Below, piece after piece: positions 1-64,000 of a stretch of 64,000 bases of DNA (position 1 is its first letter; each line of letters starts with the position of its first letter). Under the pieces are notes generated by a model, which saw only the letters and a list, made by a program, of their open reading frames with translations, was not told the DNA's origin and did not search any database. A program made the translations under genes and the position numbers. This DNA comes from Spinactinospora alkalitolerans (GTDB lineage Bacteria; Actinomycetota; Actinomycetes; Streptosporangiales; Streptosporangiaceae): assembly GCF_013408795.1 (NCBI RefSeq), contig NZ_JACCCC010000001.1, positions 1,302,001 through 1,366,000 of the forward strand. The letters are read 5' to 3'.

Positions 1-1
1 G

Positions 2-901
2 CTCGGCCTGGAATCGACGCTGGCGGCCCTGCGGGCCGGCCGGCTGCTCGCGCTGGCCAACAAGGAGTCCCTGATCGTCGGCGGTCCCCTGGTCCGCCAG
101 GTCGCCCGGCCGGGGCAGATCGTGCCGGTGGACTCCGAGCACTTCGCGCTCGCCCAGTGCTTCCCCCGGGTGCCCGAGGAGCGGCTGACCAGCCTCGCCC
201 AGGGCCAGGTGCAGGCGCGACCGGAGGAGGTGCGCCGACTGGTCATCACCGCAAGCGGCGGCCCGTTCCGCGGCCGCTCCCGCGCCGAGCTCGCCGGGGT
301 CACCCCCGCCGACGCGCTCAACCACCCGACGTGGAGCATGGGCCCGGTCATCACGGTGAACTCGGCCACGCTGGTCAACAAGGGCCTTGAGGTCATCGAG
401 GCGCACCTGCTGTTCGACGTCCCGTTCGACCGCATCGAGGTCGTGGTGCATCCGCAGTCGGTGATCCACTCCATGGTGGAGTTCGTGGACGGCTCGACGC
501 TGGCCCAGGCCAGCCCGCCCAGCATGCGGATCCCGATCGCCTACGGCATGGGGTGGCCGCATCGGGCCACCGCCGTGGCGCCCGCAGTGGACTGGACGAA
601 GGCCCACACCTGGACGTTCGAACCGCTGGACAACGAGGCGTTCCCCGCTGTGGAGCTGGCCTGCCGGGTCGGCGCCGCCGGCGGCACCGCGCCCGCCGTC
701 TACAACGCGGCCAACGAGGAGGCCGTGGCCGCCTTCCTGGACTCCCGGCTGGCATTCCCCGCGATCGTGGACACCGTGTCCCAGGTAGTCTCAGAACATC
801 CGGATGCGGACACGGGGTCCGTCCTCACGCCGGCCGAGGTCCACGCGGCCGACGAATGGGCCCGGATCCGCGCCAGGGAGCTGATCGCCCGGCAGGTTTA
901 A
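2..901 (+). CDS. dxr: 1-deoxy-D-xylulose 5-phosphate reductoisomerase, 5' truncated
   Basis: The second enzyme of the methylerythritol phosphate (MEP) isoprenoid pathway, which converts DXP to MEP with NADPH and a divalent metal. The open frame runs from the window edge, so the N-terminal NADPH-binding domain is missing; about 299 codons, roughly the last three quarters, remain. Visible family motifs are NKESLIVGG near the left edge, PVDSEH, the flexible-loop/substrate region [18 protein letters not shown], and [12 protein letters not shown]. The C-terminal helical domain includes [13 protein letters not shown]. The stop codon is 12 bases before the next gene, so dxr and the rip1-like protease are almost certainly co-transcribed, as is usual in actinobacteria. 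Confidence 0.97.
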
Positions 902-913
902 GGGGACGTCTAG

Positions 914-2272
914 ATGGTCGCGTTACTGACCGCACTCGGGATCCTTCTCATGGTCCTGGGCCTGCTCTTCTCCATCGCCTGGCATGAGCTGGGGCACCTG
1001 AGCACCGCCAAGATGTTCGGCATCCGGTGCACCCAGTACATGGTCGGCTTCGGCAAGACCCTGTGGTCGACGAAGAAGGGCGACACCGAGTACGGCGTCA
1101 AGCTGGTGCCGCTCGGCGGGTACGTGCGGATGGTCGGCATGATCCCGCCGGCCAAGAAGCGCGACGACACCTCGGGCAAGCCGATGTCGCGCTGGCGCGC
1201 CATGATCGAGGACGCGCGCGAGGCGAACAACGTCGAACTCGAACCCGGCGACGAGGACCGGCAGTTCTACCAGCGCGCGCCGTGGAAGCGGCTGATCGTG
1301 ATGTTCGCCGGCCCGTTCATGAACCTCGTCCTGGCGGTCGTGCTGTTCGTCATCCTGCTGATGGGGCTCGGCCTCTACCAGCCCACGACGACGGTCGGGG
1401 CGGTGCACGAGTGCGTGGTGCCCGCGGCGACGATCGACGACACCTGCCCCGAGGACGCCGAGCCGTCCCCCGCGGCGCAGGCCGGGCTGCTGCCCGGCGA
1501 CAGGATCGTATCGATCAACGGCGAGGAGACCCCCGACTGGCGCTCGCTGCAGGACGCCATCCGGGCCGACATCGGCCCGGGCACGATCGGCGTCGTGCGC
1601 GACGGCGAGTCGATGACGCTGCGCACCGAGTTCATCGAGAACCAGGTGGTCAAGCTGGACGCCGACGGCGACCCCGTCGTCAAGACCGACGCCGACGGCG
1701 AACCGGTGCTCGACTCCCAGGGCCGGCAGATCCCCGAGACCGTGCCGGCGGGCTTCGCCGGGTTCGTGCCGATGGACGCGCGCCAGCCGCTGAGCGCGGG
1801 CGAGACCGCCGTGTTCATGGGCGACACCGTGCTCGCCGTCGGCGAGGCGATCGTGACCCTGCCGACGAAGATCGACGACGTCTTCGGCGCGGCGTTCCTC
1901 GGTGCCGAGCGGACGCCGGACTCGCCGGTCGGCATCGTGGGGGCCTCGCGCATCGGCGGCGAGATCATGACCATGGAGGCTCCGCTGGTGGACCGGCTCG
2001 CCATGGTGGTCAACCTGGTCGCCGGGATCAACCTGTTCCTGTTCGCCTTCAACATGCTGCCGATCCTGCCCCTGGACGGCGGGCACATCGTGGGCGCCGT
2101 CTGGGAGTCGATCCGGCGCAGGCTGGCCAGGCTGTTCAAGCGCCCCGACCCGGGTCCCTTCGACGTCGCGCAGCTGATGCCGGTGGCCTACGTGGTCGTC
2201 GCGTGCTTCCTGTGCTTCAGCCTGATGCTGCTGGTCGCCGACATCGTCAACCCGGTGCGCCTGATGCAGTGA
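914..2272 (+). CDS. rip1: Site-2 (M50) intramembrane metalloprotease, Rip1/RseP type
   Basis: A membrane-embedded zinc protease that performs regulated intramembrane proteolysis, typically on anti-sigma factors. The HELGH zinc motif lies at residues 24-28 inside the first membrane helix. A PDZ domain follows at about residues 185-240 (AAQAGLLPGDRIVSINGEE). The third zinc ligand is in the LDG motif of NMLPILPLDGGH near residue 385, and hydrophobic segments occur at both ends. The length of 452 aa is in the family range. The ATG start has AAGGGGA about 9 bases upstream. It sits between dxr and ispG, a long-known conserved neighbourhood. The substrate cannot be told from this sequence. Confidence 0.95.
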   Translation: MVALLTALGILLMVLGLLFSIAWHELGHLSTAKMFGIRCTQYMVGFGKTLWSTKKGDTEYGVKLVPLGGYVRMVGMIPPAKKRDDTSGKPMSRWRAMIEDAREANNVELEPGDEDRQFYQRAPWKRLIVMFAGPFMNLVLAVVLFVILLMGLGLYQPTTTVGAVHECVVPAATIDDTCPEDAEPSPAAQAGLLPGDRIVSINGEETPDWRSLQDAIRADIGPGTIGVVRDGESMTLRTEFIENQVVKLDADGDPVVKTDADGEPVLDSQGRQIPETVPAGFAGFVPMDARQPLSAGETAVFMGDTVLAVGEAIVTLPTKIDDVFGAAFLGAERTPDSPVGIVGASRIGGEIMTMEAPLVDRLAMVVNLVAGINLFLFAFNMLPILPLDGGHIVGAVWESIRRRLARLFKRPDPGPFDVAQLMPVAYVVVACFLCFSLMLLVADIVNPVRLMQ

Positions 2273-2391
2273 CCCTGCCGGGTCCCCGCCCGCCGTAGCA
2301 GGCGCGGCGGCGGACCGGCGGAAAAGGCCCCATCGTGTCTGAACAGCCGGTGAATCCGGCGAACACGGCACGCGGGCCCGACCGGTGCGGG

Positions 2392-2397
2392 TAGCCT
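2392..2397 (+). promoter_or_regulatory. Possible -10 element upstream of ispG
   Basis: The 261-base gap between rip1 and ispG contains TAGCCT, a good match to the actinobacterial TAnnnT -10 pattern. It lies about 137 bases before the ispG start and suggests an internal promoter. I saw no convincing -35 element, and no small gene in the gap. Confidence 0.3.
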
Positions 2398-2533
2398 TAA
2401 GCCCGCAAGGAATCGCGAGGCCCGCGTCACGCGTTCCCCGTTGTGGTGCCGCGTGTCCCATCGCGGCCGCCTGGTACACATGACTCCGAATGACGCCGCC
2501 GGCCGACCCCGGCGGCCGGCGAGGTGAAACCGC

Positions 2534-3691
2534 GTGTCCGTCGATCTTGGAATGCCGATTGCCCGTCCGCGCCCGCTGGCGCAGCGGCGTAGATCCCGGC
2601 AGATCATGGTCGGCAACGTCCCTGTGGGCGGGGACGCTCCGGTGTCGGTGCAGTCGATGACCACGACGCTGACGGCCGACGTCAACTCCACGCTGCAGCA
2701 GATCGCCGAGCTGACCGCGTCGGGCTGCCAGATCGTGCGGGTGGCGGTGCCCAGCGCCGACGACGCCGAGGCGCTGCCGATCATCGCCAGGAAGTCGCAG
2801 ATCCCGGTGATCGCCGACATCCACTTCCAGCCCAAGTACGTCTTCGCCGCGATCGACGCCGGATGCGCGGCGGTGCGGGTCAACCCGGGCAACATCAAGA
2901 AGTTCGACGACAAGGTCGGCGAGATCGCCCGGGCCGCCGGTGACGCCGGCGTGCCGATCCGCATCGGCGTCAACGCCGGCTCCCTGGACAAGCGGCTGCT
3001 GGAGAAGCACGGCAGGGCCACGCCCGAGGCGCTGGTGGAGTCGGCGCTGTGGGAGTGCTCGCTGTTCGAGGAGCACGGGTTCCGCGACATCAAGATCTCG
3101 GTCAAGCACAACGACCCGGTGGTGATGATCAACGCCTACCGGCTGCTGGCCGAGCAGTGCGACTACCCGCTGCACCTGGGGGTGACCGAGGCCGGTCCGG
3201 CCTTCCAGGGCACCGTCAAGTCCGCGGTGGCCTTCGGTGCGCTGCTGGCCGAGGGTATCGGCGACACCATCCGGGTGTCGCTGTCGGCGCCGCCGGCCGA
3301 GGAGATCAAGGTCGGCAACCAGATCCTGGAGTCGCTGGGGCTGCGCGAGCGGGGGCTGGAGATCGTGTCGTGCCCCAGTTGCGGGCGGGCCCAGGTCGAT
3401 GTCTACACGCTGGCCGAGGAGGTCACCGCGGGCCTGCAGGGCATGGACGTGCCGCTGCGGGTGGCGGTGATGGGATGCGTGGTCAACGGGCCGGGTGAGG
3501 CCCGCGAGGCCGATCTGGGGGTGGCCTCGGGCAACGGCAAGGGTCAGATCTTCGTCAAGGGCGAGGTGATCAAGACCGTGCCCGAGTCCAAGATCGTGGA
3601 GACCCTGATCGAAGAGGCCATGCGCATCGCCGAGGACATGCAGGACGCGGGCACCGAATCCGGCGAGCCCACCGTCTCCGTGGCCGGCTAG
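2534..3691 (+). CDS. ispG: 4-hydroxy-3-methylbut-2-enyl diphosphate synthase
   Basis: The penultimate MEP-pathway enzyme, a [4Fe-4S] reductase that converts MEcPP to HMBPP. The protein is 385 aa, the usual short bacterial form. The three cluster cysteines are visible at about residues 280 and 283 (SCPSCGR) and 315 ([10 protein letters not shown]), with the conserved glutamate just after the last. The TIM-barrel core includes VRVNPGNIK and GVNAGSLDK. The GTG start is preceded by GGCGAGGTGAAA, a weak to moderate ribosome site. It follows dxr and rip1 in the typical order but is separated from rip1 by a 261-base gap, so it may also have its own promoter. Confidence 0.97.
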
Positions 3692-3713
3692 CGGCCCACG
3701 GGCACACACGACG

Positions 3714-3747
3714 AGGAGGGGGGAGCGCCGCGGCGCTCCCCCCTCCT
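3714..3747. terminator. Perfect-palindrome bidirectional terminator (ispG / vapC)
   Basis: A perfect 17+17 base palindrome with no spacer: left arm AGGAGGGGGGAGCGCCG, right arm its exact reverse complement. It lies between the convergent ends of ispG and vapC and overlaps the vapC stop codon. There is no T-tract, which is common for actinobacterial hairpin terminators. Confidence 0.8.
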
Positions 3748-4162
3748 ACGTTTCGGGCGTGAAGGGATCGATGACCTTCGCACCGCTGTGCGCGACGTCC
3801 TTGGTATTGCGGGTGACGAGCGTCCAGCCGTGGACCTTGGCGGTGGCCGCCATGAGACCGTCGACCGTCGAGATCGGATCGGGCACGTTCAACCGGCCCC
3901 ATTCCTGGGCCACGTCAGCGGTGATCGGCACGATGCGATCGGCATAGGCCGTCTCGATGCCGTCGAGCCATCTTTCCAGCGCCTCCGCCTGCGCCGGATC
4001 GCGGCGCCGCTTCTGCTCCACACCGAGCCGGAGCTCCCCCAGAACGAGCACGCTGACCCGGATCTCATTGTTCGGAACCGTCTGAATCCAGTCGGCGACG
4101 TGCGGATCCGGCCGCTTCTTGCGGAGTTCCGACACGACGTTGGTGTCGAGGAGGTAGCTCAT
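3746..4162 (-). CDS. vapC: PIN-domain ribonuclease toxin
   Basis: A 138-aa PIN-domain endoribonuclease, the toxin of a type II toxin-antitoxin pair. The first metal-binding aspartate is in LLDTNV at residue 7, an acidic residue is in VLGELRLG, the third is in STVDGLMAATA, and the family C-terminal LVTRNTKD precedes GAKVIDPF. It starts 2 bases after the antitoxin stop, so the pair is translationally coupled. Codon use and composition are less GC-rich than in the flanking housekeeping genes, which suggests acquisition by transfer. The target RNA is unknown. Confidence 0.92.
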   Translation of the reverse strand: MSYLLDTNVVSELRKKRPDPHVADWIQTVPNNEIRVSVLVLGELRLGVEQKRRRDPAQAEALERWLDGIETAYADRIVPITADVAQEWGRLNVPDPISTVDGLMAATAKVHGWTLVTRNTKDVAHSGAKVIDPFTPET

Positions 4163-4164
4163 CC

Positions 4165-4413
4165 TCAGGGTCCCGGTTCGATCGTGCGCGGAAGGTCTGG
4201 AGAGCGCGGGATTTCCAGGTCATCGACCTTCGGGCCGGAGAGCAGGTAGTCCTTGAAGGTCATGGAGGGCTCGGTGAGATGTCGGTATTCGGTGATGTCG
4301 ATGACGACGACTTCTTCATCACCGTGGCGGGTGACGATTTGGGGACCGTCGTTCTTGGCTGAGCGTACGAGTTCGCTGAACCGCTGTTTGGCCTCTTGGA
4401 TCTGCCAGTGCAT
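4165..4413 (-). CDS. vapB: Phd/YefM-family antitoxin
   Basis: An 82-aa antitoxin that would neutralise the PIN toxin encoded just downstream and repress the pair. The N-terminal half has the Phd/YefM pattern (MHWQIQEAKQRFSELV followed by VTRHGDEEVVVIDITEY), which forms the DNA-binding dimer. The proline-rich, acidic C-terminus (DLEIPRSPDLPRTIEPGP) is the likely toxin-wrapping tail. The base composition is visibly lower in GC (near 57 percent by eye) than the surroundings. Calling it vapB follows from its VapC partner; the fold is Phd-like rather than AbrB-like. Confidence 0.9.
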   Translation of the reverse strand: MHWQIQEAKQRFSELVRSAKNDGPQIVTRHGDEEVVVIDITEYRHLTEPSMTFKDYLLSGPKVDDLEIPRSPDLPRTIEPGP

Positions 4414-4434
4414 GGAAACAGTCCTGTCTGTCTG

Positions 4435-4446
4435 GTCTGACTAGAC
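4435..4446 (-). promoter_or_regulatory. Candidate vapBC operator
   Basis: A short inverted repeat, GTCT-GACT-AGAC, lies 22-33 bases upstream of the antitoxin ATG, beside a CTGT-CTGT-CTGG run. The position fits the autoregulation expected of a toxin-antitoxin operon, but the arms are only 4 bases long. Confidence 0.3.
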
Positions 4447-4864
4447 TACAACATCGGCGCTCCTCCCGGTCGGTGGCGAGTGGTGTTCGGCACGTTGAGT
4501 TCGATGCGTCGGTCCTGCGTGGGGAGCGAAATCGATCACCGACTGTTTCCGTTGTCTTCAACTCATTTTTGCGCTGTTTCAGTTGCGTTGGGCGAGAGGT
4601 CTTGTCCATATCCTTCCTTCAGGAGGGGAAGGTCGGCGGAGCGCGTTGGAGTGGAGGCTCCTCGGCGTGGCCGGGTTCGGGGTTTCGTGCGCCGTATCGT
4701 GATAGACGCACATTTTTGCTGCTGATGCGCAAGAAAACGGTCTTATGTCCGATGTCGGCGGTCGCTAGCGTTTGCTCCGGTGCGTTCCGGGTCACACGGC
4801 GCAGGGGGAGTGCCGGCCTTGCGGACGTGCCTTCGTCATGCCTTTTTTCACGTGAGGAGCAGGA
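4447..4864. other. Intergenic leader of the lysine operon, no gene seen
   Basis: About 420 bases between the divergent vapBC and permease genes, less GC-rich than average. I saw no coding signal. An imperfect hairpin (CCTTCCTTC then GGAGGGGAAGG) occurs near 4613-4637. I looked for a lysine riboswitch core here and did not recognise one. Confidence 0.5.
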
Positions 4865-6364
4865 GTGGAGCAGCACGGGACATCCGAGGCGCCCCCCGGA
4901 CCCGCAGGTCAGGGCGCCCGGCCCGCGACCGCCGCGCCGCGGCTGGCCGAGCGGCTCACCCGCCGCAAGCCGGTCGGCGCGCTGGTCGAGGAGAGCGGCG
5001 AGGGCGAGGGCGGGCGGCTGCGCCGTTCGCTCGGGCTGGGGCAGCTCACCGCGATCAGCATCGGCGCGACGCTGGGGACCGGCATCTTCGTCGTCCTCGG
5101 CGAGGCGGTCCCGATGGCCGGGCCCGCCGTGGTGCTGGCGTTCGTCCTCGCCGGCCTGACGGCCCTGTTCTCCGCGCTCGCCTACGCCGAGCTCGCCGGC
5201 ATGATCCCGGCCTCCGGATCCTCCTACTCCTACACCTACGCCACGCTGGGCGAGATCGTCGCGTGGGCGTGCGGCTGGTGCCTGATGCTGGAGTACGGGG
5301 TCTCGGTGGCCGCCGTCGCGGTGGGCTGGGGGCAGTACCTCAACGAACTGCTGTCGCTGACGATCGGGCTGACCATCCCGGCGGCGCTGAGCCAGCCGCC
5401 CGGGGACGGCGGGGTCGTCAACCTGCCGGCCGCGGCGGTCGTCCTGCTGGCCATGGTCGCGCTGCTCGGCGGGGCCAAGGAGAGCGCGTGGATCAACAGC
5501 GTCATGGTGGTCATCAAGGTCGGCACGCTGGTGCTGTTCTGCGCCGTCGCCTTCACCGCGATCGACGCGGGCAACTACAGCCCGTTCATGCCGCTGGGCA
5601 TCGCCGGCGTGAGCGCGGCCGGCGCCTCGCTGTTCTTCTCCTACATCGGCTTCGACGCCGCCTCGACCGCCGGCGAAGAGGCCCGCAACCCGCAGCGCGA
5701 CCTGCCCAGGGCGATCATCCTGTCACTGGTCGTGGTGACGGCCCTGTACTGCCTGGTCGCGCTGGCGGCCGTGGGCGCGGTGCCGTGGCAGGACTTCGCC
5801 GGGACCGACGCCACGCTCAGCTACGTGCTGGAGACGGTCACCGGCGGCTGGGTGTGGTCGGTGGTGCTGTCGATCGGCGCGGTCATCGCGATCTCCAGCG
5901 TCGTGCTCGTCGTCCTCTACGGCCAGACCCGCATCCTGTTCACCATGTCGCGCGACGGCCTGGTGCCCAGGATCTTCTCGCGGATCGACCCGCGCAGCCG
6001 CACGCCCCGCGCCAACACCCTGATCGTCTCGGCGTTCATCGCGCTGCTCGCCGCGCTGATCCCGCTCGGCCACCTGGCCGACGCCACCAGCATCGGGGCG
6101 CTGTTCGCGTTCGGTCTGGTCAACGTCGCGGTGCTGGTGCTGCGGCGGACCCGGCCGGAGCTGCCCCGCACGTTCCGGGTGCCGTTCTCCCCGGTCCTGC
6201 CGATCCTCGGCGTGCTGTCCTGCGGCTACCTCATGGTGAGCCTGAGCCTGGTGACCTGGCTGACCTTCGCCGCGTGGATGCTGGCGGGGCTGGCCCTCTA
6301 CCTCGGCTACGGGATGCGCCGCTCGCGGCTGGAGCCGGGAACGGCCCGGGAAACGCGCCCATGA
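4865..6364 (+). CDS. APC-family amino acid permease, probable lysine uptake
   Basis: A 499-aa polytopic membrane protein of the amino acid-polyamine-organocation superfamily, resembling the cationic amino acid transporter branch. After a hydrophilic N-terminus of about 60 residues come around 12 hydrophobic segments. The first helix has the APC signature SIGATLGTGIFVVLGE, and later motifs include FSALAYAELAGMIPASGSSYSYTYATLGE and FSYIGFDAASTAGEEARNPQRDLP. The GTG start has GGAGCAGGA upstream. Its stop overlaps the ATG of the DavA homologue (ATGA), so the substrate is most economically lysine or a related cationic amino acid; that is inference from context. Confidence 0.9.
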   Translation: MEQHGTSEAPPGPAGQGARPATAAPRLAERLTRRKPVGALVEESGEGEGGRLRRSLGLGQLTAISIGATLGTGIFVVLGEAVPMAGPAVVLAFVLAGLTALFSALAYAELAGMIPASGSSYSYTYATLGEIVAWACGWCLMLEYGVSVAAVAVGWGQYLNELLSLTIGLTIPAALSQPPGDGGVVNLPAAAVVLLAMVALLGGAKESAWINSVMVVIKVGTLVLFCAVAFTAIDAGNYSPFMPLGIAGVSAAGASLFFSYIGFDAASTAGEEARNPQRDLPRAIILSLVVVTALYCLVALAAVGAVPWQDFAGTDATLSYVLETVTGGWVWSVVLSIGAVIAISSVVLVVLYGQTRILFTMSRDGLVPRIFSRIDPRSRTPRANTLIVSAFIALLAALIPLGHLADATSIGALFAFGLVNVAVLVLRRTRPELPRTFRVPFSPVLPILGVLSCGYLMVSLSLVTWLTFAAWMLAGLALYLGYGMRRSRLEPGTARETRP

Positions 6365-7188
6365 GCGAGGCCCGGACCACGGGCGGCGTCCTGCGCGTCG
6401 CCCTGCACCAGGGGTCGGCGCACTCCGCCGACGTGCCGGAGAACCTGCGGCTGCTGGCCGATGCCGCCCGGCGCGCCGCGCGGCAGGGGGCACGACTGCT
6501 CGTCTGCCCGGAGATGTCGCTGACCGGATACAACATCGGCGATGGCGTCGCCCGCTCGGCCGAGCCGGCCGACGGGCCGATGCGCCGCGCTGTCTCGGCC
6601 ATCGCCGCCGAGGCGGGGATCGCCGTGCTCTACGGCTTCCCCGAGCGCGACGGTCCCCGCGTGCACAACGCCGTCCAACTGGTCGACGCGCGCGGCCGGG
6701 CGGCGGCCCGCTACCGCAAGACCCACCTGTTCGGCGACATCGACCGCAGGGCGTTCGCGGCCGGGGACACCGCCGTGGTGCAGGCGACCGTGGACGGCGT
6801 CCGGGTCGGGCTGCTGATCTGCTACGACGTCGAGTTCCCCGAGACCGTGCGGGCGCACGCGCTGGCAGGCACCGAACTGCTGCTGGTCCCGACGGCGCTG
6901 ATGCGGCCCTACGAGGCCGTCGCCCGCACCCTCGTCCCCGCGCGCGCGATCGAGAGCCAGATCCACGTCGCCTACGTCAACCGGCGGGACCGCGAAGGCG
7001 AGCTCGACTACTGCGGGCTCAGTTGCCTGATCGGCCCCGACGGCACCGAACTCGCCCGGGCCGGGGGCGACGACGAACTGGTCGTCGCCGACGTCGACGC
7101 CGAACGGCTGTCGGCGGCCCGCAGGGAGATCGGCTACCTCGCCGACCGCCGCCCCGAGCTGTACGGGTCGCTCGCCGACCCGCGCTGA
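6361..7188 (+). CDS. davA: 5-aminovaleramide amidohydrolase (nitrilase superfamily)
   Basis: A 275-aa carbon-nitrogen hydrolase predicted to convert 5-aminovaleramide to 5-aminovalerate and ammonia. The catalytic triad is visible: Glu51 in LLVCPEMSLTGYN, Lys120 in YRKTHLFGDIDR, and Cys154 in LLICYDVEFPE. From memory it resembles Pseudomonas DavA along its length, including the ARAIESQ and DYCGLSCLIGPDG regions. It is translationally coupled to the permease and 49 bases before davB, so substrate and pathway are supported by context. Other amides are possible in principle, but the davB partner makes the lysine route the best reading. Confidence 0.88.
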   Translation: MSEARTTGGVLRVALHQGSAHSADVPENLRLLADAARRAARQGARLLVCPEMSLTGYNIGDGVARSAEPADGPMRRAVSAIAAEAGIAVLYGFPERDGPRVHNAVQLVDARGRAAARYRKTHLFGDIDRRAFAAGDTAVVQATVDGVRVGLLICYDVEFPETVRAHALAGTELLLVPTALMRPYEAVARTLVPARAIESQIHVAYVNRRDREGELDYCGLSCLIGPDGTELARAGGDDELVVADVDAERLSAARREIGYLADRRPELYGSLADPR

Positions 7189-7237
7189 TCCCCCGTTCGA
7201 TTCCGCCCCCCACCCCCACCAGAGGAGGACCACGCCC

Positions 7238-8935
7238 ATGACGTCCGCCGTCCCCGTCGCCGTCCCGCCGACCGTCCGGGCGGAGCGGCCGCTGACGATG
7301 TGCGGGCCGGACTTCCCGTTCGGCTACGACGACTACCTGGCCCACCCCGCCGGTCTCGGCTCGGTGCCGCCCGACAGCCACGGCACCGAGGTCGCCGTCA
7401 TCGGCGGCGGGCTCTCCGGGATGGTCACCGCCTACGAGCTGATGAAGCTCGGGCTCAGGCCGGTCGTCTACGAGGCCGACCAGATCGGCGGCCGGCTGCG
7501 CACCGTCGAGCTCGACGGCTGCCCCGACGACGTGGTCGCCGAGATGGGCGCCATGCGCTTCCCGCCGTCGTCCACGGCCCTGTTCCACTACATCGACAAG
7601 GTGGGCCTGCGCACCGAGCCGTTCCCCAACCCGCTGACGCCGGCCGCGCCCAGCACGGTGGTCGACCTCAAGGGCCGCGCGCACTACGCGCGCACCGCGC
7701 AGGACCTGCCGCCGGTCTACGACGAGGTGTCGCGGGCCTGGTGGCGCACCCTTGAGGAGGGCGCCCGCTTCGGCGAGATGCAGCAGGCGATCCGCGACCG
7801 CGACGTCGCGCGGATGAAGGCCGTCTGGAACGAGCTCGTCCCCACCATGGACAACCAGACGTTCTACGGCTTCCTGTGCGACTCCCCGGCCTTCGCCTCC
7901 TTCCGGCACCGGGAGATCTTCGGCCAGGTCGGCTTCGGCACCGGCGGCTGGGACACCGACTTCCCCAACTCCATCCTGGAGATCCTGCGCGTCGTCTACA
8001 CCGGCGCCGACGACGACCACCTGAGCATCGTCGGCGGTAGTCGGCGGCTTCCGCTGCGGCTGTGGGACCGGGTGCCGGACAAGGCGGACCACTGGCCCAC
8101 CGGGACGACCCTGCGCTCCCTGCACGAGGGCGGGCGGCCGCGCCCGGCCGTCACCCGCATGTACCGCACCGCGCCCGGCAACGTCACGGTCGCCGACGCC
8201 TCCGGGGCGATCCGCACCTATCGGGCGGCGGTGTTCACCGCGCAGAGCTGGATGATGCTCAGCAAGGTCAAGTGCGACGAGGCGCTGTTGCCGATCGACC
8301 ACTGGACGGCGATCGAACGCACCCACTACATGGAGTCCTCCAAGCTGTTCGTTCCGGTGGACCGCCCGTTCTGGCGGGACGTCGACCCCGCGACCGGCCG
8401 CGACACCATGAGCATGACGCTGACCGACCGCATGACCCGGGGCACCTACCTGCTGGACGCGGGGCCGGACCGCCCCGCGGCGATCTGCATGTCCTACACC
8501 TGGTGCGACGACTCGCTGAAGTGGCTGCCGCTGTCGCCGCACGAGCGGCTGGAGGTCATGCTCGCCTCACTGGGGGAGATCTACCCCGGCGTGGACATCC
8601 GCGGCCACATCATCGGCGACCCGGTCACCGTCTCCTGGGAGGCGGAGCCCTACTTCATGGGCGCGTTCAAGGCGAACCTGCCCGGCCACTACCGCTACCA
8701 GCGGCGGCTGTTCACCCATTTCAAGCAGGACGACCTCGAAGAGCGCCACCGCGGACTGTTCCTGGCCGGCGACGACATCTCGTGGACGGCCGGCTGGGCC
8801 GAGGGCGCGGTGCAGACCGCGCTCAACGCCGTGTGGGGGGTGATGCACCACCTGGGCGGCCGGACCGACGCCGCCAACCCCGGCCCCGGCGACGTGTTCG
8901 ACGACATCGCCCCGATCGAACTCCCCGACGACTGA
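7238..8935 (+). CDS. davB: L-lysine 2-monooxygenase (FAD amine oxidase family)
   Basis: A 565-aa flavoenzyme predicted to convert L-lysine and O2 to 5-aminovaleramide, CO2 and water. The FAD dinucleotide-binding motif VAVIGGGLSGMVTAYE starts near residue 52 and is followed by GGRLR. It closely matches my memory of Pseudomonas putida DavB: GPDFPF near the N-terminus, FPNPLTP, IFGQVGFGTGGWD, DFPNSILEI, GHIIGDPVTVSWEA and a C-terminal WAEGAVQTALNAVWG. This is stronger than the resemblance to tryptophan 2-monooxygenases of the same family. The ATG is preceded by AGAGGAGG. It is the last gene of a permease-davA-davB operon; no davT or davD is in the window. Confidence 0.9.
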   Translation: MTSAVPVAVPPTVRAERPLTMCGPDFPFGYDDYLAHPAGLGSVPPDSHGTEVAVIGGGLSGMVTAYELMKLGLRPVVYEADQIGGRLRTVELDGCPDDVVAEMGAMRFPPSSTALFHYIDKVGLRTEPFPNPLTPAAPSTVVDLKGRAHYARTAQDLPPVYDEVSRAWWRTLEEGARFGEMQQAIRDRDVARMKAVWNELVPTMDNQTFYGFLCDSPAFASFRHREIFGQVGFGTGGWDTDFPNSILEILRVVYTGADDDHLSIVGGSRRLPLRLWDRVPDKADHWPTGTTLRSLHEGGRPRPAVTRMYRTAPGNVTVADASGAIRTYRAAVFTAQSWMMLSKVKCDEALLPIDHWTAIERTHYMESSKLFVPVDRPFWRDVDPATGRDTMSMTLTDRMTRGTYLLDAGPDRPAAICMSYTWCDDSLKWLPLSPHERLEVMLASLGEIYPGVDIRGHIIGDPVTVSWEAEPYFMGAFKANLPGHYRYQRRLFTHFKQDDLEERHRGLFLAGDDISWTAGWAEGAVQTALNAVWGVMHHLGGRTDAANPGPGDVFDDIAPIELPDD

Positions 8936-8949
8936 AGGCCGACGGCCCT

Positions 8950-9100
8950 GAAGGCATGAACCTCGACCACAGGGGGCCTTGAACCTCAGCCGCAGGACGG
9001 AGCCCGCGGTGACTGGGCGATTCTCTCGCGTGGCCGAAGGCCCATGGACGGAAATCGCCCATCCGCGCGCCACCTTCGTCCTGCGGCGGGCCTTGACCCC
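8950..9100 (+). repeat. Dispersed structured repeat, family A copy 1
   Basis: This fills the gap between the convergent davB and lrp genes. Two nested stems are visible: an outer 11-bp stem, GCCGCAGGACG (8989-8999) with CGTCCTGCGGC (9077-9087), and an inner 9-bp stem, TGGGCGATT (9014-9022) with AATCGCCCA (9053-9061). They enclose the shared core CTCTCGCGTGGCCGAAGGCC. Related copies lie near 26.9, 27.1 and 59.8 kb. Confidence 0.8.
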
Positions 9101-9113
9101 CGGGGTCGAGGTC

Positions 9114-9593
9114 TCACAGCCCCGCCGGCGCCATGTCCGGGGCCGGTTCGGGAAGCACCTGCTGGTCGACCAGGCGGGACAGGACCAGGGTGCTCTTCGT
9201 GCGCACCACGAAGGGCTGGGCGCCGATCCGCTCGATGGTCTCCTCCAGGTGCCCCACGTCGCGGGCCCGGATGTGCACGACCGCGTCGGCGTCGCCGGTC
9301 ACGGTGCAGGCCGAGATGACCTCGGCGCAGCCGGTGAGGCCGGCCCGGATCTCCGTGGGCGAGGTGCGGGCGCGGCAGTAGAGCTCGATGTAGGCCTCGG
9401 TGCCCCAGCCGATCGCGGCCGGGTCCAGCCGCACGGTGAAGCCGCGGATCACCCCCGAGGCCGTCAGCCGGTCGATCCGGCGCTTCACCGCCGAGGCGGA
9501 CAGCCCGACGGCCGCCCCGATCTCGGCGAACGTCGCGCGGGCGTCGGCGCCCAGGAGCGCCACGATCCGCTCGTCAACGTCGTCCAGCCGCAC
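9114..9593 (-). CDS. Lrp/AsnC-family transcriptional regulator
   Basis: A 159-aa feast-famine regulator with an N-terminal helix-turn-helix (LDDVDERIVALLGADARATF, then GLSASAVKRRIDRLTASGVI) and a C-terminal RAM ligand-binding domain (about residues 70-145, including CTVTGDADAVVHIRARD). I chose GTG at 9593 because AGGGGGTGG lies about 7 bases upstream and the length then matches the family; a longer upstream extension reads as low-complexity sequence. It converges on the davB operon, so it is the natural candidate regulator of lysine catabolism, with an amino acid as ligand (inferred). Confidence 0.88.
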   Translation of the reverse strand: MRLDDVDERIVALLGADARATFAEIGAAVGLSASAVKRRIDRLTASGVIRGFTVRLDPAAIGWGTEAYIELYCRARTSPTEIRAGLTGCAEVISACTVTGDADAVVHIRARDVGHLEETIERIGAQPFVVRTKSTLVLSRLVDQQVLPEPAPDMAPAGL

Positions 9594-9812
9594 CGTTGTC
9601 CACCCCCTGAGTTCTCCCCGGTCCCGCGCTGCCGCGTCCGGCTCCGCCGCCGACGATGCTACCGGTGCCCCGATGAAGAGCGCTCCGGCGCCGCGTCCGC
9701 GCCGGTGCCGGGGCGATCGGGACGATTCCGGCCGCCGCCGTGTCGCTTCCAGGCATACTCGAATAACACGGAGAGAATCCATGGTGTCACCGAGTGTTCA
9801 AGGGGGAGTCGG
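9594..9812. promoter_or_regulatory. Divergent promoter region (lrp / peptidase)
   Basis: A 219-base gap between divergent genes. Near the peptidase side the sequence GCATACTCGAATAAC offers plausible -10 hexamers about 45-60 bases before the GTG start. No coding signal is seen. Confidence 0.4.
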
Positions 9813-11357
9813 GTGAAACGACGCGCCGGCGGGGCGGTGGCGGCGATCGCCGCCGGGACATTGCTGGCCGCAGGGGTCGTATCGGCGCCGGCGGCGGCCG
9901 AGCCCGGCGGGCTCGACTGGGGCGGGTGCGCCGATCTGCGGCCCCGCGAGGACGAGCGGCTCGAATGCGCCACGCTCGACGTCCCGATGGATCGCGGCTC
10001 CGCGGCCGGACCGGAGCAGAGCGTCACCCTCGCGCTCTCCCGGGTTCCGGCCCGCGGGGAGCGCACGGGGACGCTCCTGGTCAACCCCGGCGGTCCCGGC
10101 AGCAGCGGCCGCGGGTGGGCCTCCATCGTCGCGCTCGGGCTCCCCGACGACCTGCGGGACCGCTACGACGTCGTCGCCTTCGACCCCCGGGGCGTCGGCG
10201 CGAGCACCCCGGCCCTCACCTGCGATCCCGGCCACTTCGATCCGGTGCGGCCCGACACCGTGCCGCACGACGCGGCCGACGAGGACGCGCTGCTCGACCG
10301 CGCGGCCGACTACGCCCGGTCGTGCCGGGCGGCAAACGGCGACCTGCTCGAACACGCCACGACCGTGGACAGCGCGCACGACATGGACGCGATCCGCGCG
10401 GCGCTCGGCGTCGAGCGCATCGACTACCTCGGCTACTCCTACGGCTCCTACCTCGGAGCCGTCTACGCGACGCTGTACCCCGACCGCGTCGGCCGCCTCG
10501 TGCTGGACAGCATCGTCGACCCGGACCGCGGATGGTACGAGGGCAACCTCGCACAGAGCCGCTCGCTGGACGCCGCGACGGGCCACTTCTTCGACTGGAT
10601 CGCCCGGCACGACGACGTCTACGGCCTGGGCGCCACCGGCGACGAGGTCGCCAAACACTACTACGAGGTGCGTGAAGGGCTCGCCGAACGGCCCGAGCAG
10701 GCGGTCGGCCCGACCGAGTACGAGGGCACCTACCTCGTGGCGGCCTACGCGGCCGCCTACTGGCCGCCACTGGCCCGGGCCCTGGCCGACCAGGTCAACG
10801 ACGACGACCCGGCCGCGCTGATCGCCGCATACGAGAGGTTCGGCGAGAGCGCCGAGGACGAGCCCGCCTACGCCGCATATCTGGCCACCGAGTGCACCGA
10901 CTCGGTCTGGCCCAGGAGCTGGACCACCTGGCGCGCCGACGGGCGGGAGGTGCACGCCGAGGCGCCCTTCCTGGGCTGGAACAACATCTGGTACAACGCT
11001 CCGTGCATGTTCTGGCCGGTCCAGGGCGGTCCGTGGTTCCAGGTCGACGGGTCCGAGGTCTCCGACGCACTGCTGGTCCAGGCGACCGACGACGGCCCGA
11101 CTCCGCTCCACGGGGCCTATGCCATGCGGGAGCGCTTCCCCGGCTCGCGGCTGGTCATCGAGGACGGCGGCGTCACGCACGGCGTCTCGCTGAGCGGCAA
11201 CACCTGCGTGGACGACGCGGTGGCCGACTATCTGCGCACCGGTGAACTGCCCGAGGCCGGGGGCGGTGCCGACGGCGCCGACCTCACCTGCCCGGCGCCG
11301 CCCGAACCGGAGCCGCACCGGGCCCAGACCGCACCGGCGCCGGAGGCCCGGCCGTGA
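9813..11357 (+). CDS. Secreted alpha/beta hydrolase, tripeptidyl aminopeptidase family
   Basis: A 514-aa exported serine peptidase-like protein of the Streptomyces SlpD/SlpE/TAP type. A signal peptide is evident (KRR, a hydrophobic stretch, then APAAAE). The alpha/beta-hydrolase fold shows NPGGPGSSG as the oxyanion region, the nucleophile elbow GYSYGSYLG with Ser near residue 209, an aspartate in QATDDGPTPLHGA and a histidine in GGVTHGVSL within the C-terminal TAP-like domain. The GTG start at 9813 is set by AGGGGGA 5 bases upstream and by the signal peptide. It probably trims peptides outside the cell; released amino acids could feed the nearby permease (inference). Confidence 0.9.
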   Translation: MKRRAGGAVAAIAAGTLLAAGVVSAPAAAEPGGLDWGGCADLRPREDERLECATLDVPMDRGSAAGPEQSVTLALSRVPARGERTGTLLVNPGGPGSSGRGWASIVALGLPDDLRDRYDVVAFDPRGVGASTPALTCDPGHFDPVRPDTVPHDAADEDALLDRAADYARSCRAANGDLLEHATTVDSAHDMDAIRAALGVERIDYLGYSYGSYLGAVYATLYPDRVGRLVLDSIVDPDRGWYEGNLAQSRSLDAATGHFFDWIARHDDVYGLGATGDEVAKHYYEVREGLAERPEQAVGPTEYEGTYLVAAYAAAYWPPLARALADQVNDDDPAALIAAYERFGESAEDEPAYAAYLATECTDSVWPRSWTTWRADGREVHAEAPFLGWNNIWYNAPCMFWPVQGGPWFQVDGSEVSDALLVQATDDGPTPLHGAYAMRERFPGSRLVIEDGGVTHGVSLSGNTCVDDAVADYLRTGELPEAGGGADGADLTCPAPPEPEPHRAQTAPAPEARP

Positions 11358-11516
11358 CCGGTCCCCGGTGGTGTCGGCGGATCGGTCGTCTAGGCTGGGA
11401 CCGCGGGAGAAGCAGGGGATGCCGACGTCGACGGTGCCGACCGGATACGGTGGCGGCCGCGGGCGACCGCGCCCCCTCGCCGCTCATGGTGGTTGCTAGC
11501 AGGTGAGGTGATGCCA

Positions 11517-12359
11517 GTGCTTCGGACCTCACCGGTACGCGTGCTGGGCGAGCGCGACTCCGCCGAGGTGCACGCCCTGCTCGACGCCGACCCGATCGGC
11601 AACGTCTTCGTCAGCTCCCGCCTGCACGCCGCGGGGCTCGACCCGGCCCAGCTCGGCGCCGAACTGTGGGGCTACATCGAGCGCGGGTCCATCACCGCGC
11701 TGTGCTACGCCGGGGCCAACCTGGTCCCGGTCAACGCCGGCCCCGAGGCCGTCCGGCACTTCGCCGAGCACGCCCGCTGGCAGGGGCGCAGGTGCTCCTC
11801 GATCGTCGGCCCCATCCCCGCGGTCTCGGACCTGTGGCGGCGCCTCGGCCCGTACTGGGGCCCGGCCCGCGCCATCCGGACGCGCCAGCCCGTGCTGGAG
11901 CTGTCCGCCCCGCCCCTGGTCGCCCCCGACCCGCTGGTGCGCCGGGTCCGGGTGAGCGAACTGGGCATCCTGCTGCCGGCCTGCGTCGCGATGTTCACCG
12001 AGGAGGTGGGCGTGCCGCCCGACTCCGGGGACGGCGGTTCGCTGTACCGGGCCAGGGTCGAGGAGCTGGTCCGCACCGGCCGGGCCTTCGCCCGCATCGA
12101 GGACGGCCGGGTCGTGTTCAAGGCCGAGGTCGGCGCCGTCACTCCGCACGCCTGCCAGGTGCAGGGCGTCTGGGTGCACCCCGGCCTGCGCGGCCGCGGA
12201 CACTCCCTCGGCGGCATGGCCGCCGTGGTCGACACGGCCCTGGCCGAGATCGCCCCGCGGGTCACCCTCTACGTCAACGACTACAACGAGCCCGCGAGGG
12301 CCGCCTACCGCCGCGTCGGCTTCCAGGAGGTCGACGCGGTGATGTCGGTGCTGTTCTAG
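11517..12359 (+). CDS. GNAT-family N-acetyltransferase with DUF4081-like N-terminal domain
   Basis: A protein of about 280 aa with two parts: an N-terminal region (VRVLGERDSAEVHALLDADP, later NLVPVNAG) typical of actinobacterial DUF4081 proteins, and a C-terminal GNAT fold with the acetyl-CoA loop VQGVWVHPGLRGRGHS and the beta-bulge ending LYVNDYNEPARAAYRRVGF. I prefer GTG 11517 because TGAGG sits 8 bases upstream; ATG 11511 is the alternative. An upstream TAGGCT (11394-11399) is a plausible -10 element. From memory this gene usually follows ispG directly in actinomycetes; here about 8 kb intervenes. The substrate is unknown. The stop codon overlaps the left end of repeat B1. Confidence 0.85.
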   Translation: MLRTSPVRVLGERDSAEVHALLDADPIGNVFVSSRLHAAGLDPAQLGAELWGYIERGSITALCYAGANLVPVNAGPEAVRHFAEHARWQGRRCSSIVGPIPAVSDLWRRLGPYWGPARAIRTRQPVLELSAPPLVAPDPLVRRVRVSELGILLPACVAMFTEEVGVPPDSGDGGSLYRARVEELVRTGRAFARIEDGRVVFKAEVGAVTPHACQVQGVWVHPGLRGRGHSLGGMAAVVDTALAEIAPRVTLYVNDYNEPARAAYRRVGFQEVDAVMSVLF

Positions 12360-12517
12360 ATCGCTGACGGGAGAAGGCCGGGACGGTCTCCAGGCCCTGC
12401 CGGGGTCCTGCGGGCCTGGTGGGGCTGTTGCCAGCGCGCTGACGGCAGCCTTCCCGGATCATGCGGTGGTGAACGAAAGGACTGCGGCCACAGCTTTCCA
12501 ATTCCCGTCAACGATCT
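12358..12517 (+). mobile_element. MITE-like repeat, family B copy 1
   Basis: A 160-bp non-coding element with 15-bp terminal inverted repeats matching at 14 of 15 positions: left AGATCGCTGACGGGA (12358-12372), right TCCCGTCAACGATCT (12503-12517). The left end falls on the GNAT stop codon and the flanking tetranucleotide is CTAG. It shares long stretches with 62359-62535, for example GCGCTGACGGCAGCCTTCCC and ACAGCTTTCC. Confidence 0.8.
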
Positions 12518-12615
12518 CAGGCGGTGTTCTCCGGGGCGGCGCCGTGTCCGTCCGGCACCGCGCCGCCCCGGTTCCTCGCCCGCGGCCGGTCCGGACCGGT
12601 GCGACCGGGGCGGGA

Positions 12616-12659
12616 GGGAGCACGGCCGCCTCGGGGGCAGGGAGGCCGGCCGTGCTCCC
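12616..12659. terminator. Strong hairpin terminator
   Basis: The left arm GGGAGCACGGCCG (12616-12628) pairs exactly with CGGCCGTGCTCCC (12647-12659), and an inner CCTC/GAGG pairing can extend the stem. It lies about 45 bases beyond the stop of the minus-strand cyclase-like gene and can also stop transcription from the GNAT gene. Confidence 0.7.
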
Positions 12660-12704
12660 GGCTCGGGAGGGGCCCTCATCGGGGCGCCTCGGCGCCCCGC
12701 GGTC

Positions 12705-13526
12705 TCAGCGCCGTCCGTTGACGCGGGGGTCCAGGCCGCCGTCCCCGCGGCGGTCGCCGTTGACCCGGCCGTACGGGTCGGCCTCCTCGTATTGGTCGGT
12801 GACGCCACCGCCGCCGTTGACGGTGACGGTCCCGTAGTTGTAGCGGACGTGGGCCTGGGGCCCGTTGTTCGTGATGTGCGGCGCCCACCAGCGCGCCGGC
12901 TCCGCGGCGGGCTCCCGGCGCGGGCCGACGGCCCTGGCGCGGGTGGTCGGGACGTGGATCCAGGCCCTGGCGTGGAAGCACTTCTCCTCGTCGGCGACCT
13001 CGACGGGGGTGAACTCCCTGCTGTAGAGGTCGTAGTCGCCCTGGCCGACGACGTCGCTGTAGATGGAGTCGGAGACCACCAGCGCGAAGTCGACGTCGGG
13101 GTTGTCGCGCAGCGCCCTCTTGGCCTCGGCCGAGTCCCGCAGCCGGCAGACGGAGACGACGGCGGCGCCGGCGTAGCCGTTGGCCCCGAGCGAGACGTTG
13201 CCCTGGTCGAAGGCCACGCGCAGCCGCAGCCGCGCCTCGTCGCGCAGGTTCGCGTTGTGGTGGTAGAGGGCCATCGCCAGTTCGTGGGTGAAGTAGGCGA
13301 TCACCCGGGCCTCCTCGATGCCCGGCTGGAGCAGCGCCAGTTCTCCGTCGCCCTGCGGCTGCACGTCCCAGCAGGAGCGGTCCAGGTCCGCGTTGTCGCA
13401 GACCATGTCCATGATCCTGATCAGCCACTCCTGGGCGTCGATCTGGGCCCTGCGGCCCCGCCCGCCGTAGGACTCCGCGTCCACGGCCAGGCACATGCGG
13501 CGAATGGCGGGGGTGGGGTACTCCAT
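12705..13526 (-). CDS. Degenerate class III nucleotidyl cyclase-like protein
   Basis: 273 aa, not assigned a firm function. The N-terminal two thirds looks like a class III adenylate/guanylate cyclase fold: MCLAVDAESYGG carries an Asp16 at the first metal site, QGDGELALL carries Asp60 where cyclases have GDGF, and LRLRVAFDQGNVS resembles the RIGIHTGEV strand. The VVSVCRL segment keeps the arginine of the usual VNLAARL but not the asparagine, so catalysis is doubtful. The C-terminus is Gly/Asn-rich and looks disordered. ATG 13526 is chosen because AAAGGTGT precedes it. It lies 94 bases downstream of, and on the same strand as, a Crp-type regulator, which suggests a signalling pair. Confidence 0.6.
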   Translation of the reverse strand: MEYPTPAIRRMCLAVDAESYGGRGRRAQIDAQEWLIRIMDMVCDNADLDRSCWDVQPQGDGELALLQPGIEEARVIAYFTHELAMALYHHNANLRDEARLRLRVAFDQGNVSLGANGYAGAAVVSVCRLRDSAEAKRALRDNPDVDFALVVSDSIYSDVVGQGDYDLYSREFTPVEVADEEKCFHARAWIHVPTTRARAVGPRREPAAEPARWWAPHITNNGPQAHVRYNYGTVTVNGGGGVTDQYEEADPYGRVNGDRRGDGGLDPRVNGRR

Positions 13527-13620
13527 CCGGACACCTTTCTTACGGGGGATCGGCGGGGGAGGCCCGTCGGGGGTGACCGCATCCACGGTCGCGCGGATCA
13601 ACGGGGGAGATCCCGTATTG

Positions 13621-14340
13621 CTACGGTGTTGCCGGGATTTCCCCGGGCAGCTCGGCGAATCGCCTGAGGCCCGGCAGGTCCCGCACGACGTAGCTGCGGT
13701 ACCCGACGCTGACCACCTCGTGCTTGCGCAGCTCGGCGAGCGCCTTGTGCACGGCGGGCTCCGAGGCGGCGACGATGGCGGCGAGCTCGGGCTGGGTGAG
13801 CGGGATGCCGATCGAGACGCCGCCGGCGACGGGACGCCCGTGGTCGGCCAGGACGCGCAGCAGGGCGCGCGCCACCCGGACCGGTACCTCCTGGCTGCTG
13901 AAGTCGATGATCTTGTCGGTGGCCGAGCGCAGCTTCGCCGCCACCGATCCGTTCACCACCCGGAAGGCCGCCGGGTGCCGGTGCAGGAAGCCCTCGAACT
14001 CGTCGAAGGGCAGCAGCCGGGCCGCGATGGCCCCGATGGCCGCCACCCGGGCCATCCGCGTGCTGCCGTCCATGCCGGCCAGTTCGCCGACGAGGTCGCC
14101 TCGGGAGCGGACCGCCAGCAGGATCGTCCGGCCGCTGCCGGATTCGCTGAGGATCTTGACGTGCCCTTCGACCAGCACGAACACGTGCGTGCTCGATTCT
14201 CCTTGGTGGAGCAGGACCTGGCCCGCCGCGAATTCGCGCCGGGTCCCGAGGGAGAGCAGGTCACCACGCTGCGATTCGTCCAACTGGCCGACAACGCTTT
14301 TGGCGGGCCAGGAACGGTGAGGTAAACCATCGAGCCGCAT
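13621..14340 (-). CDS. Crp/Fnr-family cyclic-nucleotide-binding regulator
   Basis: A 239-aa two-domain transcription factor. The N-terminal beta-roll cNMP-binding domain covers about residues 25-130 (EFAAGQVLLHQGESSTHVFVL, then GDLVGELAGMDG, which resembles the phosphate-binding cassette). The C-terminal winged helix-turn-helix is at about 165-225 (LTQPELAAIVAASEPAVHKALAELRK). The start is uncertain: ATG 14340 gives a normal family length, while an upstream GTG at 14439 is also open. No strong ribosome site precedes ATG 14340. It precedes a cyclase-like gene on the same strand. The effector could be cAMP, cGMP or none. Confidence 0.85.
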   Translation of the reverse strand: MRLDGLPHRSWPAKSVVGQLDESQRGDLLSLGTRREFAAGQVLLHQGESSTHVFVLVEGHVKILSESGSGRTILLAVRSRGDLVGELAGMDGSTRMARVAAIGAIAARLLPFDEFEGFLHRHPAAFRVVNGSVAAKLRSATDKIIDFSSQEVPVRVARALLRVLADHGRPVAGGVSIGIPLTQPELAAIVAASEPAVHKALAELRKHEVVSVGYRSYVVRDLPGLRRFAELPGEIPATP

Positions 14341-14850
14341 CGTCCAGGGTTTTTCGTATCTCGGATGCCGTCCGGGAACGGCGGGGTCGGATTTCCGTTT
14401 TGTGGGGAACGGACATAGCCATTCCCTAAAAACGGCCACCCGAAAACGATCAGACAGGGAAGAAAGGTGTTGCCTCTGGGTGATATGAGGCCCCGTGTCC
14501 TATTTGATAATAGGTGCCCGCGTGGGGGCGTCGGGACGCCGCCGCGGGGCGGGCGCGCTCCGCGCAGCGACGAATGCGCCGCGTGCCGGTCCCGTTCCGG
14601 GAGGGGGCATCCGAAAATGGGACGGGCGGACCCGCGTGCGCTCCCTTATTCGGAGCGGGCGGTCAGGGAAGGGGAAACGGTGACATCGCCGGAGGTGGCC
14701 AAAGTCACCTTTTCCGTGGAAAGGAGCATCCGAAACTGTCTACCGTTGAGCCGCGTGAAAAGGGTGGACGGCGGCTTCGGGGCGTTTCGGATGGCGGCGT
14801 CCCCACAGGCGGCGAGTCATGGTGGTCCGGGACAGAACGGCTCAGCCCCG
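14341..14850. other. Non-coding gap upstream of the Crp-type gene
   Basis: Open frames here have no family resemblance or convincing composition. The stretch is the promoter region of the Crp-type regulator on the minus strand, and its composition dips in GC near 14440-14520. I see no RNA gene. Confidence 0.4.
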
Positions 14851-15030
14851 GCCGAACCGGAGTTCGACGTCACCGCCCTGCCCGGCTCCGGCGCACTGCT
14901 CGGCGGCCAGAGCCTGGCGCTGGCCACGGCGTCCAAGGACTCCGAGAAGGCGGAGGCGGTCACCAGCGGCGACGACGCCCGGGGCCTGAACTCCAACCAG
15001 CTCGGCTGGATCCAGGCGCGCGCAGACGGC
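14851..15030 (+). pseudogene. Remnant of an ABC solute-binding protein
   Basis: The frame encodes EFDVTALPGSGALLGGQSLA followed by LATASKDSEKAEAV. This resembles the C-terminal part of family 1 sugar-type extracellular binding proteins, which have a similar plasma-like FDVAPLPG...GGWNLAIS pattern. Only about 40-50 recognisable residues remain, with unrelated sequence on both sides and no signal peptide or start. It lies just beyond the end of the dpp operon but belongs to a different binding-protein family, so it is a separate fossil. Confidence 0.45.
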
Positions 15031-15067
15031 CCTGGCCGGGCGGGTCCCGGACGGCCCCTGACGCCAT

Positions 15068-15082
15068 CGCCGAAAAAAGGCG
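15068..15082 (-). terminator. Small A/T-loop hairpin at the end of the dpp operon
   Basis: CGCC (15068-15071) and GGCG (15079-15082) flank GAAAAAA, directly after the dppDF stop; read on the minus strand the loop is TTTTTTC. The stem is only 4 bp (5 bp in an alternative register), so termination is tentative. Confidence 0.35.
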
Positions 15083-16738
15083 TTACGTCCGCTCGGCCGC
15101 CCCGCTCCTCCGGTCGTCGCGCATGCTCGTGTGCATCGGCGACTCGCCGAAGGACAGCTCGAAGTCGGGCGTGTCCGCGATCAGCGCGCGGGTGTAGTCG
15201 TGCTGCGGGTCGGCCAGCACCGTGCCGACGGCCCCGTACTCCACGATCCTGCCCTTGTTGAGCACCGCGACCCGCTGGGCGATGTTGCTGACCAGTGCGA
15301 TGTTGTGCGTGACGAACAGCAGCGCCATGCCGTCGTCCTGCAGGTTGCGCAGCAGCTCCACGATCTCGGCCTGCACCGAGACGTCCAGCGCCGAGGTGAT
15401 CTCGTCGCAGATCAGCAGGTCCGGCCGGGTGGCGATGGCGCGGGCGATGCTCACCCGCTGCCGTTCGCCGCCGCTGAGCTGTTCGGGGAACCGCTCGCCG
15501 TACTCGGCCGGCAGCGCGGCGCGCTCCAGGGCGGTGGCGACGGCCCCGTCCGGGTCGGCGACCCGGCCCATCAGGTGCAGGACCGGCTGCAGGACGAGGT
15601 CGCGCACCCGCTTGCGCGGGTTCAGCGCCTCGTAGGGGTTCTGGAAGATGTACTGCACCCGGCGCCGCTGGTCGGCGGTCCGCTTGTAGCTGCTGGGCGC
15701 CAGGGCCTCGCCGTCAAAGGTCAGCTCACCGGTGAACTGGTGGTGCAGGCCGACGATCGAGCGGGACAGCGTCGTCTTGCCCGACCCGGACTCGCCGAGC
15801 AGCGCCACGCAGTCGCCGGGGGCGACGTCGAGGTCGATCCCCTCCAGCACCGTGGTCCGGCCGTAGGAGGCCCGCAGGTCCTTGACCCGCAGGACGGGGG
15901 TCTTCGGTTCGTCCCCGGGTTCCTCCTCGCCGCTGGTCTTGAGCAGCGGGACCGCGCGCAGCAACTGGACCGTGTAGGGGTGCTTCGGCGCGCCGATCAA
16001 CTCGGCTGCGGGGCCCCGCTCCACCAGTTCGCCCTTGTACATGACCGCGATCTCGTCGGCGAGGTCGGCGACCACCGCCATGTCGTGGCTGATGTAGACG
16101 CCGGCGGTGCCGTAGGTGCGGGTCATCTCCCTGATGGTGGTGAGCACGTGCGCCTGCGTGGTGACGTCCAGCCCGGTGGTGGGCTCGTCCAGCACGATCA
16201 GGTCCGGTCGGCCGATGAACGCCATCGCGATCGCGATGCGCTGCTGCTGGCCGCCCGAAAGCTGGTGCGGGTAGCGGCCGAGGAACGCGTCGTCGTCGGG
16301 CAGCGCGACCTCGCGCAGCACCTCGCGCACGCGCTCGTCGCCGCCCACGTCCTCGGGCAGCGCCTCGCGCAGCTGGGTGCGCAGCCGCAGCGCCGGGTTG
16401 AGCGCCGAGGCCGGCGACTGCGGGATGTAGGCCACGGCGCGGCCGCGCAGTCTGCGCACGGCCGAAGGGGACTGCCCGAGCAGCGCCCGGCCCGAGACCT
16501 CGATCGCGCCGGCGGTGATCTCGGTGGCGCGCTTGCAGTGCGCCAGCAGCGCCAGGCCCAGGGTCGTCTTGCCCGACCCCGACTCCCCGACCAGGCCAAG
16601 GATCTCACCGCGCCGCACGCGCAGCGAGACGTCGGAGATGATCTCCACGTCGGAGGGGTGTCCGACGACGGTGACGCCGGAGACGTCCAGGGCGATCCGC
16701 TCGGAACCGGTGTCGACGGCCTCGGTCGTTGCGCTCAC
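15083..16738 (-). CDS. Dipeptide/oligopeptide ABC transporter, fused dual ATPase (DppD-DppF)
   Basis: A 551-aa cytoplasmic ATPase that energises peptide import. It carries two complete nucleotide-binding domains: the first has [31 protein letters not shown] and [11 protein letters not shown]; the second has GESGSGKTT again, [26 protein letters not shown] and [10 protein letters not shown]. In many operons DppD and DppF are separate genes, so this is a fusion. The GTG start at 16738 overlaps the permease stop (GTGA). It is the last gene of a four-gene minus-strand operon. Confidence 0.95.
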
Positions 16739-17646
16739 TTCTCCACCCCTCTGTCGATGCCGATCGAGGCCCGGGAGAGCCCGTCGGTGATGAGGTTGGC
16801 CCCGATGGTCAGCACCGCGACCGCGGCCACGGGCAGGGCCACCGCCCACGGCTGCACCGTGATGGCGATCCGGTTCTCGTTGATCATCAGGCCCCAGTCG
16901 GCCGTCGGCGGCTGCAGGCCCATGCCGAGGAAGCCCAGGACGGCGACCACGCCGATCGAGTAGGTCAGCCGCAGCCCCAGCTCCACCAGCAGCGGGCTGG
17001 TGATGTTGGGCAGGATCTCGCGGACCATGATCTTCCACCGGGGCACGCCGATGGCCTCGGCGGACTTGATGAAGTCCTGTTCGATCACCCGCAGCGTCGC
17101 CTCGCGGATGACGCGGGCGACCCGGGGCACATGCGTGACCCCGACGATCAGCACGATCAGCCACACCCGGGGGCCGATGACGGACATCACCAGCAGCGCC
17201 GCGATGAGCTGGGGGAAAGCCAGGACGATGTCGTTGAGGCGCATGATCAGCTCGTCGGGCCAGCCGCGCCGGTAGCCTGCCACGATGCCCAGGACCGTTC
17301 CCGCGGCGACGCCGCCGAGCGCGGCCGACCCGGCCAGCAGGAGCAGGGTGTAGCCGCCGTTGAGGAAGCGGCTGAGCACGTCGCGGCCGAGCTGGTCGGT
17401 GCCGAACAGGACGCCTTCCGCGCTGGTCACGTAGGGTTCGCCGACGAACTCCGTGGGGGTGTGCGGGCTGATGAAGGGGCCGAGGACCGCGATCGCCACG
17501 ATCAGCCCGGCCAGGACCACGCCGACCTTGGTGCGGCCGTAGCGCCACGCGGTCCGGAACAGGCCGGCGCGGCGCCGCTTCGGCGCGGCCGCGGCGGGTG
17601 CGGCGGCGCTGTCGACCGGGGGGCCGGCCTCCGTCGTCGTACTCAT
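16735..17646 (-). CDS. dppC: Peptide ABC transporter permease, DppC type
   Basis: A 303-aa inner-membrane permease with a cytoplasmic N-terminus of about 45 residues and about six transmembrane helices. The N-terminal DppC/OppC signature LFGTDQLGRDVLSRFLNG is present, and the EAA loop that docks on the ATPase is visible as SAEAIGVPRWKIMVREILPN. It starts with ATG at 17646, overlapping the stop of dppB by ATGA, and its own stop overlaps the ATPase start, so all three cytoplasm-facing components are translationally coupled. Confidence 0.93.
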   Translation of the reverse strand: MSTTTEAGPPVDSAAAPAAAAPKRRRAGLFRTAWRYGRTKVGVVLAGLIVAIAVLGPFISPHTPTEFVGEPYVTSAEGVLFGTDQLGRDVLSRFLNGGYTLLLLAGSAALGGVAAGTVLGIVAGYRRGWPDELIMRLNDIVLAFPQLIAALLVMSVIGPRVWLIVLIVGVTHVPRVARVIREATLRVIEQDFIKSAEAIGVPRWKIMVREILPNITSPLLVELGLRLTYSIGVVAVLGFLGMGLQPPTADWGLMINENRIAITVQPWAVALPVAAVAVLTIGANLITDGLSRASIGIDRGVEK

Positions 17647-18593
17647 CGTGCGGACACCCTCACCTTCGGGTTCGCGGCCAGACCCACGATGTCGGCCAGC
17701 AGGTTGACCACGATGTAGACACCGGCGATCAGCAGCACCACGGCCTGGATCACGGGCAGGTCCCTGGTGGTGATCGCGTCCATCAGCGCCAGGCCGATGC
17801 CGGGGAAGCGGAACAGGTATTCGATGGCGACCACGCCGCCGGCCAGCCAGGCCAACTGCAGCGCGATGACCTGGGCCACCGGGCCGATCGCGTTGGGGGC
17901 CGCGTGCCGCCAGATCACGGTGCGCTCCGGCAGCCCCTTCAACCGTGCCTGCTGCACGTACTCGCTCTCCAGGACCTCGATCATGGAGGCGCGCATCATG
18001 CGCACGATCGGCGGGCTGACCGCCAGAGCGAGGGTGAGCACGGGCAGCACCAGTTGGTCCGGGTACTGCCACACCGCGCCGGCCCCGCCGCCGAAGACCG
18101 GGGGGAACAGCCGCAGCCAGCCGGTCGAGAAGACCAGGATGAGCACGATGCCGACGGCGAACTCCGGCAGGGAGGCCAGGATGAGCGTGCCCATGGACGT
18201 GGCGTGGTCCGTCCCCTTGTCGCGGCGCAGGGCGCTGTAGGCGCCGAGCGCGAGCGCGACGGGGGTGGCGATGATCGCGGCGAAGCCCATCAGCCACAGC
18301 GAGTTGGAGACGCGCGGCGCCAGGTACTCGCCGACCGGCAGGCCGGCGGCGAAGGACTGACCGAAGTCGAGGGTCGCGACGCCGGCGAGCCACTTGCCGT
18401 ACTGGACGACCAGCGGATCGTAGAGGTGGAGCTGCTCGCGCATGGCGTCGAGCCGCTCCGGGGTCGCCTCGCGGCCGAGGATGGCGCGGGCCGCGTCGCC
18501 GGGCAGGGTCTGGGTCGCCAGGAAGACGACGACGGAGACCGCGAACAGGGTGATCAGCCCGAACAGCAGGCGGTTGAGGATCAGACGTGTCAT
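17643..18593 (-). CDS. dppB: Peptide ABC transporter permease, DppB type
   Basis: A 316-aa permease with six predicted membrane helices. The first is RLLFGLITLFAVSVVVFLA, and the family's periplasmic segment LPGDAARAILG follows. The EAA motif is EYVQQARLKGLPERTVIWRH, and the C-terminal FPGIGLALMDAITTRD is typical of DppB/OppB. It begins 40 bases after the binding-protein gene and overlaps dppC. Peptide or nickel transport are both possible for this family; the binding protein does not settle the ligand. Confidence 0.93.
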   Translation of the reverse strand: MTRLILNRLLFGLITLFAVSVVVFLATQTLPGDAARAILGREATPERLDAMREQLHLYDPLVVQYGKWLAGVATLDFGQSFAAGLPVGEYLAPRVSNSLWLMGFAAIIATPVALALGAYSALRRDKGTDHATSMGTLILASLPEFAVGIVLILVFSTGWLRLFPPVFGGGAGAVWQYPDQLVLPVLTLALAVSPPIVRMMRASMIEVLESEYVQQARLKGLPERTVIWRHAAPNAIGPVAQVIALQLAWLAGGVVAIEYLFRFPGIGLALMDAITTRDLPVIQAVVLLIAGVYIVVNLLADIVGLAANPKVRVSAR

Positions 18594-18633
18594 GTGCGGT
18601 GGCCTTCTGGTGCGTGGGGCGGGTTCACGGATG

Positions 18634-20256
18634 TCACTTCGTCTCGAACCACACCCCGCGGAAGCGGTAGCCCGTCAGCGGGTGGCCGGTCACCGACGGC
18701 TCGAAGCCCTTGACGTTGGCGTTGTAGCCGTCGATCACGGTCGTGAAGCCCCACACGATGTAGCCGCCGCGCTCGTACTCGATCTCCTGCGCGCTGTGCA
18801 GCAGTTCGGCGCGCTCGTCGTCGTCGACGGTGGCCTGGGCCTCCTTGACGAGGTCGATCCACTCCTCGTCGGCCCAGTGCGTCTCGTTGAACGGCGCGTC
18901 GGGCAGGCTGCCCTGGGCGGCCTGGGAGACGTAGTTGCGGGTGCCCCAGAAGTCCTGGGCGAAGTCCCACTTCAGGTAGTTGTCGCCGTAGAACTCCTCC
19001 GAGGTCACCCTGCGCAGGTTCACGGTGACGCCGGCGGCCTTGGCCTGCTCGGCGAAGACCTGCGCGGCCTCGACGACCCCGGCGTTGATCGGGCCGGTGA
19101 CGAGCTCGACCTCCAGGCCGTCCCCGTGGCCGGCCTCCGCCAGCAGCCGCTTGGCCTCCTCGATGTCCTGCTCGCGCTGGGGGAGGTCGTCGGCGTAGGC
19201 CGGGTCGAAGCGGGCGTAGAGGTCGTTGCCGATGGAGCCGTAGCCCGACAGCGCCTGGTCGATCATCTGCTGCCGGTCCACGATGAGCCGGAACGCCTGG
19301 CGGACGCGCACGTCGTCGAAGGGTTCGCTGTCCACCCGCATGGTGAACGGCAGCCACTGGCCGCTCTCGGACTCCAGGACGGCGAGGTGGTCGTAGGCGT
19401 CGACGACCTTGACCTGGCTGTGCGGCAGTTGGCTGATGGCCTCGACCTGGCCGCCGAGCAGCGCGTTGACGCGCGCGGTGTCGTCGGGGAAGTTGATGAT
19501 CTCCAGCTCGTCGACGAAGGGCTCGCCCTCGCGCCAGTACTCGTCGAAGCGGGTGAACAGGCTGCGCACGCCGGCGGTGAAGTCCTGGTACTTGAACGGG
19601 CCGGATCCCACGGGGGCCGCCGGGTCGTAGTCCTGCGGCACGATCCCGCTGTAGTACTCGGCGAGGACGTCGAGCAGGTTGACGGTGGCCTCGGTGAACG
19701 GGACCTTGACCGTGCGCTCGTCGACGGCCTCGATGCCGTCCCGGTCCAGCGTGGCGAAGCCGGCCGCGCCGGTCTTGGGGTCGTCGGGGTCGGTGATGCG
19801 GCGCAGTGAGAAGGCCACGTCGGCGGCTGTGATGTCCCTGCCGTCGTGGAACTTCACGCCCTCCCTGAGCACGACCGTCCACACCGTCGCCTCGGCGTTG
19901 GGCTCGATGGACTCGGCCAGCGCCATCTCGATCGCGTAGTCGGTGCCGAAGGCGCAGAGCGTGTCGTAGAGGTTGAAGACCCGCGCGATGTCGGTGTTGT
20001 CGACCGCGATGTGGGCGTCGATGCTGTCGGCCGCGGAGCCCCCGGCGATGCCGATGCGCAGCCGGCCGCCGCGCCGGGGGTCGTCGTAGTCCTGCTGGCG
20101 CACGTAGGCGTCGGGGTTGGCGGCCGAACCGCACGCGACGAGGGCCGGGGCGACGACCGCGCCGGCCGCACCGAACCTGAGCACGTCGCGGCGGGTCGTG
20201 CCGTGGGCGGGAGCGCTCCTCGGATCGCGATCGGGCTTCCGCGGTAACGATGGCAC
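18634..20256 (-). CDS. dppA: Peptide ABC transporter substrate-binding lipoprotein (SBP_bac_5)
   Basis: A 540-aa family 5 extracellular binding protein that supplies the DppBCDF importer. The N-terminus has a twin arginine (TTRRDVLRFG), a hydrophobic stretch and a lipobox ending VACG, so it is probably a Tat-exported lipoprotein. Internal family motifs include REGVKFHDGRDITAADVAFSL and PVGSGPFKYQ. I chose GTG 20256 because AAGAGGTGT lies a few bases upstream and the signal peptide then has normal length. The ligand is not evident; oligopeptides are the default for the family. Confidence 0.93.
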   Translation of the reverse strand: MPSLPRKPDRDPRSAPAHGTTRRDVLRFGAAGAVVAPALVACGSAANPDAYVRQQDYDDPRRGGRLRIGIAGGSAADSIDAHIAVDNTDIARVFNLYDTLCAFGTDYAIEMALAESIEPNAEATVWTVVLREGVKFHDGRDITAADVAFSLRRITDPDDPKTGAAGFATLDRDGIEAVDERTVKVPFTEATVNLLDVLAEYYSGIVPQDYDPAAPVGSGPFKYQDFTAGVRSLFTRFDEYWREGEPFVDELEIINFPDDTARVNALLGGQVEAISQLPHSQVKVVDAYDHLAVLESESGQWLPFTMRVDSEPFDDVRVRQAFRLIVDRQQMIDQALSGYGSIGNDLYARFDPAYADDLPQREQDIEEAKRLLAEAGHGDGLEVELVTGPINAGVVEAAQVFAEQAKAAGVTVNLRRVTSEEFYGDNYLKWDFAQDFWGTRNYVSQAAQGSLPDAPFNETHWADEEWIDLVKEAQATVDDDERAELLHSAQEIEYERGGYIVWGFTTVIDGYNANVKGFEPSVTGHPLTGYRFRGVWFETK

Positions 20257-20805
20257 GACACACCTCTTCGGCTTTTGCTCCGGGGGCCGGTCAGGGGAGG
20301 GCGATCCGCCCGGCCGTGCGCGGCCGCCGCGTGCGAAGCGTTCCCGAGCCCGTCCTTCCCGAATGAGGACCAACAAGGATTGAGGAACCGGACGCGCCCT
20401 CAGGGCGCGCACCGGCGGAACCGATGGTCCTCAGCTCGCTTTCCCAGGTCAAACCGTGATGAGTCGGTTACTTTGGGTATTTGTGCCGGACTCGGCCGGG
20501 TGCGGCGGGCGCCGGCCCCCGAGGAGGCGGGGACCCCGGTCTCACTGGGGAAACCCGCCCGTGCCGCCGCGTCGAGGCGTTGCTTTTTTCGCAACGCGGA
20601 GGTGCGGCGATCCCCGCGCCGCACCCGGTTTTCCCGGACTTCGCGGCGGTGCGGTTGTGATGCAATCGATGCCATCGGGTGGCTGAACTGTGTTTTTACT
20701 GCGTGTTTTGCCCTTTTCGTCCCTTTTGTCGGAGTCTTGGGCCGGCCGCGGTGCTCGACTCGCACGGCCCGGGCATCGGGAGGGCCGGCCCGCGGGAGCC
20801 GTCGG
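20257..20805. other. Intergenic region, dppA promoter side
   Basis: A 549-base gap without a recognisable gene. It holds the dppA promoter on the minus strand, a short hairpin CGCGCCCT-C-AGGGCGCG at 20393-20409, and the poly-T-loop hairpin listed separately. Open frames here look random. Confidence 0.5.
20565..20609. other. Interrupted hairpin with a poly-T loop
   Basis: The inner stem GCGTTGC/GCAACGC (20577-20583 and 20591-20597) closes a TTTTTTC loop. An outer stem CGCCGC/GCGGCG (20565-20570 and 20604-20609) is separated by symmetric 6-base internal loops. It could be a terminator for the CooC-like gene on the minus strand or a leader structure. Confidence 0.5.
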
Positions 20806-21780
20806 TCACGGGGCGACCGGTCGCCCCGTCAGAGCCTGCGGTCCCATGACGAACTCCGGGTCCACCTGCGCGCCCAGGTCCGCTCCGGTGGCGTCATCGG
20901 CCCACGCCCGCGCGTTGCGGAGGTGGAACTCCACGCTCTGGCGGGTGAACTTCGCCCAGTCCTTGACGGTGCCGTCGACGGTGTCGCGCATCCGGGCCAG
21001 CGCCTTGACGCTGTCCTCCTCCAGTTCGCCGAAGTCGGGGTGGCGGCCCTTCTCCATCGCCCGCACGAACGCCGACTGCCCCAGGCAGACGTCGAGGGCC
21101 TCGCCGACGTGCTCGCGCAGGAACTCCACGTCGTCGGGGCCCTGGACCTTGTTGCCGATGACCTTGATGGTGACGCCGTGGTCCCGGGCGTACTCGGCGT
21201 ACTGCCGGTAGACGCCGACCCCGCGCAGCGTCGGCTCGGCCACCAGGAAGGTGACGTCGAAGCGGGTGAACAGGCCCGAGGCGAAGGAGTCGGCGCCGGC
21301 GGTCATGTCGACCACGACGTACTCGCCCGGCCCGTCGACCAGATGGTTCAGGTAGAGCTCGGCCGCGCCCACCTTGGAGTGGTAGCAGGCCACGCCGAGG
21401 TCGTCCTCGCCGAACGGGCCGGTGAGCATCAGGGTCGCCCCGTCGGTCCGGTGGCCGAAACGCCGGTGGATCGGGTTGTCGGGGGAGAGGTCCAGCAGCC
21501 GCGACCCGCGGCCGGGCGGCGTCGTCTTGACCATCTCTCCCGCCGAGGCGATGCGCGGGTTGTCGCCGCGCAGCACCTCCTTGATCTCGTCGATGTGCGA
21601 GCCGAGCGGTGCGACGCCGGCGAGCTCGGAGGGCGGCACGCCCAGGGCGGCCCCCAGGTGCTGGTTGATGTCGGCGTCGATCGCCACGGCGGGGAGGCCT
21701 GCTCCCGCGAGGTACCGGGTGAACAGGGCCGACAGGGTGGTCTTACCGCTGCCGCCCTTGCCTGCGAACGCGATCTTCAC
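20806..21780 (-). CDS. CooC/MinD-type P-loop ATPase
   Basis: A 324-aa SIMIBI-class ATPase. The deviant Walker A motif is at the N-terminus ([12 protein letters not shown], residues 8 on), followed by VAIDADINQHLG and the Walker B-like YVVVDMTAGADSF. This subgroup includes CooC, which helps insert nickel into CO dehydrogenase, and related metallochaperone ATPases. No nickel CO dehydrogenase is nearby, and the molybdenum Cox-like enzyme in this window does not need CooC, so the client is unknown. The upstream region carries a Fur/Zur-like box, which would fit a metal-linked role (inference). It is divergent from the RsbW-like gene. Confidence 0.8.
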   Translation of the reverse strand: MKIAFAGKGGSGKTTLSALFTRYLAGAGLPAVAIDADINQHLGAALGVPPSELAGVAPLGSHIDEIKEVLRGDNPRIASAGEMVKTTPPGRGSRLLDLSPDNPIHRRFGHRTDGATLMLTGPFGEDDLGVACYHSKVGAAELYLNHLVDGPGEYVVVDMTAGADSFASGLFTRFDVTFLVAEPTLRGVGVYRQYAEYARDHGVTIKVIGNKVQGPDDVEFLREHVGEALDVCLGQSAFVRAMEKGRHPDFGELEEDSVKALARMRDTVDGTVKDWAKFTRQSVEFHLRNARAWADDATGADLGAQVDPEFVMGPQALTGRPVAP

Positions 21781-21854
21781 GAGTAGTCTTGCCTTTCACG
21801 ACGACGGTCGGTTCCCGCGGCGGCCGAGGTCGCCCTCGGGTCGCCGATATGACA

Positions 21855-21867
21855 GAAAATGATTATC
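21855..21867 (-). promoter_or_regulatory. Fur/Zur-like pseudo-palindrome
   Basis: GAAAATGATTATC is a 6-1-6 inverted repeat with one mismatch, strikingly AT-rich in this genome and similar in form to actinobacterial Zur/Fur boxes. It lies 75-87 bases upstream of the CooC-like start codon. It is a sequence match only. Confidence 0.4.
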
Positions 21868-22209
21868 GTTGCTGAGGCGTGGTGTGTACGGCATTTCCCC
21901 GGATCCGTGTGCCGGATGTGGGATCACCCACGGCGCGGCGCGGCCGCCGGAGCGGGCCCGTGCCGCCGCTCCGCCGTCCGTTGCCGCAAAACTTGCAGGT
22001 CGGGGAGGTTTCGGTGGCGCGTGGCCGGTTTCCTTTGTCGTATCGCGAGACGACACATGGCCGCGTTTTGTGGGGTACGCGAGATAGCGGTCCCCTCGGT
22101 GTGCTGTGCTGTGCATGGTGCGCTGTTGTCTAGGGTGATGGCCGTCGCGGTCTGACGGGTAGGGCTCGGGTGGCAGGTGCTATCGGGTGCTGATGGGAGT
22201 GATACGGGG

Positions 22210-22695
22210 ATGAGCGAATCGCAGCGACTTCAGGAATGCGCCGCTGCTGACCCGTTCGACGCCCCCGCCCTGGACACGGACGAGCTTCTCGGGACCGCCA
22301 CCGATCACACCGTGTGGAGCTGCGTCGGCAACCTCACCGCGGTGCGCTCGATCCGCGCCAGGGTGCGCGAGTTCCTGGAGCGGACCGGCCACCCCGGATC
22401 GGTTCAGGACGACGCCGAGCTCGCGGTCAGCGAACTCGCGACGAACGCGCTGCTGCACTCCCGGTCCGGTCAGATCGGCGGCGTGATGACGCTGTTCATC
22501 CGGACCGACCAGGACTGCGTCAGGATCGCGGTGGCCGACCAGGGGGAGAAGACCACCGAGACGGCCGAAGGCGGGGCGCTGCGCGAGGACGGCGAGGACT
22601 ACGGGCGGGGCAAGCTCATCATCGAGAACTGCACGTCCCGCAGCGGGGAGTACTGGACCGACGCCACCCACGTCGCCTGGTTCGAGATCGACTGA
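22210..22695 (+). CDS. RsbW-like anti-sigma factor / HATPase kinase
   Basis: A 161-aa GHKL ATPase of the type that controls sigma factors or anti-anti-sigma partners. The N box is AELAVSELATNALLHSRSG, the G1 box is VADQGEKTT and the G2 region is DYGRGKLIIENC. ATG 22210 is preferred over an upstream in-frame start because GGGG precedes it and the shorter product fits the family. Proteins like this are highly duplicated in Streptomyces relatives. No sigma factor or STAS-domain partner is adjacent, so the partner is unknown. Confidence 0.85.
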   Translation: MSESQRLQECAAADPFDAPALDTDELLGTATDHTVWSCVGNLTAVRSIRARVREFLERTGHPGSVQDDAELAVSELATNALLHSRSGQIGGVMTLFIRTDQDCVRIAVADQGEKTTETAEGGALREDGEDYGRGKLIIENCTSRSGEYWTDATHVAWFEID

Positions 22696-22753
22696 TTCGG
22701 GCCGGGCGCGGGACCCCGCGGCGCGCGGGCCGCGCCGCTGGGGCCGACCGGGT

Positions 22754-23614
22754 TCAGGCGGGAACGCCGATGCGCCGGGGAACCGGGCGGCCCCGGACCG
22801 TCGCGCCGAAACCGGCCAGGACCCGCCGCCCGCCCTCTTCGTCGTCGAGGGCGACGGCGACCACGGAAGCGCCGTTCCACAGCGCGACGGCGGCCAGCGC
22901 GGCACGGTCGGACTCGGCCATGCCGTTCTCGACCGCGACGACGTCGGAGCCGGTGACGCCGAGCTCGTCGCCCAGTCGGTGGAAGCGGCCGAGCAGATCG
23001 GCGTGGGAGTGCAGGGCCGTGCGCACGCCCCGGCCGGAGCAGGGAGCGTAGCTCAGCACGCCGCTGCCGGACCGGCCGCGCGGGGGGACCGGGGCGGCGC
23101 CGCCGGGGGAGGGGAGCAGCAGTTCGTCGAACGGAGTCGTCTCCGGGGCGCCGCCGAACGCGACGACCTGGCGCACCCTGGACCGCTCCGCGAGCTCCAG
23201 CGCGACGTCGGCCAGCGCCGCGGTCACCACGATCAGCCGGGTGTCCGTCTCGACCAGCACATCGATCAGCGTCTCCAGGTCGGAGGCGAGTTCCAGCGGC
23301 AGCGCGACGCCGCCCGCGGCCATCGCCGCGTACACGGCCGTGAGCCGGGCGGTGCCGACCGGGGCCAGGATCCCCACCGTGTCATCGGGGCGTATGCCGC
23401 GGCGGCCGAGCCCGGACGCGGCGCGCTCGACGGTGCCGGCGAATTCGACGGCGCCGATCCGCCCGCCGAGGGAGTCGGCGACGAAGGAGCGCCGGTCGCG
23501 GCGTCTCAGCCGTTCGAGCAGTCCGCCGGTGAGCGATCCGGCGGGGGACGCGCGGGCATCGGGGGGAACGGGCCGTTCCGCGCGAGAGGAGCCGGATGGC
23601 CGGTCAACCTCCAT
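22754..23614 (-). CDS. Half-size adenylate-forming (ANL) domain protein
   Basis: A 286-aa protein resembling only the N-terminal part of acyl-CoA synthetases and adenylation domains (which are normally about 500 aa). The region GRRGIRPDDTVGILAPVGTA followed by AVYAAMAAGGVALPLELASD is typical. Where the phosphate-binding A3 motif YTSGTTGRPKGV should lie, the protein has LSYAPCSGRGVRTALHSHADL, so the P-loop is degenerate. The catalytic hinge and C-terminal lysine domain are absent, and I see no continuation in other frames. It may be a decayed gene or a non-catalytic ligand-binding protein. Confidence 0.65.
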   Translation of the reverse strand: MEVDRPSGSSRAERPVPPDARASPAGSLTGGLLERLRRRDRRSFVADSLGGRIGAVEFAGTVERAASGLGRRGIRPDDTVGILAPVGTARLTAVYAAMAAGGVALPLELASDLETLIDVLVETDTRLIVVTAALADVALELAERSRVRQVVAFGGAPETTPFDELLLPSPGGAAPVPPRGRSGSGVLSYAPCSGRGVRTALHSHADLLGRFHRLGDELGVTGSDVVAVENGMAESDRAALAAVALWNGASVVAVALDDEEGGRRVLAGFGATVRGRPVPRRIGVPA

Positions 23615-23979
23615 GCGTCCCCTCCATATGGTCGCCAGGTCTGCGTGGCCGGAGGGGATCGCCGACCGGGCTCGTCACGCCCCCTCCACGTGGCGAGCCC
23701 GGGAGCGCCGTGCCGTTGACGCCGCGGATGCCTCCCCTCAAAGGCACCCGCGGCCGCACGGTTCCCAGCGATGTCGTGGATGATCGGCGATCGTCTGCTC
23801 CATCGCCCCCGTGTTCACGGAGCAAGGCGCCGGCCGATCGACCGGTCCGCGTCCGCAGCGGTCCACGACGCCCCGGGGACTTGCGTCCCAGGACGCATGA
23901 ACCGGTTCCATTCCGATGCCGCCGAGCGGAGTCGGATGAACGGGTTCACGGATAAGAGATTAGCGTTTTCCTGAGCGTT

Positions 23980-24038
23980 TGCACATGCATCCACGTGTGC
24001 AGCTGCATATGTAGATTTGTCCCCGCTCGGTATGTAGA
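23980..24038. promoter_or_regulatory. Cluster of candidate operator repeats
   Basis: An AT-richer island in the 524-base gap 23615-24138. It contains the inverted repeat TGCACA/TGTGCA (23980-23985 and 23996-24001) and the direct repeat TATGTAGA at 24008-24015 and 24031-24038, 23 bases apart, close to two helical turns. The rest of the gap shows no gene. Confidence 0.35.
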
Positions 24039-24138
24039 CAGCGTTCCAGCAGGTCACAAGGGTTTTGATGCGGTGGGTCCGCCAGGGTGCACAGCGGGCC
24101 GTGGCCGTCCGGCCGCCGAGGAGACGGGCGAAGTACGG

Positions 24139-26604
24139 CTACGACCGCACCGTGTGCTCGGAGATCCAGGCGGCGATCTGGGTCCGGGAGTTGAAACCCA
24201 GTTTGGTGTGGATGTTGGCCACGTGGCGGGCGACCGTGACGGGGCTGATGAACAGCGCCTCGGCGATCGCGCGGTTGCCCATCCCGTCCCCGATGAGCAG
24301 CGCGATCTCGTGCTCACGGGGGGTCAGGGACGGGGGAGCGGTCCGCTCCGCGGCCGTATCGGCACCGACCGGGGGCGGCGGCAGGACCCGTCCCGCGTCG
24401 ATCAGGTGCAGCGCCGCCGCCACGCTCTCCTCCACGCTGAGACCGCGTCCCTGCTCCCACCGGGAGTCGAGCGTGCGGGAGTCGACCGCGGACTCCTCCG
24501 CCACCGCGGGCCGGGCCGAGGCCGACGGGGGAAACCCCGCGCGCTCGCGGATGGCCGCGGCCGCGCCGGCGATGCGGTGGGCCTCCTCCGCCAGCCCCTG
24601 GCCGGCGGCCACCCCGGCGATGGCCGACAGGCACCGGGCCACCCCCATGCGCTGGCCCGTCCCGTGGCTCATGAGCAGGCTCTCGCTCAGGTAGTCGTAG
24701 GCCTGCCGGGTGGCCCCCTGCCGAGCGGCGACCCGGCCCACCCCGGCCAGGCAGCGGGCGAGCTCCGGGGATGCCCCGACGCCGCGCAGGATGTCGAGGG
24801 CCTCGCGGAAGTAGCGGTCGGCGTCGAGGAGGTCGCCCCGCGCCTCGGCGACCGTCCCCCGGCCGATGAGGGTGCGGCCCACCCCCCACCGGTGGTCGGA
24901 GTCGCGCAGGATCGCCATCGCCGCCTCGTAGTGGGCGTCGGCCGCGTCGAGGCTCCCCTCGCGGGCGGCCAGCGCGCCGAGGATCCCGCGGGCGATGCCC
25001 TCGTTCCAGCGGTCGCCGATCCCGCGGGTCAGCTCCGTCACCTCGGCCAGCCGCCGCCGGGCCCGGTCGTAGCGGCGGCCGCGGACGTCGATCATGGCGA
25101 GGGTGTTCAGGGCCAGTGCCACCGACGGGTCGTCACCGGCCTCCCGGCACAGCCGCAGCCCCTCCTCGCCGATCTCGCGGGCCCGGGCGTGGTCCGGCTG
25201 CTCCCAGGCCAGTTCGGCGCGGCGGACCATGGCCCGGCCGCGCAGCGCCTCCCCGACCCCGCTCGCGCCGTCCATCGCCAGGAGCCGGTCGGTCCAGCAG
25301 ATGCCCTCGGCGAAGTGCCCGTTGGCCATCCAGAACGGGCGCATCGCGACGCACAGCCGCAAGCCCTCCTCCACATCGTCCCGGGAGACCGACCAGTTCA
25401 GCGAGGCGCGCAGGTTGTCGTACTCGGCCACGGCCTGCTGCCAGAGCAGAAGGCGCTGCGACCACGGCAGTCCGGTGCGGTGCCCCACGTCGTCGGCGAG
25501 GTCCTCGGCGATCCGCAGCATCTGCTCGCGGTGCCGGGTCCGCAGAGCCACCTCCTCGCCCGCCTCGGCCAGCCGTTCGGCGGCGTAGTGCCGGATCGTG
25601 TCGAGCAGCCGGTAGCGGACCCGTCCCCGCTGTTCGCCGACGACCGTGACCAGGGACCGGTCCACCAGGGAGGTGATCAGGTCGAGGACGTCGACCTTGG
25701 GCAGCAGTTCGTCGCAGCAGACCTGTTCGGCCAGTTCCAGGTTCCAGCCGGAGAACACCGACAGCCGCCGCAGCAGGACCCGTTCGGCGTCGCTCAGCAG
25801 CGCGTGGCTCCAGTCGATGACGGCGCGCAGCGTCCGCTGGCGGGCCGGAGCGCCGCGGTCCCCGCTGGTCAGGAAGCGGAACCGATCGCTCAGCCGGTCG
25901 GCGATCTGGGGCAGGGAGAGCAGCCGGACCCGGGCGGCCGCCAGTTCGATGCCCAGTGGGATGCCGTCGAGCCGTCGGCAGATGCCGGCCACGGTGCGCA
26001 GCCGTTCCGGCGTCACGGCGAAGTCGGGCGCGCAGGAGCGGGCGCGCTCGACGAACAGCCGCACCGCCTCCGACTCGCCCGGATCGGCGTCGCCGTGCCG
26101 CTGCGGCAGCGACAGCGGCGGCACCCGCCACACCGACTCGCCGCCGATGCGGACCGGCTCCCTGCTGGTCAGCAGCAGCGAGACCGACGGGCAGAAGTCC
26201 AGCACCGACCGGCTGACGGCGGCCACGTCGTCGATGACGTGCTCGCAGTTGTCCAGCACCAGCAGCAGGCGCCGGGGCCGCAGCGCGTCCTGCAGCGTCG
26301 CGCCGGGCTCCCGGCCGGTCTCCTCGCGGACGCCGACGGCCGAGGCGATCCGCGAGACGACCTCGTCGCGGGTGCGGACGTCGGCGAGTTCGGCCAGCCA
26401 CACGCCGTCGGGAAAGGAACCGGTGGCGTGCGTGGCCACGCGCAGGGCCAGCCGGGTCTTGCCGATGCCGCCCACGCCGCACAGCGTGACCAGCCGATTG
26501 ACGTCGAGCAGCCGGAGCAGGTCGCTCACGTCGCGCTCACGGCCGATGAAGCCATCGGTCTCCAAGGGCAGGTTCTGCCGCGCCGGCGCGGTGTGTGATG
26601 CCAT
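24139..26604 (-). CDS. NB-ARC ATPase / TPR / LuxR-type regulator, first of a tandem pair
   Basis: An 821-aa STAND-type regulator. The N-terminus has FIGRERDVSDLLRLL and a P-loop GVGGIGKTRLALRV. Walker B-like LLLVLDNCEHV and the GIPLGIELAAARVRLLS segment complete the NB-ARC module (to about residue 350). A long helical TPR-like region follows, and the C-terminus is a LuxR helix-turn-helix (LTPREHEIALLIGDGMGNRA, then VARHVANIHTKLGFNSRTQIAAW). ATG 26604 is chosen because the P-loop domain then begins normally. The ligand and targets are unknown. It is a paralogue of the next upstream gene on the same strand. Confidence 0.9.
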   Translation of the reverse strand: MASHTAPARQNLPLETDGFIGRERDVSDLLRLLDVNRLVTLCGVGGIGKTRLALRVATHATGSFPDGVWLAELADVRTRDEVVSRIASAVGVREETGREPGATLQDALRPRRLLLVLDNCEHVIDDVAAVSRSVLDFCPSVSLLLTSREPVRIGGESVWRVPPLSLPQRHGDADPGESEAVRLFVERARSCAPDFAVTPERLRTVAGICRRLDGIPLGIELAAARVRLLSLPQIADRLSDRFRFLTSGDRGAPARQRTLRAVIDWSHALLSDAERVLLRRLSVFSGWNLELAEQVCCDELLPKVDVLDLITSLVDRSLVTVVGEQRGRVRYRLLDTIRHYAAERLAEAGEEVALRTRHREQMLRIAEDLADDVGHRTGLPWSQRLLLWQQAVAEYDNLRASLNWSVSRDDVEEGLRLCVAMRPFWMANGHFAEGICWTDRLLAMDGASGVGEALRGRAMVRRAELAWEQPDHARAREIGEEGLRLCREAGDDPSVALALNTLAMIDVRGRRYDRARRRLAEVTELTRGIGDRWNEGIARGILGALAAREGSLDAADAHYEAAMAILRDSDHRWGVGRTLIGRGTVAEARGDLLDADRYFREALDILRGVGASPELARCLAGVGRVAARQGATRQAYDYLSESLLMSHGTGQRMGVARCLSAIAGVAAGQGLAEEAHRIAGAAAAIRERAGFPPSASARPAVAEESAVDSRTLDSRWEQGRGLSVEESVAAALHLIDAGRVLPPPPVGADTAAERTAPPSLTPREHEIALLIGDGMGNRAIAEALFISPVTVARHVANIHTKLGFNSRTQIAAWISEHTVRS

Positions 26605-26854
26605 GGCCTCACGCGAATAGGGGGTCGGGGGATCGCCCCCACCCCGCCCGGGGGTGGGGGCGTTGCTGCGGCGAACGAGCTGCGACCGGGAGCCTTTCCC
26701 GCCGGTGCCCGGAGTTCTGTTCTTAACCGCTCCGGCGCACCCGCGCAACCGGTATCCCGGAATCAGTGCCTTTCGGCCCGGCTCCGAGGGACCTAAGGCT
26801 CGGCGCTCGGGCGGCGACTCCACGGCTCCCGGCGTTGAGCCCCACCCTCGGCCT
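26605..26854. other. Upstream region of the first LuxR-type gene
   Basis: Together with the two family A repeats, this makes a 584-base gap between the tandem regulators. The stretch 26605-26854 contains no recognisable gene and presumably carries the minus-strand promoter of the 24139-26604 regulator. Confidence 0.45.
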
Positions 26855-26965
26855 TGAGTTTCAGCCTTGACCACAAGGAGTCTTCGACCTCAGCCGAAGG
26901 GGGGATCCGCGGTGACTGGGCGATCCTCTCGCGTGGCCGGAGGCCCCCTACAGGGATCGCCCCGG
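26855..26965 (+). repeat. Dispersed structured repeat, family A copy 2
   Basis: It shares GGGCGATCCTCTCGCGTGGCC with the copy at 59.8 kb and keeps the inner stem as GGGCGATCC pairing with GGATCGCCC. The outer right arm has diverged. It lies in inverted orientation to copy 3, about 100 bases away. Confidence 0.75.
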
Positions 26966-27044
26966 CACCGCGCAACCCACGCCGCCACTCTGGGCGCCAG
27001 ACCGAAACCGCGGTGACGGTGCGCGCCCACAGCGGCGGGTCCGC

Positions 27045-27185
27045 TTCGCGCGCGGGTGGGCGATTTCCATCCACGGGCCTTCGGCCACACGAGAGAATGG
27101 CCATCCGCACGCCCTCCCTCCTGTGGCGGGCCTCAAAGACCCCCTGAAGCCAAGGCTTCCTTCGCCCCCAAGGGCCGGCCTTCAG
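27045..27185 (-). repeat. Dispersed structured repeat, family A copy 3 (inverted)
   Basis: On the minus strand it reads ATTCTCTCGTGTGGCCGAAG followed by GCCCGTGGATGGAAATCGCC, aligning with copies 1 and 4. The inner stem has two mismatches and the outer right arm is not recognisable, so this copy is more decayed or rearranged. It abuts the end of the second LuxR-type gene. Confidence 0.75.
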
Positions 27186-27188
27186 CTC

Positions 27189-29663
27189 TCAAGGGTCGAC
27201 GTCGTGGTGGCCGGTCCAGTCAGCCAGTTGGGCGCGCGAGGAGAAGCCGAGTTTGGCGAAGATGTTGGCGATGTGGCGGGCGGCGGTCGCCTGGCTGATG
27301 AACAGCCGCCCGGCGATCTCGCGGTTGGACAGGCCGGCCCCGACCAGCCCCGCGATCTCGTTTTCCCGCGGGGTGAGCGGCGACGGCGAGCTCGGCGGTT
27401 CGGGGAAGGACAACGCCTCCTCCACCACCTCCTTCAGCGACAGGGTCCGGCCCCTGCTCCAGGCGGCCGCCGCCGCCTCCGCGCCGAGGCGCCGCCCGGC
27501 GTGGGAGCGCAGCCGGGCGCTGTAGCGGCCGTGGCGGCCCAGATCGGCGTGGATCGCCTCGGCCGCCGCACCCAGCGTCGCCGCCCTGGTCGGCTGCTCC
27601 TCGGCCATGGCGAGACCGGCCAGGGTCTCCAGGGCGCGCGCGATGGCGAGCCCGCGGCCGGAGACGACGCTGAGCCGCAGCCCTTCGGTCAGCCGGCGCC
27701 GCGCCTCGGCGACGTCGCCCCGCACGATCGCGAGCCGCCCCAGGCCCGCGAGGCAGCGGGCGGAGTCCGGACCGGACCGGGTCTCCTCGAAGACCGCGAG
27801 CGCGGCGTTGAGGTGGTCGGCGGCCGAGGAGAGGTCGCCGCGCCGCGTCGAGAGCATGCCCAGGCCGTTGCGGCACCGGGCGGCGCTCCACGCGTCACCG
27901 AGGTCCTCGGCGACCGTGAGGGACTCGTTCAGGAACCGCTCGGCCGCGGCGTGGTCGCCGCGCTGGTTGGCCAGCATCCCCAGCGTGCCCAGGGTCAGCA
28001 TCTCGGTGGCGCGGTCGCCGCTGCGCCGGGACGCCTCCAGGGCCGCCTGCCCGTCGCGCCACCCGGCGGCGACGCCCTCTGTGCGCAGAGCGGTGCCGGC
28101 CAGGGCGGCGAGCGCGGCGGCCTCCGCCGCCTCGTCGCCGTGCTCGCGGGCCAGCCGCAGCCCCTGCGCCGCGGCCGCCTCGGCGGCGGCAGGACCGTCG
28201 ACGTCCAGGCACAGCTCCGCGTAGACCACGAGCGCACGGGCGCGCACGGGGTCGGGCAGGTCCGGCGGCGCGGCGGCCAGCAGGTCGCGCAGGAGCGCGC
28301 TGCTCTCGGCGAACAGGTCGCGCATGATCCAGTAGGTGCGCATCGCCGTGCACAGCCGCAGCCCCTCGGCGACCTCGCCGTGCTCCAGCGCCCAGACGAG
28401 CAGGCGGTTCAGGTCCTCCCGGCCGCGATCGATCCTCTCGGCCACCATGCGGCGGCGCGCCCAGAGCATCGGGCCGGACACCAGCGCGGCCGCGCGCTCC
28501 ATCCCGGACACGGCGTAGTCGAGGAAGCGGCGGTGGTAGACCTCCTCCTCGCCGTTCGCGGCGAGCATCTCGGCGGCGTAGGCGCGGACGGCGGTCGGCA
28601 GGCGGTACCACGCGGCCCCGTCGGACTCGGAGTCGAGGACGATCAGGGACTTGTCCAGCAGCGACTCGTGCAGGTCGAGGACGTCGTCGCGGGGGATGGG
28701 CGGAAAGGCGAAGAGGTCCTCCGCCATGTCCAGCGGCCATCCGGACAGCATCGACAGCCGACGCAGCAGCACCTGCTCGGGCTCGGTCAGCAGCCGGTGG
28801 CTCCACTCCACCGCCGCGCGCATCGTGCGCTGCCGGGGAGGGAGGTCGCGGTCGGTGCGGGCCAGCAGCGGGAACCGGTCGTCCAGGCGCTCCAGGATCT
28901 GCTCGACCGACAGCACCCGGATCCGGGCCGCGGCCAGTTCGATGGCGAGCGGCACGCCGTCGAGCTCCCGGCAGACCTCGATGATGTGCCCGATGTTGTG
29001 CGGCGTCGCCTCGAACCCGGGCCGCGCGGCCGTGGCCCGGGTGACGAACAGCCGCACGGCGTCGTGGCGCAGCGCCTCCTCCACGGGGACCGGCCAGATC
29101 TCCTCCGGGACCGGCGACCGGGGCGGCCGCGCCGGCGCGCGCCACGGGCCGGTGCGCCGCGCGGGCAGCGACAGCGGCGGCAGCCGCCAGGTCGTCTCGC
29201 CGGGAATGCGCAGCGGCTCGCGGCTCGTGGCCAGGATCCGCACCTCCGGGCAGGTGCTCAGGACCGTCCTGCACAGCCCGGCCAGCGGAGCGACGGCGCG
29301 CTCGCAGGTGTCGAGCAGCAGCAGGATCCGCTGCGGGCGCAGGAGCGCGGCCACCGAGGTGCGCGACGGCGCTTCGGCCCCGTTCCCGCCGTCTCCGGCG
29401 GCGCCCAGGGCGCGCGCGACCGCGCGCATGGCCTGCTCCTCGGTCGCCGCCCCGCTCAGGTCGGCGAGGACGACCCCGTCGGGGAAGCGGGGGAGACAGC
29501 GCTCGGCCACCCGCACGGCCACCCGGGTCTTGCCGATTCCGCCGGTGCCGGTGAGGGTGACCATGCGCGCATCACCGAGGAGGACGCAGAGGTCGGTGAC
29601 ATCGCGCTCCCGGCCGATGAACGGGCCTGTGTATGCGGGCAGATGGTGGCGAGGATGTGACAT
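27189..29663 (-). CDS. NB-ARC ATPase / TPR / LuxR-type regulator, second of a tandem pair
   Basis: An 824-aa STAND-type regulator with the same architecture as its downstream neighbour: FIGRERDVTDLCVLL, P-loop GTGGIGKTRVAVRV, LLLLDTCERAV, then GVPLAIELAAARIRVLS. A helical repeat region with ERAL-like TPR spacing follows, and the C-terminal LuxR domain is LTPRENEIAGLVGAGLSNRE followed by IAGRLFISQATAARHIANIF. Both genes share the context GAGGCC-ATG at the start. They are ancient duplicates rather than recent ones, since identity is moderate. No target promoter can be inferred from the sequence. Confidence 0.9.
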   Translation of the reverse strand: MSHPRHHLPAYTGPFIGRERDVTDLCVLLGDARMVTLTGTGGIGKTRVAVRVAERCLPRFPDGVVLADLSGAATEEQAMRAVARALGAAGDGGNGAEAPSRTSVAALLRPQRILLLLDTCERAVAPLAGLCRTVLSTCPEVRILATSREPLRIPGETTWRLPPLSLPARRTGPWRAPARPPRSPVPEEIWPVPVEEALRHDAVRLFVTRATAARPGFEATPHNIGHIIEVCRELDGVPLAIELAAARIRVLSVEQILERLDDRFPLLARTDRDLPPRQRTMRAAVEWSHRLLTEPEQVLLRRLSMLSGWPLDMAEDLFAFPPIPRDDVLDLHESLLDKSLIVLDSESDGAAWYRLPTAVRAYAAEMLAANGEEEVYHRRFLDYAVSGMERAAALVSGPMLWARRRMVAERIDRGREDLNRLLVWALEHGEVAEGLRLCTAMRTYWIMRDLFAESSALLRDLLAAAPPDLPDPVRARALVVYAELCLDVDGPAAAEAAAAQGLRLAREHGDEAAEAAALAALAGTALRTEGVAAGWRDGQAALEASRRSGDRATEMLTLGTLGMLANQRGDHAAAERFLNESLTVAEDLGDAWSAARCRNGLGMLSTRRGDLSSAADHLNAALAVFEETRSGPDSARCLAGLGRLAIVRGDVAEARRRLTEGLRLSVVSGRGLAIARALETLAGLAMAEEQPTRAATLGAAAEAIHADLGRHGRYSARLRSHAGRRLGAEAAAAAWSRGRTLSLKEVVEEALSFPEPPSSPSPLTPRENEIAGLVGAGLSNREIAGRLFISQATAARHIANIFAKLGFSSRAQLADWTGHHDVDP

Positions 29664-29859
29664 GGCCTCGTCTTTTTTCGGCCGACCGGGTCGCGTGAAC
29701 CGCTCGGACGCGTCGGCGATCGCCCGGCGCGAACGCGAGCCTTCAGGCGAGTCTCTCAGGCGGGAGTCGCCATGTCCGCGAAGTGGCCGATTTCGGGCAT
29801 GAAAAAGCGGGGCGGGAGCGCGTCAAGGAACTTTCGGCCCCCGAGTCGCGGGCGCGTCC

Positions 29860-29895
29860 GCGCCGGGGCCGGCCCGCGCGGGCCGGCCCCGGCGC
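29860..29895 (-). terminator. Perfect 36-base palindrome, hisS terminator
   Basis: The left arm GCGCCGGGGCCGGCCCGC (29860-29877) is followed immediately by its exact reverse complement (29878-29895). It begins 5 bases beyond the hisS stop codon in the direction of transcription. Almost all pairs are G-C. Confidence 0.8.
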
Positions 29896-29900
29896 TCCCG

Positions 29901-31220
29901 TCAGGCGCGCGTCCAGGAGGCCGGGTCGGCCTCGGTCTGCTCGCCGGTCGCCAGGTCCTTGACCTCGTGCGGACCGCCGTCCTCGAACGGCGGGAACCAC
30001 ACGAACGGGATGCCCTTGCGCGAGGCGTACTGGATCTGCTTACCGATCTTGGCGGCCTGGTGGTAGACCTCGGTGTTGAACCCGCGCTCGCGCAGCAGGG
30101 CCGCCGTGCGCAGCGCGTCGGCGCGGCGCGCGTCACCGGGCACCGCGACCAGGACGTCGGTCGGGCACAGCCGGCCGGCGTCGATACGCCCCTCGGCCAC
30201 CAGCTTGGCGAAGATCCGGGTCAGGCCGATGGAGATGCCCACGCCCGGCAGGCTGCGCCGGATGAACTGGCCGGCCAGGTTCTCGTAGCGGCCGCCGGCG
30301 CAGATGCTGCCGTAGCCGGGGTCGTCGTCGAACGTCGCCTCGTAGACGGTGCCGGTGTAGTAGTCCAGGCCGCGGGCGATCGACAGGTCGGCCACCACGC
30401 TGCCCGCGGGCAGGTCGGAGAGCGAGTCCAGCACGAACCCGAGCTCGTCCAGGCCTTCGCTCAGCAGCTCCGACCGCACCCCCAGCTTGGCGACCTGGTC
30501 GAGCACGGAGGTGTCGGAGCCCCTGATGCCGGAGAGGTCGAGGCAGACCCCGGCCTGCTCGTCGCTGAGGCCGACCTGCTCGACCAGGATCGCGCGCACG
30601 CCGTCGGCGCCGATCTTGTGCAGCTTGTCGACGGCGCGGATGACCGCGAGCGGGTCGCCGATGCCCAGGCCTTCGTAGCAGCCCTGCAGCACCTTGCGGT
30701 TGTTGATGTTGAGGGTCCAGGCCGGGATGTCCAGGCCCGAGAGCACCTCGTGGACGATGCGGGGCAGTTCGGCGTCGAAGTGCAGCGGCACCTGGTCGAC
30801 GTTGATGACGTCGATGTCGCACTGGGTGAACTCGCGGAACCGGCCCTCCTGCGGGCGCTCGCCGCGCCAGACGCGCTGCACCTGGTAGCGCTTGAACGGG
30901 AAGACCAGCTCGTTGAAGTGCTGCGCCACGTAGCGGGCGAACGGCACCGTCAGGTCGAAGTGCAGGCCCAGCCGCGCGTCGCTGTCGTCACCGGCGTCGG
31001 CCTGGAGCCGGTGCAGGGTGTAGACCTCCTGGGAGGTCTCGCCCTTGGCCATCAGCACGTCGAGCGCCTCGACCGAGGGCGTCTCCACCGAAGCGAAGCC
31101 GTAGCGTTCGAACCCGGCGCGGATATGGTCCAGCCAGCGCTGCTCCACCGACCGAATCTGGGGCAACCACTCGGGGAAGCCGCTGATGGGAGTGGGACGG
31201 ACGATGCGCTGCTCGGACAT
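29901..31220 (-). CDS. hisS: Histidyl-tRNA synthetase, eukaryote/archaeon-like subtype
   Basis: A 439-aa class II aminoacyl-tRNA synthetase that charges tRNA-His. Motif 2 is WRGERPQEGRFREFTQCDID, the histidine-specific motif is ARGLDYYTGTVYEA, and motif 3 is in GVGISIGLTRI. The ATP/histidine region reads HFDLTVPFARYVAQH, the form I associate with eukaryotic and archaeal enzymes, instead of the RPEGTA form of the standard actinobacterial HisRS. ATG 31220 has AAGGAG about 13 bases upstream. It is 105 bases downstream of allG on the same strand and may be co-transcribed. It may be a second, non-canonical hisS of this genome (inference). Confidence 0.93.
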   Translation of the reverse strand: MSEQRIVRPTPISGFPEWLPQIRSVEQRWLDHIRAGFERYGFASVETPSVEALDVLMAKGETSQEVYTLHRLQADAGDDSDARLGLHFDLTVPFARYVAQHFNELVFPFKRYQVQRVWRGERPQEGRFREFTQCDIDVINVDQVPLHFDAELPRIVHEVLSGLDIPAWTLNINNRKVLQGCYEGLGIGDPLAVIRAVDKLHKIGADGVRAILVEQVGLSDEQAGVCLDLSGIRGSDTSVLDQVAKLGVRSELLSEGLDELGFVLDSLSDLPAGSVVADLSIARGLDYYTGTVYEATFDDDPGYGSICAGGRYENLAGQFIRRSLPGVGISIGLTRIFAKLVAEGRIDAGRLCPTDVLVAVPGDARRADALRTAALLRERGFNTEVYHQAAKIGKQIQYASRKGIPFVWFPPFEDGGPHEVKDLATGEQTEADPASWTRA

Positions 31221-31325
31221 GGGTTCGGTTGGCTCCTTAAGCCTTGCACCGGGTCGGACCAGTCCAATGTTAGGCCCTGGCGCGCCGCGCCCCGGCAACC
31301 GCGCGAGGTCCGCACCACCCCCTTC

Positions 31326-32747
31326 TCACCTGGTGGACAGCGGTGGGGCCGCCTCGGCGAGCGCCGCCATCGCCAGGGCGAAGCAGCGCGCCGGCGGGTT
31401 GACCAGGCCGGCCCCGACCTGTCCGGTGCCGGGCACCCTGCCGGCCATGCCGGTGTTGATCTGCGGCAGGACGCCGGTGCGCACGACCCCGGCCACGTCG
31501 ATGCCGGTCGGTGCGCCCCGGAAGTCCAGGATGGGGAGCTGGAAGGCCGGGTTCTCGGCGAGCGTGATCTCGTACATGCTCCGCGACGTCGCCAGCGCGA
31601 AGTCCACGTCGCCGCCGACGAAGCGCACGATCGCCGGGGCCGTGGCCATCACGAAGCCCCCGATCCCCGCGGTCTCGGCGATCGTGGAGTCGCCGATGTC
31701 GGGGTTGGCGTCATCGGGGCCGTAGGAGCCCAGGTAGAGGCCGTCGGGAAGTTCCGCCGGCGCGGTGAACCAGGTGTCGCCGGTGCCGGAGACCTGGACG
31801 CCGAAGTCGGTGCCGTTGCGGGCCATCGCCACCACCATGGTGCTGCCGGGGACGTCGCGCCCGGCGTCCATCATGAGCTTGGCTCCCGGCATCACCAGGT
31901 TCAGGAAGAAGTGGTCGTTGCCGCTGACGAACCGGACGGCTTCGGCGACGTCGGAGGCCGGCGCGCCGCCGCCGACCAGCTCGGGCAGCACCTCGCGCAG
32001 CAGCATGAGCGTCCCGGCGCGGTTGCGGTTGTGCCCCTCGTCGCCCATCTGCAGCATCTGGGCGACGATCGCGCCGATGTCGACGGGGCCGTGCGCCCGC
32101 ACGGCGTCGCGCAGCAGCGGCCCGAGCACGGCCGACATCCAGCGCAGCCGGTCGATGACCTCGGGGCCGTAGGCGCCGTAGCGCAGCACCCTGCCCAGGC
32201 CCTCGTTGAGCGAGCACCAGGACCGGCGGCCGGTCGCGGGGTCGGCCAGCTCGAACACCCACATGGAGGGGCTGATCACCCCGGCCATCGGCCCCACGGC
32301 CGCGTGGTGGTGGCAGGAGTCGAGCCGGGCCGCGCCCGAGGCCAGGGCGCGTTCGGCCGCGTCGGGGTCGGCGGCGAGGCCCTCGAACACCATCGCGCCC
32401 ATCAGCGCGCCCCGCAGCGGTCCGGAGGCCCGCTCCCAGTCGACGGGCGGCCCGGCGTGCAGGAAGTCGCCGGCCTCCAGCCCGAGCGCCTCGCCGGCCG
32501 GCCGCACGTCCACCAGTTGCGGGCGCACGGCGAGCACGCGTTCGACCGCGGTGGCGTTGGCCGCGGCCCGCCGCGGGTCGGCGAGCACCCGCACGAGGGC
32601 GTCGTCGAGGGAGCCGTCCCCCATGGGCGGCCGGAAGCCCACCCGCGTGACGGGCACCGCCTGCGCCGCCAGCGCGTCGGCGAACATCCCCGCCCCGACC
32701 GAGACGACGGACGGATCGGTGGTGAGCAGCGCGGATTCTCCGGACAT
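31326..32747 (-). CDS. allG: AllG-like oxamate carbamoyltransferase component (DUF1116/YlbE)
   Basis: A 473-aa DUF1116 protein. In Escherichia coli the YlbE/AllG protein is, to my knowledge, one of three proteins needed for oxamate carbamoyltransferase, which phosphorolyses oxalurate. Family features visible are the N-terminal MSGESALLTTDP, RLDSCHHHAAVGPMAGVISP, MGDEGHNRNRAGT and GNDHFFLNLVMPGAKLMMDA. The last two are Asn/His-rich and probably line the active site. ATG 32747 is supported by AAAGG 8 bases upstream. It is the third gene of the minus-strand allH-allF-allG set. The true substrate here could be another N-carbamoyl amide. Confidence 0.88.
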   Translation of the reverse strand: MSGESALLTTDPSVVSVGAGMFADALAAQAVPVTRVGFRPPMGDGSLDDALVRVLADPRRAAANATAVERVLAVRPQLVDVRPAGEALGLEAGDFLHAGPPVDWERASGPLRGALMGAMVFEGLAADPDAAERALASGAARLDSCHHHAAVGPMAGVISPSMWVFELADPATGRRSWCSLNEGLGRVLRYGAYGPEVIDRLRWMSAVLGPLLRDAVRAHGPVDIGAIVAQMLQMGDEGHNRNRAGTLMLLREVLPELVGGGAPASDVAEAVRFVSGNDHFFLNLVMPGAKLMMDAGRDVPGSTMVVAMARNGTDFGVQVSGTGDTWFTAPAELPDGLYLGSYGPDDANPDIGDSTIAETAGIGGFVMATAPAIVRFVGGDVDFALATSRSMYEITLAENPAFQLPILDFRGAPTGIDVAGVVRTGVLPQINTGMAGRVPGTGQVGAGLVNPPARCFALAMAALAEAAPPLSTR

Positions 32748-32937
32748 GGATGAGCCTTTCATCGCGATGCGGGGTCGGGCCCTCTGGCGGGCCCGCCCGT
32801 TGCGGCCGTCCACAGGTGAGGATGATGTGGCCGCGCGGTCAGTACGGATCCGGTGAGGCTGGAGCCCCGGAGAGCACGGGCGGGCCTTTCCGGAGCGGGT
32901 GGGCGGCCCCCCTTAGGGAGGGCGGGGTATGGGCCGG

Positions 32938-34449
32938 TCACGGTGCCGTCAGCAGGGCGACCGCCCGACGGGTGGCCTCGGCGTTGGACAGGTACACCTC
33001 GGCGCCCGCGGCGCGCAGCGTCTCGGCCTGGGCCGACAGGCCCTGGGCGTCGTCCTCGGCGCCGCACAGCGTGACGACCACGGGGGCGGGCGAGTCCGCG
33101 GCGCGCAGCACCGCCGCCACGCCCGCTGCGGGGTCGGGGTGGGAGCCGTGCCCGATGATGACGTCGAGCAGCACCGCGCCGCACGCCGGATCGGCGAGTT
33201 CGGCGGCCAGCCGCTCCTCGCGCACCGACGGGTCGATCATCGGGTGCGGCCGGCCGGCGGTGAGGTCGTCGTCGCCGAAGTCGATGACGAGGTGGTCGTC
33301 GGAGCGCAGGCCCGCGTCCAGCGTCCAGCGCTCGTCGTCGGGGTGCAGCGGGATGTTCGAGGCGATCGGGCCGAGGACGGCCGAGGCGATCACCATGGCC
33401 TCGTCGGCCAGCGTCCCGCCGCAGAAGAGCCCGCGCAGTGCGCCGGCGCGGGGGCGGACCGGCTCGTCGGGGAGCCAGGTCGGCCACGCGGGCGCCGGGC
33501 GGCCCAGCGCGGTCGCGACCTCGGCGGCCGCGGCGCTGATGTCGGTGCCGTCGCCGCCGAGCAGCACCAGGTGCACCGGCGTGGCCAGGGCGGCGCACTC
33601 GGCCTCGATCTCCTTGGCGACCTGGGGCGCCGGCGGCTTGGAGACCAGCACGATCCGCTCGGTGCCGGGGTCGGCGTCGAGGAGGTGCAGCGCCCGCCGG
33701 GTGGAGCGGCCCGCGACCTCCGCCGAGAGGTCCCGGCCGCCCACGCCCAGGCAGTGGCCGACGCCGACGCCCGCCGCGTCCAGCAGGCACATCAACTGCT
33801 GGGCCCCGGTCCCCGACGCCGCGACGACGCCGACGGGGCCGGGGCGCACGGCGTTGGCGAACCCGAGCCCGGCCCCGCCGATCACCGCCGTCCCGCAGTC
33901 CGGCCCCATCACCAGCCGGCCCAGCCGCTCGGCCGCCTCCTTCAGCGCGATCTCGTGCTCCAGCGGGACGTTGTCGCTGAAGACCAGCACGTCCAGTCCC
34001 GCGTCCATGGCGTCGAACGCCTCGGCGGCCGCGTAGCGGCCGGGCACCGAGACCAGCGCGACCGTGGGCGGCGACTCCGGCGCCGCCGCGCGCGCGGCGG
34101 CGCGGACCGTTCGGGCCGGCGCCCGGGCCGCGCCGCCCCCGCCGCCCCCGCCGCCCGCCATGGCGGCCAGTTCCTCGTCGGCCCGGCGCAGCGCGGCGGC
34201 CAGGACCTCCTCGTCCACCGCCCGCACGGCCACGAGCAGGTCGTTGGGCCCCACGTCGGCGGGGGCCGCGCCGCCCATGTCGGCGAGCAGTCCCAGGTTG
34301 AGCTCGGTGGCCATCGCCACGAGCGCGGCCTCGACCCCGTCGAGCGCGGCGACCTCCCTGCTCACTCGCATGAGTCCCACGGAGTCGCGGTAGGTGCCCC
34401 TGCGGACGTCCACCGTCATGGCGCGCGTGCCGGTCGGGTCAGTGGTCAC
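32938..34449 (-). CDS. allF: AllF/FdrA-like oxamate carbamoyltransferase component
   Basis: A 503-aa FdrA protein with a succinyl-CoA-synthetase-like Rossmann and flavodoxin-like fold. It starts with VDVRRGTYRDSVGLMRVS, the FdrA N-terminal domain, and later has LGRLVMGPDCGTAVIGG and GVVAASGTGAQQLMCLLD, equivalent to the phospho-ligand region of the CoA-ligase superfamily. A run of eight glycines near residues 98-105 forms the interdomain linker. The GTG start at 34449 has AAGGAG 5 bases upstream and overlaps the end of allH by 11 bases. It probably works with AllG and AllH to move a carbamoyl group to phosphate. Confidence 0.88.
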   Translation of the reverse strand: MTTDPTGTRAMTVDVRRGTYRDSVGLMRVSREVAALDGVEAALVAMATELNLGLLADMGGAAPADVGPNDLLVAVRAVDEEVLAAALRRADEELAAMAGGGGGGGGAARAPARTVRAAARAAAPESPPTVALVSVPGRYAAAEAFDAMDAGLDVLVFSDNVPLEHEIALKEAAERLGRLVMGPDCGTAVIGGAGLGFANAVRPGPVGVVAASGTGAQQLMCLLDAAGVGVGHCLGVGGRDLSAEVAGRSTRRALHLLDADPGTERIVLVSKPPAPQVAKEIEAECAALATPVHLVLLGGDGTDISAAAAEVATALGRPAPAWPTWLPDEPVRPRAGALRGLFCGGTLADEAMVIASAVLGPIASNIPLHPDDERWTLDAGLRSDDHLVIDFGDDDLTAGRPHPMIDPSVREERLAAELADPACGAVLLDVIIGHGSHPDPAAGVAAVLRAADSPAPVVVTLCGAEDDAQGLSAQAETLRAAGAEVYLSNAEATRRAVALLTAP

Positions 34450-35389
34450 GGGTACTCCTTGTCTGCTGGGTCGAGTCTGCCGCGCCGGACGGGCCCGGGC
34501 GGGTGCGCGACACGGCCAGCGCCCCGGCGAGGACGCCGAGTGCGAGGTCGGTTCCCGAGGTGTGGCCGATCGCGCGCAGCGCCGCCAGCGCCGGGCCGAC
34601 CGGTCCGTGGCCGGCGGCGGCGTCGAGCAGGTCGGTGGCCTCGGGGCAGCTCTCGCCGCGCGCGGCGTGCGCGATGAGTGAGGCCGACAGCGCCGTCGTC
34701 GCGGTCGCGGCGCGGGCCAGTGCGGCGTCGGCGAGCGGGCGGCACAGCGAGGGTCCGCCCAGGTGCCGCACCGCCAGCAGGAAGCCGCAGACCGCGTCGT
34801 CGCCGCTGGGAGTGAGGCCGGGGCCGAGGCCGATCAGGCCGGCGCAGGCGCGTTCGGCCCGGTCGGCGCCGTCCAGGGCGGTGTGCAGTGGGGCGGTGGC
34901 CTCGGCGGGCAGGCCCCCGGTGACGCCGGTGAGCGCGTCGCGCAGTCGGGCGGCGGCCCGTGTCGCCGCGGCCGCGTCGTCCCTCGTGAGGGGGCGGGGC
35001 GGCCGGGGACGCCACCACCGGCTCACTCGGACGGAAAGTGAGCCGGCGGGGCCGTCGAACCGCACGCAGCGCCGACCGATCCGGGCCGACGTCGCCTCGG
35101 CGACGTCCGCGAACGGCGCGGCGCTCTGCGGCTCGGCGAGGACCACTCCATTGGGCAACCGCACGGCGTCGTGTGCCAGTACCGCGATCACGGCCGACCG
35201 CGGAGGGTCCACAACCTCAAGGTAGACCGCCGCGCGGAAGACGCCCAGTATTCGAGTCGGCCGAAATGGGCCGGTCACAATGTCATGAAGCCTGTCAGCG
35301 GCGGCCGCCCGATGCGTCGCGGCCGCCGGAACCCGCGCCCGGCAGGCTTCACGGGCGCGAGAGCCCTGGTGCGGTGATCGCGCGCTCAC
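34439..35389 (-). CDS. allH: AllH-like oxamate carbamoyltransferase component (DUF2877)
   Basis: A 316-aa DUF2877 protein, the third member of the AllFGH set. The diagnostic motif GLIGLGPGLTPSGDDAVCGF is present near residue 205. The N-terminal part (LHDIVTGPFRPTRILGVFRA, then VYLEVV, and VRLPNGVVL) fits the family. I chose GTG 35389, with a GGGGG tract just upstream; a longer frame to 35524 would run into the divergent pucR gene and lacks family resemblance. It is the first gene of the minus-strand operon and shares a 65-base divergent promoter region with pucR. Confidence 0.82.
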   Translation of the reverse strand: MSARSPHQGSRAREACRARVPAAATHRAAAADRLHDIVTGPFRPTRILGVFRAAVYLEVVDPPRSAVIAVLAHDAVRLPNGVVLAEPQSAAPFADVAEATSARIGRRCVRFDGPAGSLSVRVSRWWRPRPPRPLTRDDAAAATRAAARLRDALTGVTGGLPAEATAPLHTALDGADRAERACAGLIGLGPGLTPSGDDAVCGFLLAVRHLGGPSLCRPLADAALARAATATTALSASLIAHAARGESCPEATDLLDAAAGHGPVGPALAALRAIGHTSGTDLALGVLAGALAVSRTRPGPSGAADSTQQTRSTRDH

Positions 35390-35442
35390 GCCCACCCCCT
35401 TCACGCTCCCGGCTTCCTGGAGGACGACGCTATGCGAGCCGC

Positions 35443-35448
35443 TATCGT
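35443..35448 (+). promoter_or_regulatory. Candidate -10 box for a leaderless pucR transcript
   Basis: TATCGT ends 6 bases before the pucR ATG, with no ribosome-binding sequence between them. This spacing would place transcription initiation at or next to the ATG. The 35390-35454 gap is also the allH promoter region. Confidence 0.4.
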
Positions 35449-35454
35449 CTACAC

Positions 35455-37173
35455 ATGGAAAACGTTGCCAACGATCCGGCCGACACTGCACAGAATCTGC
35501 CGAGCGCGGACCGTGTCCGGTCATCCAGCACGTTGGCGCGTGGCCTGACGGTCGCCGACGCGCTGAGTCTGTCGAGCCTGTCCGGAGCGGAGGTCGTGGC
35601 CGGGGCCGCGGGCCTGGACCGCGTCATCCAGCGGCTCAACGTCATGGAGGTCCCCGACATCCTGCCGTGGGTCAAGCCGGACGAGCTGCTGCTGACCACC
35701 GGCTACCCGCTGCGCAACACCCCGCAGGACATGGTGCGGCTGGTGCGCGACCTCGCCGAACGAGGACTGGCCGCCGTCGCGGTCAAGCTCGGCCGCTACG
35801 TCGACGAGCTGCCGGGGGAGATGCTGCGCGCGGCCGACGAGCTGCGGTTGCCGATCCTGCTGCTGGGCGACGAGGTGGCCTTCGACGACGTGCTCAACCA
35901 GCTCCTCACCGACATCCTGAACCGGCAGGCGGCCACGCTCGCGCGCTCGGAGGAGGTGCACCGCGTCCTGGTCAACGTCATCCTGGCCGGCGGAGGGCTC
36001 GCGGCGATCACCAACGAGCTGCCCGCCCTGCTGGACGGCGGCGTCATGGTCACCACCCCCGACGGCCGGGTGCTCGCCCGCTCGGGGGTGTCCGAGGAGG
36101 TGCTGCGGGATCCGCACCACTTCGACCTGACCAGCGGCCGCTTCCACATGGAGCGGTTCAAGCACGGGGTCCGCGCGCTCGACGACGACGACCCGCGCGT
36201 CGTGCAGGTGCCGATCCTCGCCGGGAACCTCGACCACGGGCGGATCGTGCTGATCAGCCACGAGCGGCCCATCGACCACACCGACGTACACGTCCTGGAG
36301 CGGGCCGCCGCGACCGCGGCGCTGGTCATCACCAAGGACCTCGCCGTCGCCGCCGTGGAGGGCAAGTACCAGGGCGACTTCCTGCGCGACCTGCTCGCCG
36401 GGCGCGCGGGCGATCCCGAGCACGCCGTCCGGCACTGCGCCACGCTCGGCTGGGACATCGATCGCCCGCTGGTGGTCGTCGTCGCCGAGATGGACCCCGA
36501 ACCGGCCTCGCCCGTGCCCGCGGCCGGCGACCTGCGGCCGGTCCACGAGCGCTTCGCCAGCGCCTGGACCATGGTCGTGCGGGAGCGCGACCCCAAGGCC
36601 GCGATCGCCGGCTACAGCCAGGAGGTCGTGGTGGTGATGGGGGCCGGGTCCTCCGGTTCCGACCACGCCCGGACGGTCCGCTCGATGGTCGCCCAGGTCT
36701 CCGGCGACGGCGGAGGCGGCCGCAGGCCCTTCGCCACCGGCGTCAGCCGGGTCGCCGCCTCCCCCGAGGAGATTCCCACGGCTTACGAGCAGGCCAAGCA
36801 GGCCGCGCGGGTCGGGCGGCAGATGCACGGCTCCGGAGCGGTCGCCGACTTCGACGACCTCGGCGTCTTCCGGCTCATCAGTCTGGTCCCCGACAGTGCC
36901 GAGCTGCGGGCGTTCATGACCGAGACGCTCGGGGACCTCGCCGAGCGCGGCGACGCCGAGACCGAGGACCTGCGCACCACGCTGGAGGTGCTGCTCGACA
37001 ACAACCTCAACGTCGCCGAGACCGCCCGCCTGCTGCACTTCCACTACAACACGCTGCGCTACCGCATCGGCAAGCTGGAGCGCATGCTCGGCCCCTTCAC
37101 CACCGACCCGCACCTGCGGCTGAACCTGATGGTCGCGCTCAGGGTGATCCGGATGCGCGGGCTGCGGCCGTAG
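35455..37173 (+). CDS. PucR-family transcriptional regulator
   Basis: A 572-aa regulator of the PucR/CdaR type, typical of purine and ureide catabolism. The N-terminal PucR domain covers about residues 30-150 (LTVADALSLSSLSGAEVVAG, then DILPWVKPDELLLTTGYPLR). A middle sensory region contains a degenerate GGDEF-like segment (FATGVSRVAASPEEIPTAYE). The C-terminal HTH_30 domain is NVAETARLLHFHYNTLRYRIGKLERML. The ATG at 35455 lacks a Shine-Dalgarno sequence and may be leaderless. It is divergent from allHFG and upstream of the permease-cox operon, so both are probable targets; the inducer is likely a pathway intermediate (inference). Confidence 0.9.
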   Translation: MENVANDPADTAQNLPSADRVRSSSTLARGLTVADALSLSSLSGAEVVAGAAGLDRVIQRLNVMEVPDILPWVKPDELLLTTGYPLRNTPQDMVRLVRDLAERGLAAVAVKLGRYVDELPGEMLRAADELRLPILLLGDEVAFDDVLNQLLTDILNRQAATLARSEEVHRVLVNVILAGGGLAAITNELPALLDGGVMVTTPDGRVLARSGVSEEVLRDPHHFDLTSGRFHMERFKHGVRALDDDDPRVVQVPILAGNLDHGRIVLISHERPIDHTDVHVLERAAATAALVITKDLAVAAVEGKYQGDFLRDLLAGRAGDPEHAVRHCATLGWDIDRPLVVVVAEMDPEPASPVPAAGDLRPVHERFASAWTMVVRERDPKAAIAGYSQEVVVVMGAGSSGSDHARTVRSMVAQVSGDGGGGRRPFATGVSRVAASPEEIPTAYEQAKQAARVGRQMHGSGAVADFDDLGVFRLISLVPDSAELRAFMTETLGDLAERGDAETEDLRTTLEVLLDNNLNVAETARLLHFHYNTLRYRIGKLERMLGPFTTDPHLRLNLMVALRVIRMRGLRP

Positions 37174-37360
37174 GAGGCGGCGCGGGCGTCCGGATGCCGG
37201 CCGGACGGATCGTGGCGGCGGCCGTCAGGGCACGGAAGGCGGAACAGGGCGATTCGGGGTGGAATATAACTATTCGCCCACGCCGTCGCCGCCGTCGTCA
37301 GTTTCCGACCGCGCACGCATTAGAGTCCCAAGCGCGCGCTGAGGAGAGGACGGAGGCGGT

Positions 37361-38287
37361 ATGTGGCAGTTGTGGGGGCACGACGGGACGCTCGTCGTCG
37401 AGGACAACGGCGATCTGGTGTTCGTCTTCGGACCGCAGGCCGACCCGGCGAAGGCCCGCTTCGGCCACCGAAGGTTCCCGCGCGGCGTCATCGCCTGGGC
37501 CGAGACCGTGGACGGCGGCTGGCTCGCCAAGCCCTACTTCCGGCTGCACCGCATCGGTGAGCCGCGGAGGCCGGACGCCGATCCGAGCCGGAACTCCGAC
37601 ATCCTGCTGCTCACCGGCGACGACCAGGTCGCCGCCGTGCGCCCCCTGGTGGCCGAGCTGTGCGCCGACCGGGAGCCCCCGGTCGAGCAGCCCTTCGACG
37701 ACGTGGTGCTGCGCGAGGACATCGCCCGCGCGGCGAGCGACGCCGACCTGTTCCTGGCGAAGAGGTCGCTTCGGGCGCTCCCCGAGCAGGTCACGGACGA
37801 CGAGACCGTGGAGTTCATGACATCCGGGTCCCATGACGGCGACTCCGGTCTCGTCGTCGTGACCGACCGGCGGCTGCTGCACGTGTCGGAGAGCCGGATG
37901 TTCGGCTCGTCGACCCTGTCCATCCCGGTCGGGCAGATCGTGTCGGTGGAGATGTCGTCGGCCGGCTTCGGGGAGGCCGCGGGATCGCTGGTCGTGCACA
38001 CCTCCAGCGGGGAGACCGCGTTCGACGTCGTCGGCGATGACGGGCTCAAGGAAATCACGGCCCGGCTGCGGCGGGCCGCGGACGACGCCGACCGCCATGC
38101 CGGCGCCCCGCCCGCCGGCCCGCCCGCCGCCCCGCCCGCCGGCCCGGCCGCGGCGGCGTCCGCTGCGCCCGGCGGCACCCAGCGGCTCCTGGACGAGCTG
38201 CGCCAACTCGGCGAACTGCGGGACTCCGGCGTCATCACCCCCGAGGAGTTCGACCGGCTCAAGGACAGGCTCATCGGCGACATCTGA
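37361..38287 (+). CDS. DUF4429-like protein with C-terminal SHOCT domain
   Basis: A 308-aa protein, probably cytoplasmic (no signal peptide or membrane segment). The first half looks like a PH-type beta fold (MWQLWGHDGTLVVED, then LVFVFGP) and a second PH-like region carries LVVVTDRRLLHVSESRMFGS. A Pro/Ala/Gly-rich linker at about residues 248-270 leads to a SHOCT helix pair (LLDELRQLGELRDSGVITPE, then EFDRLKDRL), a short module found at protein ends in actinobacteria. The exact function is unknown. The ATG has GAGGAGAGGA and GGAGG upstream. It lies between pucR and the nucleobase permease, but nothing ties it to catabolism. Confidence 0.75.
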   Translation: MWQLWGHDGTLVVEDNGDLVFVFGPQADPAKARFGHRRFPRGVIAWAETVDGGWLAKPYFRLHRIGEPRRPDADPSRNSDILLLTGDDQVAAVRPLVAELCADREPPVEQPFDDVVLREDIARAASDADLFLAKRSLRALPEQVTDDETVEFMTSGSHDGDSGLVVVTDRRLLHVSESRMFGSSTLSIPVGQIVSVEMSSAGFGEAAGSLVVHTSSGETAFDVVGDDGLKEITARLRRAADDADRHAGAPPAGPPAAPPAGPAAAASAAPGGTQRLLDELRQLGELRDSGVITPEEFDRLKDRLIGDI

Positions 38288-38528
38288 CGAGCTTCGACCA
38301 CCGCGTTCGCGGGGCAGGGTGGGATTTCCAGGGCTCGGACCCGCCGTGCCGCCGACGCTACGCGCACCGCGACAGCCGACCCCTGTGCGGATCCGGCCGT
38401 CGAACATCAGTGAGACCGCGCGTCCGCCGTAACCGGGCCGCAATGGGGCGGAGACGGCTCCGACACCTGCCCGTGCCGGACTTGGAGCGCGTGGTTCCCC
38501 GCGCGGCCCGCACCGCGCCCGCCGGCGG

Positions 38529-38550
38529 AGTTGGGCAGCACTGCACAACT
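38529..38550. promoter_or_regulatory. Near-perfect 22-base palindrome upstream of the permease-cox operon
   Basis: AGTTG-G-GCAG-CA-CTGC-A-CAACT: nested arms pair with one mismatch. It lies about 170-190 bases before the permease start, in a 430-base gap without a gene, and is a good candidate operator, possibly for PucR. Confidence 0.5.
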
Positions 38551-38554
38551 GAGG

Positions 38555-38639
38555 GGAGAGTGTTTAGCAGTTGTCGCCAGTGAAGCCGGTTTCCGCAGCT
38601 CCTTAGGGTTGCCCCATTCAGTGAAGCAGGTCACTCTCC
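38555..38639. promoter_or_regulatory. Paired repeats in the permease promoter region
   Basis: The inverted octamers GGAGAGTG (38555-38562) and CACTCTCC (38632-38639) enclose two direct copies of CAGTGAAGC (38578-38586 and 38619-38627) that are 41 bases apart, close to four helical turns. The layout suggests cooperative regulator binding. Confidence 0.4.
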
Positions 38640-38717
38640 GGGCTTCGCGAAAAAGGGGTTGCAGGCCGGGTCCGCCGGGGAACCCAGTCGCGCCAGAGTC
38701 GTCTTTTGGAGGCGGGT

Positions 38718-40190
38718 ATGAAACTCGGCTTGGGCTGGAAACTCTACGGGGACGGCAGCGCCCCGCCCCCGGGAGCGGTGGTCAAGCCCGACGAACGGCT
38801 GTCGTGGGGCAGGACCGCGGGCCTGGGCGCCCAGCACGTGGTCGCGATGTTCGGCGCGACCTTCGTCTTCCCGATCGTCATGGGCCTGGACCCCAACCTG
38901 GCCATCATGATGTCGGGCATCGGCACGATCCTGTTCCTGCTCATCGTGAAGGGGAAGATCCCGAGCTACCTGGGCACCAGTGCGTCGTTCGTGGGCGCCG
39001 TGACCGCCATCCGCGCCGCGGGCGGCGACAGCGCCACCGTGACCGGCGCCATCCTGGTGGCCGGCGCGGTCCTCGCGCTGTCGGGAGTGCTCATCCACCT
39101 GCTCGGCCCGCACGTCATCCTCAAGGCGTTCCCGCCCGCGGTCACCGGCGCGGTGGTCATGCTGATCGGCTTCAACCTCGCCCCCGTCGTCGCCACGGCC
39201 TACTGGCCCTACGACCAGTGGATCGGCCTGCTCACCATGGGCTTCGTTGTGCTGGCGACCGTGCTGCTGCGCGGCTTCCTCGGCCGCATCACCATCCTCC
39301 TCGGGCTGATCTTCGGGTTCGTCATGTCATGGCTCTTCGACCGGGTCTTCGGCATGGCCTCGGTGCCCGGCGATGAACCCGGCAGCGTCGTCGACGCCTT
39401 CAGGGTGGACCTGTCGGGCGTCGCCGAGGCCTCATGGATCGGCCTGCCCTCCTTCCACGCCCCCGACTTCCAGACATCGGCGATCCTGGTCGCGCTGCCG
39501 GCCGTCATCGCGCTGATCGCGGAGAACGCCGGCCACGTCAAGGCGGTCCAGGAGATGACCGGGGAGGACCTCGACCCCCACATGGGCCGCGCCATCTTCG
39601 CCGACGGCGTCGCCACCACGCTGGCCAGCTCCGTCGGCGGATCGCCCACCACGACCTACGCCGAGAACATCGGGGTCATGGCGGCGACCCGGATCTACTC
39701 CACGGCGGCCTACTACGTGGCGGCGATCGTGGCGATCCTGTTCGGACTGTGCCCGAAGTTCGGCGCCCTGATCGCCGCCACGCCCAGCGGCGTGCTCGGC
39801 GGCATCACGGTCGTGCTCTACGGCATGATCGGACTGCTGGGCGCCAAGATCTGGGTGGAGAACCGGGTCGACTTCGCCAACCCCGTCGTGCTCGTCCCGC
39901 TGGCCGCCGGCCTCATCGCCGGCATCGGCGGCGTGGAGGTGGCGTTCACCGACACCTTCGTGATCAACGGCATCGCGCTGGGCACGATCATCACCCTGGT
40001 CGGCTACCACCTGCTCGTCTGGCTGGCCCCCGAGCACATGGTGCCGCGGCCGGTCGGTGCGCGCCCCGAGGGCGACGAGGGCGCGGGGATCATGGTCGTG
40101 GGCACCGGCGACGACACGGCGCTGCCCGAGGCGGCGAAGGAGGAGAGGGCCGTGGAAGGCGCGGACAAGGAGGGCCCCGACCGGACCTGA
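38718..40190 (+). CDS. NCS2-family nucleobase permease, uracil type
   Basis: A 490-aa nucleobase:cation symporter-2 protein with about 12-14 hydrophobic segments. The substrate-site region IALIAENAGHVKAVQEMTG and the signature GGSPTTTYAENIGVMAATRIYS-like segment at 39634-39705 match the uracil permease branch (UraA/PyrP/RutG) better than xanthine or urate carriers. A charged C-terminal tail of about 50 residues follows the last helix. ATG 38718 has GGAGGCGGG just upstream. Its stop is 77 bases before coxM, so it likely imports the substrate of the molybdenum hydroxylase encoded next. Confidence 0.9.
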   Translation: MKLGLGWKLYGDGSAPPPGAVVKPDERLSWGRTAGLGAQHVVAMFGATFVFPIVMGLDPNLAIMMSGIGTILFLLIVKGKIPSYLGTSASFVGAVTAIRAAGGDSATVTGAILVAGAVLALSGVLIHLLGPHVILKAFPPAVTGAVVMLIGFNLAPVVATAYWPYDQWIGLLTMGFVVLATVLLRGFLGRITILLGLIFGFVMSWLFDRVFGMASVPGDEPGSVVDAFRVDLSGVAEASWIGLPSFHAPDFQTSAILVALPAVIALIAENAGHVKAVQEMTGEDLDPHMGRAIFADGVATTLASSVGGSPTTTYAENIGVMAATRIYSTAAYYVAAIVAILFGLCPKFGALIAATPSGVLGGITVVLYGMIGLLGAKIWVENRVDFANPVVLVPLAAGLIAGIGGVEVAFTDTFVINGIALGTIITLVGYHLLVWLAPEHMVPRPVGARPEGDEGAGIMVVGTGDDTALPEAAKEERAVEGADKEGPDRT

Positions 40191-40267
40191 CACCCGGTGC
40201 GCCGGGCGCGGCGCAGTCCCCGCACCCGACGCCGCAGGCGTCCCCTCAGCTCACGAAGAGGAGTCCC

Positions 40268-41178
40268 GTGAAACCACCGGCTTTCTCCTACCACGCTCCG
40301 ACCACGCCGGCCGAGGCGCTGGCGACGCTCGCCGAGGTCGGGCCGCACGGCAAGGTGCTCGCGGGCGGGCAGAGCCTGATCCCGCTGCTCAACATGCGCC
40401 TGGCCGCGCCTGAGCACCTCGTGGACATCAACGGCGTCACCGGACTGGACCGCATCGACGTCGACGCCGACGGCGTGCGCGTGGGAGCGCTGGTCCGGCA
40501 CGCCCGGCTGGAGGCCGACGGCGCCGCTGCGGCCGCGGTGCCCCTGCTGCGCCAGGGGCTGCGGCTGGTGGCGCACCCCGTCATCCGCAACCGCGGCACC
40601 ACCGTCGGCAGCCTCGCCCACGCCGACCCGTCGGCGGAGATGACCGCGGTCCTCGCCCTGCTCGGCGGCGCGGTGGAGGCGGCCGGCGCATCCGGCACCC
40701 GGACGGTGCCGGCCGCGGACTTCTTCATCGGGCCGATGGAGAGCTGCCTGCGCCCCGACGAGCTCGCCGTCGCGGCCCGCTTCCCGCGGCCGGCGCCGGG
40801 CAGCGGCAGCGCGTTCGTCGAAGTGGCCCGCAGGCACGGCGACTACGCGGTGTGCGGCGTGGCCGCCGTCGTCACCCTCGACGCCGATCTGCGGATCGAG
40901 GCGGCCCGCGCCGCCTACCTCTCGATGTCGCCGGTCCCGCTGGTGCTGGACCTGACCGAGGCGGTGGCCGGGCGCGCGCCCGGCACCGCCGACTTCGCCG
41001 CCGCCGGACGGCTGGCGCGGGACCGGACGGAGCCGGAGACCGACATCCACGCCACCGCCGAGTACCGCCGCCACCTCGCGGGGGTGCTCACCGCCCGCGC
41101 GCTGCGGGAGGCCGCCGACGCCGCGGCCCACGACACCGCGGTGCCCGGACTCGACCCGACCGGAACCAGGAGCGCACG

Positions 41179-41182
<4 letters not shown>
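40268..41182 (+). CDS. Molybdenum hydroxylase FAD-binding subunit (CoxM type)
   Basis: A 304-aa FAD subunit that carries electrons from the [2Fe-2S] subunit to an acceptor. FAD-binding motifs are LAGGQSLIPLLNMRLAAPEH (residues about 36-55) and IRNRGTTVGSLAHADPSAEM (about 110-130). The C-terminal CO-dehydrogenase flavoprotein domain follows. The GTG start has AAGAGGAG 5 bases upstream. The gene overlaps coxS by ATGA. It forms a heterotrimer with the next two genes. The set lacks CO-oxidising signatures, so it should be read as a xanthine-dehydrogenase-family hydroxylase of N-heterocycles. Confidence 0.92.
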
Positions 41183-41720
<538 letters not shown>

Positions 41721-41724
<4 letters not shown>

Positions 41725-44174
41725 CGACCAAGATGTTCGGCGCGCCCGTTCAGCGCACCGAGGACGAGCGACTGGTCACCGGGCGCGGCGGCTACCTCGA
41801 CGACCTGGGCGCCGGCGCCTACGCCGCGGCGTTCGTCCGCAGCCCGCACGCCCACGCGCGCATCCGCGACGTCGACGTCATGGCCGCCCTCGACGTCGAC
41901 GGGCTGGTCGCCGTCTACACCCACGACGACCTGTCCGGGGCGATGGCCGAGCCGCTGCCGCTGCTCATCCCGCACCCGGCCATCCTCGACGGCCGTACGC
42001 CCTACGCCCTGGCCAAGGAGTACGTGCACCACGTCGGCGAGCCGGTGGCGATGGTGGTGGCCCGCGACCGCTACGCGGCCGAGGACGCGGTCGAGCGCAT
42101 CATGGTCGACTACGAGCTCCTCGACCCCGTCGTCGGCATCGACAACGCCGAGCGCGCCGAACGCGTCGTGCACGCCGGCATGCCCGACAACGTCGCCGCG
42201 CACCTGGTGCAGGAGGTCGGCGACGCCTCCGACGCGATCGCGGCGGCGCCGCACACGCTCGAACTGGACCTGGACATCGAGCGCTCGGCGTGCACCCCGA
42301 TGGAGGGCCGCGGCGTCTACGCCCGCTGGGACGGCGCCGACGGGATGCTGCGGCTGTACAGCTCGACCCAGACTGCCTCGGGCGTGCGCGCCGCCGTCGC
42401 CGCCAAGCTGGGCCTCGAGCTCGGCCAGGTCGAGGTCGTGGTCCCCGACGTCGGCGGCGGGTTCGGCGTCAAGATCATGCACCCGTGGCCCGAGGAGCTG
42501 ATGGTGCCGTGGGCGGCCCGGCTGCTCGGCCACGAGGTCAAGTGGGCCGAGGACCGCCGAGAGCACTTCGTCTCCGCCGCCCACGAGCGCGGCCAGCACC
42601 AGCGGGTGCGCGCCGGCTTCGACGACGAGGGCCGGCTGCTCGGCCTGGACGTGCGGATCCTGCACGACAACGGCGCCTACCTGCCCTACGGCATCATCGT
42701 CCCGATCGTCACCTCCACCCAACTGCTCGGCCCCTACAAGCCCGGCGCCTACCGGGTGGAGTTCCGCAGCCTCTACACCAACACCGTCATCGTCACCCCC
42801 TACCGGGGCGCCGGCCGGCCCCAGGGCGTGTTCGCGATGGAGCGGACCATGGACGCCATCGCCGACTACCTGGGCAGGGACCGCACGCAGGTGCGCGCGG
42901 CGAACTTCATCCAGCCCGACGAGATGCCCTACGACCAGGGACTGCTGTTCCAGGACGGCCGGCCGCTCGTCTACGACTCCGGCGACTTCCCCGCGTCGCT
43001 GGCCAAGCTGAAGGACCTCATCGGCTGGGACGACTTCGAGTCCTACCGGGAGCGGGCCCGGGCCGAAGGGCGCCGCGTCGGCATCGGGCTGGCCTGCTAC
43101 GTCGAGGGCACCGGCCCCGGCCCCTACGAGGGCGGCCACGTGCAGGTCGAGACCAGCGGCAGGGTGCGGGTGGCCACCGGGCTGACCAGCCAGGGCCAGG
43201 GGCACCAGACGATCCTCGCCCAGATCGTCGCCGACGAGCTGGGCGTGCCCATGTCCGACATCTCGGTGACCACCGGCGACACCCGCCGCATGCCCTACTC
43301 GGTGGGCACCTACGCCTCGCGCGGCGCGGTGATGAGCGGCAGCGCGGTCGCCCTGGCCGCGCGCAGGCTCAGGGACAAGGCGCTGCGCATCGCCGCCGAC
43401 GCGCTGGAGGCCGACGCCGGCGACCTGGAGATCACCGACGGCCGGGTCCAGGTGAAGGGCAACCCCGGCGCGGGCATCGACCTGGGCACCGTCGCCGTGC
43501 TGTCCAACCCGCTGCGCTACGCCTTCGACGAGGCGTCGAAGGCGGCCACCCAGTTCGGCGGCGGCACCGACCACGACCGCCCGCCGGTGGCCGACGACGA
43601 CGAGCCCGGCCTGGAGGGCACCGACTTCTACTCGCCGCTGCGCTGCACGTTCGCCAACGGCATGCACGCCGCGATCGTGGAGACCGACCCCGAGACCGCC
43701 GAGATCACGATCCTGCGCTACTGCGTCGTGCACGACTGCGGCAAGCTGGTCAACCCGCTGATCGTCGAGGGGCAGGTACACGGGGGCGTGGCCCAGGGCG
43801 TGGCGGGGGCGCTGTACGAGCGGATGGCCTACGACTCCGGCGGCCAGCTGCTCAACGCCTCCTTCATGGACTTCCTCGTCCCCTACGCCAGCGAGGTGCC
43901 CCGGATCGAGATCGACCACCTGGAGACGCCCAGCCCGCTCAACCCGCTCGGCATCAAGGGCGCGGGCGAGGCCGGCGTGATCCCCGGCGCCGCGGTGCTC
44001 GCCGCGGCGATCGAGGACGCCGAGGGCTTCCCCATCCGCGCCATGCCGATCTCGCCCTCGGAGCTGTTCCACCTGCGGGCCGGGTTCGCCGCAGGGGAGA
44101 TCCGCCCGCTGCACCGCCGGTCCGGGGACACGGCCCGGGCCCTCAGTCACGAACAGGAGAACCAAGACACATGA
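41721..44174 (+). CDS. Molybdenum hydroxylase catalytic subunit (CoxL/XdhB-like), candidate uracil or purine hydroxylase
   Basis: An 817-aa molybdopterin-binding subunit. Family motifs are DVGGGFGVKI for the cofactor, TPYRGAGRPQGVFAMER in the active-site loop, TSQGQGHQTILAQIVADELG, and the catalytic glutamate in IKGAGEAGVIPGA near the C-terminus. The loop lacks the AYRCSFR motif of true aerobic CO dehydrogenase, so CO oxidation is unlikely. The neighbouring uracil-type permease, barbiturase and PucR suggest hydroxylation of uracil/thymine to barbiturate, with xanthine or a related heterocycle as alternatives. No signal peptide is seen, so the enzyme is cytoplasmic. Confidence 0.92.
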
Positions 44175-44839
44175 AGGTCACGGGCAACGCCACCCTGAAC
44201 GCACCCGCCGACAAGGTGTGGGCCACCATCCTCGACCCGGCGGTGCTGGCCCGCACCATCCCGGGCTGCGAGCGGTTGGAGACGACCGGCCCGGACCGCT
44301 ACCGGGGCACGATCACCGCGGGGGTCGCCTCGATCAAGGGCACGTTCCTCGGCGACGTGGAGCTCACCGACCTGGAGCAGCCCTCCTCGCTGGTGCTGCG
44401 CGCCTCGGGGGCCGGAGGGCCGGGCACGGTCAAGGCCGATGTCGCCGTGCGGCTGGCCGACCTGGGGGACGGGCGCACCGAGCTGACCTACGACGCCGAC
44501 GCCGTCGTCGGCGGGATGGTCGGCGGCGTGGGCCAGCGCGTGCTCACCGGCGTGGCCAGGAAGATGGCGGGGGAGTTCTTCACGGCCATCGACGGCGAGC
44601 TCACCGGCCGCACGGCGGTCCCGGCGGCGGTCCCCGAGCAGCCGGCCGCGCCCGCCACCGAATCCGCCGCGGCGGCCGGCACCGGCGCCGCGGTCCCGGC
44701 GACCTTCCCCGGGCGCGCCGCCGCGGTCGGCGCGGGCGCGAACGAGGGCGAATTCGTCAAGGGGGCGGTCTTCGGCGCCGCGATCGCGTTCGCCGGAGTG
44801 CTCATCGGCGTACTCGCAGGCCGCCGCCGCAAGGGCTGA
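44171..44839 (+). CDS. coxG: CoxG-like SRPBCC membrane-anchor protein
   Basis: A 222-aa protein with an N-terminal START/SRPBCC domain of about 150 residues (MKVTGNATLNAPADKVWATI, then ARTIPGCERLE, IKGTFLGDVEL and GGVGQRVLTGVARKMAGEFF). An Ala/Pro-rich linker is followed by a single C-terminal membrane helix (GAVFGAAIAFAGVLIGVLAG) and a basic tail. In CO dehydrogenase operons CoxG anchors the molybdenum enzyme to the membrane. The same role here would bring the hydroxylase close to quinone or to the permease (inference). It overlaps coxL by ATGA and is the last gene of the operon. Confidence 0.9.
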   Translation: MKVTGNATLNAPADKVWATILDPAVLARTIPGCERLETTGPDRYRGTITAGVASIKGTFLGDVELTDLEQPSSLVLRASGAGGPGTVKADVAVRLADLGDGRTELTYDADAVVGGMVGGVGQRVLTGVARKMAGEFFTAIDGELTGRTAVPAAVPEQPAAPATESAAAAGTGAAVPATFPGRAAAVGAGANEGEFVKGAVFGAAIAFAGVLIGVLAGRRRKG

Positions 44840-45030
44840 GAGGGCGCCGAACATGCGCCGCGTCTCACACCTGCGCGGAGTCTCAGGACGGTCACACGGC
44901 ACGCCCTCGCGGTGCTAGGTTCGCTTGGTAGCCGTCGATCTTGCGGCCACACCCCCTAACCCGGCACGGTCGCCGCCCCGCCCGCCGGGGCGGCACGCGC
45001 TTGAGCCAGCGTCGCGAGGACTACAGACAA
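44840..45030. promoter_or_regulatory. Promoter region of the GTPase gene
   Basis: A 191-base gap after coxG. It contains the -10-like TAGGTT at 44916-44921, about 110 bases before the GTG start. No terminator hairpin of note is seen after coxG, so read-through is possible. Confidence 0.4.
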
Positions 45031-45612
45031 GTGAACGATTCCCCGAAGCTCTCCACCAAGATCATCGTCGCCGGCGGGTTCGGCGTCGGAAAGACGACGT
45101 TCGTGGGCGCGGTCTCCGAGATCCCCCCGGTGCGCACCGAGGCCGCCGTCAGCTCCGCCAGCGTCGGCATCGACGACCTGTCCAAGACGCCGGACAAGAC
45201 CAGCACCACCGTCGCCATGGACTTCGGCCGGATCTCGCTCGACACCGACCTCACCCTCTACCTCTTCGGCACCCCCGGTCAGCAGCGGTTCTGGTTCATG
45301 TGGGACGACCTGGCGCGCGGCGCGCTGGGCACCGTCATCCTGGTCGACACCCGCCGGCTGGAGGACTCCTTCCAGGCCATCGACTACTTCGAGAAGCAGT
45401 ACCGGCTGCCGTTCCTCATCGCCGTGAACTCCTTCACCGACGAGCACGACTACACCGTCGACGAGCTGCGCGACGCGCTCGCCCTCGACCCCGAGGTCCC
45501 GGTCGTGCCGTGCGACGCCCGCGACCGCGAATCGGTGCTGAAGACCCTGGTCACCCTGGTCAAGCACGCGATGGCGGTCGAGGCGCGCCAGCGCCGCCAG
45601 CTCGTCCACTAG
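45031..45612 (+). CDS. Cvn-type small GTPase (CvnD-like), orphan
   Basis: A 193-aa Ras-like P-loop GTPase of the actinobacterial conservon type. The P-loop is VAGGFGVGKTTFVGAVSEI, the effector region is TTVAMDFGRISL, the G3 motif is LYLFGTPGQQRFWFMWDDL, and G4 is VNSFTDE in place of the usual NKxD. In Streptomyces conservons this gene follows cvnA (sensor kinase), cvnB and cvnC; none of these is present here. The start is uncertain: GTG 45031 gives the usual N-terminus; TTG 45001 is in frame. It lies just upstream of secA2 on the same strand. Confidence 0.88.
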   Translation: MNDSPKLSTKIIVAGGFGVGKTTFVGAVSEIPPVRTEAAVSSASVGIDDLSKTPDKTSTTVAMDFGRISLDTDLTLYLFGTPGQQRFWFMWDDLARGALGTVILVDTRRLEDSFQAIDYFEKQYRLPFLIAVNSFTDEHDYTVDELRDALALDPEVPVVPCDARDRESVLKTLVTLVKHAMAVEARQRRQLVH

Positions 45613-45687
45613 CACCCGCCCGCGCCGGCCGCCGCGGCCGGAGAAGATTGCCGGGTATGTGGGGAACCGTTCGCCCCTCCGCCGCGT

Positions 45688-45693
45688 TACCCT
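45688..45693 (+). promoter_or_regulatory. -10 box for secA2
   Basis: TACCCT, a strong actinobacterial -10 match, lies 3-6 bases before the tandem GTG codons at 45697 and 45700. The spacing fits a leaderless transcript, and no ribosome-binding sequence is present. Confidence 0.45.
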
Positions 45694-45696
45694 GCT

Positions 45697-48012
45697 GTGG
45701 TGTTCGGACGAATGGCCGCCCGCGTCCGCCAGGTTCTCGGTAAACCGGGTTCGGTGGATCTGCGCCCCTATACGAAGCTGCTGACGTCGATCGACGACCG
45801 AGAATCCGCGCTGCTCGAACTGAGCGACGCCGAACTCACGGCCAAGGCCGCGGAGCTCGGCAACGCCGAGCTGCCCTATGAGCGCGACGACCTGGTCGAG
45901 CTGTGCGCGGTCGGCCGCGAGGCCGCCCGCCGCGCGCTGGGGGAGCGGCCGTTCGACGTCCAGCTCCTCGGCGTGATGGCGCTGCTCGACGGGCACGTCG
46001 CCGAGATGGCCACCGGCGAGGGCAAGACGCTCGCCGGCGCACTGGCCGCCGCCGGGTTCGCGCTGCGCGGCCAGCGGGTGCACGTGATCAGCGTCAACGA
46101 CTACCTCGCGCACCGCGACGCCGAGTGGATGGCCCCGGTGTATGACCTGCTGGGCGTGGCCGTGGCGCGGATCGGCCAGGAGTCCGGCACCGAGGAGCGC
46201 CGCGCGGCCTACGCCGCCGACGTCACCTACGCCTCGGTCAGCGAGCTGGGCTTCGACGTGCTGCGCGACCGGCTGGCCACCGACGAGTCGGCGCTGGTGG
46301 TGCCCGAGCCCGGCGTCGCGCTCATCGACGAGGCCGACTCCGTCCTGGTCGACGAGGCGCGCGTGCCGCTGGTGCTGGCCGGCGCGGCCGAGGCCGCCGA
46401 GTCCGACGCGGCAATGGCCGACCTGGTCAGGGAGCTGCGGCCCAGGATCCACTACGAGATCGACGACGAGGGCCGCAACGTCCAGCTCACCGACGCCGGC
46501 ATCGAGGCGGTCGAGGAGCGGCTCGACGGCGTCGACCTGTACTCCGGGGACGACCCGGGCGTCCTTCCCGGCGTCAACCTCGCCCTGCACGCCCACGCGC
46601 TGCTGGAGCGCGACGTGCACTACATCGTGCGCGAGGGCGAGGTGAAGCTGGTCAACGAGTCCCGCGGCCGCATCGCGCTGCTGCAGCGCTGGCCCGACGG
46701 CCTGCAGGCCGCGGTCGAGGCCAAGGAGGGGGTCGCGGTCAGCGAGACCGGGGAGGTCCTGGACTCCATCACGGTGCAGGCGCTGCTGCTGCGCTACCCC
46801 GTCCGATGCGGCATGACCGGTACCGCGATGGCGGTCGCCGACCAGCTCAGGGAGTTCTACGAGCTGGAGGTCGCGGTCATCGAGCCGAACAAGCCGTGCG
46901 TGCGCGTCGACGAGGCCGACCGTCTCTACGCCACGCCGGAGGAGAAGGAGGACGCCCTCGTCGCCGAGGTCGCCGAGGTCCACACCACGGGCCGGCCCAT
47001 CCTCATCGGCACCCAGGACGTCGCCGAGTCCGAGCGGCTGGCCAAGCGGCTGGCGGCCGAAGGACTGGACTGCGCCGTGCTCAACGCCAAGAACGACGCC
47101 GAGGAGGCGGGGGTGATCGCCGAGGCGGGGTCCCACGGCGCGATCACCGTCTCCACCCAGATGGCCGGCCGCGGCACCGACATCCGGCTGGGCGGCAGCG
47201 ACATGGCCGACCGCGACCGGGTGGTCGAGGCCGGCGGGCTCTACGTCATGGGCTACGGCCGCTACCCCAGCAGCAGGCTGGACGACCAGTTGCGCGGCCG
47301 GTCCGGGCGGCAGGGCGACCCGGGCAGCTCGCGGTTCTTCGTCAGCGTCGAGGACGACCTGGTCGCCAACAACGCGCCGGAGAGCCGGGGCTACGAGGTG
47401 ACCGCCGAGGGCGAGATCACCGACTCCGCGTGGCGCAACACCGTCGACCACGCCCAGCGGGTGGCCGAGGGGCGGCTGCTGGAGCTGCACCGCAACACCT
47501 GGCGCTACAGCAAGCTCATCGACCTGCAGCGCGGCGTCGTGCTGGAGCACCGCGAGAACGTCCTGAGCGGAGACCTGGCCGACCGCCAACTCGCCTCGGA
47601 CCGCCCGGAGCGCCACGCCGAACTGGTGGAGGAGGTCGGCGAGGAGGAGACCGCGCGGGCCGCCCGGCTGGTCACGCTGTACCACCTCGACCGCGGCTGG
47701 ACCGACCACCTGGCGTTCCTCGCCGACCTGCGCGAGGGCATCCACCTGCGCTTCCTCGGCCGCCGCAATCCGCTGGACGAGTTCAACGCCGAGGCGGCGC
47801 CGGCGTTCAAGGGCTTCCTGGACGACGCGCGGGCACGCGCGGCCGAGGCGTTCGACGAGGCGCCGGTGGCCGACGGCCGGGTCGACGTCGCCGGGGCCGG
47901 CGTGAAGCGCCCCTCCATCACCTGGACCTACATGGTCCAGGAGCACCCGTTCAGCACCGAGTTCGAAACGGTCGTCGGCCGGGTCAGGAACGCCGTGTCC
48001 GGGAACCGGTGA
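45697..48012 (+). CDS. secA2: Accessory preprotein translocase ATPase SecA2
   Basis: A 771-aa SecA-family motor ATPase. Walker A is MATGEGKTLAGALAAAG, Walker B is LIDEADSVLVDEARVPLVL, and motif VI is DDQLRGRSGRQGDPGSSRFF. It is shorter than housekeeping SecA and ends without the C-terminal linker and zinc-binding CxCxxH domain, as in actinobacterial SecA2. In mycobacteria SecA2 exports a small set of proteins. GTG 45697 is given, but GTG 45700 or the ATG at 45712 could be used; the upstream -10 suggests a leaderless mRNA. Confidence 0.93.
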   Translation: MVFGRMAARVRQVLGKPGSVDLRPYTKLLTSIDDRESALLELSDAELTAKAAELGNAELPYERDDLVELCAVGREAARRALGERPFDVQLLGVMALLDGHVAEMATGEGKTLAGALAAAGFALRGQRVHVISVNDYLAHRDAEWMAPVYDLLGVAVARIGQESGTEERRAAYAADVTYASVSELGFDVLRDRLATDESALVVPEPGVALIDEADSVLVDEARVPLVLAGAAEAAESDAAMADLVRELRPRIHYEIDDEGRNVQLTDAGIEAVEERLDGVDLYSGDDPGVLPGVNLALHAHALLERDVHYIVREGEVKLVNESRGRIALLQRWPDGLQAAVEAKEGVAVSETGEVLDSITVQALLLRYPVRCGMTGTAMAVADQLREFYELEVAVIEPNKPCVRVDEADRLYATPEEKEDALVAEVAEVHTTGRPILIGTQDVAESERLAKRLAAEGLDCAVLNAKNDAEEAGVIAEAGSHGAITVSTQMAGRGTDIRLGGSDMADRDRVVEAGGLYVMGYGRYPSSRLDDQLRGRSGRQGDPGSSRFFVSVEDDLVANNAPESRGYEVTAEGEITDSAWRNTVDHAQRVAEGRLLELHRNTWRYSKLIDLQRGVVLEHRENVLSGDLADRQLASDRPERHAELVEEVGEEETARAARLVTLYHLDRGWTDHLAFLADLREGIHLRFLGRRNPLDEFNAEAAPAFKGFLDDARARAAEAFDEAPVADGRVDVAGAGVKRPSITWTYMVQEHPFSTEFETVVGRVRNAVSGNR

Positions 48013-48083
48013 GGCCACGGCGGCCCACCCGCGCCGGTCCCGACCTTCTCCGTCCGCGGCGGTTGTCCCGGTGGGCGCCGAGG

Positions 48084-50156
48084 TCAGCGCACGAACGCGT
48101 CCAGGGTGATCGGAAGGTCGCGGACGCGGACGCCGGTGGCGTGGTGGGCGGCGTTGGCCACGGCCGCCGCGGTGCCCACGATGCCGATCTCCCCGATCCC
48201 CTTGGCCCCCATCGGGTTGACGTGGGGGTCCTCCTCGTCGATCCAGTGCGCTTGGAGATCGACGACATCGGCGTTGGCGGCGATGTGGTACTCGGCGAAG
48301 TCGTGGTTGACGACGCACCCGAAGCGCGGGTCCATGACGCTGTCCTCGTGCAGCGCCATGGACAGCCCCATCGTCATCCCGCCGATGAACTGCGAACGGG
48401 CGGTGCGCGGGTTGATGATCCGCCCGGCGGCGAACACGCCCAGCAGCCGCGGCACCCGGACCTCGCCGGTGTCGGCGTGCACCCGCACCTCGGCGAACTG
48501 GGCGCCGAACGCGTGCATGGCGAACCGCCTGCTCGCGGTGTCCTCCGGTGTCTCCGCCCGGGCCTCGGCGCCTTCGGCGGGGGCGGTGCCGTACCGGTCG
48601 CGGAACGCGCGGGCGGCGGCCGTGATCGTCGACCCCCACGAGACGATCCCGGAGGACCCGCCCTCGACCGAGGCCTTGGGCAGCGCGGAGTCGCCGATCT
48701 CCAGCCGCACGGACTCCACCGGGACGGCCAGCGCCTCGGCGGCGATCTGGGTCAGGGCCGTCCAGGTACCGGTGCCGATGTCCACGGCGCCGATCCGCAC
48801 GGCGTAGCGCCCGCCGCCGAACCGGATCACCGCGGTCGAGCCGGGTATGCGGTTGACCGGGTAGGTCGAGCTCGCCACCCCGGTGCCGACGAGCCAGCCG
48901 TCCTCCAGCCGGACGCCGGGGGACGGATCGCGCTCCGCCCAGCCGAACCGGCGCGCGCCCTCGCGCAGGCAGGCGATGAGGTTGCGGCTGGAGAACGGCT
49001 TGCCGGACTCCGGCTCGGTCTCGGGCTCGTTGCGAACGCGCAGTTCGACGGGGTCGACGCCGCAGGCGGCGGCCAGCTCGTCCATCGCGACCTCGGGCCC
49101 GAACATCCCCGGGCACTCGCCGGGCGCGCGCATCCACGTGGGGGGTGCGACGTCCAGAGCCGCCAGCCGGTGGGTGATCCTGCGGTTCGGCGCGGCGTAC
49201 ATCGTCTCCGTCGGTTTGCCGGCCTGCTCGACGAACTCCTTGGAGCGGGCGGTCTGGGCGACGACGTCGATGCCGATCGCCGACAACCGACCCTCGGCGT
49301 CGGCGGCGAGCCGGACCCGCTGGATCGTCGGGGAGCGGTAGCCGACCAGGTCGAACATCTGCTGGCGGGTCAGCGCGAGCTTGACCGGTCGCCCCTCCGT
49401 CGTCCGGGCGGCCAGGCTCGCCAGCACCACCGGAGCGTGCAGCGGGCCCTTGGAGCCGAAGCCGCCGCCGACGTGCGGCGCGATCACCCTGACCCGCTCC
49501 GGGGAGAGGCCGAACAGCTCGGCCACGGTCGTGCGGACATCGTGCGCGCCCTGCGTGGACTCGTACAGCGTGAGCCCGGCGTCCTCCCAGACCGCGACGG
49601 TGGTGTGCGGCTCCATCGGGTTGTTGTGCTCCATCGGCGTGGAGTAGGTCCGGTCCACGCTGACGGCGGCCGATGCGACGGCCGAGACGAGGTCGCCCTG
49701 CTCGGTGTCGGCGTTCTCCGGCGCGTACAGGTCGGAGCGCTCGGCGGACAGCTCGACGTCGTGCGGCCGCACCTCGTAGTCGGCCCGCACGAGCCCCGCC
49801 GCCCGCCGCGCGGTCTCGGGCGTCTCGGCGATGACCGCGCCGATCACCTGCCCCCGGTGGGCCACCGCGTCGGACTGCAGTACGGCGAGCTCGGCGTCCC
49901 CGATGTCGGCCAGCCGGTGGGCGTTCTCGTGCGTGAGCACGGCGAGCACCCCGTCCAGCGCCTCGGCCGCGCTCGCGTCGACGGCGGTGACCCGGCCGCG
50001 GGCGACGGTCGCCTGCACCGGGTGCAGGTAGGCCGGGTTCTCCAGCCGGTGCTCGAAGGCGTAGGTCGCCGTCCCGGTGACCTTGGCGGGTCCGTCCAGG
50101 CGCTCCAGGTCCGCGCCGATGGCCCTGGTCCCCTCGGCGTCCAGCAGGCCGCTCAT
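48084..50156 (-). CDS. Molybdenum hydroxylase catalytic subunit, PaoC type
   Basis: A 690-aa molybdopterin subunit of the xanthine oxidase family, resembling the PaoC/YagR aldehyde oxidoreductase branch. The N-terminus is [20 protein letters not shown]. Cofactor motifs are [24 protein letters not shown] and the C-terminal glutamate in [20 protein letters not shown]. It differs clearly from the CoxL paralogue at 41.7 kb. It overlaps the FAD subunit gene by ATGA. The substrate is unknown; aromatic aldehydes suit the subfamily, heterocycles suit the island. SecA2 converges on it, with a 71-base gap. Confidence 0.9.
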
Positions 50157-51145
50157 CGGTCCTCCTCCCCCGCGAGGTCGCGCAGCGTGGCCACCAGCGT
50201 GTTGCGGGCCAGCGGCGGCTTGAACTCGTTGCCGTCCAGTGGCCGCGCGTCGTCGAGCTCGGCCTCGGCCGCGGCACGGAAGGACTCCTCGGTGGCAGGC
50301 GCGCCGCGCAGCGCCTCTTCGGCGCGGACGGCCCGCCACGGCTTGTGCGCCACCCCGCCCAGCGCGAGCCGCGCGTCCCGGATCCGCCCGTCGGCGAGGT
50401 CCAGCGCCGCGGCCACCGAGACCAGCGCGAAGGCGTAGGAGGCCCGGTCGCGCACCTTGCGGTAGCGGGAGCGGGCCGCGAAGGCCAGGTCGGGGAGGTC
50501 GACGGCGGTGATCAGCTCCCCGTGCTCCAGCACGGTGTCGCGCTCGGGCTCGTCGCCGGGGAGCCGGTGCAGGCCGACCAGTGGGATGCGGCGCTCGCCG
50601 CCGGGGCCCTGAGTGACCACCACGGCGTCCAGCGCGCTCAGCGCCACCGCCATGTCGGAGGGGTGGGTGGCGACGCACCGCTCGGAGGCGCCCAGGATCG
50701 CGTGGTAGCGGGTGTAGCCGCCGAGCGCCGAGCAGCCCGAACCGGGCGCGCGCTTGTTGCACGGCATGGTGACGTCCTGGAAGTACACGCACCGGGTCCG
50801 CTGCAGCAGGTTCCCGCCCGTGGTGGCCAGGTTGCGCAGCTGTCCGGACGCGCCGGAGAGCAGCGCCTGCGAGAGCACCGGGTAGCGCTGCCGGATCAGC
50901 GGGTCGGCGGCGAGGTCGCTGTTGCGCACCCCCGCGCCGATCCGCACGCCGCCGCCGGGCAGCCGCTCGATCCGGTCGAACGGCAGCCGGGTGACGTCCA
51001 CCAGCAGGTCCGGTTCCGCGACGCCGAGCCTGAGGTGGTCGACCAGGTTGGTTCCGCCGCCCAGGAACGCGGCGCCGGGGGTGGTGGTGACGGCGGCGAC
51101 GGCGTCGGCGGCGTCCTCGGCGCGCCGGTAGTCGAAGGGGATCAT
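50153..51145 (-). CDS. Molybdenum hydroxylase FAD / [4Fe-4S] subunit, PaoB type
   Basis: A 330-aa flavoprotein subunit. FAD-binding motifs are [17 protein letters not shown] and [20 protein letters not shown]. Immediately after comes [20 protein letters not shown], the extra cysteine cluster that binds a [4Fe-4S] centre in PaoB/YagS-type and 4-hydroxybenzoyl-CoA reductase-type subunits. This separates the set from the CoxM-type trimer. The gene overlaps both neighbours by ATGA. It should pass electrons from the PaoA clusters to an acceptor other than NAD, but the acceptor is not evident. Confidence 0.9.
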
Positions 51146-51654
51146 CGGCGGGCCCCTCCCGCCTCGCGGACCGCGGCGACGATGTTGACGTAGGCGCCGC
51201 AGCGGCACAGGTTGCCGCTCATCCGCTCGCGGATCTCCGCGTCGTCGAGCACGGGGTGGTCGGTGAGGCGGGGCGTCGCCGCGCTGGGCCATCCGGCCTC
51301 GGCCTCGGCCAGCATCCCCACAGCGGAGCACACCTGCCCGGGCGTGCAGTAGCCGCACTGGAAGCCGTCGTGGTCCACGAACGACCGCTGCACCGGGTGC
51401 AGCTCCTCGCCCGCTGCCAGGCCCTCCGCCGTGACGACCTCCGCTCCGTCGTGGGCCACCGCCAGCGCCAGGCAGCTGTTCGCCCTGCGACCGTCGAGCA
51501 GCACCGTGCAGGCGCCGCACTGGCCGTGGTCGCAGCCCTTCTTGGGCGAGGTCACGCCCAGCCGCTCGCGCAGCGCGTCCAGCAGTGACGTCCGCGTGTC
51601 CACGTGCAACGGCCGCTCCTCGCCGTTCACCCGCAGCATGATGTCGGTTTCCAT
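51142..51654 (-). CDS. Molybdenum hydroxylase [2Fe-2S] subunit, PaoA type
   Basis: A 170-aa subunit with two [2Fe-2S] clusters: [17 protein letters not shown] plus a downstream NSCLAL for the first, and [13 protein letters not shown] with [13 protein letters not shown] for the second. The protein begins [19 protein letters not shown] without a Tat signal, unlike E. coli PaoA, so this trimer is probably cytoplasmic. ATG 51654 has GAGGGG upstream. It is the first gene of a three-gene minus-strand operon, divergent from hyuA. Confidence 0.92.
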
Positions 51655-51849
51655 CCCATACCCCTCGTCACGAACCCCTGGCCCACCATCGGCTACCCGG
51701 GCCGCCCCCTTTCCTAACCGCCCCGCCTGCTCGCAGCCGACCCCGTCGCCGGACCGCCACACGACTTCCGCGAACCTCGGTACAAGGCCGAGTACATCTG
51801 GATCGACCGCGCTCTCCGCGCGCCCGGGCGGCCGGGAGGTGCCCAATCC

Positions 51850-51878
51850 TTGCCGAAACCCTTGGCAGATCTTGCCGA
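51850..51878. promoter_or_regulatory. Direct repeats in the paoA/hyuA divergent promoter region
   Basis: TTGCCGA occurs at 51850-51856 and 51872-51878, 22 bases apart (two helical turns), with TTGGCA between them forming a TGCC/GGCA inverted repeat. It lies 70-100 bases before hyuA in the 294-base gap 51655-51948, which otherwise shows no gene. Confidence 0.35.
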
Positions 51879-51948
51879 TTAATCACCGGCCGGAGCGCAG
51901 TTGAATCCGTAGCAGCCACACCACGCACCGCACGGAGGAGCTGCGCTG

Positions 51949-54069
51949 ATGACGGGACAACGGTCCGCACGGCGGGTCCGGATCGGAATCGACACCGGAG
52001 GCACGTTCACCGACGTCGTCGCCCTGGACGAGGACACCGGGGAGCTCGTCACCACCAAGACGCCCTCCACCCCCGCCGACCCGGCCGACGGCTTCATGGA
52101 CGGCGTCACCAAGGTCGTCGGCCTGCTCGGCGGCGCGGTGGAGATCGGCTCCATCTCGCACGGAACCACGGTGGCGACCAACCAGCTGCTGGAGGACCGG
52201 ATCGACCGCCTCGGCTTCATCACCACCGAGGGCTACGAGTTCGTCCTGGAGATCGCCCGGCAGGCGGTGCCCGACGGCTACGGCAACTCCTACTTCTGGG
52301 TCAAGCCCGACCGCATCGTCCCCGTGGACCTGGTACGCACGGTCGGCGGCCGGCTGGACCACACCGGCGCCGAGATCCGGCCGCTGGACGAGCAGCAGGC
52401 CGCCGAAGCGGCCCGCTGGTTCCGCGATCAGGGCGTCGACACGATCGGCGTCTGCCTGCTGCACTCCTACGCCGACCCCGGCCACGAGCGCCGCGTCCGC
52501 GACATCCTGCGCGCCGAGCACCCCGGCGCCGTCGTCTCCATCAGCTCCGAGGTCCTGCGCGAGTACCGCGAGTACGAGCGCTCCATGACCACCCTGGTCG
52601 ACGCCGCGGTCAAACCCCGCGTGGCCCGCTACGTCAGCGGCATCCGGGACCGCATCGACGCGTCCGGTACCGCCGGCGACGGCCGCAGGCTGCCCTTCCA
52701 CATCATGAAGTCCAACGGCGGCGTGCTCTCGGCCGAGGAGGTCGTGCACCAGCCCATCACGACCGTGCTCTCCGGGCCGGCCGCCGGTGCGCTGGGAGCC
52801 GCGTTCATCGCCCGGCACGCCGGGTTCGACCGGGTGCTCACCCTGGACGGCGGCGGCACCTCCACCGACGTCTCCGTGGTCGTCGACGGCGAGCCCAGCC
52901 TCACCACCGAGGGCAGCATCGGGCGCTTCCCCTCGAAGATCCCCATGATCGACATCGTGACCGTCGGCGCGGGCGGCGGCTCCGTCGCCTGGATCTCCCC
53001 CGAGGGCACGCTCAAGGTCGGCCCGAGATCGGCCGGCGCCGACCCCGGACCGATCTGCTACGGCAACGGCGGGACCGAGCCCACCATCACCGACGCCCAC
53101 GCCATGCTCGGCCGGATCCCGCCGCACCTGCTGGGCGGGGAGATTCCGCTCGACGTCGCCGCGGCCCGCGAGGGGATCACCAAGGTCGCCGACCAGCTCA
53201 GCCTCGGCCCGGAGCAGGCGGCGACCGGCATCCTGGAGATCTCGGCGTGGAACCAGGCCAACGCGCTGCGCCAGATCACCGTCCAGCGCGGGCTGGACGT
53301 GCGCGACTTCCACATGGCGACGTTCGGCGGCTCCGGCTCGCTGCTGCTGTGCCGGCTGATCGACATCCTCGGCCTCGCCGGCGTCATCGTGCCCCGCGAC
53401 CCCGGAAACGTCTCGGCGTTCGGACTGCTCACCGTGGACGTCAAGAACGACTACGTGCAGACGGCCGTGGCCAGACACGCCGACCTCGACCTGGACCGCC
53501 TCGCCGGGATCTACGCCGCCCTCGCCGGACGCGCGGCCGAGGCGCTGGACAGCGAGGGCTTCGCCAGGGCCGAGCACCGCTACGACCGCACCGCCGACCT
53601 GCGCTACTTCGGTCAGGCCTACGAGGTGCGGGTCCCGGTGCCGGACGGCCCGGTCGACGCCGACCTCGCCGAGCGTGTCGCCGGGGCGTTCCACGACGCC
53701 CACCTTCGGCTCTACGGCTACGACTTCCGCGACGACCCGAACCAGCAGGTGGAGTGGGTGAACCTGCGGGTCTCCGGCGTCGGCCCGATCCGCAGCCCGC
53801 TCCCGCAGGAGCCGACCGCGCGCGACGGCGACGCCTCCCGCGCCCTGGCGGGGGAGCGCGAGGTCTACTTCGACGACGCGGGGATCCCGGCCGGCCACCG
53901 CACCACCCCGGTCTACCGGCGCCGGGACCTGGCGCCGGGCGACCGGATCACCGGCCCCGCCGTCATCGAGGAGTTCGGCTCCACCGTCCCGATCCATCCG
54001 GGCTTCGCCGCGCGGATCGACCGTTCCGGCAACATCGTCGTCACCACCGGCACCGCACGGGAGCGCTGA
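51949..54069 (+). CDS. hyuA: Hydantoinase/oxoprolinase family subunit A
   Basis: A 706-aa HyuA protein of the ASKHA (actin-like ATPase) fold. The phosphate-1 loop is RIGIDTGGTFTDVVALDED, and later motifs are HGTTVATNQLLE, SGPAAGALGAAFIAR, LDGGGTSTDVSVV, VGAGGGSVAWI and GPRSAGADPGPICYGNGG. Members open cyclic amides with ATP hydrolysis (N-methylhydantoin, 5-oxoproline) or carboxylate ketones. It pairs with HyuB, 3 bases downstream. The ATG start has GGAGGAGC upstream. In this island a ring amide or hydantoin-like intermediate is a plausible substrate, but specificity cannot be read from sequence. Confidence 0.92.
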   Translation: MTGQRSARRVRIGIDTGGTFTDVVALDEDTGELVTTKTPSTPADPADGFMDGVTKVVGLLGGAVEIGSISHGTTVATNQLLEDRIDRLGFITTEGYEFVLEIARQAVPDGYGNSYFWVKPDRIVPVDLVRTVGGRLDHTGAEIRPLDEQQAAEAARWFRDQGVDTIGVCLLHSYADPGHERRVRDILRAEHPGAVVSISSEVLREYREYERSMTTLVDAAVKPRVARYVSGIRDRIDASGTAGDGRRLPFHIMKSNGGVLSAEEVVHQPITTVLSGPAAGALGAAFIARHAGFDRVLTLDGGGTSTDVSVVVDGEPSLTTEGSIGRFPSKIPMIDIVTVGAGGGSVAWISPEGTLKVGPRSAGADPGPICYGNGGTEPTITDAHAMLGRIPPHLLGGEIPLDVAAAREGITKVADQLSLGPEQAATGILEISAWNQANALRQITVQRGLDVRDFHMATFGGSGSLLLCRLIDILGLAGVIVPRDPGNVSAFGLLTVDVKNDYVQTAVARHADLDLDRLAGIYAALAGRAAEALDSEGFARAEHRYDRTADLRYFGQAYEVRVPVPDGPVDADLAERVAGAFHDAHLRLYGYDFRDDPNQQVEWVNLRVSGVGPIRSPLPQEPTARDGDASRALAGEREVYFDDAGIPAGHRTTPVYRRRDLAPGDRITGPAVIEEFGSTVPIHPGFAARIDRSGNIVVTTGTARER

Positions 54070-54072
54070 CCC

Positions 54073-55947
54073 ATGACCACCGCCACGACCGGCCCCAAGG
54101 CCGTCGACCCCGTCGTCCTGGAGATCGTCGAGGGCACGCTCGCCTCGGTGGAGAAGGAGGTGGAGACCGCGATCGCGCGGACCTCCCGCTCGCCGATGAT
54201 CCGCGACGCCCACGACTTCCGCGCCGGCATCCACGACCGCAGGCTGCGCAAGCTCACCGGGCGCTCCTACTCCGCCCTGGTCCACCCGGTGGCCCGGGAC
54301 TTTCCGCTGGAGACCATGCGGCCGGGGGACGTGTTCTTCCACAACGACGTCTACGAGTCCGAGGGCGGCATCGGCCACCTGCCCGACCTGTGCGTCACGG
54401 TCCCCGTGTTCCACGACAGCGGGGACGGCCCCGAGGTGGTGGCGTTCGTCCAGGCGTTCGGCCACCACGACGACATCGGCGGCGCCTGCCCCGGTTCGAT
54501 GCCCTCGGGCGCCACCTCCGTCTACCAGGAGGGCCTCATGGTCCCGCCGATCCGGCTGTGGGACCGGGGCAGGCCCAACGAGGCGGCGCTGCGCATCATG
54601 ACCCGCAACTCCCGCATGCCCGACTCCCTGGCCGCCGACCTCGACGCCGAGTGCTCGGCCTGCCTGATGGGCGCGCGCCGGCTCGGGGAGCTGTTCGACC
54701 GCTACGGGCGCGCGACCGTCGAGGACTGCTTCGACGCGCTCCTCGACGCGACCACAGAGACCTATCGGCGCGAGATCCTGGCCAAGATCCCCGACGGCAC
54801 CTACGTCTGGGAGGACTACGCCGAGCACGACGGCGTCGACGAGCCCCGCCTGCACACCCAGCGGATCACGCTGACCAAGGTCCCCGACCGGGTGATCATC
54901 GACTTCACCGGGACCTCGCCGCAGGCCAAGGGGCCGATCAACCACTGCGGGGACTACGCCGACGGCAACTTCCTGAAGAAGTGGCTGGCCCCCATCCTGC
55001 GCAACCTCGCCGACACGCCCGAGCGCATGGCCGAACTCGACGTCAACGAGGGCGTGGTCCCGCTCATCGAGATGCGCTTCCCGCCCAAGGGCACGCTGCT
55101 CACCCCGGTCTTCCCCGCGCCGACCAACGCCCGCACCTTCGTGATCCTGCGGCTGCTGGGCGTGCTGGCCGGGGTCCTGGCCAAGGCGGTGGACGGCAGG
55201 ATGCCCGCGGACCAGGAGACCATCCGCTACACCGGCGTCCACGGCACCGACGCCGACGGCAACCCCTACCTCATGCGCGAGGTGCTCGGCGGCGGGTCCG
55301 GGGGCCGGCACTACGCCGACGGCGAGGACACCATCCACGTCGTGCCCGACTCGCGCAACCTGCCCACCGAGTTCACCGAGTCGCGGTTCCCGTTCGTCGT
55401 GGAGCGCCTCGGCCTGGCCGTCGACTCCGGCGGGGCGGGGCGGTACCGGGGCGGCCTGGGCTACGAGAAGCACATCCGGATGCTGCGCGACGCCTCGTTC
55501 ATGTCCATCGCCGACCGCTCCATCCTGTCGTGCTGGGGGGTCAAGGGCGGCCGGGCCGGCCGCCCCTTCCAGGTCACCATCGACCCGGGCGGCCCCGACG
55601 AGCGGGAGATGGAGGGGCTGGCCGACGACGAGCCGGTGCGGGCCGGCGAGGTCATCCGGATCCGCACCACGGGCGGCGGAGGATGGGGCGATCCCCTGGA
55701 CCGCGCCGTCGAATCGGTCGTCCGGGACGTCGCCTGGGGCAAAGTCTCCCGCGAGGCGGCCCTTTCGGACTACGGTGTGGTGGTCAGCGGACCGGCCGAC
55801 GCACCCCTGGCCGACCACGCCGAGACCGAGCGGCTGCGCGCGAGGCTGCGCGCCGAGCGGCCCTCCGACGCCCCCTTCTTCGACCGGGGCCCGGGGTACG
55901 CGGTCCTGTCCGGGGGTGCGCAGCACGCGGAGGTGGATCGACTGTGA
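54073..55947 (+). CDS. hyuB: Hydantoinase/oxoprolinase family subunit B
   Basis: A 624-aa HyuB protein, the partner of HyuA. Family landmarks are LEIVEGTLASVEKEVETAIA at the N-terminus, MRPGDVFFHNDVYESEGGIG, FGHHDDIGGACPGSMP, IDFTGTSPQAKGPINHC, VNEGVVPLIEMRFP, and a C-terminal GVKGGRAGRPFQVTI with TTGGGGWGDPLDRAVE. The metal-binding residues of the family (the D and H residues in the second and third motifs) appear intact. The subunit is of usual length. Its stop overlaps the GTG of the NmrA-like gene. Confidence 0.92.
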   Translation: MTTATTGPKAVDPVVLEIVEGTLASVEKEVETAIARTSRSPMIRDAHDFRAGIHDRRLRKLTGRSYSALVHPVARDFPLETMRPGDVFFHNDVYESEGGIGHLPDLCVTVPVFHDSGDGPEVVAFVQAFGHHDDIGGACPGSMPSGATSVYQEGLMVPPIRLWDRGRPNEAALRIMTRNSRMPDSLAADLDAECSACLMGARRLGELFDRYGRATVEDCFDALLDATTETYRREILAKIPDGTYVWEDYAEHDGVDEPRLHTQRITLTKVPDRVIIDFTGTSPQAKGPINHCGDYADGNFLKKWLAPILRNLADTPERMAELDVNEGVVPLIEMRFPPKGTLLTPVFPAPTNARTFVILRLLGVLAGVLAKAVDGRMPADQETIRYTGVHGTDADGNPYLMREVLGGGSGGRHYADGEDTIHVVPDSRNLPTEFTESRFPFVVERLGLAVDSGGAGRYRGGLGYEKHIRMLRDASFMSIADRSILSCWGVKGGRAGRPFQVTIDPGGPDEREMEGLADDEPVRAGEVIRIRTTGGGGWGDPLDRAVESVVRDVAWGKVSREAALSDYGVVVSGPADAPLADHAETERLRARLRAERPSDAPFFDRGPGYAVLSGGAQHAEVDRL

Positions 55948-56918
55948 GGCAACCGTGCGTCCTCGTGACCGGGGCCGCGGGCAAGACCGGACGCACCGTC
56001 GTCACCGCGCTCGCCCACGCCGGCGTGCCCACACGCGCCCTGGTCCACCGGCCCGGCCACGAGGACGCCGTCCGCGCGTGCGGCGCGGACGAGGTCGCCG
56101 TCGGCGACATGCGCGACCGGCGCGTCCTCAAGGACGCCGCCGACGGCGCCGCCGCGATCTACCACATCGCCCCGAACATGAGCCCGGACGAGGTGGAGAT
56201 GGGGGAGGTGCTGGTCTCCGCCGCCCGGGCCGCCGGGGTGTGGCGGGTGGTGCACCACTCGGTGCTGCGCCCGCAGATCGAGGCGATGCCGCACCACTGG
56301 GCCAAACTGCGGGTGGAGGAGGCGCTGTTCCGGTCCGGCCTGGACGTCACCGTGCTGCAGCCGGGGCCCTACGTGCAGAATCTGCTGGGCGGCCTGGCCG
56401 AGGTCCAGGAGACGGGCGAGCTGCGGGTGCCCTACTCCATCGACGTGGAGTTCGCCATGGTGGACCTGTGGGACGTCGCGGCGGTGGCGGCGCGATGCCT
56501 GACGGAGCCGCGCCGGCCGGTGACCGCCGACCAGGTGCGCGGGTCGGCCAGGGTCGGACTGGCGTCCCTGGACGACCGGGGCGGCGACGACGACCACTCC
56601 CACGCCGTCTACGAGCTGGCCGGCCCGGCCAACGTCTCGGTCCGGCACTACGCCTCGGCGCTGGGTGACGCCCTGCACCGCCCGGTGCGCCCGGTCGCCG
56701 TGCCGCTCGACGAGTGGCGCGAGGGGGCGCGCCGCTCGGGCCTGCCCGAGCACGCGGTCGCCGGCCTGTCGGCCATGTTCGACCACTACGACGTGCACGG
56801 CCTGCGCGGCAACGGCCGGATGCTGCGCCACCTCCTCCGCCGACCGGCCACAGACCTGCGCGAATGCCTGCGCCGCGAACTGCGCCCCGTCCTCGTGGAG
56901 CAGCGCCGCCTCCACTGA
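55944..56918 (+). CDS. NmrA-like NAD(P)-binding Rossmann protein
   Basis: A 324-aa atypical short-chain dehydrogenase-type protein. The N-terminal nucleotide motif is VLVTGAAGKTGRTVVTALAH (Gly-rich loop GAAGKTG), followed by the NmrA/HSCARG pattern YHIAPNMSPDEVEMGEVLVS. The YxxxK catalytic motif is not evident, so it may sense redox cofactors instead of catalysing a reduction. It overlaps hyuB by GTGA, so it is translationally coupled to the hydantoinase. A role as regulator or as a reductase of the ring-opening product are both possible. Confidence 0.85.
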   Translation: MRQPCVLVTGAAGKTGRTVVTALAHAGVPTRALVHRPGHEDAVRACGADEVAVGDMRDRRVLKDAADGAAAIYHIAPNMSPDEVEMGEVLVSAARAAGVWRVVHHSVLRPQIEAMPHHWAKLRVEEALFRSGLDVTVLQPGPYVQNLLGGLAEVQETGELRVPYSIDVEFAMVDLWDVAAVAARCLTEPRRPVTADQVRGSARVGLASLDDRGGDDDHSHAVYELAGPANVSVRHYASALGDALHRPVRPVAVPLDEWREGARRSGLPEHAVAGLSAMFDHYDVHGLRGNGRMLRHLLRRPATDLRECLRRELRPVLVEQRRLH

Positions 56919-56944
56919 AGGACGGTGGGTCGGACGCGTGCGTA

Positions 56945-56959
56945 TGTCTACATGTGACA
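56945..56959 (+). promoter_or_regulatory. Candidate operator upstream of arcC-bar
   Basis: TGTC-TACATGT-GACA is a 15-base inverted repeat with an ACATGT core, about 105-120 bases before the carbamate kinase start. The 146-base gap also contains TTGGGCAG (56975-56982), an octamer that also occurs in the palindrome at 38529-38550. Confidence 0.4.
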
Positions 56960-57064
56960 GCCATGGCCGACTTCTTGGGCAGTTCTCGCCCGCGCTGGAG
57001 CGGGGTCGGTTCTCTACAGTCGGCACTACGTCCCGAGCGGGACGGCCAGCGCAAGAGGAGACCG

Positions 57065-58009
57065 ATGCCCGCACAGCGCCGCGTTCTCGTCGCTCTCGGC
57101 GGCAACGCCATGACCACCCCCGACGGCAGCGCCCGCCCCGATGACCAGCGCAAGGCCATCGAGGGCGCCATGGAGCACGTCGCCGACCTCATCGAGGCCG
57201 GCACCGAGGTCGTGCTCACCCACGGCAACGGACCGCAGGTCGGCAACCTGCTGGTGAAGAACGAACTCGCCGCGCACGTCGTGCCGCCGGTGCCGCTGGA
57301 CTGGTGCGGCGCGCAGACGCAGGGCACCATCGGGTTCACCATGGTCGGCGCGCTGGAGGCGGCGCTGCACCGCCGCGGACTGCGGCGCTCGGCGGCCGCG
57401 CTGGTCACCCGCACCCTGGTCGACGCGGCCGACCCCGCCTTCGCCAGCCCCAGCAAGCCCATCGGCCGATACCTCGACCGCGGCGAGGCCGAGCGCCTCA
57501 TCGAGCTCGGGCAGAACTGGGTCGACCTCGGCGCCCGCGGCTGGCGGCGCGTGGTGCCCTCCCCGGAGCCCCGCGAGATCCTCGACGCCCCGGCGATCGG
57601 CGCGCTGCTGGACGCGGGCGTGGTGCCCGTTGCGGCCGGCGGCGGCGGGATCCCGGTCGTGCGCGACCCCTCGGGCGCGGTGCGCGGGATCGAGGCGGTG
57701 CTGGACAAGGACCGCACGGCCGCGCTGCTGGCCCGCACCGTGCGCGCCTCGACCCTGGTCATCGCCACCGACGTGCCCAACGCGGTCCTGGACTTCGGCA
57801 CGCCGGCCGCCCGGCCCATCGGCCGGATCAGCGCCGCCGAGCTGGGCGAGTACGCCGCCGCCGGGCATTTCGGCGGTGGCAGCATGGGGCCGAAGGTGCA
57901 GGCCGCGCTGCGGTTCGTGGCGGCGGGGGGCGAACGGGCGGTCATCACCGCGCTGGACCGGCTGGAGTCCGGGCTGGCCGGCGCGGCGGGGACCGTCGTC
58001 GAGCCGTGA
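57065..58009 (+). CDS. arcC: Carbamate kinase
   Basis: A 314-aa amino-acid-kinase-fold enzyme that makes ATP from carbamoyl phosphate and ADP (or the reverse). Visible motifs are VALGGNAM, LTHGNGPQVGNLLVKNE, PVPLDWCGAQTQGTIGF, PVAAGGGGIPVV, LDKDRTAALLARTV, and GSMGPKVQAALRFVAAGG. The ATG start has AAGAGGAGA 5 bases upstream. There is no arginine deiminase or ornithine carbamoyltransferase nearby, so it does not belong to the usual arginine pathway. Its position 120 bases before the barbiturase gene, in an island with AllFGH homologues, parallels E. coli allK in allantoin catabolism. Confidence 0.94.
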   Translation: MPAQRRVLVALGGNAMTTPDGSARPDDQRKAIEGAMEHVADLIEAGTEVVLTHGNGPQVGNLLVKNELAAHVVPPVPLDWCGAQTQGTIGFTMVGALEAALHRRGLRRSAAALVTRTLVDAADPAFASPSKPIGRYLDRGEAERLIELGQNWVDLGARGWRRVVPSPEPREILDAPAIGALLDAGVVPVAAGGGGIPVVRDPSGAVRGIEAVLDKDRTAALLARTVRASTLVIATDVPNAVLDFGTPAARPIGRISAAELGEYAAAGHFGGGSMGPKVQAALRFVAAGGERAVITALDRLESGLAGAAGTVVEP

Positions 58010-58012
58010 GAC

Positions 58013-58034
58013 CGGCGGCCGGGACCGGCCGCCG
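58013..58034 (+). terminator. Hairpin between arcC and the barbiturase gene
   Basis: CGGCGGCCGG (58013-58022) pairs perfectly with CCGGCCGCCG (58025-58034) across two bases, starting 4 bases after the arcC stop. It may stabilise or partly terminate the arcC message, since the next gene has its own ribosome site and starts 96 bases further on. Confidence 0.5.
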
Positions 58035-58129
58035 CAACGAGGGAGCGGTGCGGCCGGGCGGCGGCGACGGGTGCCCGGTGTCCGAGACCGATGCAGAAGA
58101 AGACGACCGACGAAGAGAGGGGGCCGCAG

Positions 58130-59239
58130 GTGCCCAGGCCGATTGAGGTCCACAAGGTAGCGATCGAAAGCGTCACGGACGCCTCAGGGCTCGCCAGGCT
58201 GATCGACGACGGCGTGTTCGCCGCCGACGACGTGCTCGCCGTGATCGGCAAGACCGAAGGCAACGGCGGGGTCAACGACTACACCCGCATCCTGGCCGAC
58301 CGGGCGTTCCGCGAGGTGCTGGTGGCCAAGGGCAGCCGCAGCGACGCCGAGGCCAAGGAGGTGCCGCTGGTGTGGTCCGGCGGCACCGACGGCGTCATCT
58401 CGCCGCACGCCACGATCTTCGCCCACGCCCCCGAGGGCCGCTACGCGCCCGACGACGAGCCGCGCGTCACGGCCGGCGTCGCCATGAGCGAGGCCATCCT
58501 GCCCGAGGACATCGGCCGGCCCGAGATGGTGCGCAAGGTCGCCGACGGCGTGCGCAAGGCCATGGAGATCGCCGGGATCACCGACCCCGCCGACGTCCAC
58601 TACGTGCAGACCAAGACGCCGCTGCTGGTGCTGGAGACGATCAACGACGCCAAGTCCCGGGGCCACGACGTCTTCACCGAGGACACCCTGAAGTCCATGG
58701 ACGTCTCCAACTCCACGACCGCGCTGGGCATCGCCACCGCGCTCGGGGAGATCGAGGAGCCCAAGGCCGAGCAGATCCACTCCGACCTGTCGCTGTACTC
58801 CTCGGTGGCCTCCTGCTCCTCGGGCGTGGAGCTGGACCGGGCCCAGATCGTGGTGGTCGGCAACGCCCGCGGCGTCGGCGGGCGCTTCAGGATCGGCCAC
58901 GGCGTCATGCGCGACGCCCTGGACTCCGACGGGATCTGGACGGCCATCCGCTCGGCAGGCCTGGACCTGCCCGAACGGCCGCACCCCGACGACCTGGGCG
59001 ACGCGCTGGTCAACGTGTTCCTCAAGTGCGAGGCCGACCCGACCGGCCGGGTGCGCGGACGCCGCAACATCATGCTGGACGACTCCGACGTGCACTGGCA
59101 CCGCCAGATCAAGGCGACCGTGGGCGGGGTGACCGCCGCGGTCACCGGCGACCCGGCGGTGTTCGTCTCGGTGGCGGCCGTGCACCAGGGGCCCTCCGGC
59201 GGCGGCCCGGTGGCGGCCGTGGTGGACCTCGGCGCCTGA
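58130..59239 (+). CDS. Barbiturase / cyanuric acid hydrolase family ring-opening amidohydrolase
   Basis: A 369-aa enzyme of the AtzD/TrzD/barbiturase family, built of three similar domains each with a Ser-Lys pair. Visible residues are Lys in [18 protein letters not shown], Ser in [17 protein letters not shown], Lys in [11 protein letters not shown], Ser in [20 protein letters not shown], Lys in [15 protein letters not shown], and the closing [22 protein letters not shown] 58130 is preferred because GAGAGGGGG precedes it and the product then has the length I recall for Rhodococcus barbiturase (369 aa). ATG 58091 is the alternative. Context with a uracil-type permease and Mo hydroxylase favours barbiturate over cyanurate. 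Confidence 0.92.
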
Positions 59240-59252
59240 GTCCGACCGCTCC

Positions 59253-59285
59253 GCGGCCCCCGGCGACCCGGTCGCCGGGGGCCGC
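59253..59285 (+). terminator. Strong terminator after the barbiturase gene
   Basis: GCGGCCCCCGGCGACC (59253-59268), one base, then its exact reverse complement (59270-59285), starting 14 bases after the stop. This marks the right end of the arcC-barbiturase operon and of the island. Confidence 0.85.
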
Positions 59286-59459
59286 GCCATGCCCCGGGCC
59301 ACCTGCGCCGAAACCCGCAATTCCAGGGATGTTCTCCGGTATGCAATTGCCCTGGGGCCCGATAGGGTTCGGGAATCCGCGTTTGAAAACAATGGTCCGG
59401 TAATGCCCCGGCATTGCCACGACCGAGGCTCGGCTCATACGGCAGGGAAAGAGTCCGAC

Positions 59460-59729
59460 GTGGCCCATGAACTCGGCGCACAGGAGAAGATCACCTACGG
59501 CCGGAACGACCGGTTCGAAGGCGGCCCGGTCGGAGGGGGCCGGTTCTGGCTGGACGAGCAGGGAAGACCCGTGGCCAAGATCGGGGGCCCGCCGGACTGG
59601 CAGCCCGAGGTCATGATCGACGTGCGCATCGGCGACACCTTCGCCGTGGGCGGGCAGACCTGGCGGATCACCGACATCGTCGACGCCGAGTCCCCCAAGG
59701 CCTACCTGCTGGCGGTCCGGGTCGGCTGA
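59460..59729 (+). CDS. Small uncharacterised protein (about 89 aa)
   Basis: Not recognised with certainty. The product from GTG 59460 begins VAHELGAQEKITYGRNDRFE and later reads MIDVRIGDTFAVGGQTWRIT followed by DIVDAESPKAYLLAVRVG. This beta-rich ending resembles small Streptomyces proteins of the DUF6406 type (from memory). No signal peptide, membrane segment or cysteine is seen. AAAGAG precedes the GTG. An in-frame ATG at 59403 would add 19 residues without family-like sequence. It lies between the catabolic island and repeat A4 and has no operon partner. Confidence 0.6.
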   Translation: MAHELGAQEKITYGRNDRFEGGPVGGGRFWLDEQGRPVAKIGGPPDWQPEVMIDVRIGDTFAVGGQTWRITDIVDAESPKAYLLAVRVG

Positions 59730-59774
59730 TCCGGCGCCGGACGCGGATGCTGTCCCGCCGCGCTCCCGCCCGCC

Positions 59775-59930
59775 GATCTTGGCCTTGAGTTTCAACCTCG
59801 GCCATCGGGGGCCGTGAAGCCTCAGCCCAAGGAGGGATCCGCGATGACTGGGCGATCCTCTCGCGTGGCCGAAGGCCCGTAGACGGAAATCGTCCACCCG
59901 CGCGCCGTCCCTCCTGGGGCGGGCCTGGCC
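59775..59930 (+). repeat. Dispersed structured repeat, family A copy 4
   Basis: The outer stem GCCCAAGGAGGGA (59825-59837) pairs with TCCCTCCTGGGGC (59908-59920), 12 of 13 pairs. The inner stem TGGGCGAT (59849-59856) pairs with ATCGTCCA (59889-59896) with one G-T wobble. The core GCGTGGCCGAAGGCCC is shared with copy 1. Two outer pairs are swapped relative to copy 1, C-G for G-C and the reverse. Confidence 0.8.
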
Positions 59931-60303
59931 GATCTCCTGGGTCGAGGTCGGCCAGGCCGCCCGACCCGGTGTGGCCGAACGCGCCCCGGTCTCCTGGGCG
60001 GCGGTCCCGCGTGCGCAGAACGCAGCGGAGCGCTGCGCTGACCCTGCGAATCGAGACGCTTCGGTTACGTGGAACACGTTCCCGCCGAGACCTTCCCGCC
60101 GCTACCTTCGATGCTGGTCGGAGGCTGTTCCGCGCTCCCGCTGCGCCGGACCCGGCGCCCGCACCGGCCCCTTCCCGCGGTCGGCCGGAGCGCCGCGACC
60201 GGTCCCAGGGGCTGTCCCCCGTCCCTGGGGCCGTGTCACCGGCCGCGTCGCGCGACCGGTGGGTGCGGGCGGGGCGTGTCCCCGTGTGGGTTAGGTTCTT
60301 CGC
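59931..60303. other. Non-coding gap before the Dabb gene
   Basis: No gene recognised. A small perfect palindrome, CAGCG-GAG-CGCTG, occurs near 60020-60032. A T-rich GGTTAGGTTC just before 60300 may be a -10 region for the next gene. Confidence 0.4.
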
Positions 60304-60603
60304 ATGGGCATTCGGCATATCGCGCTGTTCCGCTGGATCGAGGGCACCACGCCCGAGCAGGTCGAGGCGGTCGAGGAGAGGCTGACCAAACTGCCGGGAC
60401 TGATCCCGCAGCTCAAGGCGTACGCCTTCGGCGCAGATCTGAGGATCGGTTCGGGCAACTACGACTTCGCGGTCAGCGCGGACGTGGCGGGGGAGTCGGA
60501 CTTCATCGCCTACCGCGACCACCCCGAGCACCAGGCGGTGCTGGCCGTCATCAGGCCGATGCTCGCCGACCGCGCGGCGGTGCAGTTCAACATCGCGGAC
60601 TAG
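60304..60603 (+). CDS. Dabb-domain (stress-responsive A/B barrel) protein
   Basis: A 99-aa protein that fits the dimeric alpha/beta barrel family: MGIRHIALFRWIEGTTPEQV at the N-terminus, the central YAFGADLRIGSGNYDFAVSA, then FIAYRDHPEHQAVLAVI. The conserved histidine in the first strand (RHIALF) and the YRDHPEHQ segment are the family hallmarks. These proteins act as small enzymes or binding proteins in diverse pathways; nothing nearby indicates a substrate. The ATG lies close to a TTAGGTT stretch and has no clear Shine-Dalgarno site, so it may be leaderless. Confidence 0.88.
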   Translation: MGIRHIALFRWIEGTTPEQVEAVEERLTKLPGLIPQLKAYAFGADLRIGSGNYDFAVSADVAGESDFIAYRDHPEHQAVLAVIRPMLADRAAVQFNIAD

Positions 60604-60607
60604 TGTT

Positions 60608-60899
60608 CTACTGAGGTTTGCGGAAGTCGCGCGGGGTGGGATGGCGGGGAGGCTGCGGCGGGAGCGCGGCCCCTTTCCTCGGGCGGGATGCTTTATCGCC
60701 GCCGGTGGGCCGCGCCCCGCCGCCGAAGCAGACGGCAAAGGTGTGCGCGAACCCGCGCCACCGCTTCGGCCGGGAGGCGCGGCCCCACGCCGGGCTCACC
60801 GGTGAAGGACGCGCCAAGAGGGCCGCACTCTCCCGGCGACCTCCCGCAGAACCGTCCCTGCACCTAAAAGGCCCGCTCGACTTCTGCAAGCCTCAATAG
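60608..60899. mobile_element. MITE-like element, family C
   Basis: A 292-bp segment bounded by 28-bp terminal inverted repeats that agree at 24 positions: left begins CTACTGAGGTTTGCGGAAGT, and the right end, read on the minus strand, begins CTATTGAGGCTTGCAGAAGT. It has no transposase; the two 93-codon open frames on opposite strands are by-products of the symmetry. It starts 4 bases after the Dabb stop codon. Confidence 0.75.
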
Positions 60900-61080
60900 A
60901 TCCTGTTCTCATTTATCGGGCGCCCGGTGCCGGAGACGGCTCGGGCGCCTTTGCCGTTTCCGGTAAATACTTATGTTCTCAGGGGGATCCGAGGCGGACC
61001 CGAAGTTTCCGGCGCGGGGTGCGGACCCGGTCTTGCGCTAGAACGGGTTTCAGTATTAGGTTCCCTTGCAGAGCCCCGGG

Positions 61081-61127
61081 TCCGGCGGGGCGCTCCGCGG
61101 CTCCCCTGGGTCGCGGAGCGCGCCGGA
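61081..61127. other. Long hairpin with bulge, first of two
   Basis: TCCGGC and GCGCTCCGCG (61081-61086, 61090-61099; 3-base bulge between) pair with CGCGGAGCGC and GCCGGA (61112-61127). The 410-base gap 60900-61313 has no gene but holds this and the next hairpin, plus a smaller GGCGCCCG/CGGGCGCC hairpin near 60919-60951. Confidence 0.6.
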
Positions 61128-61142
61128 CAACGGGCACGAACG

Positions 61143-61188
61143 CGTCGCCTGCCGGAGACGGATCGCGCCCCGTCTCCGGCGGGCGACG
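61143..61188 (+). terminator. Long hairpin followed by T-run, second of two
   Basis: CGTCGCCTGCCGGAGACGG (61143-61161) pairs with CCGTCTCCGGCGGGCGACG (61170-61188), 18 Watson-Crick pairs plus one G-T, with an 8-base loop. Downstream at 61199 is CTTTTCG, so it looks like an intrinsic terminator on the plus strand, although the nearest upstream gene is the Dabb gene 540 bases away. Confidence 0.55.
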
Positions 61189-61313
61189 TCCCCCGACCTT
61201 TTCGCTGACGTCCCCTGACACCGCGGCGGCTCCGCGGCCACTTTCGTGACCTGCGGCGGCCGAAGTACTAGCCTGGGCCTGTCCACGGCAACGGCGCGCC
61301 ACGGGGAGCGGAC

Positions 61314-62360
61314 ATGGGCCAGCAGACGACCGGGACCGGTGCGGATTGGACGCGGGCCCCGGGGGCCGGCGCCGAGCGGTCCGCGGCGGTGCCGCCCGCA
61401 CCCGGGGACGACCGGCAGGACGACTACCGCTCGGGCCCGGTGGGCCGGCGGCGCAGTTGGTACGGGACCAAGAAGCACGTCAAGCGGGTGCTCGGCTGGC
61501 GGCTGCCCAACCTCGCGATGCGCGGGGCGGTCGGGCTGGCAGCGCCGCGGCTGCGTGGGACCGGTCGGCTGCCGGCGCCGGTCTCGGTCCCCGAGGTCGT
61601 GGGCCGGGTCGACGGGGCCGAGTACGTCATGCTGCGGCCGTCGCGCTGCGTGGTGGCCAAGGAGCTGTACTGGGGCGGCGGGCGCCGTCCGCAGCCCGCC
61701 GACGACTTCGCGGTCCGGCTGTTCGCCGCCGCGGCGCGCCCTGCGGCGACGATGCTGGACATCGGCGCCTACACGGGGCTGTTCACGCTGGTCGGCACCG
61801 CGGTCAACAGCGAGCTCCGCGCGCACGCCTTCGAGATCGTCCCGGAGGTCTACCACGCCCTGTTCGACAACTGCGTGCGCAACCGGGTGCTGCACCGCAC
61901 GACCCTGCACCACGTGGGCGTCGGCGACCCCGCCGTCACGATCGGCATGCCGGTCCGCTCCGGCGACTCCGCGCTGCCCTGCTTCTACTCCAGCGAACTG
62001 AGGTTCCGCGACGGCGTGCCCATCGGCGTCGTGGCACTGGACTCCTTCACCGACCGGACGCCGGTCGGCGGGCGCGTGCTGCTGAAGGTCGACGTCGAGG
62101 GGACCGAGGCCTCGGTCTTCGAGCACGGCCAGGGATTCCTCGCCGCCCACCGGCCCGACGTCCTCTGCGAGGTGCTGCCGGGGGCCGACGGCGAACGGCT
62201 GCGCGAACTGCTGGAGCCGCACGGCTACCGGTTCCACCTGGTGGGGGAGCGCGCGCTCGCCCCGGCCGGCCCGATCGTGCCGCACGAGCGGTTCCGGGAC
62301 TGGTTCTTCACCACCCGCGAGCCCGCCGAACTGGAGGGGCTGGGCATCCCGATGGCCTAA
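61314..62360 (+). CDS. FkbM-family methyltransferase
   Basis: A 348-aa S-adenosylmethionine-dependent methyltransferase. The SAM site is MLDIGAYTGLFTLVGTAVNS followed by AHAFEIVPEVYHALFDNCV, and the FkbM-specific VLLKVDVEGTEASVFEHG sits at about residues 255-272. The N-terminal 50 residues are low-complexity and hydrophilic. FkbM enzymes usually methylate hydroxyl groups of sugars or natural products; there is no biosynthetic cluster here, so the acceptor is unknown. It is preceded by GGGGAGCGGAC, a fair ribosome site, and a -10-like TACTAG near 61266. Its TAA stop coincides with the left end of repeat B2. Confidence 0.88.
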   Translation: MGQQTTGTGADWTRAPGAGAERSAAVPPAPGDDRQDDYRSGPVGRRRSWYGTKKHVKRVLGWRLPNLAMRGAVGLAAPRLRGTGRLPAPVSVPEVVGRVDGAEYVMLRPSRCVVAKELYWGGGRRPQPADDFAVRLFAAAARPAATMLDIGAYTGLFTLVGTAVNSELRAHAFEIVPEVYHALFDNCVRNRVLHRTTLHHVGVGDPAVTIGMPVRSGDSALPCFYSSELRFRDGVPIGVVALDSFTDRTPVGGRVLLKVDVEGTEASVFEHGQGFLAAHRPDVLCEVLPGADGERLRELLEPHGYRFHLVGERALAPAGPIVPHERFRDWFFTTREPAELEGLGIPMA

Positions 62361-62535
62361 GTCGTTGATGGGAGAAAGGCGGGGACGGTTTCCAGGCCCT
62401 GCTCGGCCTTTGCGGGCCCGGGTGGGGCTGTTGTCGGGCCTGCAGCGTCCGGCGACGCGCTGACGGCAGCCTTCCCGGGTCACCAGGGGTGAATGGAGGA
62501 TTGCGACTACAGCTTTCCGACCCCGGCAACGATCT
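62359..62535 (+). mobile_element. MITE-like repeat, family B copy 2
   Basis: A 177-bp element that exactly fills the space between the stop codons of the convergent fkbM-family and tetR genes. The ends read AAGTCGTTGATGGGA on the left and CAACGATCT on the right, imperfect versions of the copy 1 terminal repeats. The flanks are CTAA (62357-62360) and CTAG (62534-62537), which fit an IS5-type YTAR target duplication. Confidence 0.78.
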
Positions 62536-63181
62536 AGGTGTGCTGTTCCGGGACGATGCCGTCGAAGAGGACCCTCGTGAAGTGCCGGGCGAGGTCGCCG
62601 GTGTCCAGGGGGCCGTCGGGGCGGTACCAGCGCGCCGTCGCCCAGATGGCGTCGCGGGCCGTCCGGTAGGTGAGCCCGGGGTCGAGGTCGGAGCGGAAGG
62701 CGCCCCTGTCCTGGCCGTCCCTGAGCACGCCGGTCCAGATGCGCCGGACCTCCCGCTCCGCCCGGTCCAGATAATCGAAGCGTGAGAGGCGCCGGAGGTA
62801 GCACCGGTCGTTCTGCAGCACGGTGATCGCGGCGCGGTGCGGCTCCAGGCAGGCGTGGGCCACCGCGATGAGCTCGGTCAGCAGCCTCCGCGGGTCGCCG
62901 CCGTCGGCGACCGCCGCGCGGTGGTCGCGCAGCAGGTCGTCCAGGAAGGACGAGAGGATCTCGTCGACGATCGACTCCTTGGAGTCGAAATGGTGGTACA
63001 GGCTGCCGGAGAGGATCCCGGCCTGGTCGGCGATCTGGCGGACCGTGGTCGCCTGGAACCCCTGCTCGGCGAAGAGGCCGGCCGCGAGGCGCACCAGGGC
63101 GTCGCGCCGCTCCGAGGCGGGCGGGGCCGCGCCGTGCCGACGGCCCCGCCCGCGCGGGGCGCCGTCGTTCTCGGTGTCCAC
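62534..63181 (-). CDS. TetR-family regulator, KstR2-like C-terminal domain
   Basis: A 215-aa repressor. The helix-turn-helix is at about residues 25-75 (ALVRLAAGLFAEQGFQATTV, then RQIADQAGILSGSLYHHFDS). The C-terminal ligand domain has YLRRLSRFDYLDRAEREVRR and a DAIWATARWYRPDG segment like that of KstR2, which in actinobacteria controls steroid ring degradation and binds an acyl-CoA. No fatty-acid or steroid gene is in the window, so the ligand assignment is weak. The start codon is ATG 63181. The stop codon TAG is formed with the end of repeat B2. Confidence 0.88.
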   Translation of the reverse strand: MDTENDGAPRGRGRRHGAAPPASERRDALVRLAAGLFAEQGFQATTVRQIADQAGILSGSLYHHFDSKESIVDEILSSFLDDLLRDHRAAVADGGDPRRLLTELIAVAHACLEPHRAAITVLQNDRCYLRRLSRFDYLDRAEREVRRIWTGVLRDGQDRGAFRSDLDPGLTYRTARDAIWATARWYRPDGPLDTGDLARHFTRVLFDGIVPEQHT

Positions 63182-63241
63182 GCCCCCATTATGGGCGCCG
63201 CCTCCGCCCGGCCCGTCGGACAGCGGACGTTCGGCCTGTCG

Positions 63242-63607
63242 CTACTTGAGCAGGCCGGCCATCTCCGTGACCGTCGGGCAGGGCCAGCGCAGCATGCAGC
63301 AGCGGCACCGCTGCGTCATCGGCGCCGGCCCGCTGGAGACGCCGCCGCCGTCGCGCGGACGGTGCAGGGACAGCAGGTTCAGGCAGGTGTCGGCGAACGC
63401 GATGATCTCGCTGCGGGCGTTGGCGTAGAACGCGACGTCGTTGATGCGCAGCAGGGCGTTCTCGGCCGGCTGCGCGGGGATGCCGACGGTCTCCGGTCCC
63501 CAGGAGACGGCCTTGGCGGCCCGCTCGCGCACCCCTTCGATGTAGAGCCGCAGTCGTTCGTGGTCGTCCAGCCGCCCTGGAGCGGAAACGGAAACGTCGA
63601 TGGGCAT
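63242..63607 (-). CDS. Small protein with C-terminal Cys motif
   Basis: A 121-aa uncharacterised actinobacterial protein. Residues 1-80 are predicted helical (GRLDDHERLRLYIEGVRERA, later AFYANARSEIIAFADTCLNL). The C-terminus has four clustered cysteines, QRCRCCMLRWPCPTVTEMAG. Related small proteins with a CxxC...WPCPT ending are common in actinomycetes (from memory) and could bind a metal. The ATG at 63607 is preceded by GGGGGGAATTCACA. The upstream gap 63608-63770 is AT-richer and holds its promoter; no other gene is seen there. Confidence 0.65.
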   Translation of the reverse strand: MPIDVSVSAPGRLDDHERLRLYIEGVRERAAKAVSWGPETVGIPAQPAENALLRINDVAFYANARSEIIAFADTCLNLLSLHRPRDGGGVSSGPAPMTQRCRCCMLRWPCPTVTEMAGLLK

Positions 63608-63770
63608 TGTGAATTCCCCCCGGTCGGAACGGCGTCCGACCTCACCCCGATGTTACTAAGAGTGAAGCTAGTGTTACAGATTGTTGCACTGCTGTGCGGG
63701 GAAAGCGGCGGGGCGCGCCGGGGAGTCCGCGCCGCGGACCGGGCATCGGTGACACCGGGGACGAAAGAGC

Positions 63771-63806
63771 GCACGGGTTGTCCCGGGGGTCTGGGACAAC
63801 CCGTGC
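63771..63806 (-). terminator. Terminator for the metallothionein-like gene
   Basis: GCACGGGTTGTCCC (63771-63784) and GGGACAACCCGTGC (63793-63806) form a perfect 14-bp stem with an 8-base loop. It begins 54 bases past the stop of the small Cys-rich gene, and on the minus strand is followed by CTCTTTCG. Confidence 0.75.
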
Positions 63807-63860
63807 GGGGCGGGCGGAAAGGGGTATTCGCCGCCGCTCGTGCGAGCCTGGAACAGGTCG

Positions 63861-63974
63861 CTATCCGCAGTTCCCCCCGCAGTTGCAGGAGCCGCCGCTC
63901 TGGCAGCCGCAACCGCAGCCGGGACCGCAGTTGCATCCGCCGGGAGCCGGGGGAGTCGGACTGGACTGGGGCAT
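63861..63974 (-). CDS. Metallothionein-like Cys-rich micro-protein, 37 aa
   Basis: A 37-aa open frame that is too short for most gene finders. It reads MPQSSPTPPAPGG, then a Cys-rich half with the pattern CxC-x3-C-x-C-x-C-x5-C-x-C-x3-C: eight cysteines in the last 24 residues, otherwise Gly, Asn, Pro and Ser. This matches the design of small bacterial metallothioneins such as mycobacterial MymT in cysteine density, though I cannot claim homology. A strong ribosome site (GAGGAGGG) precedes the ATG and a clean terminator follows the gene. A role in copper or zinc buffering is inferred. The promoter lies beyond the window edge or in the last 26 bases. Confidence 0.78.
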   Translation of the reverse strand: MPQSSPTPPAPGGCNCGPGCGCGCQSGGSCNCGGNCG

Positions 63975-64000
63975 GGTCCCTCCTCGGAGCCGAGGACCGG

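Follow-up and report, generated by a model that had tools for sequence, protein, structure and literature searches.

The 64-kb window (the whole stretch of DNA analysed here) and the Spinactinospora alkalitolerans genome from which it comes contain a palindromic interspersed repeat, hereafter referred to as family A. We consider it likely that family A is a non-coding palindromic element, interspersed and specific to this lineage, of the general REP/BIME/MITE type, which multiplied, decays, and persists behind stop codons. We describe it as a palindromic interspersed repeat that works like a BIME, and do not file it as a REP or a REPIN. A REP-like mobile palindrome was one of the options offered by the initial annotation of the window, and this option fits a many-copy, intergenic hairpin element found mostly 3' of genes. 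Family A adds to the REP/BIME-like repeats a large family that had not been matched before; it resides in a Nocardiopsis-type actinomycete, and the usual explanation by RAYT does not apply to it.

Copies and anatomy of family A

Four sites matching the core CTCTCGCGTGGCCGAAGGCC were found in the window, at 9023-9042 (+), 26926-26945 (+, one mismatch), 27076-27095 (-, one mismatch) and 59858-59877 (+), compared to 0.04 expected by chance; none of 100 shuffled sequences reached four. The initial annotation had placed four copies at about 9.0, 26.9, 27.1 and 59.8 kb, and all were found at these places. They are, however, not four separate copies, as the second and third are halves of a single 291-bp element. 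In the complete genome (6.68 Mb, one contig) 157 cores were detected with up to 3 mismatches, while a reversed control pattern gave 5; a covariance model (R1) gave at least 150 matches. The approximately 157 cores fall into about 100 elements. Of 41 close core pairs 40 are convergent, and the distances between cores group around 149 and 291 bp. This regular arrangement identifies copies 2 and 3 as inverted halves of one element, and the window therefore contains three elements. Their boundaries were set by alignment to the arm consensus.

Element 1 (8961-9111, + strand, 151 bp) is a short form with a B-type left arm, a core hairpin and an A-type right arm. It takes up most of the spacer 8936-9113, which is flanked by the convergent stop codons (at 8935 and at 9114) of genes called at 7238-8935 (+) and 9114-9593 (-). 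Its core hairpin, delimited from the sequence, occupies 9015-9060 (+) and has an outer stem formed by GGGCGATT (9015-9022) and AATCGCCC (9053-9060) and an inner stem GGCC-GAA-GGCC at 9032-9042. Folding of 8960-9120 yielded -95.7 kcal/mol (z = -5.9), with a single hairpin from 8960 to about 9112. Element 2 (26865-27155, +) is the two-core form, defined by its core pair, B/A class and arm boundaries: the core at 26926-26945 (+) lies in a B half and the core at 27076-27095 (-) in an inverted A half. The two cores are convergent and 150 bp apart; 18 pairs in the genome have spacings of 133-151 bp. A partial outer module, GGCCTTGAGTTTCAG, precedes it at 26850-26864 (+). Element 3 (59796-59947, +, 152 bp) is again a short form, with a B arm, the core at 59858-59877 and an A arm, and is located directly downstream of a gene at 59460-59729 (+). 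Its outer module CGCCGATCTTGGCCTTGAGTTTCAA (59771-59795, +) is also part of a separate palindrome, family C. The outer module TTGACCTTGAGTTTCAACC is present at 36 of 102 elements. Folding of 59780-59950, which covers element 3, gave z = -2.9, and the nested inverted repeats that had been described around the core are borne out by the sequence and by the folding of both regions.

Genome-wide comparison revealed that family A is a long inverted repeat, in which a B half is joined to an A half of opposite orientation. The two halves have older counterparts, X and Y, and nearly all typable two-core elements combine one B-type (or X) half with one A-type (or Y) half. Measured between conserved arm ends, elements fall into length classes of about 151, 220, 293 and 435 bp. 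The 435-bp form is the least diverged and the long form the most homogeneous (0.87 for the A half and 0.91 for the B half, compared to 0.76 and 0.78 in the short form). The most constant part of family A is the loop strand, unpaired and conserved as CTCTCGCGT, together with the GGCC-GNA-GGCC mini-hairpin. Across 152 hairpin copies the inner stem and its GNA loop hardly vary: G occupies the first loop position in 152 of 152, the second is variable and A occupies the third in 144. The loop is of the C-GNA-G type, which we take to be unusually stable in DNA. Eleven further sites carry arms without a core and without a transposase and look internally deleted.

The unit would be two related but different hairpin halves, B and A, inverted relative to each other, each being a stem that encloses the conserved loop strand and the mini-hairpin. 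It probably multiplied within this lineage as a non-autonomous unit. To judge from the forms present, internal deletion may have shortened the elements to the 293- and 151-bp forms and then to core-less remnants. At loci L088 and L117 (near 4000), L197 and L204 stop codons apparently lie inside repeat sequence, as if an element had supplied the end of the reading frame.

Base-pair changes in the core hairpins

In the initial annotation, compensatory changes between copies were read as the mark of selection on a hairpin. The outer-stem exchanges are present: between copy 1 (GCCGCAGGACGGAG/CTTCGTCCTGCGGC) and copy 4 (GCCCAAGGAGGGAT/GTCCCTCCTGGGGC) one G-C pair is replaced by C-G and one C-G pair by G-C, but copy 4 also has an A x G mismatch, which had been omitted. 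Likewise, in the inner stem GATT/AATC is changed to GATC/GATC in copy 2 and a G-T wobble is found in copy 4, but the same stem of copy 4 also contains a C x A mismatch.

The initial annotation had named a lack of significant covariation, once more copies were aligned, as an outcome that would refute its reading. APC-corrected G scores from 152 aligned hairpins were compared to those of alignments simulated along a FastTree tree, with the expected number of changes per column kept. No pair covaried significantly beyond phylogeny, the T-A/C-G pair having an E-value of about 27. This is the refuting outcome that had been named, and it applies to the claim of selection on RNA. The strongest column correlations involve columns that do not pair with each other, and mark the A and B types. 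Swapping 3' strands within subtypes left the duplex energy at -26.40 kcal/mol, compared to -26.52 for own strands (p = 0.10; 0.42-0.91 in single subtypes, the power of the covariation and the pairing tests being limited for the rare X and Y subfamilies). Swapping partner strands across subtypes weakened pairing (z = -8.35). In the outer arms identity-based pairing was 0.674 within and 0.673 between elements, and an energy-based test gave a weak signal (p = 0.02). Taken together, the swaps within and across subtypes indicate that pairing was kept between a few old subfamilies and was not updated copy by copy.

Most of the "compensatory" changes go back to a small number of old differences between subfamilies, with pairing kept across about three stem subfamilies, which amounts to a few events. 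Template switching during replication can also restore pairing in palindromes (PMC8794818) and could have produced these events too, so that they are no proof of selection on RNA. A palindrome with two swapped base pairs can mimic RNA selection until the changes are tested against the relatedness of copies. An RNAalifold consensus built from exact-core copies was rejected as misleading, because choosing copies by an exact core removes variation.

Selection as a structured RNA, in the form of a small RNA or an RNA-processing element, would accord with the strong folding (z = -5.9), the nearly invariant inner stem with its GNA loop, and the pairing that is preserved in three stem subfamilies and loses strength on cross-subtype swapping (z = -8.35). 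We nevertheless regard it as very improbable. No significant covariation was observed on the tree-aware null, and none within subtypes. Single elements have the same orientation as transcription in 20 cases and the opposite in 16, and this absence of a preferred strand is evidence against a small RNA. There was no Rfam match: searches at the gathering threshold and at E <= 1 returned only a meaningless 12-bit match.

Placement behind genes and distribution among relatives

Spacers that contain elements are convergent in 50 cases, tandem in 52 and divergent in 2. The corresponding numbers for the remaining spacers (30 bp or longer) from the same sequence stretches around the repeats, with genes from a codon-usage caller, are 42, 260 and 117 (Fisher test, p about 1e-16 for the convergent excess and 7e-11 for the divergent deficit). 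Elements are located on the stop-codon side, with a median distance of 57 nt from stop codon to element end, and no more than one of the core calls overlaps with a called gene. Where convergent spacers are shortest, there is hardly any sequence besides the element, with 10-50 nt left over in several; a low-stringency BLAST estimate of spacer coverage reached into gene ends and was left out of these numbers. The intergenic and mostly 3' position noted in the window thus extends to the whole genome.

Copies in genes and promoters were presumably purged, which would explain why copies persist almost only behind stop codons. Each copy would form a strong hairpin on either strand, which probably blocks or ends transcripts passively and in the same way on both strands. 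We infer that the copies that remain do no more than form passive hairpins where transcripts end. Alternatively, the position behind genes might reflect recruitment for a function. The elements may in that case be bidirectional terminators or transcript-end insulators maintained by selection, the hairpin halting RNA polymerase from either side without a U-tract. We consider this a real possibility, though on balance it does not convince us. Arguments for it are that the elements are strongly enriched between convergent genes and on the stop-codon side, and that they fill the shortest convergent spacers almost alone. Family A differs from intrinsic terminators, with which it shares a GC-rich hairpin behind a gene, in that it has no U-tract, is much longer and is an interspersed repeat sequence. 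Against such a role, a search for T-tract terminators at the window elements detected none, the one weak call (26834-26852) being outside element 2. Covariation beyond phylogeny was not observed, and such a terminator would be used by this lineage only. REPs elsewhere have been described as not specific terminators, at least in the work cited within PMC1525189.

The same explanation is touched by gene order in relatives. Protein searches placed the host near Allosalinactinospora, Nocardiopsis and Streptomonospora. The flavin amine oxidase and AsnC-type regulator genes are also convergent in most named relatives examined. No family A element was found at the orthologous junction in named Nocardiopsis-type relatives, and a model search of 50 amine-oxidase/asnC loci gave a best E-value of 1.6. 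The gap in Allosalinactinospora is very short, with 17 bp up to where the alignment of the regulator ends. In several relatives a different simple hairpin occupies this junction, so a hairpin there seems usual, in line with a terminator.

Family A is restricted to this lineage as far as searched. Its pattern had no match among 60 relatives, and covariance model R1 had none among 40. Model R2 had none among 200 other genomes of the host's taxonomic family from 68 genera, where scoring of the best 22 candidates per genome means that weak relatives could be missed; the host genus is represented among the sampled genomes by this one genome. Exact scans of named bacterial genomes and viral contigs, together with a plasmid search, revealed no family A element, and no paper on such repeats in connection with Nocardiopsis came up in a search of the literature.

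Mobility and likeness to known repeats

Like REPs and BIMEs, family A is palindromic, extragenic and present in many copies, commonly as inverted heterodimers, and is placed on the stop-codon side, between genes that are convergent or unidirectional (PMC3733652, PMC1525189); many extragenic palindromes behind genes, often in inverted pairs, is what we found here. Convergent and unidirectional placement behind genes is general among the surveyed REP families (PMC3733652). CGTC REPs likewise have no dedicated transposase (PMC3733652, PMC1525189). The phyla reported for GTAG and CGTC REPs in the survey do not include actinobacteria (PMC3733652, PMC1525189). The unit of these REPs is 20-40 bp, however, compared to 151-435 bp for family A, and no unpaired GTAG or CGTC tag was present at the stem foot in family A alignments.

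With REPINs, family A shares a unit of two inverted hairpin halves (PMC3116915). The replicating unit of REPINs was recognised by its lower divergence (PMC3116915), and in family A, too, multi-core forms are less diverged than single-core ones, as expected of a doublet (PMC3116915). In contrast to REPINs, the halves of family A are much longer and of two fixed kinds, and the genome contains no RAYT. The search for a REP-associated tyrosine transposase that had been asked for was performed with PF01797 (Y1 HUH/RAYT, IS200-type): no match was obtained in this genome, while control matches were obtained in 5 of 14 genomes. RAYT is thereby ruled out as the spreading enzyme, as far as PF01797 can recognise it. 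It is conceivable, though quite unlikely, that family A is a REPIN-like heterodimer which spread via folded single-stranded DNA marked by C-GNA-G, aided by an enzyme that is not a Y1/RAYT transposase, and now serves as a standard convergent transcript end.

MITEs resemble family A in being short, non-coding and multi-copy, with inverted ends and internal deletions. Family A might be what is left of the ends of a known insertion sequence after decay, or a MITE moved by a transposase still in the genome, and we find such an origin rather doubtful. Its inverted ends, lack of coding capacity and internal deletions are consistent with it, as is the residence in the same genome of a separate, recent TA-flanked palindromic MITE family and of IS630-type transposases. 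However, in a survey of about 100 of 131 listed sites no +/- end pair enclosed a coding-size interval, all pairs lying within about 0.6 kb, and no parent insertion sequence was found among the ends listed. The end motifs considered for family A (AGTTTCAACCTCG and TCTCGCCGATCTTGACCTTG) are unlike the ends of the IS630 element and of the TA MITE. No Y1/RAYT transposase is encoded, and there is no clear target-site duplication: at the inner boundary none was detected, matches being fewer than in shuffled sequences. At the outer boundaries of some copies that lie within a family C palindrome, a 9-bp direct repeat (TTGACCTTG/CAAGGTCAA) is present. It is ambiguous because the same bases recur inside the repeats and belong to both repeat families, and we treat it as a lead towards transposition, not as proof.

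Family C itself is a REP-like palindrome of about 70-75 bp, TCTCGCCGATCTTGACCTTGTGGGG...CCCCACAAGGTCAAGATCGGCGAGA, observed at loci L216, L217, L219, L220, L221 and L223. It occurs alone in spacers, mostly behind genes, and is split around some family A elements, with the 9-bp direct repeat. The TA-flanked element is represented in the window at 60609-60903 by a separate palindrome of about 290 bp with TA at both ends, TACTGAGGTTTGC...GCAAGCCTCAATA. Since its seven full genome copies are near-identical (97-98%), it is probably a recently active MITE, as judged from sequence identity. The IS630-type element, which encodes a DDE_3 transposase and has ends TACTGAGCTTTTCGTTAG, is present at L225:1340-2500 and L224:912-2072 in copies that are 99.9% identical; one copy is located exactly at the terminal TA of a TA MITE copy. 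The convergent spacers 12360-12704 and 62361-62533 of the window contain another repeat family, common to loci L098 and L045, and the spacer 38288-38717 contains a repeat that recurs at about 15 further loci, with up to 82-83% identity over about 130 bp.
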